Assembly: GCA_024998685.1 (NCBI GenBank)
Contig: JACOEH010000034.1
Location: forward strand, 1-52,801
DNA: 52,801 nucleotides
Direction of reading: 5' to 3'
Origin: Nitrospira sp.
Lineage (GTDB): Bacteria > Nitrospirota > Nitrospiria > Nitrospirales > Nitrospiraceae
This document shows, piece after piece, positions 1 through 52,801 of this stretch (the stretch's first letter is position 1; each line of letters begins with the position of its first letter). Both the position numbers and the translations under genes were made by a program. The notes beneath the pieces were generated by a model. That model saw nothing but the letters and a program-made list of their open reading frames with translations, did no database searches and was not told where the DNA came from.

Positions 1-795
1 TGAAGTTGCGCTGCGCCTTCGGATGAGGGATCGAGCTGGGGGGCTGTGGTGGCCGGCCTCGGCGTGGGCGGTCTGTCGCCCCCGTGGCCTGCGCCGCCCG
101 TTTGAGCGCGGCTTCCGCCTGGGCCGCCTGCTCCAGCACCGCCTGGGCCGCCCGAATCGTCTGGAGCCGCTGTTCGCGCCGTGCGAGTTCGGCGGGCAGT
201 TCATCGCCCCGCCGATCCGGGCCATACGCGGCATCATCCCGCGCATCCGCCGCCTCGGCTTGTGTCAACAGCCGCTGGACTTCCGCCGTGAGTCGCGCGT
301 CTTCCGTCACCATCCGGCCATAACTCATCGCCTTGTGCTTCGAGGCAGTCGCCTTGACCTTGGTCCCATCCAACGCAATGTGCCCCAACTTCACCCAGCC
401 CGCCCGCTGGCAGAGTGTCAGCACTTGCACAAACAGGTTGGCCAACGCCGGCAGATGCGGCTTCCGAAAGTCACTGAGGGGCCGAAAATCCGGCTGCTGG
501 TTCGCCGCCAGCACCCGAAAGGCCACATCCTCTTCCAGCTTCCGCGCAATCTGCCGCGACGCCGGAATCCCCACGGCGTAGGCATACAGCAACACCTCAC
601 CAGCAGCTGCGGATGATACGGGGCCGTGCCGCGCGGCACCCCGCCATAGGTGGCGAGGATGGGCGTCAGATTCAGGGCCTCCACCAGATCCGACAGGAAG
701 TACGCCAGGTGGTCCTCCGGCAACCAGTCCTGCGGCGACGGCGGCAACAACCACCGCTCCTCAGGGGCATAGGGTCGAAAGGTTCGAGTCGTCAT
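1..795 (-). pseudogene. IS1182-type transposase, partial and frameshifted
   Basis: The minus strand starts MTTRTFRPYAPEERWLLPPS and continues DWLPEDHLAYFLSDLVEALN, the usual N-terminus of IS1182-type (DUF772) transposases. After YHPQLLV near 597-602 the frame is lost. The next frame continues at once with VLLYAYAVGIPASRQIAR, then ALANLFVQVLTLC, LGHIALDGTKVKATASKHK and SIPHPKAQRNF to the window edge. One base appears to be missing at this junction. The catalytic C-terminal half lies outside the window. The gene is either a dead copy or carries an assembly error. The nearby outer end of the element was not defined because only one side is visible; AGCCTGTCCGACATTAGCCC (minus strand, about 862-881) is a candidate terminus. 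Confidence 0.8.
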
Positions 796-1003
796 CGCGC
801 CGCCTCCTCACTCGTCACTACGTAAATACACGAATCCGCATCTGCACGCAAGGGCGTGAGGGCTAATGTCGGACAGGCTCCTAGAGCATGTTTAATGAAG
901 GTTGGGATCGTAATTCGAGATGACTTATCTTGACCCATCGACTGTTTGTTCCTCTTCCTTCTGGATGCTATCCTGAGCTAACTCTTTCTCGGGAGCCCAT
1001 GAC

Positions 1004-1903
1004 ATGGCGGACACGAGCGGCCCGCATTCTTATTTGGACTCTGCGTCGAGCGAAGTCGAGCACGCGCTTTCTCCACCTTCCTCGCTCGACTCGCGTGCTG
1101 TCGATATGGTGATATGGACCTATCGCCATACGCTGCCGGTCCGGCTTGCGCACTGGGTCAATGCGCTGTGCCTGATCGTCCTCGTCATGAGCGGACTCCA
1201 AATCTTCAATGCCCATCCCGCTCTCTACTGGGGAGATCGGTCGGATCGGAATGACGCGCTGCTGTCCATCCGTCCGGTGCAGACCGAGACCGGCGAGATC
1301 AAAGGTATCACGACGATCTTCGGCCATTCCTTTGAGACCACCGGCCTGCTCGGGTATTCGGACCACCGAGGACGCGCGTTTCCGGTCTGGGCCACGCTGC
1401 CCGGTCCGCAGTGGCTTGCCATGGGTCGGCAGTGGCATCTGTTTTTTGCGTGGATGTTTGTGATCACGGGTGTGTTCTTCGTCGGCTATGGTTTGCTGAG
1501 CCGGCATCTGTCTCGTGATCTCCTGCCGACGACGGTCGATCTTCGTCACATCGGACGGGCCGTGAAGAATCATCTGTTCTTGCGTCATTCCGAAGGGGAG
1601 GCGGCCACACGGTATAATGTGCTGCAGAAGCTGGCGTATCTCGTCGTGTTGGCCGTGCTCGCGCCGGTTATCGTGTTGACCGGGCTCGGCATGTCACCCA
1701 TGATCGATGCCGCGTTCCCGTGGTTGCTCCCATTGTTCGGCGGGCGACAGGGTGCGCGCACTCTCCACTTCATCGTCTGCTTTGCCTTTGTGGGTTTCGT
1801 CGCGGTGCACGTTCTCCAGGTTGTCATGACAGGACTCGTCAACAATATGCGCTCGATGATCACCGGCTGGTTTGCCGTCAAAGGAGGTCGCCATGACACG
1901 TAA
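1004..1903 (+). CDS. membrane cytochrome b (b561 / Ni-hydrogenase cytochrome b family)
   Basis: This 299-residue integral membrane protein has four hydrophobic segments, around residues 48-66, 148-168, 206-228 and 250-275. Histidines sit where heme b ligands are expected: LPVRLAHWVN in helix 1, WHLFFAW in helix 2 and LHFIVCF/AVHVLQ in the last helix. The family passes electrons between the quinone pool and a periplasmic oxidoreductase. The gene overlaps the next one, a Tat-exported molybdopterin enzyme, by 11 nt, so the two very probably form one enzyme with this protein as the membrane anchor. GGAG at about 990 precedes the ATG. The reading frame is intact although its partner is broken. Substrate unknown. 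Confidence 0.8.
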   Translation: MADTSGPHSYLDSASSEVEHALSPPSSLDSRAVDMVIWTYRHTLPVRLAHWVNALCLIVLVMSGLQIFNAHPALYWGDRSDRNDALLSIRPVQTETGEIKGITTIFGHSFETTGLLGYSDHRGRAFPVWATLPGPQWLAMGRQWHLFFAWMFVITGVFFVGYGLLSRHLSRDLLPTTVDLRHIGRAVKNHLFLRHSEGEAATRYNVLQKLAYLVVLAVLAPVIVLTGLGMSPMIDAAFPWLLPLFGGRQGARTLHFIVCFAFVGFVAVHVLQVVMTGLVNNMRSMITGWFAVKGGRHDT

Positions 1904-2658
1904 CAAGCTTGGACGCCGTCAGCTCTTGAAGGCCGCCGCCGGTGCGGCGGGCATCATTGCCGGTTCCGGCTGTGATAACCTTTCACGCAGCGAATGGGTC
2001 CGGCGGTTGCTCGGTCACACGGAAGCCTTGACCGAGCGCGTGCAGCGTGCGCTGACACCGGCGACCGCGCTGGCCAAGGAATATGAAGAGCGCGACATCT
2101 CCGCAGTCTTTCCGCCCAACGGCAACACGCATCCGGGAACCTCAGATTACGTTGCCAAGGCAGAGCGCGACTTCGCCGATTGGCAAATCGTTGTCACGGG
2201 TCTTATCGCCAAGCCCGCGACATGGTCGCTCGCCGAACTCCGCGCCATGCCGTCGCGCACACAAATTATCAGGCATGATTGTGTGGAGGGATGGAGCGCC
2301 GTCGGCAATGGACGGGCGTGCCTCTGGGAGATCTCATGCATTCGGTCGAACCGCTGCCGGAGGCCCAATACGTCGTGTTCCACTGCGCCGACATCGACGA
2401 TGAAGGCGTTCCCTACTATGAAAGCGTCGCCCTGCAGGATGCCTATCACCCCCAGACGCTTCTGGCGTATGATCTGAACGGAACGCCGCTCGACATTCCT
2501 CACGGCGCGCCGATTCGCTACGGATCGAACGTCAATTGGGCTATAAACATGCGAAGTATGTGATGGGCATGGAACTCGTCGCTTCGCTGGCCGGTATCGG
2601 CGGAGGGAAGGGCGGCTACTGGGAAGACCAAGGCTATGAGTGGTACGCCGGCATTTAA
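1893..2658 (+). pseudogene. molybdopterin-dependent oxidoreductase (sulfite oxidase/MsrP-like), two frameshifts
   Basis: The start at ATG 1893 has AAGGAGG directly upstream and overlaps the cytochrome gene. The N-terminus carries a Tat motif (GRRQLLK) followed by a hydrophobic stretch ending GSGC, which could be a lipobox. The body matches the sulfite oxidase-type molybdopterin fold: DWQIVVTGLIAKPATWSLAE, then RHDCVEGWSAVG with the Cys expected to bind molybdenum. The frame is lost at 2304-2309 and resumes one frame back as WTGVPLGDLMHSVEP. It is lost again at 2516-2521 and resumes as LRIERQLGYKHAKYVMGMEL, ending GGYWEDQGYEWYAGI. Each break is explained by one missing base. Restored, the protein would be about 255 residues and complete. 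Confidence 0.8.
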
Positions 2659-3147
2659 TCAATCACGGTACAACGATCACGTATTTCTCTGCTCTGGCGG
2701 GTTGCATAGGCTCTCTATGAGTTCCAGTTCATAGGCGGTACTCTTTTCAGGATCACACCCCCCTGTATTCATCTTGCTACGTTTCAACGATGGTATGCCG
2801 CATTTGATGTTCAGAGCTGAGATCGCCAGTTCGAGGCTGATGTGAACGGGGGGTAAGCTTGACGCACTCGCCGATAAAGTGCTCCGTGACCACACCATTG
2901 GCCAGACAAAACCAATTTGATTCCGCAGATCTTCTTTTCTCTTCAAGGAGTGGTCAGATGGTCCTTTATTGCGCGCATTGAGGGACCACAGCTTCACCGT
3001 GGGGCCTCAGCGAGCACAAGGACTATCTGGCCGCTCCGCTCCCGCCCTTGCATATCCTTCTTCAGCCCCCGTACAATACTTTTTTTCTGATTCTAACTCA
3101 TTGGCTTTCCAGTCATTTAGGCAGCTTGAAGAGGGTAGTAGACCTGG
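2659..3147 (+). other. 489-nt intergenic region, no gene supported
   Basis: Open frames occur on both strands (for example minus 2677-2997), but none has a convincing ribosome-binding site, domain or composition like its neighbours. The stretch has lower G+C than the flanking genes. It probably holds the promoter of the radical SAM pair; no clear -35/-10 pair was found. Confidence 0.5.
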
Positions 3148-5046
3148 ATGAAAGTCGAGTATTCGAAGGGAGATCGGGCGTCGAAGGAGCTGATTCTCCT
3201 CAATCGCCAACTGTTTGAAGCCTCCAGCGGCCGGAAGATGAAGGTGCTGCTGATCTTCCCGCCCGACTGGTACCCCTCCGAACCCTATTTGAGCCTCCCC
3301 TCCCTTACCTCGGTCCTCCGCCAAGCCGGGCATACGGTCATTCAAAAAGACATCAATTGTGAGATGTGGGACTGGTACTTCAGCGAGGAGTTTCTGAAGA
3401 AGGTCCTGCGCCGGGTGCCGCAACAATTGGATCGGCTCCGCAAGCTGGCGAAGAAGCGGGATCTGGCCGAGTGGGAGATGGATGTGCAGCTGGCGCTCTG
3501 CGATGTGACACGCCCTCGAATGGAAACACTGATTCGGGATGCGGATGAGGCGAAGTCCATCGTCAGAAACGAGAAGTTTTACGATATTGATAGATTAGAG
3601 TGGGCGATCCAAGTCTTTCGCGAGGTCACATCCGTCATTTCTTTAGTCTATGCTCCGGCGCGGATCTGCATGCCGCCGATGGAGACGGACCTGTCGTACA
3701 AGCCCTACATCTCGATGGACGTGATGGACGTCATACAGGATGAACAGGTCAATGTGTACCGGGACGTGTTCGACCATTTAGTGAAGCCGGTGATTCAGGC
3801 CGAGCAGCCGGACGTGGTTGGGATCTCGATTGTCCTGCAGCAGCAAATGTTTTCGACCATGACCTTCTGCGCCCTCATCAAGCAACATTTTCCCCATATC
3901 CACGTCACGATCGGCGGCAATACGGTCACCCGCCTGCGCGATGTGCTGCCGCAGTCGCCGCTCTTTCAGTATTTCGACAGCGCCGTGGTGTACGAAGGGG
4001 AGACGGCGTTCACGCAACTGGTCGAAGCGGTCGGCGCCAAGCAGAGTTTGGCCGATGTGCCGAATACGATCTATAAGGACGAGACCGGCATCCAGGTGTC
4101 CCCGCTGAGTTATGCGGAGGATATGGCCGCGCTGCCGCCGCCCGACTTCGACGGATTGCCGCTTGAGAAGTATTTCGTCCCCACACGGGTATTGCCCTAT
4201 TTGGCGACGCGAGGATGCTACTGGGGGCGCTGCGAATTCTGCGACCACGGCGAGGGCTATACCGCCGGCTATCGGTCGAAGAAGATTCAGGACATTCTTG
4301 CCGACATCACCTATCTGCGCGACAAGTACGGCGCCAAACATTTTCACTTTACCGACGAGTCCTATCCGCCGGCGCTGTTCCGCAAGCTCTCTCGGGGATT
4401 GATCGAAAGCAACATGGACATCTTCTGGACGACGCACATGCGGTTCGAGAAAAGCCTGCTGGAAGACGCTGTCTGGCAGGATGCGAAGGAGTCGGGCTGC
4501 CGCTATCTGCACTTCGGCTATGAGTCCGGCGTCGAGCGGGTATTGCAGCTGATGGATAAGGCGACGACGGCGGAGGTGATGACGAAGCACCTCAAACTCA
4601 CGGCGGAGGCGGGTATCTGGAACCACTGCATGGGCTTCTTCGGTTTTCCCGGCGAGACGAAGGAGGAGGCCTGGCAGTCGGTGCAGTTCCTCGAGCAAAA
4701 CAAGGACCATGTCCACTCGTTGGGGTTCGGGACGTTCGATCTGGGGCGGCATAATCCCGTGGCAAAACACCCGGAGAAGTGGGGCGTGACGGCCTACAAG
4801 AATCCGGAGTGGGATTTGGCATTGGACTACTACTACACGGTGAAGAACGGCATGAGCATCGAAGAGGCGGAGCGGGTGTTCGAACAGTTCGAGCGGAACC
4901 ACAATCCGGGCTGGGACTTGCGCCTCTATATTCGTGAATATATCTTTCTCTATATCTCAAGATTCGGCTTGGGGAAGCTGTCCGATCTTCAGTATCGATC
5001 GGTTAAAACGGTTGGAGTCACGCCGACACTTGCAGGAAAGATGTGA
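3148..5046 (+). CDS. B12-binding radical SAM protein, first of a tandem pair
   Basis: This 632-residue protein belongs to the cobalamin-binding (class B) radical SAM superfamily. The N-terminal Rossmann-type region starts at KVLLIFPPDWYPSEPYLSLP (about residue 32) and continues with DVVGISIVLQQ near 222 and HVTIGGNTVTRLRD. No DxHxxG motif is visible, so cobalamin may bind without a protein histidine ligand. The cluster motif is RGCYWGRCEFCDH, with Cys357, Cys362 and Cys365 spaced CX4CX2C instead of the canonical CX3CX2C. A TIM-barrel region follows, with HFHFTDESYPP and GFFGFPGETKEEA. Such enzymes methylate or rearrange unreactive carbons, but the substrate cannot be read here. The next gene, 77 nt downstream, is a clear paralogue. 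An alternative start could lie at Met31. Confidence 0.85.
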   Translation: MKVEYSKGDRASKELILLNRQLFEASSGRKMKVLLIFPPDWYPSEPYLSLPSLTSVLRQAGHTVIQKDINCEMWDWYFSEEFLKKVLRRVPQQLDRLRKLAKKRDLAEWEMDVQLALCDVTRPRMETLIRDADEAKSIVRNEKFYDIDRLEWAIQVFREVTSVISLVYAPARICMPPMETDLSYKPYISMDVMDVIQDEQVNVYRDVFDHLVKPVIQAEQPDVVGISIVLQQQMFSTMTFCALIKQHFPHIHVTIGGNTVTRLRDVLPQSPLFQYFDSAVVYEGETAFTQLVEAVGAKQSLADVPNTIYKDETGIQVSPLSYAEDMAALPPPDFDGLPLEKYFVPTRVLPYLATRGCYWGRCEFCDHGEGYTAGYRSKKIQDILADITYLRDKYGAKHFHFTDESYPPALFRKLSRGLIESNMDIFWTTHMRFEKSLLEDAVWQDAKESGCRYLHFGYESGVERVLQLMDKATTAEVMTKHLKLTAEAGIWNHCMGFFGFPGETKEEAWQSVQFLEQNKDHVHSLGFGTFDLGRHNPVAKHPEKWGVTAYKNPEWDLALDYYYTVKNGMSIEEAERVFEQFERNHNPGWDLRLYIREYIFLYISRFGLGKLSDLQYRSVKTVGVTPTLAGKM

Positions 5047-5123
5047 TGATATCGTAAGGGGTAAGGCATAAGTGGTGAGAAGGAGTAACGCCCTAACGCC
5101 TCACCCTTCACGCCTAACGAAAA
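5047..5123 (+). repeat. purine/pyrimidine-rich intergenic repeat-like spacer
   Basis: The spacer between the two radical SAM genes is built from repeated short units such as GGGGTAAGGC, CCCTAACGCC and CACCCTTCACGCCTAACG. The left half is partly complementary to the right half, so the transcript could fold. It has no coding potential. It looks like a degenerate repeat rather than unique DNA. Confidence 0.4.
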
Positions 5124-7070
5124 ATGGAAGAATTGCTTCAAATAGACGGTCTAGCCCCACGGGCTAAGGGCACACAAAAGAAATCGAAAGTCATGCTCCT
5201 GTTTCCGCCCGAATGGGTGCCGACGGCGCCATACCTTGCCTTGCCGTCGCTGACAGCCGTCTTGCGTGAGGCCGGCCATACGGTCATCCAGCGCGATATC
5301 AACATCGGAATGTGGGATCACTTCTTCAGCATGGAGTTTCTGATCTGGGTGAAGGCTCGGTTGGGCATGCAGCTGAAGTCCCTGCAAGAGAAAGAGAAGG
5401 CGGGACTCCTGACTGAACGGGATGTGAGTCACATGGCGGTCGTAGAACAGGCCTATGATCTCGATGTCTTCAATCTGGCGGATCGAGCCGAAGATGCCAA
5501 GCTGATCGTGCGTGGCGAACGTTTCTATGAGGCGGAGATGTTGGAAGGAGCGCTCAACACCTTCCGCGAGACGATGGCCTATATCTCGGCCGCCTACTAT
5601 CCTGCTTCCCTCGTTTTCTATCCGATGGAAAGCAATCTCGGATATCGTCCCGGTGTCTCGAAAGAAGTGTTTGCCTGTTTGGACGATGAGCAGGTGAACG
5701 TCTATCGGGATCTCTGCAACCAGTTGGTCATGCCGGACGTGGCGAGGGAGCAGCCGGACGTCGTCGGGATTTCCATTGGGACACAGATGCAGCTCTTGGC
5801 CGGCTTAACGTTTGGAAAAATGATCAAGGAGACGTTCCCGCAGGTCCATGTGGTGGTGGGCGGCAATGTCATCACCCGACTACAGGAAGATCTGGTAAGC
5901 CATGAGAGATTTTTTACAGACGTATTTGATTCCTCTATTCTCTATGAAGGGGAGCATGCGCTGCTGTGGCTCATCGAAGCGTTGAACGGACATCGGACTC
6001 TCGCCTCGGTTCCCAACCTCATTTATCGTGATGAGTCAGGTCTCCATCGGAATTCCGAAGTGTATACCGAGAAAACCAATGCGCTGCCCTTGCCGGACTT
6101 TGAGGGCATGCCGCTGGATCGTTACTTCGTTCCGGAACTGATCATTCCCTATCTGGCCACGCGCGGCTGCTATTGGGGCCGCTGTACGTTCTGCGACCAT
6201 GGTCAAGGGTACTTCGATCAGTATCGCGGGATGCCGGCTCAGCTGGTGGTCGATCAGATCAAGGCGCTCCGGGATAAGTACCACTGCCGGCACTTTCTAT
6301 TTTCTGATGAATCCTATCCACCGGCCCTCTTCAAGAAAGTCTCCCAGCTCCTGGTTGACCAAGGCGTCGGGATCAAATGGACGACGCTCATTCGGTTTGA
6401 AGAAACATTGCAAGATCAAGCCATCTGGAATCTCGCGGCGAAGGCCGGCTGCTGCACGCTGTATTATGGGATGGAGTCGGCGAACGAGCGGGTCTTGAAT
6501 CTCATGGACAAGCACGCTCGGAAAAGCGTCATCGCGCGCAATCTCCGGATGGCGGCAAAGGCGGGGATTTGGAACCATGTGATGGCTTTTTATGGCTTTC
6601 CAGGGGAAACGTTCGAGGAGGCCATGGAAACTCGTCAGTTTGTCCTCGATCACCAGCCGGTGATTCACTCGCTGGAGCTCTTCTACTTCGTGGCCTACCG
6701 CCACACCCCAATGGTGCGTCATCCGGAACAATTCGGCATGACGATTCACAAGCAGGAGGAGTACGATCTCCCCCTGGACTATTACTACACGTTGGATGAC
6801 CCCGGCACGCTGTCGTGCCTCGATGCGATGCAGCTCTGCGAGGAATTCTACAAGCAAGATTTTCACCCCTGGGCCGTGCGGGTCAACTCTCGCGAACATG
6901 TCTTTCTCTACATCTCGAAGTTCGGGACGAACCGGTTGCCGCAAATTTATGCTCAGCAGACGCAACCGGTCGGATCGCCGGATGGAGTGTCGGGCTTGAT
7001 TACCTGGCCGGTTGCGCATTCGCAGGGCGGCGAAGGAATGTCACGTGTCACCAGTCACGATGCCGGTTGA
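5124..7070 (+). CDS. B12-binding radical SAM protein, second of a tandem pair
   Basis: This 648-residue paralogue aligns with the preceding gene along its whole length. The N-terminus KVMLLFPPEWVPTAPYLALP and GHTVIQRDINIGMWD mirrors its neighbour. DVVGISIGTQMQ and HVVVGGNVITRLQ mark the cobalamin-binding fold. The iron-sulfur motif RGCYWGRCTFCDHGQGY uses Cys349, Cys354 and Cys357, with the same CX4CX2C spacing. FSDESYPPALFKK and AFYGFPGETFEEA follow in the radical SAM barrel. The two proteins differ most in the linker after the N-terminal fold and at the C-terminus. Co-transcription is likely. The pair may act on successive carbons of one substrate or as a heterodimer, which is inference. No candidate precursor peptide was found nearby. 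Confidence 0.85.
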   Translation: MEELLQIDGLAPRAKGTQKKSKVMLLFPPEWVPTAPYLALPSLTAVLREAGHTVIQRDINIGMWDHFFSMEFLIWVKARLGMQLKSLQEKEKAGLLTERDVSHMAVVEQAYDLDVFNLADRAEDAKLIVRGERFYEAEMLEGALNTFRETMAYISAAYYPASLVFYPMESNLGYRPGVSKEVFACLDDEQVNVYRDLCNQLVMPDVAREQPDVVGISIGTQMQLLAGLTFGKMIKETFPQVHVVVGGNVITRLQEDLVSHERFFTDVFDSSILYEGEHALLWLIEALNGHRTLASVPNLIYRDESGLHRNSEVYTEKTNALPLPDFEGMPLDRYFVPELIIPYLATRGCYWGRCTFCDHGQGYFDQYRGMPAQLVVDQIKALRDKYHCRHFLFSDESYPPALFKKVSQLLVDQGVGIKWTTLIRFEETLQDQAIWNLAAKAGCCTLYYGMESANERVLNLMDKHARKSVIARNLRMAAKAGIWNHVMAFYGFPGETFEEAMETRQFVLDHQPVIHSLELFYFVAYRHTPMVRHPEQFGMTIHKQEEYDLPLDYYYTLDDPGTLSCLDAMQLCEEFYKQDFHPWAVRVNSREHVFLYISKFGTNRLPQIYAQQTQPVGSPDGVSGLITWPVAHSQGGEGMSRVTSHDAG

Positions 7071-7072
7071 GG

Positions 7073-7168
7073 AAGATTGAGGTGTGGGTTACGTCCGGCG
7101 AGGAATCAGATGAAAGCTGATGCTGAGGATAAGGTTACGTTCGGTAGGGAGCGCCTACCCTCAATCTT
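7073..7168. repeat. inverted repeat between convergent genes
   Basis: AAGATTGAGG at 7073-7082 is repeated perfectly in inverted orientation as CCTCAATCTT at 7159-7168. Weaker inner pairing (GGTTACGT with ACGTTCGG) lies between them. The element sits between the end of the second radical SAM gene and the stop codon of the minus-strand hypothetical gene. It could form a hairpin in either transcript. There is no T-run, so it is not a classical terminator. Confidence 0.45.
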
Positions 7169-7427
7169 GACCTGAGCCTTCCGTATCTGGGACAAGGACA
7201 GCCGTCAGTAACATATATGCAGCCTCCACTGTCCGGGTCATTTCTTCAGCTTTCCGAAGCTGTTGCATATATTGCTTCGGATTGTTGGTGAGGCCGGCAT
7301 AGCGCGCGGGGTTCCAGTTGTAGAGTTGGACGCGCTTCGCCCGTTCCAGGTCTTCGGTGGTGATGGGCAGCGTGAGGCCAAGAATTTCCAACGCATGGGC
7401 GACGTCCTGCTCGGTGATGGGGTCCAT
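7161..7427 (-). CDS. small hypothetical protein
   Basis: The likely start is the Met at 7427 (MDPITEQDVAHALEILGL), giving 88 residues; the frame is open further upstream. The protein is helical and soluble with no signal peptide. The segment ERAKRVQLYNWNPARYAGLT followed by KAEEMTRTVEAAYMLL resembles a worn J-like helical hairpin, but there is no HPD motif, so no chaperone role is claimed. It stands alone between a convergent and a divergent gene. Confidence 0.6.
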   Translation of the reverse strand: MDPITEQDVAHALEILGLTLPITTEDLERAKRVQLYNWNPARYAGLTNNPKQYMQQLRKAEEMTRTVEAAYMLLTAVLVPDTEGSGQD

Positions 7428-7533
7428 GGGCGGAGTCTGCCAAACAGGGAGGAGGCCTGTCAAATGATGGCGGTTGTTTTATCATGGCATGATCGGGTTC
7501 TGCGGTGTGATCCAGGCGAGTTTGGACGTGACC

Positions 7534-8463
7534 ATGGCTGAACAACGGTCTCTCCAATTCTATCAGGCCGACGTCTTTACCTCTCAACCGTTCGGCGGCA
7601 ACCCCGTCGCGGTGTTCCCAGACGCTGACGGACTGACGGACGACGAGCTGCAACAGATTGCGCGGGAGATGAATCTATCGGAAACTGTGTTCGTCTTACC
7701 ACCGACCGACCCTGCTGCAGTTGCTCGGTTGCGGATCTTTACCCCGACTCAGGAAATTCCATTTGCCGGCCATCCGGTACTCGGCACATTTTACGTGTTG
7801 GCCCAGCTCGGAAGGGTTTCTACTCGGGAACCGGTGACGCATGTCATGCAGGAATGCAATATCGGGTTATTCCCCGTCCAATTGCATGCGGAACAGAATC
7901 GTGTGGTGCGGGTCGTCATGTCTCAACCCAAACCGGAATTTCTCGATCCTATCGATGTCATCGACGACGTGTACTCGGCCGGTGGAGCGCTTGGCTTGCC
8001 GAAGCACGTGATCGCCGACATGAAATGGCCCCTCCAAGTCGTGTCGACCGGCTTACCGGTCTTGATCGTGCCGGTGCGGACGTTGACGGCTGTACGGTCG
8101 ATCAACCCGGATGCTTCGGCCATCATCAATGTCTGCGAACGATTCGGGGCCAACGGGATTATGGTCTTCACGACAGTGACCGTTGAATCATTCGCTTCTG
8201 TCCATGCGAGGATGTTTGCACCGAAAATCGGGATCTTGGAGGATCCTGCGACGGGGAGCGCCGGCGGGGCACTTGGAGCATATCTGGTTCAGAACGGCGT
8301 CGTTGAAGTGGGACCGAGGACGGACATCCTGATTGAGCAGGGCTACGAAATCGGTCGGCCGTCCAGGATTCTGGTGCAGGTTGAGTCCGACGACGACGTG
8401 ATCCAAGGTGTGAAGGTCGGTGGACAGTGTGTCATGGTGGTGGAAGGAGTGTTGAGGTTTTGA
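7534..8463 (+). CDS. PhzF-family isomerase/epimerase
   Basis: The 309-residue protein (start chosen at ATG 7534, MAEQRSLQFYQADVF) matches the PhzF/diaminopimelate-epimerase-like fold. Family signatures in order are QPFGGNPVAVFPDA, MNLSETVFVLPP with the conserved catalytic Glu, FAGHPVLGT and EDPATGSAGGALGAYL. Members isomerise small molecules, and outside phenazine operons most have no known substrate. No phenazine genes are nearby, so phenazine synthesis is not implied. An upstream in-frame start at 7474 would add 20 residues unlike the family. Confidence 0.88.
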   Translation: MAEQRSLQFYQADVFTSQPFGGNPVAVFPDADGLTDDELQQIAREMNLSETVFVLPPTDPAAVARLRIFTPTQEIPFAGHPVLGTFYVLAQLGRVSTREPVTHVMQECNIGLFPVQLHAEQNRVVRVVMSQPKPEFLDPIDVIDDVYSAGGALGLPKHVIADMKWPLQVVSTGLPVLIVPVRTLTAVRSINPDASAIINVCERFGANGIMVFTTVTVESFASVHARMFAPKIGILEDPATGSAGGALGAYLVQNGVVEVGPRTDILIEQGYEIGRPSRILVQVESDDDVIQGVKVGGQCVMVVEGVLRF

Positions 8464-8491
8464 AACGTGGGCTATGCCGATCGGTGTAAGA

Positions 8492-8609
8492 GAGGCCGGT
8501 ATGGTTGTCCTCCTGCTCGCCGAACGCGGCACGCAAGATCCATTGTAGAGGTAAGTCAAGGGCGGTGCTCGTTCAATGCGCGCAATTGAGGACAAACCCT
8601 ACCGGCCTC
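8492..8609. repeat. long inverted repeat, 21/22-nt arms
   Basis: The arm at 8492-8512 (GAGGCCGGTATGGTTGTCCT plus C) is matched in inverted orientation by 8588-8609, with one mismatch and one extra base. The enclosed 75 nt hold no ORF. The element lies between the PhzF-like gene and the dehydrogenase gene, both on the plus strand. It could be a small non-autonomous mobile element or a structured RNA leader. Confidence 0.6.
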
Positions 8610-8663
8610 GGTGCATTGATCGTCCCGGCGTTTCAAAATTGTGTGTGAGGGGAGTGTGAAGAA

Positions 8664-9692
8664 ATGAAGGCGGTACTTTTTCGTGAGCATGGTGGACCAG
8701 AGAAGCTCTCGTATGAAGAGCTGCCGATGCCGAAGATCGGTCCGCAAGACGTGCTGATTCGGGTCAAGGCCTGCGCGCTGAACCATCTCGACCTTTGGGT
8801 CAGACAAGGGAGTCCTGCCTATACCGTTCCGTTACCCCACGTGGGAGGTTCGGACGTTTCCGGGACCGTTGAACAAACGGGGGCCCAAGTCGAAGGCATC
8901 GCTGTCGGAACACAGGTCTTTGTGTCCCCCGGTATCAGTTGCTGGAATTGCGAGTTCTGCTTGGCTGGTCAGGACAATATGTGCCGAACGTACAATCTTT
9001 TGGGAGCCAGGAGGCACGGCGGCTATGCCGAGTATGTGAACGTTCCGTTTCGAAATGTGCTGCCGATACCCGAAAATGTAACCGTCGAACAAGCCGCGGC
9101 GTTTCCACTCGTTTCTGTCACGGCCTTCCACATGCTGTTTGGACTGGCCAAGCTCCAGACTGGAGAAACTATGCTTGTGATGGGGGCGGGGAGCGGCGTC
9201 GGAATGATGGCTGTTCAGTTGGCGAAATTGGCGGGTGCGCGTGTGATCACCACGGTCGGTTCCGATGACAAGATTCCAAAAGCCGTGATCTTAGGAGCCG
9301 ATGCGGTGATCAATCATTCCAAGGAAAAGGTTTCGGAGCGGGTCAAATTGCTGACGGAAGGGCGAGGCGTCGATGTGGTGATCGAACACATCGGGCCGGA
9401 GGTATGGGACAGCTGTGTGGAGTCGCTCTCAAAAGGCGGCCGCTTGATCACCTGCGGTGCGACCACTGGTGGGGACGTCACGCTGAATCTTCGCTCTCTC
9501 TATTCCCGGCAGCTCACGGTCAAGGGATCCTATATGGGCACGAGGGCGGAACTCGTAAAAGCGGCGGAACTCATGGGTCAGAAGCGGTTGATCGCCGTGA
9601 TCGATCGCACATTTCTTCTTCAAGAGGCCCGCGCTGCTCAGGAATTGATGGCCAGCCGAAAGTTTTTCGGCAAGATCGTGCTCGTCTGCTGA
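8664..9692 (+). CDS. zinc-dependent alcohol dehydrogenase / quinone oxidoreductase family
   Basis: This 342-residue medium-chain dehydrogenase has the N-terminal GroES-like domain (GGSDVSGTVEQTG) and four structural-zinc cysteines in SCWNCEFCLAGQDNMC. The NAD(P)-binding Rossmann motif is GAGSGVGMMAVQLAKLAGA near residue 170. It is full length for the family. The protein reduces or oxidises an alcohol, aldehyde or enone, but the substrate cannot be inferred. The catalytic-zinc cysteine position appears as ACALNHLDLW. GTGAGGGGAGTGTG upstream gives a fair ribosome-binding site. Confidence 0.9.
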   Translation: MKAVLFREHGGPEKLSYEELPMPKIGPQDVLIRVKACALNHLDLWVRQGSPAYTVPLPHVGGSDVSGTVEQTGAQVEGIAVGTQVFVSPGISCWNCEFCLAGQDNMCRTYNLLGARRHGGYAEYVNVPFRNVLPIPENVTVEQAAAFPLVSVTAFHMLFGLAKLQTGETMLVMGAGSGVGMMAVQLAKLAGARVITTVGSDDKIPKAVILGADAVINHSKEKVSERVKLLTEGRGVDVVIEHIGPEVWDSCVESLSKGGRLITCGATTGGDVTLNLRSLYSRQLTVKGSYMGTRAELVKAAELMGQKRLIAVIDRTFLLQEARAAQELMASRKFFGKIVLVC

Positions 9693-9888
9693 GTCGTCGG
9701 TGTCTGGGCCACTAGGCCTGTCTTACTTTCCCCACAACGCCATTTTATGGCGAACAGTCCGGCTCATGCGAGCGAACGGCCTCGCACGTTCAGCTCATTC
9801 GTGATAATCTACGCCCGACCAATGTGGCCGGCGTTCGAACGTCGGCAATCCACCGTCGGTATATGATGCATATGAAAGGGGTGAGGGG

Positions 9889-10323
9889 ATGGCTACAGTG
9901 AGTCAAATTGCGAACAAACGTCCAAAGTCCATCGGACCGAAGACTTCGATTGCCAGTGCGGCCAAAACAATGCGCCAGGCGCGTGTGGGGTCGCTCCTGG
10001 TAAAAAAGGGCAAACAATTGGTCGGAATTGTGACGGACACCGACATCGTGCGCCGCGCTGTCGCGAGCGGTAAACCCTTGGGCAAATTGACGGTCGAAAA
10101 AATCATGACTGCACCGATCTGTACGATCGAAGGAAGTCAATCGGTTGACGATGCCCAGGACATGATGGCCGACCTCGGTGTCCGCCATCTCGGTGTGACC
10201 AAGAACGGTGACATCTCCGGCATCGTCTCCGTGCGCGATCTGCTCCGGCACTATAAGCGGTATGCCCAGTCGAAGATTTTGACCGATGAGAATTATTCTG
10301 AACCGAAGATCATGCAGGATTGA
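9889..10323 (+). CDS. tandem CBS-domain protein
   Basis: This 144-residue stand-alone protein consists of two CBS motifs, which bind adenine nucleotides or S-adenosylmethionine in other families. The first covers about residues 8-60 (VGSLLVKKGKQLVGIVTDTD), the second about 70-130 (IMTAPICTIEGSQSVDDAQD, then RHLGVTKNGDISGIVSVRDL). GGGGTGAGGGG lies just before the ATG. It is a paralogue of the CBS gene at 37090 inside the heme operon: both share TDTD.VRR.VA.G and RHLGVT..G...G..SVRDL. Its partner is unknown. Confidence 0.88.
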   Translation: MATVSQIANKRPKSIGPKTSIASAAKTMRQARVGSLLVKKGKQLVGIVTDTDIVRRAVASGKPLGKLTVEKIMTAPICTIEGSQSVDDAQDMMADLGVRHLGVTKNGDISGIVSVRDLLRHYKRYAQSKILTDENYSEPKIMQD

Positions 10324-10340
10324 CAAAAGTACTGAGTCCG

Positions 10341-10395
10341 GAGTGCTCAGTGCTGAGAAGTATGAATCTCAACTCAGCACCCAACTCTCAGCACT
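10341..10395. terminator. inverted repeats between convergent genes, possible bidirectional terminator
   Basis: AGTGCTGAG at 10349-10357 can pair with CTCAGCAC at 10373-10380 or with CTCAGCACT at 10387-10395. The block fills the gap between the CBS gene and convergent moaB. There is no strong T-run, so termination is inferred from position. The repeated GTGCTGAG unit suggests a degenerate repeat. Confidence 0.45.
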
Positions 10396-10908
10396 TCACT
10401 TTGTCAGTTCTCTGACCAGGTGACCCAGCTCCGGGAGAATCAGCTTTTCCATCGCGAGGCGGACGGCATTTTCTGAGCCTGGGATGGAGAAAAGCACGCG
10501 GCCGTTGAGAATACCGGCGATGGCGCGGGTCATGATCGCCGGTGAACCGATTTCTTGATACGTCAGAAAACGGAAGATCTCCCCGAATCCATCAAGCCGC
10601 TTCTCTACCATCTCGGACACCGCTTCAAAGGTCGAATCTCGCCGCGAGATTCCTGTGCCGCCATTAATGATGATCGCTTGCACTCCATCGCTCGCGGTAC
10701 CTTGAGCGATCCGAAACTGAATCTGCTCTGATTCATCCCTGACGATGTGATAGGCGGTGACGGTATGACCTTGCCCTTCAAGCAGTTTCTGAATCAGTCG
10801 GCCGCTGGTGTCGGTTTCAGGCGTGCGGGTATCGCTGCAAGTAATGACCAGGCATCCGATTGAGCTGGGCGCATGGTCTTTGTGCTCGTGATGACTTGGT
10901 ATGGTCAT
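10396..10908 (-). CDS. moaB: molybdenum cofactor biosynthesis protein MoaB/MogA type
   Basis: This 170-residue MoCF-fold protein binds molybdopterin and takes part in its adenylylation before metal insertion. Visible signatures are GCLVITCSDTRTPETDTSG, IINGGTGISRRDSTFEAV and FSIPGSENAVRLAMEKLILP. Length fits MoaB rather than the longer MoeA. It is a single gene with no other cofactor genes adjacent. It may serve the molybdoenzyme at 1.9 kb and others elsewhere. Confidence 0.9.
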   Translation of the reverse strand: MTIPSHHEHKDHAPSSIGCLVITCSDTRTPETDTSGRLIQKLLEGQGHTVTAYHIVRDESEQIQFRIAQGTASDGVQAIIINGGTGISRRDSTFEAVSEMVEKRLDGFGEIFRFLTYQEIGSPAIMTRAIAGILNGRVLFSIPGSENAVRLAMEKLILPELGHLVRELTK

Positions 10909-10997
10909 GTGCTAAGAGATACGTTATCAGTAATTGGTTTACGCGATCAAGCGCCAGTCTCATCTGACCGCTCGAAGCACACATTCAGCGGTTGAGT

Positions 10998-11324
10998 TTA
11001 TTTCCATACGGCGTCTGGATTCAGCTTCGCGGCCGGTGTCCCGTTCGCGACATGCTCATCAAGGATGGCGGCGACGTCCGCCTCAGTGACTTTGGAATAC
11101 CAGGTATTGTCGGGATAGACGACGACCGTTGGACCTTGCTCACAGGGACCGAGGCAGCCTGTCGCGCTCACCAACACCTCCCCGGGCGGGACGGATCGCT
11201 GCATTAATCCCATATTGAAAGCCATCAGCAGCTGCGCAGCACCGGCCGACCCACAAGACGGTTTAGGGTGGCCGGGAGGACGGGAATTGGTACAAACGAG
11301 AATGTGATATTTTGGTTTTGGCAT
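10998..11324 (-). CDS. thioredoxin-like [2Fe-2S] ferredoxin
   Basis: The start at 11324 (MPKPKYHILVCTNSRPPGHP) has GAGGAG three bases upstream; an upstream start at 11360 adds an atypical FIEIFIEE stretch. The 108-residue protein carries four cysteines, Cys11, Cys24 and the pair in ATGCLGPCEQG, as in Shethna-type / NuoE-like thioredoxin-fold ferredoxins. VVYPDNTWYSKVTEADVAAI is the conserved C-terminal part. It is a small soluble electron carrier with unknown partner. It is followed downstream on the same strand by moaB. Confidence 0.88.
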   Translation of the reverse strand: MPKPKYHILVCTNSRPPGHPKPSCGSAGAAQLLMAFNMGLMQRSVPPGEVLVSATGCLGPCEQGPTVVVYPDNTWYSKVTEADVAAILDEHVANGTPAAKLNPDAVWK

Positions 11325-11372
11325 AGTCTCCTCAATAAAAATCTCAATAAAAATCGACATGGGATGACGCGC

Positions 11373-11816
11373 TTATCGCGGCCGATACGATTCCCACTCC
11401 TGGATCACTTCCTCCGGAAGCTTCCACTGTTTGAGCCCTTTCAGCACCCAGTCCAGGTAATGGTCTTTGGGTTTGAACTTTCCGATCGGATTTGCTGCGT
11501 AGGTGGTGACGAGTTCTTTTTCTCCGTTTGCGGCCGAGACGGTGACTTGCAGGTGGCGGTATGCTCCCTGCGGCACATCCTGCTCAAACTGATCCATGAT
11601 GTTCACGTCTTCGTCCGTGAGTTCAAATACTCCTCCCCATGTCTTTTCACCTTGCGAAGGCACGATACTGGCGAGCCCGCATCGCCACTGTGACGACCAT
11701 CGGCAAAATTTGACGGTATGGTCCGACAAGGTCGCGAGGTAGAGAAATCTGTGTTCCGGGGCTCGCCGTTTGAGTTGTGAGGGATTGAGGAGATCGCCGT
11801 ACAAAAAGAATTTCAT
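11373..11816 (-). CDS. gamma-glutamylcyclotransferase-like (AIG2 family) protein
   Basis: This 147-residue protein opens MKFFLYGDLLNPSQLKRR, a variant of the YGxNL substrate-binding loop of the GGCT/AIG2 fold. WGGVFELTDEDVNIMDQFE contains the turn and acidic stretch expected in that family, and YRHLQVTV follows. Most AIG2 proteins have no defined substrate, and the loop is unusual (GDLL), so cyclotransferase activity is not claimed. It lies 48 nt upstream of the ferredoxin gene on the same strand. Confidence 0.75.
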   Translation of the reverse strand: MKFFLYGDLLNPSQLKRRAPEHRFLYLATLSDHTVKFCRWSSQWRCGLASIVPSQGEKTWGGVFELTDEDVNIMDQFEQDVPQGAYRHLQVTVSAANGEKELVTTYAANPIGKFKPKDHYLDWVLKGLKQWKLPEEVIQEWESYRPR

Positions 11817-11925
11817 GCACCGTACTCATTCTGCGCCCGACCGTCTTGAGACTTCCTCGTACTTGTAACACACCGGCTTTTCACCAGACAAGCGGCCCTT
11901 GTCACGATCAAATCTCGAAGCTGCA

Positions 11926-11954
11926 TTGACATGGCGTCTGGGCCTTCCTAAGAT
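11926..11954 (+). promoter_or_regulatory. candidate sigma70-type promoter
   Basis: TTGACA at 11926 and TAAGAT at 11949 are separated by 17 nt. The pair lies 63 nt upstream of the ATG of the membrane-anchored hypothetical protein at 12017. Confidence 0.5.
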
Positions 11955-12016
11955 GATGTCGTGCAGTCAACAAGGGGCCAGGATTTTGGTCTCCTGCACG
12001 GAGATAACACTTCGGG

Positions 12017-12499
12017 ATGACCGACAGCAGCACCTTCACGAGATCGTTCGGCGTCCACCTCATCCGCTATTCAGCCGCAGCGGTTCTGATCCTGGGTGGG
12101 CTCTACTATGCATGGACCTCGTTGCCGCCGACCGCTCTGTCGAGAGACAAGCAAGAAGCTGAGGCGTTGGATTTGGTGCAGCGGCATCCGGCGATCGGTC
12201 ACCCGACAATCCTAAAGGCCATGCACGAACATGTCCGTGTGATGAAAGATCGCGGGCAGGGGGTTCGGCTCGGCGAATGGCGAGTGAAGCATGTCGAGGG
12301 AGACATCTACGAGATCCGCGTGCAGCTTCGCGATCAGGGGATGCGCGGTCAATGGTTCGAACGAGAATTCATCTGGCATGCGCATCTCGAACTCAAGAAG
12401 GTCAATGCCGCCTCGTTGCCGGCGGACGGAGTGACGCCAAAAGCGCCTGATACGGACCAACAGCCTGCTCCGCAGCTGACCGCTCCATCTCAAAGTTAA
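12017..12499 (+). CDS. hypothetical membrane-anchored protein
   Basis: The 160-residue protein has one N-terminal hydrophobic segment (YSAAAVLILGGLYYAW, about residues 18-33) and a soluble, probably periplasmic body. The body includes GVRLGEWRVKHVEGDIYEIR and WFEREFIWHAHLELKKVNA. The C-terminus is Pro/Gln/Ala-rich and disordered. No family was recognised. Its last 4 nt overlap the convergent Rieske gene. Confidence 0.7.
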   Translation: MTDSSTFTRSFGVHLIRYSAAAVLILGGLYYAWTSLPPTALSRDKQEAEALDLVQRHPAIGHPTILKAMHEHVRVMKDRGQGVRLGEWRVKHVEGDIYEIRVQLRDQGMRGQWFEREFIWHAHLELKKVNAASLPADGVTPKAPDTDQQPAPQLTAPSQS

Positions 12500-12828
12500 G
12501 CTGGTTCTCTGAGCGCCGGGGGGATGGCGATCTGAACTTCATCCGCTTGGATCCGAACCTCGCAGCAAGCGACCTGGAAATTCGGATTGCCGACTCGTTC
12601 TCCCGAAATGACGCTGAATTTCCAGCCATGCCAGGGACATTCGACAACGGCCTCGCACAGTTTCCCCTCTCCGAGCGGCCCACCTGCGTGGGGACAGGAA
12701 TTATCGATCGCATAAAACGTTCCCTCCACGTTGAAGACCGCAATCCAAATCCCATCGACTTCCACGGTTCGTCCCGTGCCTGGTGGAATCTCGTCCGTGA
12801 AGGCCACTCTGACGAAATCGTTCATCAT
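12496..12828 (-). CDS. Rieske-type [2Fe-2S] ferredoxin
   Basis: This 110-residue soluble Rieske protein has both cluster motifs: CPHAGGPL (CxH) and CPWHGWKF (CxxH). This size and layout fit NirD-like or dioxygenase-type Rieske ferredoxins, not the membrane bc1 subunit. No oxygenase or nitrite reductase gene is next to it, so its partner is unknown. Two adjacent Met codons begin the frame; either could be used. Confidence 0.9.
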   Translation of the reverse strand: MMNDFVRVAFTDEIPPGTGRTVEVDGIWIAVFNVEGTFYAIDNSCPHAGGPLGEGKLCEAVVECPWHGWKFSVISGERVGNPNFQVACCEVRIQADEVQIAIPPALREPA

Positions 12829-12983
12829 GGTCGTCTCGCCATCTGTCCGCCGTATGCGGCACCAGATGGGCGCTTGCTTGATTTCAACGCCACCTTATGG
12901 CATAGAACTATGAGCCTGTACCCCTGCCCCGCGGAAACACTCCCTAGCCGCTGTGGAGGCCCGATTGGGGATGAGGTTCCTGC

Positions 12984-13529
12984 ATGGAAATGACCCTCCT
13001 GCTCAATGCGACCTATGAACCTCTGCGGGTCGTGCATTGGCAAAAAGCGATCGCCCTTCTGTGGCAAGGAAAAGTCGAAGTCTTGGAAGTCTACGACCGG
13101 GAAATCCATGGAATTTCCTTGTCGATCAAACTTCCGGCCGTGATGCGGCTGCTGAAACTGGTTAAACTGAAAGACAGTCATCGTGCCGTCAAGTTTTCCC
13201 GGATCAATATTTTTACGCGAGACGGGTACTGCTGCCAATACTGCAACCACAGGTTTCGAACGGAAGAGCTGACGTTTGACCATGTCGTGCCCATCGCCAA
13301 GGGTGGGAAAAAGACATGGGAGAATATCGTCACCGCTTGCTGGCGATGCAACAATCGGAAGAGCGGGCGTACGCCGGAAGAGGCCGGCATGAAATTAAAG
13401 AAGCGGCCCGTGAAACCTCGATGGAGTCCCGTCATCACCATCACGATCGGCATTCGCAATACGCCGGAAAGCTGGCGTGATTATCTCTATTGGAATATGG
13501 AGCTGGATGCAGATCCGGCCGATACGTAA
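12984..13529 (+). CDS. HNH endonuclease family protein
   Basis: The 181-residue protein has an N-terminal part beginning TLLLNATYEPLRVVHWQKAI, found in a widespread stand-alone HNH family. The HNH domain follows with zinc-binding CQYC and CWRC pairs and the catalytic LTFDHVVPIAKGGKKTWEN. The C-terminus (ESWRDYLYWNMEL) is also conserved in this family. Such proteins occur widely outside mobile elements and have no firm function; DNA cleavage is inferred only from the domain. Confidence 0.88.
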   Translation: MEMTLLLNATYEPLRVVHWQKAIALLWQGKVEVLEVYDREIHGISLSIKLPAVMRLLKLVKLKDSHRAVKFSRINIFTRDGYCCQYCNHRFRTEELTFDHVVPIAKGGKKTWENIVTACWRCNNRKSGRTPEEAGMKLKKRPVKPRWSPVITITIGIRNTPESWRDYLYWNMELDADPADT

Positions 13530-13751
13530 CGCTCGATCTTGAAAAGACCCTCTGTGGACAGCGCATCCGCACCCTCTGTCTCTCGACGAATCCCTCCAAA
13601 GTTTCGCACAACGTCATTCCAGTTTTTTCCAGCGTGCTGCATTATAGCGATGGACTGATCAAAAGGGGAAATGAGATTCCTGAAATCCCTCTTGCATGAT
13701 GGAGGTCCATTCTCGGATACTGAGCCACTTGGTCGAAACGGGAGTCCCATC

Positions 13752-14414
13752 ATGGCTGCGAATCCTGGTTTTCCATTGGTTTTGGACGTGAGAAGCTGGC
13801 CGGTTTTGGTGATCGGCGGCGATGAGGAGGCATCGGAAAAATCACAACGCCTGCTCGAGTCCGGTGCGCGGGTCACGGTCATCAGTCCTACGCTGAATGA
13901 ACCGCTACGCCTGCTGGCGGCTTCGGGTAAGATCATCCATCGTGGGCGACATTTTCGTGAAACTGATCTCGAACACGCTATTCTCATTCTCAATACCATT
14001 CGCGGCGATCGTGACTTTGCTCAGATGCTGTCGGCCAAAGCCAGGGAAAAACGTGTGCTGCTCTGGTCGGTAGACTACCCGGAGGCCGGCAGCGTCACCA
14101 TGCCGGCAGTCGTGGCAGCCGGACATGTGCGGGTGGCGATCAGTACAAGTGGAGTGGCACCGGCTCTTTCCGGATTCATGAAAGAGGATCTGGAACGAAT
14201 CCTCGATGCGGAATTCATCGAGTTCGTCGAGTGGCTGGGGCATCTGCGTGAACAGGCCAAGGCGAATGAGCCGGATGCCGAGAAGCGGCGGGCATTGCTC
14301 CATGACGCGCTGGACGGGTTTGGTTTCTTCGGCAAGGTACGATATCCCAAAGTCTGGACGGAAAAACGGGCTGTGACCATGACGAATACGCAACCTCATA
14401 CAGGAAAGAAATAA
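13752..14414 (+). CDS. precorrin-2 dehydrogenase-like (SirC/Met8/CysG N-terminal type)
   Basis: The 220-residue protein (start taken at ATG 13752; an in-frame ATG at 13671 also has a fair AAAGGGGAA site) carries FPLVLDVRSWPVLVIGGDEE, the NAD-binding opening of siroheme synthases. The usual GGGxVA loop is altered to GGDEEAS. ITVISPTL-like and ATRDREFA-like segments follow, then TSGVAPALSGFMKEDLERIL. It should oxidise precorrin-2 to sirohydrochlorin, downstream of the CobA-HemD enzyme at 35.5 kb. It is followed 11 nt later by the thiamine-binding protein gene. Confidence 0.8.
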   Translation: MAANPGFPLVLDVRSWPVLVIGGDEEASEKSQRLLESGARVTVISPTLNEPLRLLAASGKIIHRGRHFRETDLEHAILILNTIRGDRDFAQMLSAKAREKRVLLWSVDYPEAGSVTMPAVVAAGHVRVAISTSGVAPALSGFMKEDLERILDAEFIEFVEWLGHLREQAKANEPDAEKRRALLHDALDGFGFFGKVRYPKVWTEKRAVTMTNTQPHTGKK

Positions 14415-14425
14415 TAGGAGCACCG

Positions 14426-14734
14426 ATGATTCTACTGGAATTCAGCATGTCACCGTTGGGTAAGGGCGAGAGTGTCGGAAAATATGTCGCCCGTTCTCTC
14501 GATATTATCGATAAAAGCGGAGTCGCATATCGATTGAACCCGATGGGAACGGTTTTAGAAGGTGAATGGGAGCAAGTGTTCTCAGTGGTCCAGCAATGCT
14601 ATGAGCGGATGAAGAAGGATTGCAACCGTATTTCCTGCACCATCAAAGTCGATTACCGAAAGGGCTATTCCGGCCGTCTCCAGAGTAAAGTAGCCAGCGT
14701 TGAAAAGAAACTCAAGCGGTCGGTGAGACAATAG
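14426..14734 (+). CDS. MTH1187-family thiamine-binding protein
   Basis: This 102-residue protein starts MILLEFSMSPLGKGESVGKY and contains YRLNPMGTVLEGEWEQVFSV and RISCTIKVDYRKGYSG, matching the MTH1187/YkoF-like family. Those proteins are small ferredoxin-fold oligomers that bind thiamine in the cytoplasm. TAGGAGCACCG precedes the ATG. It is probably co-transcribed with the SirC-like gene. Confidence 0.85.
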   Translation: MILLEFSMSPLGKGESVGKYVARSLDIIDKSGVAYRLNPMGTVLEGEWEQVFSVVQQCYERMKKDCNRISCTIKVDYRKGYSGRLQSKVASVEKKLKRSVRQ

Positions 14735-15053
14735 GAGGTCCATCCCCGATGCTCTGCTGGTAGCTGTCTCACCAGTCGAGATCATCAGCCCCTCAGACGT
14801 TTCCGTTCCATACGATAGTCCCCTCTTTTGACCGGCTTCTCCCCACTGACGCAAGGGGACAAACCATTCGTATTGCAAAGCTCATGCGCTCGTCGATATA
14901 CTCGGCGAGCCGTACGTACTATTCCTCCTGGAACTGCGTAGGGCGATCAACCCTGTGGCTCTGTGCGGTCCCTCGGTCGTCGTAGTGGCGAACTGTGCTC
15001 GGCCCCACGCTCAGTGCCCTCCCATGGTCCTATTGTCTGAGGGGAATGACGCC
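14735..15053 (+). other. 319-nt intergenic region with a candidate promoter
   Basis: No gene is supported here. GTCCCCT near 14817 and AGGGGAC near 14854 could pair. The candidate promoter of the histidine kinase gene is listed separately. An in-frame extension of the kinase from 14955 was judged non-coding. Confidence 0.5.
14873..14902 (+). promoter_or_regulatory. candidate sigma70-type promoter
   Basis: TTGCAA at 14873 and TATACT at 14897, 18 nt apart, lie about 150 nt before the chosen start of the hybrid histidine kinase gene. Confidence 0.4.
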
Positions 15054-17912
15054 ATGACAAGCAGCACGCTCGATATCGTCGAGGCCAAGTCCCTCCCGAC
15101 CATCGAACTCTTACCAAAGGATCGAACCATTCTCGAGCAGGGCGCAATGGTATTTCGCCCGTTCGGTTTGGATGAACAGGGGCAAACAATCCGAGATCTC
15201 AGCGGCGTCAGCATTAGAGCTGTGACGGTCTTTTTAGAGAAGCTGGTGACATCCGAGAGAGAAGCGTCGGTCGGAAAAGCGGCGGTCGAGGAGTTATGCC
15301 GCCTCTTGAATGACCGCATCAAGGACCCCGTCTATCATGTGACTCCGGAATTGTTGAAGAATCCCTGGAACAGTTATTCGTATGAATTTACGTCGTATCT
15401 GTATGAGTTCTGTGAGCGAATCTCGGGCGACTCATATTTTGCCTTCAAAGCGGGGGCGGAAAAGGTGTCTCCTATCATGCTGGCCCTGACGCGCCCCTTT
15501 TCCCTGTCACAGATCTACACGATGTTTCCCTATTTTGGGAATAAGTTTACGTCCGGATCCGTCGAGTTTCGCGTGGTGGAAGTCACGAGCAGCACGGCTG
15601 CAGTGGGGATGCGGTTTACCGACCGGACGCTTCGGCAGTTCGGACCCTACCGCAGGCGGTGCGCCTGCCTTGTCTGTCAGTCTGCACAAGGCATCATGAT
15701 CGCCATGGCTAATCGCATCCACGGCCTCTCTCAGGCGGAAGTGATCGAAACCTCCTGCATCGGTGATGATGATGAATGGTGCCAGTGGACGATCCGATGG
15801 CGGGAAGAGAGCCGGTATCGGAGGCGATTCTGGCGAGAGACCTCACCCCTTGAGCAGAGGCGTCCGATTCGACCGAGTAGTGAGCCGGCCGCCTGCGTAG
15901 AGGGTGTCCAAGGTGCACACTCTTCAGCGGTGACCCGTGTCGAGCGTTCGCCCCATGTGCGACAAAGCTTGACGGGGTTCTTATGGGGAGGGGCGTTGGG
16001 CGTTGCCCTCATGGCGGGAGTCCGTGTGCTGAATCCGACAGTGAGTTTCGGCGAGGTGTTGTTGGTCGGACTGTGCCCGATCCTTGCCGTCGGCATCATG
16101 GTTAATCGACGGCTGCTTCGAGAGAGTGAGCGACGCGAGGCCTTGATCCAAGAGCAGATTACATTCGTCGAATCCCGTCACGAGGAATTGCGCGAAGCCT
16201 ATTTGGAACAAGAGCAGATGCGGGTAGAGTTGCGTCGGAAGATAGCTCAACTCACGGCGCTTCATCGCGCGGGGCTGTCATTCGGCTCGACCTTCGAACG
16301 AGATACTCTCTTGCACCAGGTGTTGGAAGCCTTGACACACGAGCTCAACTACAACAGTGCCATGGTATCCATGTTTGATTCCTCTGAACATACCGTCCAA
16401 CATATCCGTCTGATCGGCGCGCCTCCGGAGGTTGAAACGTTCGCCCAGTCCTGTCGAATTCCGATCACCGATCGCGAGAGCCCTGAGGGGACGGTGGTCC
16501 TTCAAGGACGCTCACTGTTGGTCAAAGATATCGAGTCGATACGGCACAGCCTCCATCCCTTGAATCAACGATTAGCTGAATTAAGCGGGACCAAAGCCTT
16601 GGTCGTGGTGCCCATCAAGACCAAAGACCGCATCTGGGGAATGTTGACGGTCGATCGCTCGCACAATCAAAGTGTGACCGAAGACGATTTGGAACTGATG
16701 ACGACGGTCGCGAGCCAAGTCTCGATCGCATTGGATAACGCCTCAGCCTACCAGCAGATCGAAGAGTGGAATCAGGGGTTGGAGGTCAAAGTCAAAGAGC
16801 GCACCGAGGCCCTTGAGCGGGCGGACCGCTTGCGTGCGCAATTTCTTTCCCATGTGTCCCATGAATTGAGAACGCCGCTCACGTCCATCAAAGGGTTCAT
16901 TCAAAATCTGTTGGACGGACTGACCGGACCGTTGAACGAAAAGCAGCAGCGCTACCTTGTGCGTATATCGGAAAATTCAGATCGACTGGTCCGCATGATC
17001 GAGGATCTCCTCGATCGAACCCGTATCGAGACGGGGCGCTTAGAGGTGCAACCAATTGATGTCAAGCTTGAACCCTGTCTCGCTGATGTGATCGAGCAAC
17101 TGAAGCCGCTGGCTCAGGCCAAACAGCAATCACTGGAATTCCATTGCGCCGACACTGAAGTCGCCGTCTGGGCGGATCGCGACCGTTTGATTCAGACGGT
17201 CGTCAACTTGGTGCAAAACGCCATCAAGTTCACTCCCCCAGGCGGAACCGTGACGGTCGCCTGCGAATTGCCGAATCACCGTATGGCAACTGTTCTGGTT
17301 CGGGATACAGGTCCTGGTATCGCGTCCGAATACCTTGACAAGATTTTTGACCCGTTCTTCCGCGTCCAGCAAGGCCAGCGAACAGCCCCCAAAGGGTTGG
17401 GACTCGGACTCTCAATTGTGAAAACGCTGGTGGAGTTGCAAGGCGGGGAGGTGGTGGCTCGTAATCGTCCGGAGGGCGGTGCAGAACTGTCTTTCACGGT
17501 TCCGATCCATGCCGTGCAGACGCCACCGTTGCTTGAGTTTCAACTCATGGACCAACACATCTTGATCGTGGATGATGATGTCGACATTCAACAACTGCTT
17601 CATGATCGATTGAAGGCAGAAGGTTACCAGACATTCTCGGCGTTCGACGGTCGTCAAGCGTTGGCGATTCTCCAATCGAGGGACTTCGCTGGGATGATTC
17701 TCGACATCGGAATCGGTCAAATCGATGGTCTGGAAATGCTACGACGGGTGCGTCTGACGAATCAGCGTCTTCCTATCATTATGATTACGGCGTCGGGATC
17801 CCAAGAACTCGCGGTGAAAGCCATCGGGTTGGGAGCCCAAGCCTACCTGCTCAAGCCGTTCGATGCGGGTCAGCTTCAACAAACCATGGATCGGTGGTTC
17901 CGACGTGCATGA
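15054..17912 (+). CDS. hybrid sensor histidine kinase with V4R-like sensor, GAF and receiver domains
   Basis: Start chosen at ATG 15054 with GAGGGG upstream, giving 952 residues. Residues 1 to about 250 form a soluble sensor whose end, ETSCIGDDDEWCQWTIRW, resembles V4R-type small-molecule domains. Two hydrophobic segments (about 302-352) follow, then a coiled coil (355-400) and a GAF domain (400-569). The HisKA motif is SHVSHELRTPLTSIKG with phosphoacceptor His603, followed by an ATPase domain (NAIKFTPPGG, DTGPGIA, GLGLGLSIVK). The C-terminal receiver starts HILIVDDDVDIQ with Asp884 as probable acceptor. Having the receiver in cis suggests a phosphorelay. The FadL-type gene begins 11 nt after its stop. 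Confidence 0.9.
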   Translation: MTSSTLDIVEAKSLPTIELLPKDRTILEQGAMVFRPFGLDEQGQTIRDLSGVSIRAVTVFLEKLVTSEREASVGKAAVEELCRLLNDRIKDPVYHVTPELLKNPWNSYSYEFTSYLYEFCERISGDSYFAFKAGAEKVSPIMLALTRPFSLSQIYTMFPYFGNKFTSGSVEFRVVEVTSSTAAVGMRFTDRTLRQFGPYRRRCACLVCQSAQGIMIAMANRIHGLSQAEVIETSCIGDDDEWCQWTIRWREESRYRRRFWRETSPLEQRRPIRPSSEPAACVEGVQGAHSSAVTRVERSPHVRQSLTGFLWGGALGVALMAGVRVLNPTVSFGEVLLVGLCPILAVGIMVNRRLLRESERREALIQEQITFVESRHEELREAYLEQEQMRVELRRKIAQLTALHRAGLSFGSTFERDTLLHQVLEALTHELNYNSAMVSMFDSSEHTVQHIRLIGAPPEVETFAQSCRIPITDRESPEGTVVLQGRSLLVKDIESIRHSLHPLNQRLAELSGTKALVVVPIKTKDRIWGMLTVDRSHNQSVTEDDLELMTTVASQVSIALDNASAYQQIEEWNQGLEVKVKERTEALERADRLRAQFLSHVSHELRTPLTSIKGFIQNLLDGLTGPLNEKQQRYLVRISENSDRLVRMIEDLLDRTRIETGRLEVQPIDVKLEPCLADVIEQLKPLAQAKQQSLEFHCADTEVAVWADRDRLIQTVVNLVQNAIKFTPPGGTVTVACELPNHRMATVLVRDTGPGIASEYLDKIFDPFFRVQQGQRTAPKGLGLGLSIVKTLVELQGGEVVARNRPEGGAELSFTVPIHAVQTPPLLEFQLMDQHILIVDDDVDIQQLLHDRLKAEGYQTFSAFDGRQALAILQSRDFAGMILDIGIGQIDGLEMLRRVRLTNQRLPIIMITASGSQELAVKAIGLGAQAYLLKPFDAGQLQQTMDRWFRRA

Positions 17913-17922
17913 CCAGGATGCG

Positions 17923-19359
17923 ATGCGCGCTTTGAGCCCTTGGAGATTGCTCGTGGGTGGGCGCTCCTCTTGGAATAGTATTCGGAGGAGTTATGTGCAT
18001 GAGGGGCTTGCTCTTCTTGCATTAGCCGTCATCGTCTGCATGGCGTCTCCGGTTTCAGCTCAAGTGCCACGAGTCTATGGTCAGGGAGCCGCTGCGTCCG
18101 GGATGGGTAATGCCTTCGCCGCACAGGCAGACAATCCTTCGGCTCTTCATTATAACCCAGCCGGCATGACCCAGCTGCGTGGAATACAAATGATGGGTGG
18201 GGGAACATTCGTTGGAGGGACGACCGACTTTAGAAATGCAAGCGGAATTTCGGCTACCGGCGACCATGACGGCGCGTTCGCGTGGCCTGGTCCCGGTCAT
18301 GGATATATCACGGCGAATCTTCAAGGCCTGGGTGTCTCGGCTCTAGAGAAGTTGACGGTAGGGATCGGCGTCACAACTCCGTTCGGCTCGGTGATGAGAT
18401 GGCCTGACAACAGTCCTTTTCGAGCCCTCACCACATTTACAGCATTGCCCTTATTCGACATCAAGCCCACACTTGCTTATCAGCTCCACCCAGACCTCTC
18501 AATCGGTGCGGGAGCAGACATCTATACCTTCGCGAGTTTCTTCGGCGAAGGACACGCGGAACTCCAGTCGATTTCACCTGGCGGATTGGCGCCTGCCGGA
18601 AGCAAACTCGAATTTAACGGCAAAGGCACAGCGCCAGGATTCAACGTCGGAGCATTGTATACGGCACTCCGAAATGGAGAAGGACAGCCGGTGGCGAACC
18701 TCGCTGTGGTCTACAGAAGCCAGGCGACGCTCCATTTAGACGGAGCGTTGTCGGTGAACGGCATGAAGGTCCAAGACGCGACGACGACGTTGGTGTTGCC
18801 CCAGGTCATCACCGGAGGAATTGCGCTGTGGCCGGTTCGAAATCCTGAACGCGAATGGAAGCTCGAATTGAACGTGGACTACGTGGGATGGAAATCAGTC
18901 CGAAATCTGGATATCCATCTGGCCAATGGGTTGGTCATTCCCCAGCCACAAAATTGGAAAAGCACCTATGCCATTCTGGTCGGGACGGAGTATCGATGGG
19001 TGAAAATCGATCGATTGCCCGGCTGGGAGATTGCTCTCCGAGCCGGCTATACCAACCAGCAAGCGCAGGTGCCGGACCTCACCTTCAATCCCGGCGTCCC
19101 ATCGGCGGATCTGCACGTCATTTCAACCGGTATTGGGTTGCTCTGTCAGGGTAACGGATCGTTCCTGGGGCTCATGCCCTGCGGGAGTTTGGGAATAGGC
19201 CCGATAAAGGCCAAACTGGTCGGCGTGGATTTGTTCTACCAGGCGTTCCTCTACGAACCACGAACGATCTCAGGAAATACCGGGCTTCGTGCGGCGGTGA
19301 ATGGACTCTACAACAGCACCCTACACGCAGGTGGATTTTCCGTCCGAGCCAGTTTTTAG
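17923..19359 (+). CDS. FadL/OmpP1/TodX-family outer-membrane channel
   Basis: The 478-residue protein (start ATG 17923, weak AGGA upstream; other starts are possible) has a signal peptide ending near SPVSAQVP. The mature N-terminus carries GMGNAFAAQADNPSALHYNP, the FadL hatch signature, then alternating beta strands to a C-terminal Phe (SVRASF). Members take up long-chain fatty acids or other hydrophobic molecules across the outer membrane. The adjacent upstream hybrid kinase suggests it responds to, or regulates, such a compound. That link rests on gene order only. Confidence 0.88.
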   Translation: MRALSPWRLLVGGRSSWNSIRRSYVHEGLALLALAVIVCMASPVSAQVPRVYGQGAAASGMGNAFAAQADNPSALHYNPAGMTQLRGIQMMGGGTFVGGTTDFRNASGISATGDHDGAFAWPGPGHGYITANLQGLGVSALEKLTVGIGVTTPFGSVMRWPDNSPFRALTTFTALPLFDIKPTLAYQLHPDLSIGAGADIYTFASFFGEGHAELQSISPGGLAPAGSKLEFNGKGTAPGFNVGALYTALRNGEGQPVANLAVVYRSQATLHLDGALSVNGMKVQDATTTLVLPQVITGGIALWPVRNPEREWKLELNVDYVGWKSVRNLDIHLANGLVIPQPQNWKSTYAILVGTEYRWVKIDRLPGWEIALRAGYTNQQAQVPDLTFNPGVPSADLHVISTGIGLLCQGNGSFLGLMPCGSLGIGPIKAKLVGVDLFYQAFLYEPRTISGNTGLRAAVNGLYNSTLHAGGFSVRASF

Positions 19360-19435
19360 TCGGCAGAGTGCTGAAGGCCTATATCGGTTTGCTTCAGTCT
19401 CTGAGAACACCGGTGAACAGCCATGTGAAAACGGA

Positions 19436-20584
19436 TCAGGAAGAGTGGTAGAGCCTGGGAATCTGCGGACTGATGGCACACAACACTTCGTAGGAGATCG
19501 TTCCTGTCCACTCGGCAATGTCGCGGGCGGTGATTCGCTCATTCTCCTGTTGCCCAATCAGCACGACTTCGTCACCGACGGCAACGCCCGGTATCGTGGT
19601 GACATCCACCATCACCATGTCCATGCACACTAATCCCGCGACAGGAGCTCGCTGTCCTCGAATGAGAACCCAGCCTCGATTCGAGAGGTGTCGGCTCAAC
19701 CCGCCTGCATAACCGATCGGGAGCACGGCGATCCGTGTGAGACATTTTGCGGCGAAGGTTCGATTATAACTGACCGTTTCTCCCGGTTGAATGGTTCGGA
19801 GTTGAGCAATACAGGTCTTGAGTGAGAGCACCGGTCTTAGGTCCGGAGTCTTCACTGTGTCTGGAAGAGTGTGGTAGCCGTACAACATGATGCCGGGTCG
19901 TACAAGGGAAAAGTGGGTTGATGGGAAGCGAACTGCTCCACCGCTATTGGATACATGAACGAGAGGAACATGGAACCCGCCTTCGAGCACGACTTGTAGG
20001 GCCGAGTTGAAGCGACTGAGTTGTTCTTCGGTCGCGTCTGGGTCGGATCCATCGGCATCGGCCAGGTGGGTCATGAATCCTTCCAATCGTAGTGAGGGAG
20101 GAAAATTGTATGAACGGATAAGTGCCACCAGCTCTTTCTGCGTCAGGCCCAGCCGCCCCATGCCGGTCTCGATTTTAAGATGAATCGGCTGGGAACCCCC
20201 GCGTGATACCGCGGCACGTCCGAGCGTCATGAGCACGGAAGGATCGCTCACCACCGGAGTGAGTCGGTGGACGAAGAGATCACCGAATTGTTCTTGGAAG
20301 ACCGGTCCGAGTACGACGATCGGTACGGTGATGCCGGCTTGTCGAAGTGCGACCCCTTCTTCCGTTGAGAAGACGGCAAGGCGGGTCACACCATGTCGGA
20401 TCAGTGTCCGAGACGTTTCGATTGCGCCATGGCCGTAGGCGTTGGCTTTGACGACCGCCATGACCTCGCAACCGGAGGAGAGAATCCGACGAAATTGAGA
20501 AAGATTATGTGCGAGCGCCGTCAGATCTACGGTGGCGACGGTTGGAAAGAATGTCGGCGTAATCGGCACGCGAAGAAGCGTCAA
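19436..20584 (-). CDS. alr: alanine racemase
   Basis: This 382-residue PLP enzyme makes D-alanine for peptidoglycan. The PLP lysine is Lys46 in VVKANAYGHG. SNSGGAVRFP, GIMLYGYHTL and the Tyr-containing GETVSYNRTF follow, with LPIGYAGGLSRHLSNRG near the active-site entrance and MDMVMVDVT near the C-terminus. It starts 14 nt after frr and is likely the last gene of the rpsB-tsf-pyrH-frr operon, an uncommon placement. It is full length. Confidence 0.95.
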   Translation of the reverse strand: MTLLRVPITPTFFPTVATVDLTALAHNLSQFRRILSSGCEVMAVVKANAYGHGAIETSRTLIRHGVTRLAVFSTEEGVALRQAGITVPIVVLGPVFQEQFGDLFVHRLTPVVSDPSVLMTLGRAAVSRGGSQPIHLKIETGMGRLGLTQKELVALIRSYNFPPSLRLEGFMTHLADADGSDPDATEEQLSRFNSALQVVLEGGFHVPLVHVSNSGGAVRFPSTHFSLVRPGIMLYGYHTLPDTVKTPDLRPVLSLKTCIAQLRTIQPGETVSYNRTFAAKCLTRIAVLPIGYAGGLSRHLSNRGWVLIRGQRAPVAGLVCMDMVMVDVTTIPGVAVGDEVVLIGQQENERITARDIAEWTGTISYEVLCAISPQIPRLYHSS

Positions 20585-20598
20585 TCAGGAAGTCCAAC

Positions 20599-21162
20599 TC
20601 AGACCTCCATGATTTCCTGTTCCTTTTTCTTGATGAGCTCGTCGATCTTCTGCCCGTATTGCTCGATCAGCTTCTGGGTCTCTTGCTCTGCCTTGCGCAG
20701 CTCATCCTCGGTAAGCGTTGCATCTTTTTGGAGTTTTTTTAACTCTTCGTTCGCGTCCCGCCGAAAACCGCGAATCTGGACCTTCGTTTCCTCGCCATGC
20801 TTTTTGCAGATCTTCGTCAACTCTTTGCGCCGTTCTTCCGTCAGAGGGGGGAGCGGTATTCGAATCACTTTGCCGTCGTTTGAAGGCGTCACACCCAGTC
20901 CTGAATTGGATATGGCTTTTTCGATTTCTTTGATCAGTTTCGGTTCCCACGGTTGAATGGTGATGAGTCGTGCTTCGGGGGTGGAGACGTTGGCGATCTG
21001 TTTGAGCGGAGTCATGGTTCCATAATAGTCGACACGGATGCCGTCGAGCAGAGCGACGGAGGCTCGGCCTGTTCGGAGGCCGGACAGGTCTTTCCGCAAG
21101 TGTTCGAGAGCCTGATCCATGTGAGTGATGAATGCTTGCCGAGTGTGGGCTGCGTTGGACAT
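20599..21162 (-). CDS. frr: ribosome recycling factor
   Basis: The 187-residue protein releases ribosomes from mRNA after termination, together with EF-G. Conserved stretches are LRTGRASVALLDGIRVDYYG, TPLKQIANVSTPEARLITIQ and IRIPLPPLTEERRKEL. It sits in the classical rpsB-tsf-pyrH-frr order, 20 nt after pyrH. Confidence 0.97.
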   Translation of the reverse strand: MSNAAHTRQAFITHMDQALEHLRKDLSGLRTGRASVALLDGIRVDYYGTMTPLKQIANVSTPEARLITIQPWEPKLIKEIEKAISNSGLGVTPSNDGKVIRIPLPPLTEERRKELTKICKKHGEETKVQIRGFRRDANEELKKLQKDATLTEDELRKAEQETQKLIEQYGQKIDELIKKKEQEIMEV

Positions 21163-21182
21163 GACGACACCTCGTGATGGAA

Positions 21183-21908
21183 TCAGCGATCGCCGAGCGT
21201 AACGAGGGTTCCGATCGGTTCGCCTAATGCCACGCGTTTAAAGTTACCCTTGACTTTCAGGTTGAACACGATGAGAGGCAATTTATTATCCATACAAAGG
21301 CTGATCGCCGTGGAATCCATCACCTTGAGCTTTTGGTTGAGGATGGAGAGGAATGAAATCTTCTCATACTTCTTCGCCGATGGAGTGGTGACGGGATCGG
21401 CATCGTAGATGCCGTCAACTTTCGTTCCTTTCATGATCACTTGAGCGCTGATCTCCATGGCCCGCAGGACGGCGGCCGTATCGGTCGAGAAATAGGGGTT
21501 GCCCGTGCCGGCGGCAAAAATAACCACGCGGCTCTTTTCAAGATGGCGGATCGCCCTCCGGCGGATATATCCTTCTGCGAGCTGGCGCATTTCGATGGCA
21601 GATTGAACACGGGTCATGATGCCGATCCGCTCCAGCGCATTTTGGAGAGCCAGCGCATTGAGCACCGTCGCCAGCATCCCCATGTAATCCGCCGAGGCCC
21701 GTTCCATACCGGACGCACTTGCCGCGATTCCACGGAAAATATTGCCTCCGCCGATGACGACCGCCACTTGAATGTCAAGCGCGACGACGGAAGCAATTTC
21801 CTCCGCGAGGTTTTCTAGAATGGATGGCTGGATACCGTAACCCTGCTCGCCGGCCAACATCTCCCCGCTGACTTTCAGAAGGAGGCGCTGGTATTTGGCA
21901 GAGCTCAT
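21183..21908 (-). CDS. pyrH: UMP kinase
   Basis: This 241-residue amino-acid-kinase-fold enzyme phosphorylates UMP to UDP. Signatures are [46 protein letters not shown] and [14 protein letters not shown]. Its first codons overlap the end of tsf by 4 nt, pointing to translational coupling. Confidence 0.97.
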
Positions 21909-22501
21909 GCTTCGCCTAACTGGTAGCGGGTGAATCGGCGGACGTTCATGTTTTCGCCGATCTTAGCGATCTTCTGAGCCAGGAGATCTTTAACGGTGAC
22001 GGCTGGGTCTTTGATGAATGATTGCTCCAACAGGCAGTTCTCCTGATAGAACTTTTCAAGCTTGCCTTCGACGATCTTCGGCCATGCGGCGGGAGGCTTG
22101 CCCATTTCCTTGGCCTGCTCTTCATAGATGGTTTTCTCTTTCTCGGCAACATCCGCCGGAACATCTTCGCGCTTCACGAATGACGGCTTTGCGGCCGCCA
22201 CCTGAAGAGCAAGATCGTTGACGAACGCTTTGAATTCCTCATTCCGGGCGACGAAATCGGTTTCGCAGTTGACCTCGATCAAGACACCGATCTTGCCGCC
22301 CATATGAATGTAGGAATGAATCAACCCTTGGTTGGTTTCGCGCCCGGCTTTCTTGGCCGCCGCCGCGAGGCCTTTTTGCCGGAGATAGTCGATGGCTTTT
22401 CCGACGTCGTTTCCGTTTTCATTGAGCGCTTTCTGACAATCCAGAATGCCGGCCCCTGTTTTTTCACGAAGCTCTTTCACGAGCTGACTGGATCCTGCCA
22501 T
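21905..22501 (-). CDS. tsf: elongation factor Ts, short form
   Basis: The 198-residue guanine-nucleotide exchange factor for EF-Tu has the N-terminal UBA-like region ([19 protein letters not shown]) and the core [16 protein letters not shown]. It is much shorter than the 283-residue E. coli protein and lacks most of the second subdomain and coiled coil, like forms from several other phyla. C-terminal [19 protein letters not shown] is retained. Confidence 0.95.
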
Positions 22502-22562
22502 GATTCGTTATTCCTTCGCTCCGTCGATGAGAATGAGCCGTTGATGAATCAATCGTGTTACG

Positions 22563-23336
22563 TTACGAAACCGGAACGCTTTCAACGCGCATGGCCGGTT
22601 TCTTTTCGCCGCCGGCGGGAGTGGTTTGAAACTCTGCATCTTCTCGCTGGGCTTTTAGATGCGCGCCCTCGATACAGGCATCGGCGATCTTGGACGTAAT
22701 CAGTTTGATCGAGCGGATCGCGTCGTCATTTCCTGGAATCGGGTAGGCGATGTCGTCCGGATCGCAGTTACTGTCCAAGATGGCGATAACCGGGATATCG
22801 AGTCGCTTCGCTTCTTGAACGGCAATTTTTTCGACTCTGGTATCCAGAACAAAAACCGCCGCCGGCAGGCTGCGCATGTTCTTAATACCGGACAAGTACT
22901 TTTGGAGCTTGGCGATATCCTTCTGCATGAGAAGGACTTCTTTCTTTTTGAGCCCATGCTCGCTGGGGTTCAGGAGCGTTGTCTCCATCTTCTTCATCTT
23001 ATCGATGCTGCGTCGAATGGTTTGGAAGTTGGTCAGCATCCCACCCAGCCAGCGCTGGTTCACGAAAAACATGTTGGCTCGCTTGGCTTCTTCTTCGAGA
23101 ATTTCCGCGGCCTGCCGTTTTGTGCCGACAAACAAGACAGATTCTCCGGCTGCAACAAGGTCTCGGACGAAGGCATAGGTCTGCTCCATCCGCGCGACGG
23201 TTTGCTGAAGATCGATGATATAGATACCGCTGCGTTCACCGAATAAAAACTTCTTCATCTTGGGATTCCAGCGGTTGGTCTGGTGCCCGAAATGAACGCC
23301 GGCTTCCAACAACTCCTTGATCGCCACCACTCCCAT
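22563..23336 (-). CDS. rpsB: 30S ribosomal protein S2
   Basis: Start chosen at 23336 ([20 protein letters not shown]), with GGGAGGTG upstream, giving 257 residues; an upstream in-frame Met would add 12 atypical residues. Conserved S2 motifs include [37 protein letters not shown] and AIVDSNCDP-like [20 protein letters not shown]. It leads the rpsB-tsf-pyrH-frr-alr operon. On the minus strand a perfect TTGACA (23484-23489) lies about 150 nt upstream, but no good -10 was found. Confidence 0.96.
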
Positions 23337-23552
23337 GCCTTCACCTCCCTTCAAGCTTGCAGTGCACCCCATAGCAGGGCGAGGGAATCGCTTCCCTTAT
23401 TCTCAAGCCGCGCAGCGTATCGACGCTGATAGTGATTTTATTGAATGGGTCCGTTCTCTCTCTTCATGTCAGAAACGAACCCCTGTCAAACCCAGACCGG
23501 GGACGCTACCATAGTCTTGTCGCGGTTTCAAGCTGCCTATGGTCTTTTTGAA

Positions 23553-24758
23553 CTAGGATCGATAGCTGGCATTAATGCGGACATAGTCATACGAGAGATC
23601 CGTTGTCCACATGTGGGCATGAGCGTGACCCTGCCCAAGGTGGACGGTAACCGTAAACTCCTTGTGTTTGAAGATCTGCGCGATTTTCTGTTCCGCCTCC
23701 AGTCCCATTCCTACCCCTCGCTCCACCATGACAATGTCATCGAATCGCATCGTGACCTTACCTGGGTCGATCGCAACGCCCGATCGCCCGACGGCAGCCA
23801 TGATTCTGCCCCAATTGGCATCCTCCCCAAATAAGGCGGTCTTGACCAGATTTGATGTCGCGATTGTGTCAGCGACTCGTTTCGCCGCTGTCGCCGTGGC
23901 AGCTCCTTGCACCCGAATCGTGACGACCTTGGTGACCCCTTCTCCATCGCGGCAAATCATGAGGGCCAATTCTTGTGCTGCATCAGCTAAGAGTCGCTCG
24001 AAGTCGCGATAGGGCTTGGTGCCTCGTTGAATCGGTCGGTTCTTGGCGAGACCATTGGCCAGACACAGAACCGTGTCGTTCGTGCTGGTGTCACCGTCCA
24101 CCGTAATGCAGTTGAAGGATTGATCGACTGCCGATTTCAACGCCGACTGGAGGGCAGTTGGAGCAATCGCTGCATCGGTCGTCAAATAGGCAAGCATGGT
24201 GGCCATATCCGGATGGATCATGCCGGAACCCTTGGCCATGCCGCCGATGGTGACGATGTGGCTGCCGATTTTCGCTTGTCTTGCGACGGTCTTGGGCCGC
24301 AAGTCCGTGGTTAAAATCGCTTGCGCTGCTTGATCGCCTCCTGGAATGCTGAGACGCGCGACCAATGTTGGGACAGCGGCGGTGATGCGATCAATCGGCA
24401 GCACACGACCGATGACGCCGGTCGAACCGACGAATATCTGGTGTACGGGAATAGAAAGTTGCTCCGCCACAGCCCTAGCCATCGCTTTTGCCGCCACCAA
24501 CCCTTGTTTGCCCGTGCAGGCATTGGCATTTCCACTGTTGACAATAATAGCCCGCCCGCGGCGGAACCGAAGATGGTGTCGGTCTAGGAGTACCGGGGCA
24601 GCAACTACGCGGTTCTTTGTGAAAACCCCGGCGATCGGTCCGCTGATGTCGGACACGCAAAGGGCCAAATCGAGCAGGTCTGGCTTTTTGATTCCGCAAT
24701 GGATTCCTGCGGCTTGAAATCCCAGCGGTGCCGTTATGCCGATGTGTTTCGGTCTCAT
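23553..24758 (-). CDS. argJ: glutamate N-acetyltransferase / amino-acid acetyltransferase
   Basis: The 401-residue proenzyme of arginine biosynthesis transfers acetyl from N-acetylornithine to glutamate. The self-cleavage nucleophile is Thr187 in IHPDMATMLAYL. VNSGNANACTGKQG and VDGDTSTNDTV are further signatures. Whether it is mono- or bifunctional cannot be read from sequence alone. It follows argC by 19 nt. Confidence 0.96.
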   Translation of the reverse strand: MRPKHIGITAPLGFQAAGIHCGIKKPDLLDLALCVSDISGPIAGVFTKNRVVAAPVLLDRHHLRFRRGRAIIVNSGNANACTGKQGLVAAKAMARAVAEQLSIPVHQIFVGSTGVIGRVLPIDRITAAVPTLVARLSIPGGDQAAQAILTTDLRPKTVARQAKIGSHIVTIGGMAKGSGMIHPDMATMLAYLTTDAAIAPTALQSALKSAVDQSFNCITVDGDTSTNDTVLCLANGLAKNRPIQRGTKPYRDFERLLADAAQELALMICRDGEGVTKVVTIRVQGAATATAAKRVADTIATSNLVKTALFGEDANWGRIMAAVGRSGVAIDPGKVTMRFDDIVMVERGVGMGLEAEQKIAQIFKHKEFTVTVHLGQGHAHAHMWTTDLSYDYVRINASYRS

Positions 24759-24777
24759 GCAAATTCGAGGAAGGTCG

Positions 24778-25830
24778 TTAGGGATAACTACCCGGTGCGG
24801 TGAGGCCGGTGTCCTCAGGAATGCCGAGCATCAAATTCATGGCTTGAATGGCCTGACCAGCGGCTCCCTTGACGAGATTGTCGACCGCCGCCACGGTGAT
24901 GACCCATCCGGCCCGCGAATCCTGGTACACGCCGATGTCGCAATAGTTCGTCCCCTTAATGTAACGCGGATTAGGAACGAGATCTTCGTAGAGGCGGACG
25001 AAGCGTTCACCTGTATAGAACTCTCGGTACAAGGTCCGAAGATCAGAAAGTTGCATAGGCCTCGTGAGTTTACAGTATGCCGTACTCAGGATGCCTCGAT
25101 TCATCGGTACGAGATGTGGTGTGAATGTCACGGTTACGGAGCCGACATTGTCCATGAGGCCGAAAAGTTCCTGTTCGATTTCAGGAATATGGCGATGTTG
25201 CCCGATTTTGTAAGGCTCTAGGGATTCATGCGCTTCCGGAAAATGGTAGGCCAGGGCCGGACTTCGTCCCGCCCCTGACACGCCGGACTTGGCGTCGATC
25301 ACAATCGTCTCCGGCTGCGCGAGCCTTTTGGCGAAGAGGGGGGCCAACTGCAGGACGGCGGCAGTGGGATAACAGCCAGGCGACGCCACCAGTTTTGATT
25401 TGGCAATCGCGGTCCGATGGAGTTCCGGCAGACCATACACCGCGTCTTGAAGCAAATGTGGATGGCTATGCGGAATGTGATACCACTTCTCATAGATTCC
25501 GACGTCTTTCAGCCGATAGTCTGCGCTGAGGTCGACGACAGGCTTGCCCGCTTTGATACAGGCCGCAACGGGGTCCAAGGATTTCGTATGAGGCAGTGCG
25601 AGAAAAACGGCATCGGCCCGCTCCGTCAGGGCTTCCGGTGCCAAGGCTTCAAATTGATGATCGATGATTCCCTTGAAACTCGGAAACACGGATGCAACCG
25701 ACTGACCCGCTGACTTTTCAGACGTCACGGCGGTGATGGTGAAATAAGGATGGGCCGCCGCAAGCCGAACAAGTTCTGCACCGGCATATCCGCTGGCTCC
25801 TGCAATGGCGACGCGAAATTTCTTACTCAT
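24778..25830 (-). CDS. argC: N-acetyl-gamma-glutamyl-phosphate reductase
   Basis: The 350-residue NADPH enzyme performs the third step of arginine synthesis. It opens with the Rossmann motif VAIAGASGYAGAELVRL. The catalytic cysteine is Cys153 in VASPGCYPTAAVL. Late segments HRHIPEIEQELFGL and TPHLVPMNRGILSTAY complete the family pattern. It is the first gene of an argCJ pair, separated from rpsI by a strong terminator. Confidence 0.96.
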   Translation of the reverse strand: MSKKFRVAIAGASGYAGAELVRLAAAHPYFTITAVTSEKSAGQSVASVFPSFKGIIDHQFEALAPEALTERADAVFLALPHTKSLDPVAACIKAGKPVVDLSADYRLKDVGIYEKWYHIPHSHPHLLQDAVYGLPELHRTAIAKSKLVASPGCYPTAAVLQLAPLFAKRLAQPETIVIDAKSGVSGAGRSPALAYHFPEAHESLEPYKIGQHRHIPEIEQELFGLMDNVGSVTVTFTPHLVPMNRGILSTAYCKLTRPMQLSDLRTLYREFYTGERFVRLYEDLVPNPRYIKGTNYCDIGVYQDSRAGWVITVAAVDNLVKGAAGQAIQAMNLMLGIPEDTGLTAPGSYP

Positions 25831-25881
25831 GGGTCACTAGCCCTATTCTGGTCGAATGGTCACTCCACGTAATGAAGACAC

Positions 25882-25914
25882 AAAAAAAGGGAAGGCATGG
25901 AGCCTTCCCTTTTC
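25882..25914 (-). terminator. rho-independent terminator after rpsI
   Basis: The stem GGGAAGGC / GCCTTCCC with a 5-nt loop (ATGGA on the plus strand) is flanked on the minus strand by a run of seven T. It sits 20 nt after the rpsI stop and separates the ribosomal genes from argCJ. Confidence 0.85.
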
Positions 25915-25934
25915 TGGATCGTCGGCCCCTGCGC

Positions 25935-26321
25935 TTAGCGCTTGGAGTACTGGAAGCGCTTGCGCGCCCCCTTCTGTCCGTATTTCTTTCGTTCCTTTAC
26001 GCGTGAATCACGAGTGAGCAACCCCTCTTTCTTGAGAGGACTGCGGGTCGAAGGAGTCATCGCAACGAGCGCCCGCGCGATGGCATGACGGAGAGCGCCG
26101 GCTTGCCCGGTCGGGCCGCCGCCATAGACGGTCGCGCTGATCGAGTATTTGCCCATCAGGCCGGCCATCTCAAGGGGGAGCTGAATAATTTGCCGGAGAG
26201 TGAGACGAGGAAACGCCTTCTCCAACGGCTTTTCGTTTACGGTAATATCACCCGCGGTGCCTGTCACCCAGGCCCGGGCGACTGCGCACTTTCTCCGCCC
26301 CGTTGCGTATTGTGTCACCAC
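25935..26321 (-). CDS. rpsI: 30S ribosomal protein S9
   Basis: The start is best placed at GTG 26321 with AAGGAGA eight bases upstream, giving 128 residues (VVTQYATGRRKCAVARAWV). The ATG at 26360 would add 13 residues upstream of that ribosome-binding site. The conserved TVYGGGPTGQAGALRHAIAR and C-terminal KYGQKGARKRFQYSKR are intact. It follows rplM but is separated from it by a 226-nt gap holding a palindromic repeat. Confidence 0.95.
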   Translation of the reverse strand: MVTQYATGRRKCAVARAWVTGTAGDITVNEKPLEKAFPRLTLRQIIQLPLEMAGLMGKYSISATVYGGGPTGQAGALRHAIARALVAMTPSTRSPLKKEGLLTRDSRVKERKKYGQKGARKRFQYSKR

Positions 26322-26407
26322 TGAATCGTCTCCTTCTGTTATGAAAAGAATGTCCAGCACATTATTGAAAAACCATGTGATGCCCGATCACTCTCGACAT
26401 CTTAAAT

Positions 26408-26437
26408 GTTATAAATCCTGACCCGCAGAATGTTCAA
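26408..26437 (-). promoter_or_regulatory. candidate rpsI promoter made at the repeat border
   Basis: On the minus strand TTGAAC (26437-26432) lies inside the end of the palindromic repeat, and TATAAC (26413-26408) lies in flanking DNA, 18 nt apart. Transcription would start near 26400, about 80 nt before rpsI. Confidence 0.4.
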
Positions 26438-26548
26438 AAAGACCTTCCAGCAAGGCCGCAGCGAGCGAAGAGGCGAGGCGTACGTTGCGGTACGTTGAGC
26501 CTTTGAGCGAGGCGAGAACGAAGCTGGAGGACTTTTTCAACATTCTGC
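26425..26548. repeat. 124-nt palindromic intergenic repeat
   Basis: The element is bounded by GCAGAATGTT at 26425 and its inverted copy AACATTCTGC ending at 26548. About 26 nt at each end pair with few mismatches. The interior, with GCGAGCGAAGAGGCGAGGCG and GAGCGAGGCGAGAACGAAGC, can extend the hairpin. The last base of the repeat supplies part of the rplM stop codon. From memory, similar hairpins recur between genes in Nitrospira genomes, which a search would need to confirm. Confidence 0.75.
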
Positions 26549-26976
26549 TAGAGAGAAATTGGTTCAGGGCGCTGCGCATGATGCGGATGATCGGGTCCGA
26601 CATAGACGCGGAGTTTGCGTGCCATGCCGTTGCCGAGCGGGGTTTTAGGAAGCATGCCCTTAATCGCCTTTGTCAGGAGCTGTGTAGGGTCTTTCCGAAA
26701 CACGTGCGCGGCGGAGGCGGTTTTCAATCCTCCCGGATACCCTGTATGGCGCCGATACAGTTTGGTTTCCATCTTATCGCCGGTCAATTGAATCTTCTCC
26801 GCATTCACGATGACCACGTGGTCCCCCATATCGATATTCGGCGTGAACGTCGGCCGATGCTTCCCTCGTAAGATGCCGGCTACTCGTGCCGCCAACCGGC
26901 CCAGAGTTTTTCCATCGGCGTTCACCAGGTGCCAGGTTTCCTTCACATGAGTCGGATTCTCGAAATACGTCATCAT
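26548..26976 (-). CDS. rplM: 50S ribosomal protein L13
   Basis: Start chosen at 26976 (MMTYFENPTHVKETWHLVNA) with GGAG six bases upstream, giving 142 residues. Conserved motifs are GKTLGRLAARVAGILRGKH, DMGDHVVIVNAEKIQLTG and AIKGMLPKTPLGNGMARKL. The stop codon TAG is completed by the first base of the palindromic repeat that separates this gene from rpsI. Confidence 0.96.
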   Translation of the reverse strand: MMTYFENPTHVKETWHLVNADGKTLGRLAARVAGILRGKHRPTFTPNIDMGDHVVIVNAEKIQLTGDKMETKLYRRHTGYPGGLKTASAAHVFRKDPTQLLTKAIKGMLPKTPLGNGMARKLRVYVGPDHPHHAQRPEPISL

Positions 26977-27025
26977 CTTTTTCTCCACCGCTGCAACTCT
27001 GTCAGCATTGATTATTATGAGGGTG

Positions 27026-27511
27026 TTAGACTTCTTGGGCACCGATATTCTTGGTTTCCAGCTTGGACAACCATGCGTCCAGATTCTGGCCGCTACGCCG
27101 TTTCCAAACGTCCTGGGTGACATAAATGGGCGCCTGACAGCGGAGGGCCAATGCAATGGCGTCGCTCGGTCTGGAGTCGATAGTACGCACGACTCCTTTG
27201 TTTTCCAGGAAGACGGTCGCATAGTACGTGCTGCTCTTGACGTCCGTGAGGACGGCCCGTTCCATCTTGATACCGAGGTGTTCGCCGAAACTCTTGATGA
27301 GATCGTGGCTCATCGGTCGTGGCGTGGTCGATGTGTCCAGGGCGCGTCTGATGGCTTCCCCCTCCGATGCTCCCACCCACACCATAAAATGTTCCGATGT
27401 GCCGTCGGCTCGGGTCAGCACGATGATCCTGGTATCCGTCGCCGAGTCTTCTACAACTCGATTGACCGTAAGCTGTATCAACGGTTCGGTCGTTTGAGGC
27501 ATGTGCTCCAT
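27026..27511 (-). CDS. bifunctional nuclease domain (DUF151) protein, copy 2
   Basis: The 161-residue protein (start at 27511 or, with GGAG upstream, 27502) contains the DUF151 core: FMVWVGASEGEAIRRALD, RPMSHDLIKSFGEHLGI and DSRPSDAIALALRCQAPIYV. The family is named for RNase and DNase activity reported for a few members; most are uncharacterised. It lies 20 nt after a paralogue, and rplM follows. The C-terminus is charged. Confidence 0.85.
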   Translation of the reverse strand: MEHMPQTTEPLIQLTVNRVVEDSATDTRIIVLTRADGTSEHFMVWVGASEGEAIRRALDTSTTPRPMSHDLIKSFGEHLGIKMERAVLTDVKSSTYYATVFLENKGVVRTIDSRPSDAIALALRCQAPIYVTQDVWKRRSGQNLDAWLSKLETKNIGAQEV

Positions 27512-27531
27512 ACTATAACCAAGATCGTTCG

Positions 27532-27987
27532 TCAGGAGTCCAATTTCCCGAAGTCCTCGGGTTTTAAATTCTCCAGCCACTGGTCGAGTTCTTCCGAGCT
27601 CTGTTTCCGAATCACCGACTCACTCGCAAAAATTGGAGCCTGCGTCCGGAGCGCAAGGGCGATGGCGTCGCTGGGGCGGGAATCGACCGTATACTCCGAA
27701 TCCGCGTAGGTCAAATGCACTTTGGCAAAATAGGTATGCTCATTGAGATCCGTAATCACCACACTAATGACCTTGGCATTAAACGCATCCAAATATGACT
27801 TCATGAAGTCATGGGTCATGGGACGTGGAGGGGCGATATTCTCGATTGCCAAGCTGATCGAGCTGGCTTCCGATTTCCCGACCCAGATGGGCAGCATTTC
27901 CGACTGATCATCATCTCGAAGTATGATGATATACGCATTGTTATAGGGATCAAACATGAGCCCCTTGACTTGCATTTGCGTAATCAT
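27532..27987 (-). CDS. bifunctional nuclease domain (DUF151) protein, copy 1
   Basis: The 151-residue paralogue starts MITQMQVKGLMFDPYNNAYI and has the same core: EMLPIWVGKSEASSISLAIE, RPMTHDFMKSYLDAFNAKV and DSRPSDAIALALRTQAPIFA. The C-terminus (SSEELDQWLENLKPEDFGKL) is acidic, unlike the downstream copy. The conserved SRPSDAIALA segment in both suggests both are active. The pair is probably one transcription unit. Confidence 0.87.
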   Translation of the reverse strand: MITQMQVKGLMFDPYNNAYIIILRDDDQSEMLPIWVGKSEASSISLAIENIAPPRPMTHDFMKSYLDAFNAKVISVVITDLNEHTYFAKVHLTYADSEYTVDSRPSDAIALALRTQAPIFASESVIRKQSSEELDQWLENLKPEDFGKLDS

Positions 27988-28155
27988 CTCCGAACTGAGC
28001 CTCTCTTAACCCTTTAAGAGTTTATAAGAGTTTCATTGAACAATAAAACATGACACCCTAGCACTTTTGGATTTGTGGTGTCAACGAACCCTGCGACAAT
28101 CCAGGGGAAAACTTGAAGAACGCTCGCTAAAAACTCTCCCGGAAGGAATGCGCGA

Positions 28156-28437
28156 TCAGCTGGTCGGCGAACGATAGTTTTCGGCAACCTTGGACGAATC
28201 GACCTGTTCCCCTAATTTCAAGAATGCCTTCATCTGCTTGCGAACGAGTTCACGGCCGCTTTCATCGCCGAGATTGACTTGGTATTCATTGATGACCATC
28301 ACGCGCATGCCTTCCCATTTCTTCCAGCAGTCGGCGCAGACCTTGCTTTTGACTTCCGATTCAAGCTTGCCGAGAAACAATGGAGCGGTGATCGCTTCGC
28401 CGGTTTGTCCGCATGTCACGCAAGAAACTTCTGCCAT
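28156..28437 (-). CDS. YggX-like Fe(2+)-trafficking family protein with two CxxC pairs
   Basis: This 93-residue protein has WKKWEGMRVMVINEYQVNLG followed by ESGRELVRKQMKAFLKLGEQ. These align with the WxxWxxxxxxLINExxLN core and C-terminal helix of YggX proteins, which affect iron handling and oxidative damage. The N-terminus differs from YggX by carrying CVTC and CADC, a possible zinc ribbon or iron site. It is upstream of the DUF151 pair on the same strand, separated by 168 nt. Confidence 0.7.
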   Translation of the reverse strand: MAEVSCVTCGQTGEAITAPLFLGKLESEVKSKVCADCWKKWEGMRVMVINEYQVNLGDESGRELVRKQMKAFLKLGEQVDSSKVAENYRSPTS

Positions 28438-28755
28438 ATCTCAAGCGCTCCTTTTTTCGATGTTATGCAGGTGAATAATTAAGGGCTGAAATCCAGACCT
28501 TATTGACCAGCATTCTATCAGAGATGTTCTGATGAAGGAAAGATCGGTTCACGCCCATGATCTTTGCACCTTGAACCTATACGAAAATCGAACAGTAATT
28601 CTGCTGTCCGGTCTAATCCGAAACGGACGATCCTCTCGCAGTATTTGTTCCCTCGCGGTCCGCAACCGCACAACTTCGACTCTCAAACAGATGCCAGCAG
28701 GAACGACGCTCGTCGATCGGAGATCCCGTCGATGGGTGGGAAAGGAAGGTGAATC
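28438..28755 (+). other. 318-nt intergenic region, no gene supported
   Basis: It lies between divergent genes. Short plus-strand ORFs (28532, 28564) lack ribosome-binding sites and recognisable sequence. No clear promoter pair was found. Confidence 0.45.
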
Positions 28756-28953
28756 ATGCAGCTCATGATGACGCTTTGCTCATGGCTTCCTGGGCTCATG
28801 GTCCTCAGTGCGCTTGTGTCTGCCGGCGTAATTCCGGCTGATGTCAGACCGGACGAAGGTGAAGCTCTCACGTATTTCGGGAAGGTGTGCGATCTCAAAA
28901 AACCAACTGACTGTAGGGATTGCGCACTGTTGAAGAATGGCGAACGAACATGA
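28756..28953 (+). CDS. small putative secreted protein
   Basis: The 65-residue ORF has a good ribosome-binding site (GGAAGGTG, six bases before the ATG) and a hydrophobic N-terminus (LPGLMVLSALVSAGVIPA) that could be a signal peptide. The remainder holds three cysteines (VCDL, DCRDC), as in small exported metal- or redox-active proteins. No family was recognised. Confidence 0.45.
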   Translation: MQLMMTLCSWLPGLMVLSALVSAGVIPADVRPDEGEALTYFGKVCDLKKPTDCRDCALLKNGERT

Positions 28954-29053
28954 AGTGGACTGTGCGAAGCAGAGAAAATAAGGGGTCGGCTACCTGTTTT
29001 GGTCTCATGGGTAGCGTAGATTTCTTGGTAGACGTCTAACGCGGCGGTGCAAT

Positions 29054-29623
29054 TTATAGCTTGTACATGACATCGGTACGCAGCACATATTTCTGTCCAC
29101 TTTGCACGATAGCTCCTTCGTGCCAGATGGAGTGGAAGAACACCAACGCCGCTCCTATTGTTGGCTTCACGGTCAAGTAAGGACATCTTCGAGCGACCTG
29201 TTCCATGTCTGCAAAGAATCGTGTTTCTCCTCCTGTCATGTCGTCGTTCAGATAAATCAAGAATGTCACCTCACTCTTCTCGTGGGTTTCAAGCGACATG
29301 TACGATCCATCCCGATGAGGCTGGAAGGTCTGTCCTGGGCGATAGCGGTAAAATCGCCAACGTTCGTTGAACCCGACCAGGCGACGACTTTCGGCCACCT
29401 GTGGTAGCCATGGCGCTGCTCGGCAAAACAACGTGTCTGCCAAAGATTTATCGTCGACCAGGAGGCGTTCATTGTTTCTGATACCCTCGGCCACGACACC
29501 ACCGACTGTCCCAATTTCATAGGTGAGGCCTTCGCTCCGACGGATCAGTGCCACGCACTCGTCGCTCGTTAAAAACTTGTGTAGGACGAATACCTTATCG
29601 GAATCCAATTCTTCCTTAATCAT
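29054..29623 (-). CDS. 2-oxoglutarate/Fe(II)-dependent oxygenase (prolyl 4-hydroxylase-like)
   Basis: The 189-residue protein carries the iron-binding HxD in FQPHRDGSY, the distal His in SIWHEGAIV, and the Lys or Arg expected to bind 2-oxoglutarate in GQKYVLRTDVMY. FLIYLNDDMTGGETRFF is typical of the prolyl-hydroxylase-like subfamily. The substrate, protein or small molecule, cannot be read. It is a lone gene with no neighbouring partner. Confidence 0.88.
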   Translation of the reverse strand: MIKEELDSDKVFVLHKFLTSDECVALIRRSEGLTYEIGTVGGVVAEGIRNNERLLVDDKSLADTLFCRAAPWLPQVAESRRLVGFNERWRFYRYRPGQTFQPHRDGSYMSLETHEKSEVTFLIYLNDDMTGGETRFFADMEQVARRCPYLTVKPTIGAALVFFHSIWHEGAIVQSGQKYVLRTDVMYKL

Positions 29624-29913
29624 GAGTGGTCTCTGCGGCCTGCTCTGTGAATGCGGTATAGCAACTGCAACATTACCGCAGCTTGTAGAATCGTCAAATG
29701 GAATCGGGTCTTCAGGTCTCCGGCGAAAAAACGTCCGGCAGGGATTCTCTCGTCATTCATTCCTGCAATGGGAGGGCATGGAATGCCGCAATGTATACAC
29801 GAATAGCCGGAATCTGTTTCGAGCGACTTGCCGGCGGGGACGGGATAGTTGCCGATTGACCCTCTGACGGTGGCATGCTAGAAACACATCCGCTGACGAG
29901 AGCAAGTGTGTAT

Positions 29914-30000
29914 GCCCGGATGGCGGAACTGGCAGACGCGCCGGACTCAAAATCCGGTTCTCGCAAGAGAGTGGGAGTTCGACCCTCCCTCCGGGCACCA
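29914..30000 (+). tRNA. tRNA-Leu (anticodon CAA)
   Basis: The acceptor stem GCCCGGA pairs with TCCGGGC and the CCA end is encoded. The anticodon stem CCGGA/TCCGG encloses the loop CTCAAAA, giving anticodon CAA. A long variable arm (TTCTCGCAAGAGA region) marks a class II tRNA, and the T arm is GGGAGTTCGACCCTCCC. It reads UUG codons. Confidence 0.97.
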
Positions 30001-30301
30001 AACATAACACTTAGGCGCATTTATTTGCTTTCGGAGGGGATACGACCGTTTGTGGGTTTTCTGATTGAAACGAAGATGAGACAGAAGAGGAGTCGTTAAC
30101 ATCGTTAAGAGGGACAATTGAAAGAGGGGACAACTGATCCAATTCTGCGACCCTCTTGACAGCGCCGTGCTATTAGCCTAGATTCTGCTATGTTTCTCAA
30201 TTGTATATGCATATGAAAAATCTTATTTGAAGACGGCAATCAACGAATACTTCAGCATGCTCGTTGGAATGTATGTCCACCTAATTTTAAGGAGGCAGCA
30301 C
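30001..30301 (+). other. 301-nt intergenic region upstream of a secreted protein
   Basis: No gene is supported. It contains the promoter listed at 30156 and an A/T-rich leader of about 110 nt (CAATTGTATATGCATATG region) before the ribosome-binding site AAGGAGG at 30290. Confidence 0.5.
30156..30184 (+). promoter_or_regulatory. candidate sigma70-type promoter
   Basis: A perfect TTGACA at 30156 and TAGATT at 30179 are 17 nt apart. They would drive the secreted protein at 30302 with a leader of roughly 110 nt. Confidence 0.55.
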
Positions 30302-31069
30302 ATGCGTAAAGTGTTGGCACTGGGAGCCGCCATGATGCTCATCGGCTCCATGAATATTGCAGTGGCTCAAGAGCGACTCCAGCAGTCATCTGGTGGGTCC
30401 GCAATGGGTGTGGGGACAGGTGTTGGTGACGTGTCCGGGAATGCCAATCGCGTCCAAACGTTTGATCGCAATGCATTCCTTGAACGCCTCTCTCTACCTG
30501 AGACGATCTACGGTCGTGTGCTGGCTATCGATTTTCCAGCGGGGAAAATGCTTCTGGAGACCGGTGGAAGCTCGCATGATGAAGGTCGTGCGGGAAGCGG
30601 AGCGATGAGCTCGCTGGCCGTCTACTTCGACGAAAGAACCAGCTTGGATCAGATTAAGGTGTTAAATAACGGCGATGATATTTCTCTCCAAGTGATTGAA
30701 GCGACGTCGCCCAATCAACAGTATGGCACAGGCCGAAAAATTGTTCGCGAGGTGTACTTGCTGCGAGGCAACGAAAAACTCGCCGGATTTGGCGGCTTAG
30801 GGCAGCGACCGAATCCCTCGACCGAGCGGGCTATTGTGACAACAAGCAGCACGACGACAGGTGGGGTGGCAGGATCAGTGCTGCCCGGCAAGATCACCGG
30901 AACCGTGGATACCACTATCGGTGAATTCACCGGTGCCGCTCCTTGTTGGAATTGCGAACCGCAGCCGGGATGGGGATATCAGACCGTGGCTCCGGAAACG
31001 AAGGTTCCCAATAAATCTGACTATGGGTCCGACGCATCGAAGCCGAATTTGATTAAGGGGTTCAACTGA
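30302..31069 (+). CDS. hypothetical secreted protein
   Basis: The 255-residue protein begins with a signal peptide (MRKVLALGAAMMLIGSMNIA, cleavage likely after VAQ). AAGGAGG stands just before the ATG. The middle (LPETIYGRVLAIDFPAGKML, then SSLAVYFDERTSLDQIKVLN) resembles a small beta-barrel-like domain of unknown function. The C-terminal third is Thr/Ser/Gly-rich and disordered, with APCWNCEPQPGWGY as a local CxxC. It is monocistronic, between a promoter and a strong terminator. The family was not recognised. Confidence 0.75.
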   Translation: MRKVLALGAAMMLIGSMNIAVAQERLQQSSGGSAMGVGTGVGDVSGNANRVQTFDRNAFLERLSLPETIYGRVLAIDFPAGKMLLETGGSSHDEGRAGSGAMSSLAVYFDERTSLDQIKVLNNGDDISLQVIEATSPNQQYGTGRKIVREVYLLRGNEKLAGFGGLGQRPNPSTERAIVTTSSTTTGGVAGSVLPGKITGTVDTTIGEFTGAAPCWNCEPQPGWGYQTVAPETKVPNKSDYGSDASKPNLIKGFN

Positions 31070-31094
31070 ACTGTTCTGAGGTTGAGTGTTAATG

Positions 31095-31122
31095 AAAGGG
31101 GCAGCCTTCCGCTGCCCCTTTT
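31095..31122 (+). terminator. rho-independent terminator
   Basis: GGGGCAG and CTGCCCC form a perfect stem extended by A/T pairs and followed by TTTT. It lies 26 nt after the secreted-protein gene. Confidence 0.85.
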
Positions 31123-31194
31123 CCATTGGGCTGGTGCACGGCTGCTCCCTGATAGTCTCGCGATACAACCGCCTTTTTCTTCTCTCGAATTGAC

Positions 31195-31458
31195 ATGATG
31201 AACGACCATCAAAGCTTGCCGGATACGCCGGTGACCGAACTGGATCTTCGCGGAGTAATTTGCCCCTACAACTTCGTGAAGACGAAACTCAAACTGGAAA
31301 CACTGAAGCAGGGACAGGTGCTGTCGGTGCTTCTTGATGAGGGAGACCCCATCCGCAATGTTCCTCGTAGCGTCGAGAACGAAGGCCATACGGTCTTATC
31401 GCAGGAACGAGTCGACCAGGCTTATCGTGTCTTGATCCGTCGAGAGGAGAACGACTGA
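31195..31458 (+). CDS. TusA-family sulfurtransferase
   Basis: This 87-residue protein carries LDLRGVICPYNFVKTKLKLE, with the single conserved Cys of the CPxPxxxxK family (here CPYNFVKTK, so the second Pro is changed). VLLDEGDPIRNVPRSVENEG is the usual second half. TusA-like proteins shuttle persulfide sulfur. The change from the CPxP motif makes the exact donor or acceptor uncertain. Its 3' end overlaps the convergent RsmI-like gene by 37 nt. Two adjacent Met codons could start it. Confidence 0.82.
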   Translation: MMNDHQSLPDTPVTELDLRGVICPYNFVKTKLKLETLKQGQVLSVLLDEGDPIRNVPRSVENEGHTVLSQERVDQAYRVLIRREEND

Positions 31459-32225
31459 GCACGGCGCACGCCTTGGTCACCCCATTCTGCCTCATCTCTT
31501 CCTGCAAGAATGAGCGTCACCTCTCGCCCATGACCAGGGGGTAGTTGCTCGCGTATCTCACAAGCGGTCCCGCGAATGATGTGCTCTGCCGGTCTTGTTA
31601 GGTCGTAAGCAACAGCCACCGAGCGCCGAGGAGAGATATTCTCAAGGATTTTGAGTATGCGCGCAACCACTGACCCGGCGCAGAAGGCAACAGTTGGGCC
31701 GTTCCTCCTCAGGGAATCGTTAAGGTATTGGGCGATGCGTGAAGAGGCGCTCGGCAGATGTCCAAGAAAATAGAAGGAATCGCAAGAGAACCCCGCGACA
31801 GTCAGAGCCGCGATAATTGCAGAAGGACCGGGTACTGGAACGACCCGGATATTATGTGCATGGGCGGCCGCTACGAGAAAATGGCCGGGATCGGCAATGA
31901 GAGGGGATCCACAATCGGACACGAACGCGACATCATGTCCTTGCTGTAACCGGTATAAAAGAACCGCTGCTTTCTCCCTAAGATTTCTGGGCCCGTAACT
32001 CGTCACTGTTGCTTGAATGCCGTGATGCATAAGGAGTTCTTGGGTCACATTCGGAACTTCAGAAGCCAGAATGTCGACTTCACGGAGGATTCGAATGGCA
32101 CGCAGCGTCACATCGTCAGGATGTCCGATGGAGACCGCCACCATATAGAGCGTTCCTTTCCGATTGAGTGGACTGACAGAAGTCCTTGAAGCTTCTGCGT
32201 TTTGTTGACTCCGTTTGGTCGGCAT
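31422..32225 (-). CDS. RsmI-like SAM-dependent methyltransferase, divergent
   Basis: The 267-residue tetrapyrrole-methylase-fold protein aligns with RsmI (16S rRNA cytidine 2'-O-methyltransferase) but is divergent. Canonical TPIGN reads VSIGH, the AEDTR segment reads ASEVP, and VSDAGTPGISDPG reads VSDCGSPLIADPG. Conserved VPGPSAIIAALTVAG and FYFLGHLPS remain. It may be a paralogue with a different target rather than true RsmI. Its first codons overlap the promoter of the divergent heme run, so the true start may be downstream. Confidence 0.75.
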   Translation of the reverse strand: MPTKRSQQNAEASRTSVSPLNRKGTLYMVAVSIGHPDDVTLRAIRILREVDILASEVPNVTQELLMHHGIQATVTSYGPRNLREKAAVLLYRLQQGHDVAFVSDCGSPLIADPGHFLVAAAHAHNIRVVPVPGPSAIIAALTVAGFSCDSFYFLGHLPSASSRIAQYLNDSLRRNGPTVAFCAGSVVARILKILENISPRRSVAVAYDLTRPAEHIIRGTACEIREQLPPGHGREVTLILAGRDEAEWGDQGVRRAQSFSSRRIKTR

Positions 32226-32234
32226 CGATATAAT
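32205..32234 (+). promoter_or_regulatory. strong candidate promoter of the heme gene run
   Basis: TTGACT at 32205 and a perfect TATAAT at 32229 are 18 nt apart, about 50 nt before the ccsA/hemX-like start. It lies inside the first codons of the divergent RsmI-like gene. Confidence 0.6.
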
Positions 32235-32284
32235 TTCCCACTTATTTCATTGGCGTTCAGTCCTTAGACACCTGGGTGTTCCCG

Positions 32285-33088
32285 ATGGCAGCCGTCTGTT
32301 TCATGATCACGCTGGTCTTGTACATCGTGGCCACGGTGTCTTTTCTTTCCTATTCGCTGCGACGCTCAGAAGCCTTGTCCCAGGTATCGTTAGGGCTTAC
32401 AGCCGTGGGCTTTGCCTCCCACACTTTCGTCCTTGGGGCAAGAATGTTTGCCGCCTCATCATCGGCATCGCCCAGTTTTTCCGACGCGCTATCCTTTTTC
32501 GCTTGGATGATCATTCTCGTACTTCTGATAGTCGAGCTCCGTCATCGGATTCATGTGCTTGGGTCCTTTATGGTGCCCTTGGCCTTGGTTTCCCTAGTCT
32601 CCGCTGCTGCCCTTCCGGACACAGAGCCCACACTCCAGCCGGTGTTCAAGACCTTGTGGTTTCATGTCACACTCAGCATGCTGGGCGCTGTTGGATTTAC
32701 CGTTGCCTTTGTCGCGGGTGTGATGTACCTGATCCAGGATCGATTCCTCAAGTCGAAACAGTTCAACGTTCTCTATAGCAAGCTTCCTGCGCTCGACTTT
32801 CTCGATCATCTCAATCAACAATCCATCGTGGTGGGGTTTCCTTTGCTTACGCTGGGAATCGTGACGGGAGCCATCTCGGCCCAATTTGCACGCGGATCCT
32901 ATGTAAGTTGGAATCCCGAGCAAATCTGGGCGCTCGTCACCTGGCTTTTCTATTTCATCGTCTTGCTCGGAAGACTGACCATAGGATGGAGGGCTAAACG
33001 CGCGGCCTATCTCACCGTCATCGGATTTGCTTGCGTGATCCTCACGTTGGTGGGCGTCGTCCTGAAAGGACATAGCGCGTTGTCATAA
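32285..33088 (+). CDS. CcsA/HemX-like cytochrome c assembly membrane protein
   Basis: About 267 residues with roughly eight hydrophobic segments (start ATG 32285; an in-frame GTG at 32276 is also possible). HTFVLGARMF and the Trp-containing SFFAWMIILV, then FHVTLSMLGAVGFTVAFVAG and LNQQSIVVGFPLLTLGIVTG, match the cytochrome c assembly (CcsA/CcmC) family. The HemX subgroup is often upstream of hemA, as here, and is thought to influence heme or HemA. Its stop is 18 nt before hemA. Confidence 0.85.
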   Translation: MAAVCFMITLVLYIVATVSFLSYSLRRSEALSQVSLGLTAVGFASHTFVLGARMFAASSSASPSFSDALSFFAWMIILVLLIVELRHRIHVLGSFMVPLALVSLVSAAALPDTEPTLQPVFKTLWFHVTLSMLGAVGFTVAFVAGVMYLIQDRFLKSKQFNVLYSKLPALDFLDHLNQQSIVVGFPLLTLGIVTGAISAQFARGSYVSWNPEQIWALVTWLFYFIVLLGRLTIGWRAKRAAYLTVIGFACVILTLVGVVLKGHSALS

Positions 33089-33106
33089 CATGCGTCTGAT
33101 AGTCCC

Positions 33107-34498
33107 ATGCATTTGATTGTCGTAGGGTTAAGTCACAAGACGGCTCCTGTCGAGATCCGAGAGAGGGTGGCGGTTCCAGAAAGCCGCCTTGGTGAGGCCC
33201 TCACCCGTCTGTGTTCGTATCCCGGTGTCAAGGAAGGCATCCTCCTCTCGACCTGTAATCGAGTCGAGGTCTACTCGGTTGTCGACGACATTGAAACCGG
33301 ATATGGACGTATCCAAGAATTTCTAGCCGACACACATCTGTCGTTGTCTTCCGAACAGTTGACACCGCATCTCTATTGGCATACCGGAGATCGAGCGATT
33401 GGTCACTTGTTCAGAGTCGCAGCCAGTCTTGATTCAATGATTATCGGGGAATCTCAAATCCTGGGACAACTGAAAAGTTCGTTTGAAGTGGCGCTGGCCC
33501 ATAAGACGACCGGCGTCATCATGAACAAGGTGGTCAAGAAAGCCATTTCAGTAGCCAAGCGGGTGCGGACCGAAACGAAAATTTCAGAAATGGCGGTGTC
33601 GGTCAGCTATGCCGCTGTTGAGCTGGCAAAGAAGATTTTTTCGAATCTGCACGAGAAGACGGTGTTGTTGGTCGGTGCCGGGGAAATGGCGAAGTTGGCC
33701 GCGCGCCATTTGATCGCTCATGGTGTGAGACATGTCCGCATCACCACGAGAACTCCACAGCATGCGGTTGATCTCGCCGCCAAGTTCGGCGGCACGGCGG
33801 TCCCATTCGATCAGTTCAAGGATGACATGGCTTCGGCGGATATTGTTCTGGTCTCCACCGGGGCGGCACACTATCTGGTCGGCGCAGAAGATGTGCATCG
33901 GGCAGTCGAAGAGCGTATGAACCGTCCGATGTTCTTGATCGATATTTCGGTTCCGCGAAACATCGATCCGGCCGTTCGTCATGTCGACAATGCGTTTCTC
34001 TTCGACATCGATGATCTGAAACATCGAGTTGAACAGAACCGAGCTGAGCGAGTGCAGGAGGCGGAGAAAGCCGAGAGGATGGTTCTGGAAGAAGTGACCA
34101 CCATGCTGGATTGGATGAAATCCTTAGAGGTCACTCCGACGATCGTTGCGCTCAAGAGCCGCGTCGACGACATGAAGCGGACGGAGGTCGACAAAGTGCT
34201 CGCGAGATTGCCGCATTTGTCCCCTCAGGATCGCGAACTGGTCGAAGGCCTCGCCTCTTCGATTGTCAACAAATTGATTCATCGCACGATGGTCACCCTC
34301 AAGGCCGAAGTCAACTCCTCGAGCGGTCCTGCGTTTGTCGAAGCGGCGCGCCGTTTTTTTTCTCTCGACCGGGAATCTCCGTCCGTTCAACCGATCGAGG
34401 CGTATACGGAATCGCCGCGTTATCATACCGAGACCTCCGCGGAGTCGAGCGCCGACGATCCGGCTCCGGAAACGTCAATCCATCAACGAGCCCGCTGA
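33107..34498 (+). CDS. hemA: glutamyl-tRNA reductase
   Basis: This 463-residue NADPH enzyme performs the first committed step of C5-pathway tetrapyrrole synthesis. The catalytic cysteine is Cys50 in LSTCNRVEVYSV. VAASLDSMIIGESQILGQLK and the Rossmann motif VLLVGAGEMAKLAARHL follow. The dimerisation region near the C-terminus (VNKLIHRTMVTLKAE) ends in an extra charged tail of about 50 residues. HemC begins 27 nt later. Confidence 0.97.
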   Translation: MHLIVVGLSHKTAPVEIRERVAVPESRLGEALTRLCSYPGVKEGILLSTCNRVEVYSVVDDIETGYGRIQEFLADTHLSLSSEQLTPHLYWHTGDRAIGHLFRVAASLDSMIIGESQILGQLKSSFEVALAHKTTGVIMNKVVKKAISVAKRVRTETKISEMAVSVSYAAVELAKKIFSNLHEKTVLLVGAGEMAKLAARHLIAHGVRHVRITTRTPQHAVDLAAKFGGTAVPFDQFKDDMASADIVLVSTGAAHYLVGAEDVHRAVEERMNRPMFLIDISVPRNIDPAVRHVDNAFLFDIDDLKHRVEQNRAERVQEAEKAERMVLEEVTTMLDWMKSLEVTPTIVALKSRVDDMKRTEVDKVLARLPHLSPQDRELVEGLASSIVNKLIHRTMVTLKAEVNSSSGPAFVEAARRFFSLDRESPSVQPIEAYTESPRYHTETSAESSADDPAPETSIHQRAR

Positions 34499-34525
34499 TC
34501 GGCGGGTAACGAAACGAGTCTCAAC

Positions 34526-35473
34526 GTGTCGATACAGAACGGTCACCGCTCAACCTTGGTGCTTGGGACAAGAGGGAGCAAATTGGCACTCTGTCAAAGT
34601 GAATGGTTCCAATCCAAGGTTCATGAGGTCGTGCCCGAGGTCCGGGTGGCCCTCAAAAAGATTCAGACGTCCGGCGACAAGATCGTCGACGTGCCGTTGG
34701 CAAAAATCGGCGGGAAAGGTTTGTTCGTCAAGGAAATCGAGGATGCGTTGCTCGCCGGTGAGATCGATTTCGCGGTGCACAGTATGAAGGATGTTCCAGC
34801 GCAATTGCCCGACGGACTCGAAATTCTCTGTGTGCCTCAGCGCGAGGATGCCCGTGATGCTTTGATCAGTCGCGAAGGGTGCTCGTTTCAGGATCTTCCA
34901 TTCGGAGCCAACATCGGCACTGCAAGTCTTCGCCGCCAGGCGCAGCTGTTACAGGTCAGGCCTGATTTAAAAATCTCGATGCTGCGCGGCAACTTGGATA
35001 CGCGACTGAGAAAACTCAAAGAGGGACAATTCGATGCCATCGTCTTGGCGGCTGCGGGTCTGCATCGGTTGGGATGGTCTCAGACCATCACAGAATATCT
35101 TCCGCTCATTCTCAGTTTGCCTGCGATCGGACAGGGAGCCCTTGGTATCGAAGGTCGAACCGATGATACATTCGTTCGTTCTGTCTTATTCCGACTCGAT
35201 CATCAGATAACCCATACGACGGTCACGGCGGAGCGGGCTTTCTTGCACCGCCTGGAGGGAGGCTGTCAGGTACCCATTGCAGCTCACGCAACCCTGTCCG
35301 GTGAGCAGCTGGTATTGGATGGTCTTGTCTCGAGTGTCGATGGGAAGACCGTCATTCGCGATCAGATCGAAGGGACATCCGAGCAGGCTCATACGCTGGG
35401 GGTTCAGTTGGCTGAACGACTGTTGGCTCGGGGAGGGGACAAAATTCTCCGAGAGATTTACGGATCAGCGTGA
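34526..35473 (+). CDS. hemC: hydroxymethylbilane synthase (porphobilinogen deaminase)
   Basis: The 315-residue enzyme polymerises four porphobilinogens. It uses a GTG start at 34526. LGTRGSKLALCQSEW, HSMKDVPAQLPDGLE and LRRQAQLL are family signatures. Cys247 in LEGGCQVPIAAHA should carry the dipyrromethane cofactor. It overlaps the next gene's possible GTG start. Confidence 0.97.
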   Translation: MSIQNGHRSTLVLGTRGSKLALCQSEWFQSKVHEVVPEVRVALKKIQTSGDKIVDVPLAKIGGKGLFVKEIEDALLAGEIDFAVHSMKDVPAQLPDGLEILCVPQREDARDALISREGCSFQDLPFGANIGTASLRRQAQLLQVRPDLKISMLRGNLDTRLRKLKEGQFDAIVLAAAGLHRLGWSQTITEYLPLILSLPAIGQGALGIEGRTDDTFVRSVLFRLDHQITHTTVTAERAFLHRLEGGCQVPIAAHATLSGEQLVLDGLVSSVDGKTVIRDQIEGTSEQAHTLGVQLAERLLARGGDKILREIYGSA

Positions 35474-35475
35474 AC

Positions 35476-37038
35476 ATGATACGACGAAACAAGGGGAAGG
35501 TCTATTTGGTCGGCGCCGGTCCCGGAGATCCAGGGCTCTTGACCCTTCGAGGAAAAGAGTGTCTTGAGCAGGCTGATGTGGTTCTCTACGACTATCTCGC
35601 CAATCCCATTCTTCTTGCCCACGCGCAAGACCGCGCCGAGCGAATCTATGTCGGACGGAGAGGCAAAGGAAAATATCCTGAGCAGGAGACCATCAATCGC
35701 CTACTCATTGATCGAGCCAATGGAGGCGATGTGGTCGTGCGATTGAAGGGCGGCGATCCGTTTGTCTTTGGGCGAGGAGGAGAAGAAGCGGAAGCGCTCG
35801 CCTTGGCCGGGATAGAATTTGAAGTCGTTCCCGGGGTGACCGCTGCGGTGGCCGCCCCTGCGTATGCCGGTATTCCGGTGACTCATCGAACGTTGGCGTC
35901 CGCACTCACCATCGTCACCGGGCATGAAGATCCAGAGAAGCCTTCCACGGCCCTGGACTGGTCAAGGCTGGCGGCGAACCAAGGCACCGTCGTCTTTCTC
36001 ATGGGTATGAAAAACCTTTCGACGATCGTCGCTACCTTAATGGCCGAAGGACGATCAGGAGCCACTCCTGTCGCGATCATTCGATGGGGAACGAGAGTCT
36101 CACAACAGACCGTCATCGGAACCTTGGCTGATATTGCGGACAAAGCCGACGCGGCACAAATGGAGCCGCCGACCGTCATTGTCGTGGGAGAGGTCGTTCG
36201 ACTGAGGCCGAAACTCAACTGGTTCGAGCGACGGCCGCTCTTTGGAAAACGGGTGCTCATGACACGCGCGAAAGACCAGGCCGGTGAGTTAGCCGCCCGA
36301 TTGGCCGGCTATGGAGCTGAACCGGTCGAAGCTCCGACGATCAAGATCGTTCCTCCGCTCGACTGGGGGCCTGTCGATCAAGCCATCTCGGAGATCGGGA
36401 CGTACGACTGGATTGTTTTTACCAGCGTCAATGGCGTGAGCCGTTTCATGACGAGGTTGTCGACTCGCGGATTCGACTCACGCTGCTTGGCGGGACGGCG
36501 GCTTTGTTGCATTGGGCCCCGCACGGCTCAGGAGTTGGAAAAGTTTGGTGTCAGAGCGGATGTGGTTCCGGCAGAGTATCAGGCGGAAGGAGTGTTAGCC
36601 ACACTGAACCGCCGGGGTGTAGGGAAAACCCGCATCCTCATCCCACGAGCGGAGGTGGCCAGAGAGTTCTTGCCGGACGAACTTCGTGCGGCCGGGGCGC
36701 ATGTCGATGTCATTCCCGTGTACCGAACGTTCACACCGGATCACAATTCCGGTGGATGGCTGCAGGAACTCATGGATCATCGGATTCATGTCGCCACGTT
36801 TACCAGTTCTTCCACGGTCCGCAACTTCGTCGCGATGCTCGGGGGTGCTGACGCGGTGAAGCCGTTGTTGCAATCCGTCACGATTGCGTGCATCGGACCC
36901 ATTACGGCGAAGACTGCGGAGGAATATGGTTTGACGGTCTCGATCATGCCGAGTGAAAATACGATTCCGGCGATGGTGGATGCAATCGCCCACCATTATG
37001 GAAGTCGTGATCAGTTGACCACGGGAGCTCTGCAGTAA
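35476..37038 (+). CDS. cobA-hemD: uroporphyrinogen-III C-methyltransferase / uroporphyrinogen-III synthase fusion
   Basis: The 520-residue fusion (ATG 35476, or GTG 35470 overlapping hemC) joins two activities. Residues 1-250 are the SAM-dependent methyltransferase CobA: YLVGAGPGDPGLLTLRG, VVRLKGGDPFVFGRGGEE and PGVTAAVAAPAYAGIPVTHR. Residues 260-515 are HemD: VLMTRAKDQAGELAARLAGY, DWIVFTSVNGVSRF and CIGPITAKTAEEYGL. The fusion makes uroporphyrinogen III and diverts part to precorrin-2 for siroheme, B12 or heme d1. It is followed by a CBS gene, not by hemB directly. Confidence 0.95.
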   Translation: MIRRNKGKVYLVGAGPGDPGLLTLRGKECLEQADVVLYDYLANPILLAHAQDRAERIYVGRRGKGKYPEQETINRLLIDRANGGDVVVRLKGGDPFVFGRGGEEAEALALAGIEFEVVPGVTAAVAAPAYAGIPVTHRTLASALTIVTGHEDPEKPSTALDWSRLAANQGTVVFLMGMKNLSTIVATLMAEGRSGATPVAIIRWGTRVSQQTVIGTLADIADKADAAQMEPPTVIVVGEVVRLRPKLNWFERRPLFGKRVLMTRAKDQAGELAARLAGYGAEPVEAPTIKIVPPLDWGPVDQAISEIGTYDWIVFTSVNGVSRFMTRLSTRGFDSRCLAGRRLCCIGPRTAQELEKFGVRADVVPAEYQAEGVLATLNRRGVGKTRILIPRAEVAREFLPDELRAAGAHVDVIPVYRTFTPDHNSGGWLQELMDHRIHVATFTSSSTVRNFVAMLGGADAVKPLLQSVTIACIGPITAKTAEEYGLTVSIMPSENTIPAMVDAIAHHYGSRDQLTTGALQ

Positions 37039-37089
37039 TATGAATGCACGCAAGATATACGATGGTCCTATACAAGGAGGGAGGGTGAG

Positions 37090-37482
37090 ATGGTTCCTGT
37101 AAAGTCATTCATGATTCCCCGGGAAAAGTTCGTGACGGTGCCTCGTGATACCGATGCTCAGATGGCCGCCCGCATCATGCGTGATCGTGGGATCGGCAGC
37201 TTGTTCGTGACCAACGATCGCGAGATCATCGGAATCATCACGGATACGGATATGGTGCGTCGAGTGGTTGCGGCCGGGGCGGATGCCACCAAAACGACGG
37301 TTGAGCAAATCATGTCGGCGCCGATCATGACCATTGAAGAGAGCAAGACGTTGCTCGACGCCAACGATTTGATGGCGCAATCTCATCTCCGCCATCTGGG
37401 TGTCACGCACGACGGAAAACTGGTCGGTGTGATTTCCGTTCGTGACCTCGTCGTGTTCTTGACCAATCTGCCACGAAAGTAA
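37090..37482 (+). CDS. tandem CBS-domain protein inside the heme operon
   Basis: This 130-residue protein has two CBS motifs (RGIGSLFVTNDREIIGIITD, then RHLGVTHDGKLVGVISVRDL). GGAGGGAGGGTGAG precedes the ATG. It is paralogous to the gene at 9889. It lies between cobA-hemD and hemB, 8 nt before hemB, so it is co-transcribed with heme genes. A nucleotide-sensing role in tetrapyrrole synthesis is possible but rests only on location. Confidence 0.88.
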   Translation: MVPVKSFMIPREKFVTVPRDTDAQMAARIMRDRGIGSLFVTNDREIIGIITDTDMVRRVVAAGADATKTTVEQIMSAPIMTIEESKTLLDANDLMAQSHLRHLGVTHDGKLVGVISVRDLVVFLTNLPRK

Positions 37483-37490
37483 GGTAGGCG

Positions 37491-38462
37491 ATGGCGTTTC
37501 CAATCCAGCGGCTCCGACGGCTGAGACAACATGAATCGTTACGTCGGATGGTACGTGAAACGACGCTGTCCTCGTCGGATTTTATCTACCCGCTGTTTGT
37601 GGTCGAGGGACAGGATCGCCGTGAAGAAATCACTTCGATGCCGGGCCAGTTTCGGCTGTCGGTCGATCTGCTGATCAAAGAGGCGGGAGAGATTCAAGCC
37701 TTAGGTATCCCCGCCGTCATTCTATTCGGGATACCGGCCCACAAAAACGAGCGGGGCAGCTCAGGGTGGGATCCCAACGGCATTGTGCAGCGGGCGATCA
37801 GAGCCGTCAAACAACACGTGCCGGGATTAGTTGTGATCACGGATGTCTGTATCGACGAGTATACCAGCCACGGACATTGCGGAATCGTCAAAGATGGAAA
37901 AATTCTGAATGATGAGACGCTCGAGTGCCTCACGGTGATGGCACGCACCCATGCCGAGGCTGGAGCTGATATGGTCGCACCATCGGATATGATGGACGGC
38001 CGTGTCGCTGCGATCAGACGCGAATTGGATCGAGCCGGGTTTTCCGATCTGCCGATCCTGGCGTACGCTGCAAAATTCTCTTCTTGTTTCTATGCGCCGT
38101 TTCGTGATGCCGCATTCTCCAGTCCTCAATTCGGTGACAGACAATCCTATCAGATGGATCCGGCCAATGCGCGCGAAGCGCTGCGCGAAATCGAGCTCGA
38201 TATCGACGAAGGTGCCGATATCGTGATGATCAAGCCGGCGCTCCCTTATCTGGACATCATTGCGATGGCTCGTGCTCGTACGCTTCTCCCACTGGCGGCC
38301 TATCAGGTGAGCGGCGAGTACGGTATGATTAAGGCGGCGGCGAAGGCGGGATGGCTGGATGAATCACGTGCCATGATGGAATCGCTGTTGGCCATCAAGC
38401 GGGCGGGAGCCGATCTGATCCTATCGTACTTTGCGAAAGACGCCGCCACACTGCTTCATTGA
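37491..38462 (+). CDS. hemB: delta-aminolevulinic acid dehydratase (porphobilinogen synthase)
   Basis: The 323-residue enzyme condenses two aminolevulinates. Schiff-base lysines fit Lys195 ([17 protein letters not shown]) and Lys248 ([13 protein letters not shown]). The metal-site loop reads [14 protein letters not shown], keeping two of the three zinc-binding cysteines of the E. coli type. [13 protein letters not shown] is conserved. It sits 8 nt after the CBS gene and 6 nt before ribF. Confidence 0.97.
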
Positions 38463-38468
38463 TCGACG

Positions 38469-39416
38469 ATGAAAGTGACCCGCGGATATTCGGACGAGGT
38501 CGTACGGCCATATCCGGTGGGCACCATCGGGAATTTCGACGGCCATCATCTCGGTCACCGTGCGCTTTTGAAGCAGGTGGTGGAGACGGCGCGCCGTGCT
38601 CAGGGAACGGCCGTCGTCCTGACTTTCGATCCTCACCCGGTGAAAATTCTTGCGCCTCACGTTGATCTGCAGTTCTTGACCAGCGGGGATGAGAAACGTG
38701 CCCGTTTTGAAAAAACCGGAATCGATGAAGTGATCTCCTTGGAGTTCACTCACGCCTTTGCGTCACTTTCTCCAGAGATGTTCGCTGAGCAGGTTCTGTC
38801 GAAAGGGCTCGGACTCAAAGAGATTTTTGTCGGACAACATTTTGCCTTTGGGCACAAACGAGCAGGGCAAATCGACGATTTGACCCGGTTCGGGGAAAAA
38901 CTCGGCTTTATCGTTCATTCGCTTCCTCCCGTGATGATCGACGGAGGAGTGGTCAGCTCGACAAGAATCAGACAGCTCATCATCGCGGGGCATGTTGATC
39001 AAGCGGCTGTCTTACTCGGCCGACACTATGCGCTGAGTGGAATAGTATATTCCGGAGAGGGGAGGGGGCGAACATTAGGATGCCCGACTGCAAATCTTAA
39101 GTTACCTCCGGACCGTGTGGTACCTGCCGATGGAATTTATGCCGCTGTCGCGATTCTGGATCAGAAGCGACATGATTCGGTCGCCTATATCGGTGCAAGA
39201 CCGACCTTCGATGGTAGTGAACGGGGGTTGGAAGTATCCATCCTGGATGGGATCTACGAGCTGTACGGACGAACGCTCACTGTCGAGTTTATCGGTCGTG
39301 TACGAGGCGACGCGCGATTCGATAGCGGAGAAGCTCTGAGCCGACAAATCACTGCCGATGTGGGTTCTGCGAAGCTCCTCCTTCGTCGATATCATGAAAC
39401 AATCGGAGAACGATGA
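38469..39416 (+). CDS. ribF: bifunctional riboflavin kinase / FAD synthetase
   Basis: The 315-residue protein makes FMN and FAD. The N-terminal nucleotidyltransferase domain has GNFDGHHLGHRALL (the usual GNFDGVHLGH with V changed to H) and VVSSTRIRQLI. The C-terminal kinase domain has GEGRGRTLGCPTANL and RPTFDGSERGLEVSILD. Its end overlaps the start of tilS. Confidence 0.95.
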   Translation: MKVTRGYSDEVVRPYPVGTIGNFDGHHLGHRALLKQVVETARRAQGTAVVLTFDPHPVKILAPHVDLQFLTSGDEKRARFEKTGIDEVISLEFTHAFASLSPEMFAEQVLSKGLGLKEIFVGQHFAFGHKRAGQIDDLTRFGEKLGFIVHSLPPVMIDGGVVSSTRIRQLIIAGHVDQAAVLLGRHYALSGIVYSGEGRGRTLGCPTANLKLPPDRVVPADGIYAAVAILDQKRHDSVAYIGARPTFDGSERGLEVSILDGIYELYGRTLTVEFIGRVRGDARFDSGEALSRQITADVGSAKLLLRRYHETIGER

Positions 39417-40893
39417 GTCCTTGCAACCGGCCTTAGGAAGCCCCGTCGATAAAATGGCCTGGCCTGCGCTATTGCATCGGGTCGCGCAAACGGTTCGATC
39501 CAGAGGCCTCTTTCAACGTGGCCAACACATATTGGTCGCCCTCTCGGGCGGTCCAGATTCCGTCGCTCTGTTATCCATCCTGCATCATTTCCGGTCGGGT
39601 TGGAAGCTGACCCTATCGGCCGTGCATTGCAACTATGGGCTACGGGGGGGTGAGTCCGATGGGGACCAAAAATTTGTGGAGGCCTTTTGTCAAGGACTGG
39701 GAGTTCCTCTCCATGTTCGACGGGTTGAATTTCACACCGGTAGGCGCAAGGCATCGCTGCAGGCTGAAGCCCGTGACCTTCGCTATCGGGTGATGCAGGA
39801 AATTGCCGAGACGTGCGGAGCAGACCGTATCGCCATAGGCCATACGGCAGACGATCAGGCAGAGACGGTCTTGCTCTGGATGCTCCGTGGGGCAGGACTC
39901 ACGGGTCTTTCCGGTATGCCGGCATTCCGCGATAACAGGATTATTCGGCCTTTGTACGATATCAAGCGGCAGCAAGTCCTGGTCTATCTCCGCACGGCAG
40001 GGTTGTCGTTTCGGGAGGACTCCAGCAATTTCCAGATGCAGTACTTGCGGAATCGAGTGAGGAGAGAGGTGATTCCGATTCTGAATCGGTTGGTCCCGTC
40101 CAGCGTCGATGCGCTCTGCAGGCTTGCGGATATCTGTAGAGAAGACGATCGTAGTCTGGATGATCAGGTCAAGGCCCTTTCCTCTTCCGCCGTGAAACCA
40201 GGATCTGCCGGAGACTGGGCGATCGATCACAGGTTTCTTCTGGAGCTTCCGCATGCCTTTCAACGGCGTTGCATCCGGAATCTTTTTCGGCAGAATGATG
40301 GCCGATTCCGCGCCCCCGGTATCCGAACGATTGATCGCATCATTCGCCTGACCTTGAAAAGGGGATCTGGTTCAAGTCTCGATGTGAAGGGGGGACGCGT
40401 TGTTGTCGATGATCGCCGTCTACGGTTTGTTCCGCTTCACGCAGACGAGATGTCCCATGTCGGCCAACCGCGCGGCAGATGTCGGGAAGTCTTATCTGTA
40501 CCGGGAGAAATCACATGGTCTGGAACGGGTCAACGACTTCAGGTACAACAGCAGGCACATATCCAAAGCGGTGGTGCTGCTCTTCTTGGAAAGAATCGGA
40601 TTCTGGTGGATGCCGATCGGGTGTCTCAGCCGCTCATGGTACGGAGCTGGTTGCCTGGAGACAGATTTCATCCCACCGGTATGGGAGGACATTCAAAGAA
40701 GCTGCAGGATTTTTTCACGGATCTGAAGATACCGGTTGCGGCCCGATCACTCATTCCCCTGGTGGTGGCTCCAGAGGGAATCGTGTGGATCGTTGGTTAT
40801 CGACAGGATGATCGTTGGACACCCACTGCCGCAACGAAACGCTGTTTGGTGTTCACTTCTGACAATCTATCTCTGAGGAAAGGGACCGAGTGA
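39394..40893 (+). CDS. tilS: tRNA(Ile)-lysidine synthetase
   Basis: About 499 residues from ATG 39394 (overlap with ribF 23 nt; ATG 39358 or 39454 are alternatives). The PP-loop is VALSGGPDSVALLS. AVHCNYGLRGGESDGDQKFV and AIGHTADDQAETVLLWMLRG follow, then the C-terminal domain with RSWLPGDRFHPTGMGGHSKK and KLQDFFTDLKIP. The enzyme converts C34 of tRNA-Ile(CAU) to lysidine so that it reads AUA. It is full length. Confidence 0.95.
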   Translation: MKQSENDESLQPALGSPVDKMAWPALLHRVAQTVRSRGLFQRGQHILVALSGGPDSVALLSILHHFRSGWKLTLSAVHCNYGLRGGESDGDQKFVEAFCQGLGVPLHVRRVEFHTGRRKASLQAEARDLRYRVMQEIAETCGADRIAIGHTADDQAETVLLWMLRGAGLTGLSGMPAFRDNRIIRPLYDIKRQQVLVYLRTAGLSFREDSSNFQMQYLRNRVRREVIPILNRLVPSSVDALCRLADICREDDRSLDDQVKALSSSAVKPGSAGDWAIDHRFLLELPHAFQRRCIRNLFRQNDGRFRAPGIRTIDRIIRLTLKRGSGSSLDVKGGRVVVDDRRLRFVPLHADEMSHVGQPRGRCREVLSVPGEITWSGTGQRLQVQQQAHIQSGGAALLGKNRILVDADRVSQPLMVRSWLPGDRFHPTGMGGHSKKLQDFFTDLKIPVAARSLIPLVVAPEGIVWIVGYRQDDRWTPTAATKRCLVFTSDNLSLRKGTE

Positions 40894-40894
40894 G

Positions 40895-41437
40895 ATGGAA
40901 CGTATGTTCGGACGCCCGATTGTCACCCAAGAGCAAATGCGGAGCCGTATCCGCGAACTTGGAAAACAGATCAGCGCCGACTATGTCGGCAAAGACCTCG
41001 TACTCGTCGGAGTATTAAAGGGAGCCTATGCGTTTTTTGCTGATTTGGCACGAGCGATCCGAATTCCAGTGCGGATAGATTTTATCATCGTGACGAGCTA
41101 TGGGACCCAGGTGAAGACGTCCGGGAAGGTCAAGCTCATGACCGAGCTGACCGAAAAGATCAAGGGCAGGGATGTGTTGCTGGTTGAAGACATCGTTGAT
41201 TCTGGATTGACGGTTCAATATCTCACAAAGGCATTGGCGAAGCAGAAACCGAGAAGCATCAAGGTATGCACATTGCTCAGTAAACCGGAGCGCCGCGTCG
41301 TCGATGTGCAGTTGCAGTATATCGGATTCAAAATTCCGAACCAGTACGTCGTCGGTTACGGACTCGACTACCGACAAAAATACCGGAACCTTCCGTACCT
41401 CGCGGTCCTTGATCAGCTGAGTCAGCAAGAGGAGTAG
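40895..41437 (+). CDS. hpt: hypoxanthine phosphoribosyltransferase
   Basis: This 180-residue purine salvage enzyme begins 1 nt after tilS. LVGVLKGAYAFFADLARAI and the PRPP-binding loop VLLVEDIVDSGLTVQYL mark the family, with the loop YVVGYGLDYRQKYRNLPYL at the end. The tilS-hpt-ftsH order is common in bacteria. Confidence 0.96.
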   Translation: MERMFGRPIVTQEQMRSRIRELGKQISADYVGKDLVLVGVLKGAYAFFADLARAIRIPVRIDFIIVTSYGTQVKTSGKVKLMTELTEKIKGRDVLLVEDIVDSGLTVQYLTKALAKQKPRSIKVCTLLSKPERRVVDVQLQYIGFKIPNQYVVGYGLDYRQKYRNLPYLAVLDQLSQQEE

Positions 41438-41454
41438 AGTTTTCCAACTGGCTG

Positions 41455-41483
41455 TTGTCAAGTTGCGCAAGGCTATGTTAACA
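41455..41483 (+). promoter_or_regulatory. weak candidate promoter before ftsH
   Basis: TTGTCA at 41455 and TTAACA at 41478, 17 nt apart, lie 53 nt before the ftsH start. The -10 is poor. Confidence 0.3.
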
Positions 41484-41536
41484 TCACCTCGATTTCTGAA
41501 TACGTTGCGTCCAACGTTGTCGCGAAGGAGAACTGG

Positions 41537-43348
41537 ATGAATTCCCGGGTCAAGAACTTGCTTTTCTGGGTGGTGGTCGGCTTGTTCATGATTCTCCTGT
41601 TCAATCTGTTCAGTGTACCGACTCATGCACCTGAAGAAGAAGTGATATTCAGCGATTTTATGGCAAAGCTCGACAAAGGCGATTTTGAAAAGGTCATTAT
41701 TAAAGGTAATCACATCAGCGGGGTCTTGAAGGACAAGACTCGCATCCGTACCTACTCAGCGGACTACCCCGATCTTGTCAAGGTCCTTCGTGAAAAAGAT
41801 GTTCAGATTGAGGTCAAGCCACCGGATGAGAGTCCGTGGTATATCACATTCCTCGTCACGTGGGGACCATTTATCCTCTTCCTCGGCCTCTGGTTTTTCC
41901 TGATGCGTCAGATGCAAATCGGTGGGAATAAGGCTCTTTCATTCGGGAAAAGTCGAGCACGTATGTTGACGGAAGAGCGAAAAAAAGTCACCTTTTCAGA
42001 CGTGGCTGGAGTCGATGAAGCGAAAGAAGAAGTTCTTGAAATCATCGAATTCTTGAAAGATCCTCGGAAGTTTCAAAAACTCGGAGGACGCATTCCTAAG
42101 GGCGTACTCGTCGTCGGTCCTCCTGGAACAGGAAAGACGTTGTTGGCGAAGGCTATTGCGGGAGAAGCCGGGGTACCGTTCTTCAGCATCAGTGGTTCTG
42201 ACTTCGTAGAGATGTTTGTCGGCGTTGGAGCGTCACGGGTACGGGATTTGTTTGAGCAAGGGAAGAAACATGCTCCGTGCATTATTTTCATCGATGAAAT
42301 TGATGCGGTCGGCCGCTTACGTGGTGCCGGCCTCGGCGGTGGCCATGACGAACGGGAACAAACGCTCAATCAGTTGTTAGTGGAAATGGACGGCTTCGAC
42401 ACAACGGAAGGAGTCATTTTGGTCGCCGCGACCAATCGCCCCGATGTGCTCGATCCTGCCTTACTGAGGCCCGGACGCTTTGATCGTCAGGTGGTGGTGA
42501 ATCGCCCGGATCTCAAAGGCCGTTCTGAAATCTTGAAGGTCCACACGAAAAAGGTTCCTGTCGCCGCGAATGTGGAGCTGGAAAAGATTGCCCGAGGAAC
42601 GCCGGGATTTTCAGGAGCTGATTTGGAAAACCTCGTGAATGAAGCAGCGTTGTGGGCGGCTCGTCAAAACAAGAAGGAAGTCGAAAACATCGACTTTGAG
42701 ATGGCCAAGGATAAGGTCATGATGGGTGCCGAGCGCAAGAGCATGATCCTTACCGAGGAAGAGAAACGAGTTACGGCATATCACGAGGCCGGTCACGCGT
42801 TGATGGCGAAACTCCTTCCCGGGACGGATCCAGTTCATAAGGTAACGATCATTCCCAGGGGACGGGCACTGGGTGTGACAATGCAGCTGCCGACCGATGA
42901 TCGCCACAACTATTCCAAAGAATTTCTGTATAACACCTTGGCGATCCTTATGGGCGGACGTGTTGCTGAAGAGCTCGTGTTCAAACATGTCACAACAGGA
43001 GCCGGTAACGATCTTGAACGTGCGACAGACCTCGCCCGCAAGATGGTCTGCGAATGGGGTATGAGCGAGAAGTTGGGGCCCTTGACCTTTGGCCAAAAGG
43101 AAGATTCGGTGTTTCTTGGACGAGACTTTGCGACTAAACGGGATGTCAGCGATCAAGTGGCGCTTGAAATCGACTTGGAGATCAAGCGTTTCGTCACGGA
43201 AAATTATGAACGTGCCAAACGCGTGCTGACTGAACAAATGACGAGTCTGAAGGCTTTGGCGGAGGCGCTGCTTGAAAAAGAAGTGCTCGACGCACCGGAA
43301 ATCGATCAGATTCTGCTGCAATCCTCTTCTCAAACAGTTCCAGCCTAA
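41537..43348 (+). CDS. ftsH: ATP-dependent zinc metalloprotease FtsH
   Basis: The 603-residue membrane protease has two N-terminal membrane segments ([18 protein letters not shown] and [15 protein letters not shown]). The AAA domain has Walker A GPPGTGKT near residue 194, Walker [13 protein letters not shown] and [14 protein letters not shown]. The zinc site is AYHEAGHAL with His416 and His420. A protease domain and short C-terminus complete it. A CDS-free spacer of about 100 nt precedes it. Confidence 0.97.
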
Positions 43349-43357
43349 ATGTATTAT

Positions 43358-43389
43358 GCCAACGGTTCGCTCGTGTTGGAGCCGTTGGC
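43358..43389. repeat. perfect hairpin after ftsH
   Basis: GCCAACGGTTC at 43358 pairs with GAGCCGTTGGC ending at 43389, an 11-bp stem with one G-T pair and a 10-nt loop. There is no T-run, so it is a processing or partial-termination site at most. Confidence 0.6.
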
Positions 43390-43506
43390 GCTATGGTGCT
43401 GCTTCACGGTCTCACTGCGTCTGACCCCTCCGGGATAACCGGAGCGACAGCTTGGGTCTTCTTGTCGTCGGTGGAATATTTGGATCGAATATCGCCACAA
43501 GCAGTA

Positions 43507-44379
43507 ATGACGCAACATTGGTTCTCCGCCAAAGGGCGCGAGATTCATTGCAAAGGACGTCCACTGATTATGGGCGTCGTCAACGTTACGAGGGATTCCT
43601 TCTATGATGGGGGGCGATATGTCGAACCGGAACAAGCCATTGCCCACGCGCTGGAACTTGTTGAGCAGGGGGCGGACATTATCGATGTCGGGGGAGAGTC
43701 GACTCGACCTGGCGCACATTCCGTTAGTGAACAGGATGAATTGGCTCATGTTATCCCGGTCGTGAAAGGATTGGTACATCGTGTATCGGCCCCTATTTCG
43801 ATCGATACCACTAAGTCTCAAGTGGCTCAACGCGCGTTGGATTCAGGAGCATCAATCATCAACGACGTGAGCGCGTTGCGGCAAGATTCAGAGATGGCGT
43901 CGGTCATTGCCCGCTTCGATGCGGGAGTCGTTCTGATGCATAGGCAAGGATCTCCGCAAACGATGCAACAATCACCGCATTATTCCAACGTGGTCGGCGA
44001 AGTCGTGCACTTTCTTGAGGAGCGTGTGCAGGTGGCTCTGTGTGCAGGAATTGCTCGAACAAACATCATTCTTGATCCAGGCTTTGGTTTTGGTAAGCTG
44101 TTGGTCCATAACATTGACCTCCTTAATGGATTGTGCGCCTTCGCGGCGTTGAACCGCCCCGTGCTGGTCGGGCTGTCGCGGAAGGCGTTTATCGGAAAAG
44201 TGGTTGAACGGCCTGTTGAGCATCGAGAGTGGGGAACCGCGGCGGCGGTGGCGTTGGCGGTCGATCGCGGTGCTCACATTGTGCGTGTTCATGATGTGGC
44301 CATGATGATCGACGTAGTCAAGATGGCAGCGGCGTTGAATCCACGCTGGTCATCTTGCGGACAGGAGCATGATGCGTAA
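43507..44379 (+). CDS. folP: dihydropteroate synthase
   Basis: Start chosen at ATG 43507 ([20 protein letters not shown]), giving 290 residues; an earlier in-frame start at 43393 would add 38 atypical residues. Signatures are [36 protein letters not shown] and [20 protein letters not shown]. It condenses pABA with the pterin diphosphate. Its end overlaps glmM by 11 nt. Confidence 0.96.
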
Positions 44380-45721
44380 ATTATTTGGAACCGACGGCGT
44401 CCGAGGGGTCGCCAATCTCGATCCCATGACCAGCGAGATGGCGATGCAATTGGGGCGAGCCGCCGCACATATCTTTATGCGACGAGCAGGCCGCCATCAA
44501 ATTGTGATCGGTAAAGACACTCGTATCTCCGGATATATGCTGGAATCTGCTTTGATGGCGGGGATCTGCTCGATGGGGGTCGATGTCCTGTTGGTCGGAC
44601 CGATGCCCACGCCGGCGATCGCGTTTTTGACCAGGAGCCTGCGGGCTGATGCCGGAGTGGTCATTTCAGCCTCACACAATCCATACCAAGACAATGGAAT
44701 CAAATTCTTTTCAAGCGACGGATTCAAGCTTCCCGATGAGGTGGAAGCTCGCATTGAAGAACTCATCGTATCGGATGAAATCAGTCACCTTCGACCCACG
44801 GCAGACCTCATCGGCAAAGCCTTCCGCATCGATGATGCAGAAGGACGCTACATTGAATTTGCAAAACGATCGTTGCCGAAGGACCTGGATTTTCAAGGGA
44901 TCAAGCTCGTCGTCGATTGCGCGAATGGGGCAGCATACAAAGTGGCTCCGATGGTCCTTAGGGAATTGGGAGCCACGGTTGAAGTCATCGGCAATAAACC
45001 GGACGGCATGAACATCAATGCGGGTTGCGGCGCCGTCCATCCTGAGCTCCTGCAAGAGTCGGTACGCCGTTACAAAGCGGATCTTGGCATCGCGTTGGAC
45101 GGTGATGCCGATCGAGCCGTCTTTGTCTGCGAACAGGGAACAGTCATCGACGGTGACCATGTGATGGCGGCCTTGGGGCTGGATCTTCATCGAAACGGCC
45201 TCCTCGCCAAGCAGACCTTGGTCGGAACCGTGATGAGCAACTTTGGCTTGGAACTGTCGATGTCGAAAGCGGGCGTCACGCTGATTCGGACGCCGGTCGG
45301 TGATCGGTATCTGCTCGAACGAATGTTGGCTGAGGGCTATAACTTCGGAGGGGAGCAATCGGGACACTTCATATTCCTTGACCATAACACAACCGGAGAC
45401 GGCCTCATCTCGGCTCTGCAGATGTTGTCATTGGTGAAGCGGACCAAGAAGCCGTTATCCGAGTTGGCCAAGGCGATGACCGCCGTCCCGCAAGTGTTGG
45501 TGAATGTACATGTCACGAAGAAGCCGCGATTGGAATCAATTCCCGACATTGATGGCGCCATACAAGAGAGCGAGCGTCGCCTGAACGGGTGTGGGCGAGT
45601 CATCATCAGATATTCCGGGACAGAGCCGCTGTTGCGGATCATGGTGGAAGGAGAACAGTCCACCATGGTCACGGAAGTGGCTGAGGATCTTGCCAGGGTC
45701 GTACGAAAACATATCGGCTGA
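44369..45721 (+). CDS. glmM: phosphoglucosamine mutase
   Basis: The 450-residue enzyme makes glucosamine-1-phosphate for cell-wall synthesis. [13 protein letters not shown], the phosphoserine loop [16 protein letters not shown] (Ser102), metal loop [11 protein letters not shown] and [15 protein letters not shown] are all present. It is coupled to folP by overlap. Confidence 0.97.
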
Positions 45722-45753
45722 GCGTTCCCTCCCTCGGTCCATGAGGGAAGCTC

Positions 45754-48273
45754 ATGCTCCCAGCCCTCACAGCAGCGTTTTTCTTCGGTCTTCTGTGTGG
45801 GGCACAGCTTTCTTTTTTTCCGCTCTCCATCATAGCTCTGTTGGTCGGCATTGCCGTTGGATTCGGCATTCTTGAGCGAGCCGGTTCTATCGACTCACCC
45901 TCCGCACTGCTGTTGTACGCCGGCCTTCTCTCCGGAGTGGTGTACTGGAGTCTCACCGTCCCGATGTCGGGATCTCCCCAAATGTCATCGCCGCTGCATG
46001 AAACTATTCAATCCTCGGTCGTCGGTCGAGTCGTCGCTCCCGTCCAGCACAGTGTTGGACGACAGACCATTTTGGTTCAAACAGACGAGTCGGATTCGGA
46101 ACCGAGACACATACGTCTTGTGTGGCGCGACCCTGGTCTCACGCTTCATCACGGCGACCGTATTTCGTTTCAGGGAAAACTGCACCGTCCACGAGGGGCG
46201 TTGAATCCCGGTGGATTCGACTATGCCGCCTATATGGAACGCCAGGGCGTCGATCTTCTGACCACCGTGATCGGTGCTCAGGCGGTGACGTTGTTGGAGG
46301 CAGAGCCACAAATCGGGTTATGGAGCGTATGGAACCGGATCGATCATTGGAGGGATACGATACGTGCGGCAGCCGTCAAGACATTGAGCCAACCCACACG
46401 AGGATTATTTCTCGGCATGATCATCGGTGAACGAGGTTATCTGGAACAACATCTTCAAGACTGGTTCATGGTGACCGGAACAGTTCATTTGCTCTCGATC
46501 TCCGGTTCACATCTCGGGCTCGTGGCAGTCGTGGTTTTTTGGTTGGTGAAAAGACTCGTTCTTCGGCTTCCCTCCATGCTCTTGTTGACGCTATCACGAA
46601 CAGTCACGCCGTCGAAGATCGCCATTCTGCTCGCCTGGCCGGCTGTCGCACTGTATGCCTTGCTTGCGGGGGCCGAGTTAGCGACCATGCGATCGCTCGT
46701 GATGATCACGCTGGCGATGATCGCCATGTGGCTGGGGTATGAGCGCCATCTGGGTCATGCGATGGCTGTGGCTCTCCTGGTTATTCTCTTGCATGATCCT
46801 CGTGCCATCTTTGATATTTCCTTTCAGCTCTCCTTTCTTTCCGTACTCGTGATGGTCAGAATGATCGTATTCACAAAATCATGGAACGCCGACGTGGCGG
46901 AGACCGGCAGTCGGCTGAGAGACCGCTTCATGAGCCACGCACTCAACGCGCTGGCGATGAGCGGGGCTGTGACGGTGGCGACTTTGCCCATGGTTGCGTT
47001 CTATTTCAATCAGGTTCCGTGGATGGGAACCGTCACCAACCTGATCGCCGTCCCGTTTACCGGCGTCATCCTAGTGCCCCTTGGACTGTTTGCCGCCCTG
47101 TGGACGATCATGACGGGGGCCGAGTCTTTGATTCTTGGCTCAGCGATGGAACAATTGTTCGGGTTGATGGTGCTTGGATTGCAGTGGTGCGCCAGCCTCC
47201 CAGGCGGGGAGTGGCATGTGGCAGCACCATCCATACCAGCGATCGCGCTGTTTTATGCTGGATTACTTCTCACAAGTTTTCAGGTCATACCATGGCGAGT
47301 CCGAGCGGCAGGCGCCGGTTTGTCGGTATTGTTGATCGGTTGGTGGCTGAGCCCTCCTGTGTCACAAGCAGACGGTGACCATTGGCGTGTCACATTCCTT
47401 GACGTTGGACAAGGAGATAGCGCCGTTGTCGAGTTGCCGGATGGTCAGACGGTTCTGATCGACGGCGGATCTCGATATGAACGATTCGACATGGGGAAAA
47501 ATGTGATTGCGCCGTTTCTGTGGAGCCGGAGAATCCACCATCTATCCCATGTCATTGGGACGCACCAGCAACTGGATCACGTCGGCGGACTGATTTGGGT
47601 ACTCCGGCATATGTCGGTCGGGCGGTACTGGAGTGGTGGAATAGAACGCGCTGAGAAATTCGCGGAAGATCTCAAAACCGCCCTTCGTGACCGACATATC
47701 GATCAACACACCGCTGTGCGGGGCCAAGACCTGTTGCAGTCCGGTCGGTGCCGACTGAACATTCTCAATCCACCTGACACACCGGTAATCCGTGCGTCGA
47801 CTCAGCCCCATAGCGGGACCATATTGAACAATCTGTCCATCGTCTCGCGACTGCAGTGTGGAACTTATTCCATCCTTTTTGCGGCCGATATTGAAACTGG
47901 CGGAGTGAGGCGGTTGAACGAAGAAGGGTACCAACCGGTGACCGTACTGAAAGTGCCCCATCACGGAGCGCGTAGCTCGCTGGATCCGGACTGGCTTCGG
48001 CAACTCCAGCCCCAGTATGCGGTCATCTCGGTTGGTGCGGCGAATCCTTATGGACATCCGACGGAAGCGGTACTGGAAACATATCAAGATCAGCACATTC
48101 CGGTTTTTCGCACGGATCGTGATGGAGCGATTTGGGTGACAGGACGGCTCTCGACATCCGAGTTCACGGTAAGCCGCATGCGGGATCTTATTGTGCGACC
48201 TGTAGACTTTCCGCATTGTCTTTGGCGTTGCGAGTCTCAGAATTGGCATCGACTCTTTCTCCAATTCTCATAA
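45754..48273 (+). CDS. comEC: ComEC/Rec2-family DNA uptake membrane protein
   Basis: The 839-residue protein has an N-terminal DUF4131-like part, a central competence domain with many membrane segments (LLSISGSHLGLVAVVVFWLV near residue 247) and a C-terminal metallo-beta-lactamase-like domain. The latter has FLDVGQGDSAVVELPDGQTV and the metal motif THQQLDHVGGL, keeping HxxxDH although the usual SHPDxDH is altered. KVPHHGARSSLDPDWLRQL is conserved. Such channels carry single-stranded DNA into the cytoplasm. Whether this strain is competent cannot be told. Confidence 0.93.
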   Translation: MLPALTAAFFFGLLCGAQLSFFPLSIIALLVGIAVGFGILERAGSIDSPSALLLYAGLLSGVVYWSLTVPMSGSPQMSSPLHETIQSSVVGRVVAPVQHSVGRQTILVQTDESDSEPRHIRLVWRDPGLTLHHGDRISFQGKLHRPRGALNPGGFDYAAYMERQGVDLLTTVIGAQAVTLLEAEPQIGLWSVWNRIDHWRDTIRAAAVKTLSQPTRGLFLGMIIGERGYLEQHLQDWFMVTGTVHLLSISGSHLGLVAVVVFWLVKRLVLRLPSMLLLTLSRTVTPSKIAILLAWPAVALYALLAGAELATMRSLVMITLAMIAMWLGYERHLGHAMAVALLVILLHDPRAIFDISFQLSFLSVLVMVRMIVFTKSWNADVAETGSRLRDRFMSHALNALAMSGAVTVATLPMVAFYFNQVPWMGTVTNLIAVPFTGVILVPLGLFAALWTIMTGAESLILGSAMEQLFGLMVLGLQWCASLPGGEWHVAAPSIPAIALFYAGLLLTSFQVIPWRVRAAGAGLSVLLIGWWLSPPVSQADGDHWRVTFLDVGQGDSAVVELPDGQTVLIDGGSRYERFDMGKNVIAPFLWSRRIHHLSHVIGTHQQLDHVGGLIWVLRHMSVGRYWSGGIERAEKFAEDLKTALRDRHIDQHTAVRGQDLLQSGRCRLNILNPPDTPVIRASTQPHSGTILNNLSIVSRLQCGTYSILFAADIETGGVRRLNEEGYQPVTVLKVPHHGARSSLDPDWLRQLQPQYAVISVGAANPYGHPTEAVLETYQDQHIPVFRTDRDGAIWVTGRLSTSEFTVSRMRDLIVRPVDFPHCLWRCESQNWHRLFLQFS

Positions 48274-48418
48274 CCATACACATTCCTTCTCTCCAGCTCT
48301 CGTCACATTCTCCTCAGGAGACGCACCTTTCTGTACAAGACCGGTCATGAAGGACGGTTTGTGACTCTCTCTGGGAGAAATGCTGAGAGAATACGGGAGA
48401 AGTGTCGGCATTTTCACA

Positions 48419-48482
48419 CGGGTAATGAGATGCTCGCAAGGCACAGCATGTGCAGAGTTCTCTGCCTTATGAGTATGTTACC
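48419..48482 (+). repeat. cluster of nested palindromes before a small regulator-like gene
   Basis: GGGTAA (48419) pairs with TTACCC (48477), and AAGGCA (48437) pairs with TGCCTT (48462). Inside are the perfect repeats GCACA-GCA-TGTGC (48440-48452) and GCAGAG-TT-CTCTGC (48451-48464). This 64-nt block lies 17 nt before the ribbon-helix-helix-like gene and could be an operator or a structured leader. Confidence 0.5.
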
Positions 48483-48499
48483 CATAGGGAGTCGCAATC

Positions 48500-48676
48500 A
48501 TGTCAAAGCTTGTTCGCATTGTTGTCCAACTTCCTGTCGAGCTGAAGGAGCAGCTCGACGCGCTCAAGCAACAGGGATACACGACGAGTGGTTTCATTCG
48601 CGCCACTTTGGAGAGGGAGCTGAATACGCGCAACCCACGGCCGAATCCTGTCGTGAGAAAGGCTGTGAATAAGTGA
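48500..48676 (+). CDS. small ribbon-helix-helix (CopG/Arc-like) protein
   Basis: A 58-codon ORF with AGGGAG eight or nine bases before its ATG. The protein starts MSKLVRIVVQLPVELKEQLD and continues ALKQQGYTTSGFIRATLERE. An N-terminal basic beta strand followed by two helices is the ribbon-helix-helix layout of small DNA-binding proteins and many antitoxins. The tail is rich in Asn, Arg and Pro. It probably acts as a dimer on DNA, perhaps on the palindromes upstream. Confidence 0.65.
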   Translation: MSKLVRIVVQLPVELKEQLDALKQQGYTTSGFIRATLERELNTRNPRPNPVVRKAVNK

Positions 48677-48713
48677 AGTCAGAGGCATCAAGAGGCACAA
48701 GAGTTAAACAAGG

Positions 48714-48848
48714 ATGGAAGATCAAAGAAGCGGTTCATTCAAGTCAGAGCCGCAGCTTACCGATATACCGATCTTGTCGGACTATGGTGCTGAATCACAG
48801 CGGCGAACTCGTCTGATGGACCTCGGATGGCTGAGGATTATGACCTAG
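48714..48848 (+). CDS. possible small ORF
   Basis: 44 codons (MEDQRSGSFKSEPQLTDIPI...) with only a weak AAGG, too close to the ATG. It sits between two better-supported small genes on the same strand. No family was recognised; coding status is uncertain. Confidence 0.25.
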   Translation: MEDQRSGSFKSEPQLTDIPILSDYGAESQRRTRLMDLGWLRIMT

Positions 48849-48878
48849 ACAATGCCCTCAATCATAAGGAAATCGGAG

Positions 48879-49112
48879 ATGAGCCAAGATCGCATATGCC
48901 ATCAGTCTTGGAAACGGAGGTTGCGCGGGTGGGGGACGATTCTCTTTCTTTGTCTTTTGGGAGCCGTGGCGGCTATCGGCGTGCGAGTGCTGATCGAGTC
49001 AGTCGGAGACATTAAGCATCCGCGGTATGAGCAGAGCGTTTCGCCGCGTCATGAGCGGGAACGAGGAGAACACGAACGACAGGATCGGGTTGTGTTGGAG
49101 AAGGGAAAGTAG
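48879..49112 (+). CDS. small membrane protein, hypothetical
   Basis: From ATG 48879 (AAGGA eight bases upstream) the ORF encodes 77 residues with a basic N-terminus (WKRRLRGWG) and one clear membrane segment (TILFLCLLGAVAAIGVRVLI). The remainder is charged (RHERERGEHERQDRVVLEKG). An in-frame Met at 48852 is less likely. No family was recognised. Confidence 0.45.
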   Translation: MSQDRICHQSWKRRLRGWGTILFLCLLGAVAAIGVRVLIESVGDIKHPRYEQSVSPRHERERGEHERQDRVVLEKGK

Positions 49113-49254
49113 AGGATGTGTTCGTGGGAGGTGTGGTGATTGCTTTTAGAAGTGTCTTTCAGCAATCGGTTGCTGATCCACAGAGTTCTCAAAGTCAGTG
49201 GTCGCCGTAGATAGGGCTTGCACTTCATCTCTATTCCCGCTAGAAGATCTCACC

Positions 49255-50289
49255 ATGGTTCCCACCGTTGAATGGAAAGACGGCGCCGTCCGCTTGCTCG
49301 ATCAAAGCCGGCTCCCTGAAACGATTGAATTCCTCGACTGCCGGGACTACCAGACTGTCGCGGATGCGATCCGTACCTTGAAAGTTCGTGGCGCCCCGGC
49401 GATCGGCGTGACGGCAGCCATGGGTGTCGCCTTGGGGGCGCAGGCGATCGATGCGGCCGACTATGCTTCCTTTGCACCGGCAGTCATTAAAATTTGTGAT
49501 GAACTGGTGGCGACCAGGCCGACTGCGGTGAACCTGTTCTGGGCGATTGAGCGGATGAGGCGGAAGCTGGAATCCTTACGAGCCCAGCCGATCTCAGCAA
49601 TCAAGCAGGCTCTCATAACAGAATCTCAAGTCATACTTGAAGAAGACGTTGATCTCTGTAAGACCATGGGACGTCACGGGGCGAAGCTCATCTCTGATGG
49701 GGAGACTATCCTGACTCATTGCAACGCCGGATCGCTTGCCACCGCCGGCTATGGGACTGCTCTAGGGGTGATCCGATCAGCATGGGAGCAAGGGAAGAAA
49801 ATCAAAGTCATTGCAGATGAAACTCGCCCTGTACTTCAGGGCTCGAGGCTGACGGCATGGGAGCTTATGCAGGATCAGATACCGGTCACTCTCATCACGG
49901 ATAATATGGCCGGTTCACTCATGAGGCAGGGGAAGATCCATCTGTGTGTCGTCGGCGCCGATCGAATTGCGGCGAACGGGGACGTTGCCAATAAGATCGG
50001 GACCTATTCCGTGGCGGTCTTGGCGAAAGCCCACAACATTCCGTTTTATGTCGCGGCTCCCTATTCGACCATCGACCTGAACACGAAATCGGGCGCTGAT
50101 ATTCCGATCGAACAGCGAAATCCATCAGAGGTGACGACCATCCACGGCAGCCATCCGGTCGCACCTAAAGATGTGGCGGTGTACAATCCAGCCTTCGACG
50201 TGACCCCCGCCGAACTCATCACCGGTATCATCACCGAGCGAGGCGTCTTCAAGCCAGGTGACATCGCGTCACAGTTTCAATCAATGTAG
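49255..50289 (+). CDS. mtnA: methylthioribose-1-phosphate isomerase
   Basis: The 344-residue enzyme (ATG 49255) acts in methionine salvage. [20 protein letters not shown], the catalytic-Cys segment [20 protein letters not shown] and the catalytic-Asp segment [18 protein letters not shown] are intact. The C-terminal end reads [21 protein letters not shown] decayed second copy of this 3' end lies at about 51082-51180, beyond a toxin-antitoxin pair. No other salvage genes are in the window. Confidence 0.95.
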
Positions 50290-50326
50290 AATTGTTTCAG
50301 GACTATTCTCGTACTCGCTTTATTCA

Positions 50327-50355
50327 TTGATTTCATGACCATTCTTGACTAGTAT
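50327..50355 (+). promoter_or_regulatory. candidate promoter of the toxin-antitoxin pair
   Basis: TTGATT at 50327 and TAGTAT at 50350, 17 nt apart. Transcription would begin at or near the antitoxin ATG at 50362, where no ribosome-binding site is seen. Confidence 0.4.
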
Positions 50356-50361
50356 GTGACT

Positions 50362-50625
50362 ATGAGTAACGTACGGGTGGCTGATTTAAAAAGCAGATTA
50401 AGCCAGCATCTTCGAAAAGTGCGTGCGGGGAGATCTATTACTGTTTTGGATAGAAGTACGCCGATCGCACGGATCGTGCCCTATGAAGAAGAGGGGGCAT
50501 CGTTGACGATCCGACACCCGCTCCCTGAGGCACCATCGCTCAAGCAGATCTCGCTACCGCCACCGTTGAAACTTCGTCGGGATATCGTCGCGCTGTTGTT
50601 GGAAGAACGCCAAGGCGAACGGTGA
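50362..50625 (+). CDS. Phd/YefM-type antitoxin
   Basis: The 87-residue protein has the Phd/YefM N-terminal DNA-binding fold (VRVADLKSRLSQHLRKVRAG, ITVLDRSTPIARIVPYEEE) and a proline-rich C-terminal tail (RHPLPEAPSLKQISLPPPLK) likely to block the toxin. It overlaps the PIN toxin gene by 4 nt. No clear ribosome-binding site precedes the ATG. Confidence 0.85.
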   Translation: MSNVRVADLKSRLSQHLRKVRAGRSITVLDRSTPIARIVPYEEEGASLTIRHPLPEAPSLKQISLPPPLKLRRDIVALLLEERQGER

Positions 50626-51050
50626 TCGCATACCTCGATTCCTCAACAGTCTTGCGGATTGTTCTTGGGCAAGCCAATGCTCTTAAAGAATGGCGATCGA
50701 TCACACTAGGAGTGGCTTCAGCCCTGGTTGAAGTAGAATGTCTGCGGACATTGGATCGGTTGAGGTTGGGCGAAGGTTTGAAGGATGCTGAGATTGCCAC
50801 CAGACGAGAGACGGTGTTTCGCTTGCTGGAGGCGATTGAAGTGGTTGAGCTGACAAGACCGATTCTATCGAGGGCCGCACAACCGTTGCCGACTGCGCTG
50901 GGCACATTGGATGCGATTCACCTCGCCACGGCGTTGCTCTGGAAAGAGCGCACGAAAACCGACCTTGTAATGGCGACGCATGATGAGGGATTGGCGACGG
51001 CGTCTCGCGCCAGTGGGCTTCGAGTCGTCGGTGTGTCAGCTTCTGTTTAG
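50622..51050 (+). CDS. PIN-domain (VapC-like) toxin
   Basis: The 142-residue RNase-type toxin starts with GTG overlapping the antitoxin stop. Acidic active-site positions appear as IAYLDSSTVLR, VEVECLRTLD, LDAIHLATALL and MATHDEGLA. Target RNA is unknown. With its antitoxin it forms a complete module. Confidence 0.88.
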   Translation: MIAYLDSSTVLRIVLGQANALKEWRSITLGVASALVEVECLRTLDRLRLGEGLKDAEIATRRETVFRLLEAIEVVELTRPILSRAAQPLPTALGTLDAIHLATALLWKERTKTDLVMATHDEGLATASRASGLRVVGVSASV

Positions 51051-51081
51051 CCTATTCGTCGAATTCTGACACTGCACATTC

Positions 51082-51180
51082 ATCCTACTTGATGTGACAT
51101 CCGCTGGACTCATCACCGGTATCTGGCCGAACGCGGTGTTTTCAGACCTCAAGAAATTGGTGAACGAACTTTTCTATTAT
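51082..51180 (+). pseudogene. decayed copy of the mtnA 3' end
   Basis: A 16-nt exact match (ACTCATCACCGGTATC, at 50214 in mtnA and 51108 here) sits in a longer alignable stretch beginning GATGTGACATCCGCTGG. A frameshift follows, then LAERGVFRPQEIGERTF, matching the C-terminal [16 protein letters not shown] of MtnA. The fragment ends at TAG 51180. Confidence 0.65.
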
Positions 51181-51203
51181 AGCCTTTAGAAAGGCAGGTC
51201 ACT

Positions 51204-51482
51204 ATGGCAAAAGAGATAGGCCGAAGTGAAACAATCAACCTGCGCGCCAGTCAAAAGCAGAAGGCAATGATCGACCGAGCGGCGGAAGTGCCTGGACGAA
51301 GCCGGTCGGAATTCATGCTGGAAGCGGCATGCCTCGAAGCCGAAACCGTCCTGCTCAATTGCCGATATTTTGGGCTATCCTCGGAGGCATTCAAGCGCTT
51401 TACGGCCATGCTCGATAAGCCCCCTGCAAGCAATCCTAAACTGCGGCATCTTATTCGGTTCAGAGCGCCGTGGGAAGAATGA
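51204..51482 (+). CDS. DUF1778 (TacA-type) antitoxin
   Basis: The 92-residue ribbon-helix-helix protein contains INLRASQKQKAMIDRAAEV and GRSRSEFMLEAACLEAETVL, the DUF1778 signature, then RFTAMLDKPPASNPKLRHLI, which usually contacts a GNAT toxin. AAAGGCAGG precedes the ATG. Its stop overlaps the start of a toxin remnant in an ATGA. Confidence 0.88.
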   Translation: MAKEIGRSETINLRASQKQKAMIDRAAEVPGRSRSEFMLEAACLEAETVLLNCRYFGLSSEAFKRFTAMLDKPPASNPKLRHLIRFRAPWEE

Positions 51483-51640
51483 GCGACCCTGTTCCGGATA
51501 TCACCCCGCCCGAGAAACTTACCGCAAAGCATAAGACTTCCGATTTCGATTCGGCTAGCCTACCGCATAGGCTGACTGGCTACGCCAGCGACCAAGCGGT
51601 ATTGTGCAACTTCCAACCGAATGACTCACCTAAGTGTTGA
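51479..51640 (+). pseudogene. truncated GNAT-type toxin partner
   Basis: The ORF starts in an ATGA overlap with the antitoxin and opens MSDPVPDITPPEKLTAKHKT then SDFDS, the usual start of TacT-like acetyltransferase toxins. After that the sequence no longer resembles the family and stops at codon 54. The acetyl-CoA-binding domain is missing. The antitoxin thus lacks a working local toxin. Confidence 0.65.
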
Positions 51641-51881
51641 CGGACATCCCACCACTAAAGATTGTACAAAAGGTTCCGGGAGTCCTTGCGTGTTCCTTTA
51701 GCTAGGCACATTGGCTCGTAGTGCCAGATTCATCGGCCGCGCGCCGTTTGAATGGTCTCCTCCGTCGACATCACCGGTCACCCGTCACAAGAATACAAGA
51801 TTATCTTGCCCATGTGTCGGGTCGGTGATAATTCGTTGATCATTCCTTATTGAAGAACACTTCAGAGTGGGATTGAGTCGT

Positions 51882-52775
51882 ATGAAAACCGTTCGTGACG
51901 CTTGCGAACTCCAGCCCAATGCTCTCTCCATCAAGCTCAGCGATCAAATCGAGCAGCTAGATGAATTGATCAACTCGGAAGGGAATGGCGCGGCATTCTT
52001 TGAGAAGACGTTCATCACTCATGGCATGCAGGATCTCATCAGCCAGGGCATCGCCCGTCTAGCGGGAGCGTCGACTCAAGCGATATTCCATCTCAAGCAA
52101 GCCATGGGCGGTGGTAAGACGCATCTGCTTGTGGGATTTGGTCTGCTGGCTCGGCATCCGGAACTGCGCAAGAAGTACTGTATCGGCGTTCCTCATGCCT
52201 CAGACTTCGGTGCTGCAACGCTGGCCGCGTTCAACGGCCGCAATAGCCCCGATCATTTCTTCTGGGGCGAGATTGCCGACCAACTCGGCAAAGGAGAACA
52301 ATTCAAGACCTTTTGGATCAGCGGTCCTAAAGCTCCGGATGAACGGGACTGGCTGAAACTGTTTGATGGCGATGATCCCATTCTTATCCTCTTGGATGAG
52401 ATGCCGCCATACTTCCACTATCTCGACACAGAGAAGGTGGGTAACGGAACTGTGGCGGACATTGCCACTCGCGCTTTTTCAAATATGCTCACGGCTGCCC
52501 TCAAGAAGAAGAATGTTTGTGTAGTCATTTCCGATCTTGCCGCTTCGTACAGTGGCGGCGCAAGGCTGATCAATCGGGCGCTCGAAGACGCGCGCTCAGA
52601 ATTAGGCCGCCAAGAACGGAACATTACTCCCGTGGACCTGGCGGCGAATGAAATCTACGACATTCTCCGCAAGCGACTCTTCAAGTCACTGCCTGATAAG
52701 GCGGTAATCAAGGACATTGCAGCAGCTTTTGGTCGCAAGCTGGAAGAAGGGGTCATCTCCTTCCCGAGTGGGTAA
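51882..52775 (+). CDS. DUF499-type P-loop ATPase, C-terminally shortened
   Basis: From ATG 51882 the ORF encodes 297 residues. FFEKTFITHGMQDLISQGIA and the Walker A-like HLKQAMGGGKTHLLVGFGLL are followed by the Walker B-like PILILLDEMPPYFHYLD and NVCVVISDLAASYSGGA. These match the N-terminal third of DUF499 proteins, normally near 1000 residues and found beside DUF1156 methyltransferases in putative anti-phage loci. The stop at 52773 falls far too early, and the window ends 26 nt later. Frameshift, insertion or genuine truncation cannot be told apart. Confidence 0.8.
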   Translation: MKTVRDACELQPNALSIKLSDQIEQLDELINSEGNGAAFFEKTFITHGMQDLISQGIARLAGASTQAIFHLKQAMGGGKTHLLVGFGLLARHPELRKKYCIGVPHASDFGAATLAAFNGRNSPDHFFWGEIADQLGKGEQFKTFWISGPKAPDERDWLKLFDGDDPILILLDEMPPYFHYLDTEKVGNGTVADIATRAFSNMLTAALKKKNVCVVISDLAASYSGGARLINRALEDARSELGRQERNITPVDLAANEIYDILRKRLFKSLPDKAVIKDIAAAFGRKLEEGVISFPSG

Positions 52776-52780
52776 TTTGA

Positions 52781-52799
52781 GCCCGATTTCATATCGGGT
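52781..52799. repeat. small palindrome at the window edge
   Basis: CCCGAT and ATCGGG (GCCCGAT, TTCAT, ATCGGGT) form a 6-bp stem just after the premature DUF499 stop. It may be the edge of an inserted element or chance. Confidence 0.35.
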
Positions 52800-52801
52800 C
52801 G

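Follow-up and report, generated by a model that had tools for sequence, protein, structure and literature searches.

A conserved tandem pair of putative class 1 cobalamin-dependent radical SAM C-methyltransferase genes in nitrite-oxidising Nitrospirales

The Nitrospirales are major nitrite oxidisers, and a contig from this order raises the question of what two adjacent cobalamin (B12)-type radical SAM genes do there and whether they point to new chemistry. The window analysed, 52,801 nucleotides of Nitrospira sp. (GenBank assembly GCA_024998685.1, contig JACOEH010000034.1, positions 1 to 52,801), carries the two genes, termed A and B, in tandem (Table 1). An original prediction made from the sequence had described them as neighbouring paralogues of more than 630 residues each, and this is borne out: both open reading frames are intact, and their products are 47% identical over 606 aa. 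The Pfam families B12-binding and Radical_SAM both matched A and B above cut-off, and Pfam and the predicted structures agree on the class 1 layout, an N-terminal Rossmann cobalamin domain followed by the radical SAM domain. An Rfam search at the locus generated a tRNA as its sole match and no riboswitch.

Table 1. Positions of the gene pair, its predicted domains and key residues, and its conserved neighbours in the window
Feature	Position	Strand	Evidence
Gene A (632 aa), cobalamin-dependent radical SAM protein of class 1	3148..5046	+	ORF, Pfam, AlphaFold2 model
Gene B (648 aa), paralogue of A on its downstream side, gap 77 bp	5124..7070	+	ORF, Pfam, model
B12-binding match, A residues 215-291	3790..4020	+	Pfam
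B12-binding match, B residues 202-279	5727..5960	+	Pfam
Radical SAM domain, A residues 353-515	4204..4692	+	Pfam
Radical SAM domain, B residues 345-507	6156..6644	+	Pfam
CX4CX2C cluster motif of A, CYWGRCEFC, residues 357-365	4216..4242	+	Motif conservation
CX4CX2C cluster motif of B, CYWGRCTFC, residues 349-357	6168..6194	+	Motif conservation
Helical insertion of A, residues ~69-219, between predicted Rossmann strands 2 and 3	3352..3804	+	Model secondary structure
Corresponding helical insertion of B, residues ~59-209	5298..5750	+	Model secondary structure
A Val229, aligned with OxsB Asn186	3832..3834	+	OxsB alignment; Val in 107/107 A orthologues
B Gly219, aligned with OxsB Asn186	5778..5780	+	OxsB alignment; Gly in 74/74 B orthologues
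Small ORF convergent to B, by eye resembling a degenerate J-domain, with WxPxRY at the HPD position	7161..7463	-	Conserved neighbour
PhzF-family protein	7474..8463	+	PF02567, E 2.4e-75; conserved neighbour, found in 82 loci

The same prediction took the CX4CX2C spacing of the cluster cysteines and the lack of a DxHxxG motif as signs of undescribed chemistry. Both features are present as described: 108 of 109 A orthologues carry the motif unchanged, all 76 B orthologues do so save for R/K at one position, and DxHxxG was found in neither protein sequence. The three-cysteine [4Fe-4S] motif exceeds the canonical CX3CX2C by one residue, as it also does in two further paralogues, C and D, and in relatives of these on plasmids. 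OxsB aligns with A and B without gaps at the motif and has the same spacing (CDYSRCTFC), and GenD1 has been described with Cx4Cx2C (PMC4340712). Exceptions in cysteine spacing are called not unusual in one review (PMC8992657), and OxsB, TsrM, TokK and Mmp10 are described in another as using no His ligand (PMC13331322). As the spacing recurs in OxsB and GenD1 and the lack of the His ligand in solved enzymes, the two features are ordinary for class 1, and their interpretation as a mark of new chemistry does not stand. What is new here is the genetics of the pair, rather than the motif or the absent histidine.

The best PDB matches of the AlphaFold2 models were TsrM for A (pLDDT 80.0; Z 22.7) and OxsB for B (pLDDT 77.3; Z 20.3), and both models superpose on TsrM, OxsB, AprD4, MgmA, CysS and TokK over approximately 370-430 residues with Z 15-23. 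OxsB was also the top PDB sequence match for A and B. In OxsB, Asn186 sits under the cobalt (PMC13331322). Judged from the alignment, the under-cobalt residue would be Val229 in A, Gly219 in B and Thr in C (9/9 orthologues), and the loop around this position is fixed differently in the two paralogues (V229/L230/Q232 in A vs G219/T220/M222 in B). Val and Gly here, like the lack of DxHxxG, would fit cobalamin bound base-off instead of His-on.

The distribution of the family was investigated in 295 genomes of the phylum Nitrospirota at a match threshold of 1e-80. Matches were found in 98 genomes, all from Nitrospirales families f1-f3, and 92 of these carried at least two family members. The remaining six each generated a single match with a paralogue-like E-value (1e-99 to 2e-109), and their assemblies all consist of at least 50 contigs. 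Each of the 18 closed or few-contig genomes searched has a single copy of A, of B and of C, and four genomes of f4, a sister family in the same order, showed weak matches to A, B and C or none. Coverage outside Nitrospirota consisted of plasmid records and one genome-contig scan. The best 80 of 163 matches in that scan have titles naming Nitrospira, Nitrospiraceae, Nitrospirae, Nitrospirota or Nitrospirales, except L053, a record titled uncultured Nitrosospira, whose locus shares 87% identity with A. The plasmid relatives are distant, with approximately 23-30% identity among the matches listed, and three of them belong to the family of paralogue D. Within the phylum Nitrospirota, A and B are specific to the order, and nearly every nitrite-oxidising Nitrospirales genome examined carries them side by side. 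The pair is genuine, a core unit of two genes that extends across the order and belongs to an already known enzyme class.

Wherever a locus contained both genes, A and B were adjacent and co-oriented (140 of 140 loci), separated by -1 to 238 bp (median, 91 bp), an arrangement in which they may well be co-transcribed. At five loci with A only, the coordinates place the missing gene past, or close to, the point where the sequence stops. The original prediction had been open to the objection that the two genes might not stay together in relatives; they are conserved together across Nitrospirales, so the objection fails. In a phylogenetic tree with long branches and an unsure deeper branching order, A and B are reciprocally monophyletic, each clade covering more than one family, and C forms its own clade; read from this tree, the duplication predates the divergence of the order's nitrite-oxidising families. 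Median dN/dS, obtained by a simple counting method from pairs with dS 0.1-1.2, was 0.09 for A and 0.07 for B, and both genes are under strong purifying selection. A pair that recurs across the order with dN/dS this low is an observation far beyond chance. A and B also have 38 positions fixed differently between them, those of the loop at the under-cobalt position included. Taken together, the separate ancient clades, the constant adjacency, the conservation of both copies and the 38 fixed differences agree with the earlier proposal of distinct roles, and non-redundancy of A and B is well supported by sequence comparison.

Among the neighbouring genes, the J-domain-like ORF lies in opposite orientation facing the end of B in 51 of 75 loci, and an orthologue of it showed a weak HscB/DjlA match (E 0.002-0.004). 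Genes downstream of the pair, including PhzF, ADH, CBS, MogA and others, are conserved within the genus; no common neighbour was found among the upstream genes in the genus-level set. MetH lies close to the pair in three loci from three f3 genera. In 36 loci, a gene for a 412-aa radical SAM protein, rSAM3, is located 249-715 bp downstream of B on the same strand. rSAM3 was found in 81 of 126 Nitrospirales genomes; a search of the window's own genome did not find it, and it has been lost in this lineage. Against PF04459 (DUF512), the best rSAM3 score was 24.2 bits (E 2.3e-5), below the gathering score of 25, four of five members matched at E up to 0.1, and the A3 profile found no relative of rSAM3 in the PDB; rSAM3 is called DUF512-like here in the sense of resemblance only. 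In radical SAM enzymes, DUF512 has been demonstrated to be a domain that binds cobalamin (PMC11659888). The claim that no substrate gene is located nearby thus holds for the window, in which none linked to A and B was recognised, and has to be qualified for relatives, in which a third radical SAM gene lies close to the pair.

We consider it probable that A and B are two non-redundant class 1 cobalamin-dependent radical SAM C-methyltransferases encoded in a core operon of nitrite-oxidising Nitrospirales. The two would have arisen by duplication and then kept different jobs, and the likeliest reaction would be C-methylation at an unactivated carbon. A first SAM would methylate the cobalamin, and a second SAM, bound at the [4Fe-4S] cluster held by the CX4CX2C motif, would be cleaved to a 5'-deoxyadenosyl radical; this radical would abstract hydrogen from the substrate, to which methylcobalamin would hand its methyl group. 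A and B would probably act in one pathway, at different positions of one endogenous substrate or substrate family. The two may form a heteromer or methylate one substrate in successive steps, as the original prediction proposed. As none of the NCBIfam equivalogs searched with A and B reached its own cut-off, methyl transfer is inferred from the enzyme class, by analogy with which it is likely. The probabilities given below to two readings concerning the substrate overlap with that of this explanation.

One of the two, which we entertain only tentatively, is that A, B and C are maturases that add C-methyl groups, or make a related radical modification, in the manner of Mmp10 and MgmA; their targets would be subunits of NXR, haem subunits of the NxrC type or partner cytochromes. 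In 9/9 genomes from three families, C is located directly downstream of an EB_dh/NxrC-like gene, and in eight of the nine the cluster also contains a TorD-type chaperone gene further upstream and TatA downstream; in Nitrospina gracilis, a TorD-like chaperone is located beside an NxrC copy (PMC3578206). The position of C weakly suggests the nitrite-oxidation machinery as one leading substrate candidate, though C is only approximately 35% identical to A. A, B and C also track Nitrospira-type NxrA, which was found in 79 Nitrospirales genomes of the sample: the four f4 genomes lack NxrA as well as close A, B or C matches, and the 12 non-Nitrospirales genomes with NXR-like genes (relatives 40-44% identical) had no A, B or C at 1e-80. 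Ten genomes appeared to be without nxrA; NxrA fragments were found in nine of them, mostly at contig ends, and the nxrA region of G233 contains 100 N. The apparent absence was taken as assembly loss, which for G000 (no match at 1e-30) is an assumption. A link of A, B and C to the nitrite-oxidising machinery is plausible, but the co-occurrence is suggestive only, because all cases fall in one clade and may reflect shared ancestry. In one MAG (G029), nxrA is located approximately 4.5 kb from A-B. Four closed genomes belonging to a single genus (G093, G172, G176 and G267) have C approximately 22-24 kb from an nxrA copy, with A-B far away. Methylation is also unmentioned in a paper on the Kuenenia NXR (PMC8387239). 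As a separate observation, TIGR03478, tried as an NxrB probe, generated a sole match in the window's own genome that reads as NarH-type.

A strictly conserved B12-type pair in the core genome probably has an important function and is an extra possible B12 demand; if the pair does serve NXR or its electron partners, nitrite oxidation would be tied to B12 supply through a modification of which the literature searched contained no report. N. marina depends on an external supply of B12, and its nitrite consumption ceased in the absence of the vitamin (PMC8115632); B12 auxotrophy has been described for marine Nitrospirales (PMC10579370). The need in N. marina could be due solely to its B12-dependent ribonucleotide reductase and methionine synthase. 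That up to four enzymes (A, B, C and the DUF512-like rSAM3) modify the nitrite-oxidising apparatus of Nitrospirales and make nitrite oxidation itself B12-dependent seems to us quite doubtful.

Alternatively, A and B may make an order-wide small molecule, lipid or cofactor, such as a methyl-branched or otherwise modified lipid, quinone or tetrapyrrole, a reading that we likewise entertain as no more than conceivable. Weak matches to HpnR, HpnJ, BchE and TIGR04072, the hopanoid genes of the B12-auxotrophic marine Nitrospirales (PMC10579370) and the metabolic neighbours PhzF, ADH and, in the three f3 genera, MetH are consistent with it. However, the HpnR, HpnJ and BchE models, like that of BzaD, all scored A and B far under cut-off (<90 bits vs cut-offs of 450-650), no lipid or tetrapyrrole gene is linked to the pair, and the lipid literature searched offered nothing decisive.

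OxsB, BchE and AprD4 are members of the class that do not methylate, a point against the preferred reading. Like OxsB or BchE, A and B may carry out a non-methylating cobalamin/radical SAM reaction, for example one that contracts a ring, cyclises or rearranges the substrate, which we regard as rather unlikely. OxsB is the best PDB sequence match of the pair and the best structural match of B and shares its cysteine spacing, and the dehydratase AprD4 also ranks high structurally, but these two fit both models only about as well as the methylases TsrM, MgmA, CysS and TokK do, and the class most commonly catalyses methylation (PMC11659888). Finally, that A and B are redundant duplicates without distinct functions, as their identical domain layout and adjacency might suggest, is very improbable given the ancient split, the separate clades, the strong conservation of both and the fixed differences.

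Among known systems, the best NCBIfam matches of A and B were TIGR03975 (RiPP maturation radical SAM C-methyltransferases; 125.9 bits for A and 110.4 for B, cut-off 281.85) and TIGR04479 (PhpK P-methyltransferases; 118.7 and 136.9 bits, cut-off 600), both well under cut-off at 110-137 bits, and no precursor-peptide or phosphinate pathway genes were recognised near the pair. Close similarity to a characterised enzyme pair, which would have spoken against novelty, was not found in the NCBIfam and PDB sequence searches. OxsB, TsrM, TokK and CysS share with A and B the Rossmann cobalamin domain followed by the radical SAM domain, the lack of DxHxxG and the fold (Z 15-23), but are only 13-19% identical to them in structural alignments. 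They are natural-product enzymes, whereas A and B belong to a core genome and are set apart by the long helical stretch inserted after strand 2 and before strand 3. GenD1, likened to GenK and Sis14 and compared here by description only (PMC4340712), shares its cysteine spacing with A and B, and enzymes of the GenD1/GenK type perform B12 radical SAM C-methylation; they differ from A and B in their aminoglycoside substrates and location in a biosynthetic cluster. MgmA is a near fold match to both models (Z 17.9-21.1), although archaeal and with a known substrate, and Mmp10 is a class 2 enzyme with a C-terminal cobalamin domain, in contrast to the N-terminal one of A and B. Both methylate methyl-coenzyme M reductase and so provide an analogy for the modification of a core energy enzyme.

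Paralogue C of the tandem radical SAM genes A and B lies within a cluster encoding NxrC, TorD, TatA and cytochrome proteins, and this C-containing cluster is kept in nine genomes.

Upstream of A in the window, a cytochrome b561 gene precedes a molybdopterin oxidoreductase gene that is apparently split into two overlapping frames and may represent a frameshift or pseudogene (1872-2563). A short ORF near the window's edge resembles, as judged by eye, a truncated transposase.

Locations of the features (L, sequence records)
Feature	Location	Strand
C	L140:8372-10150 (G000:C24, window's own genome)	
D	L141:8439-10613	-
MsrP-like oxidoreductase (PF00174)	window 1872-2477, 2279-2563	+
Transposase-like ORF	window 418-795	-
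nxrA, partial nxrB-like ORF	L147:1-4154 (G029)	
DUF512-like radical SAM gene	L144:12756-13994 and equivalents	

In most genera, the DUF512-like gene is found 3′ of B, and it was lost in most members of the window's genus. The gene for B12-dependent methionine synthase is close to A-B in three genera of family f3 (L142, L145 and L149), as are nxrA and the partial nxrB-like ORF in one f2 genome. A is also present, at 87% identity, in L053 (CAADGK010000061.1), titled uncultured Nitrosospira and possibly a mislabelled Nitrospira bin.

The family of the other paralogue, D (724 aa), is broadly distributed; D showed 44-49% identity to plasmid-encoded proteins of Bacteroidota and Betaproteobacteria.
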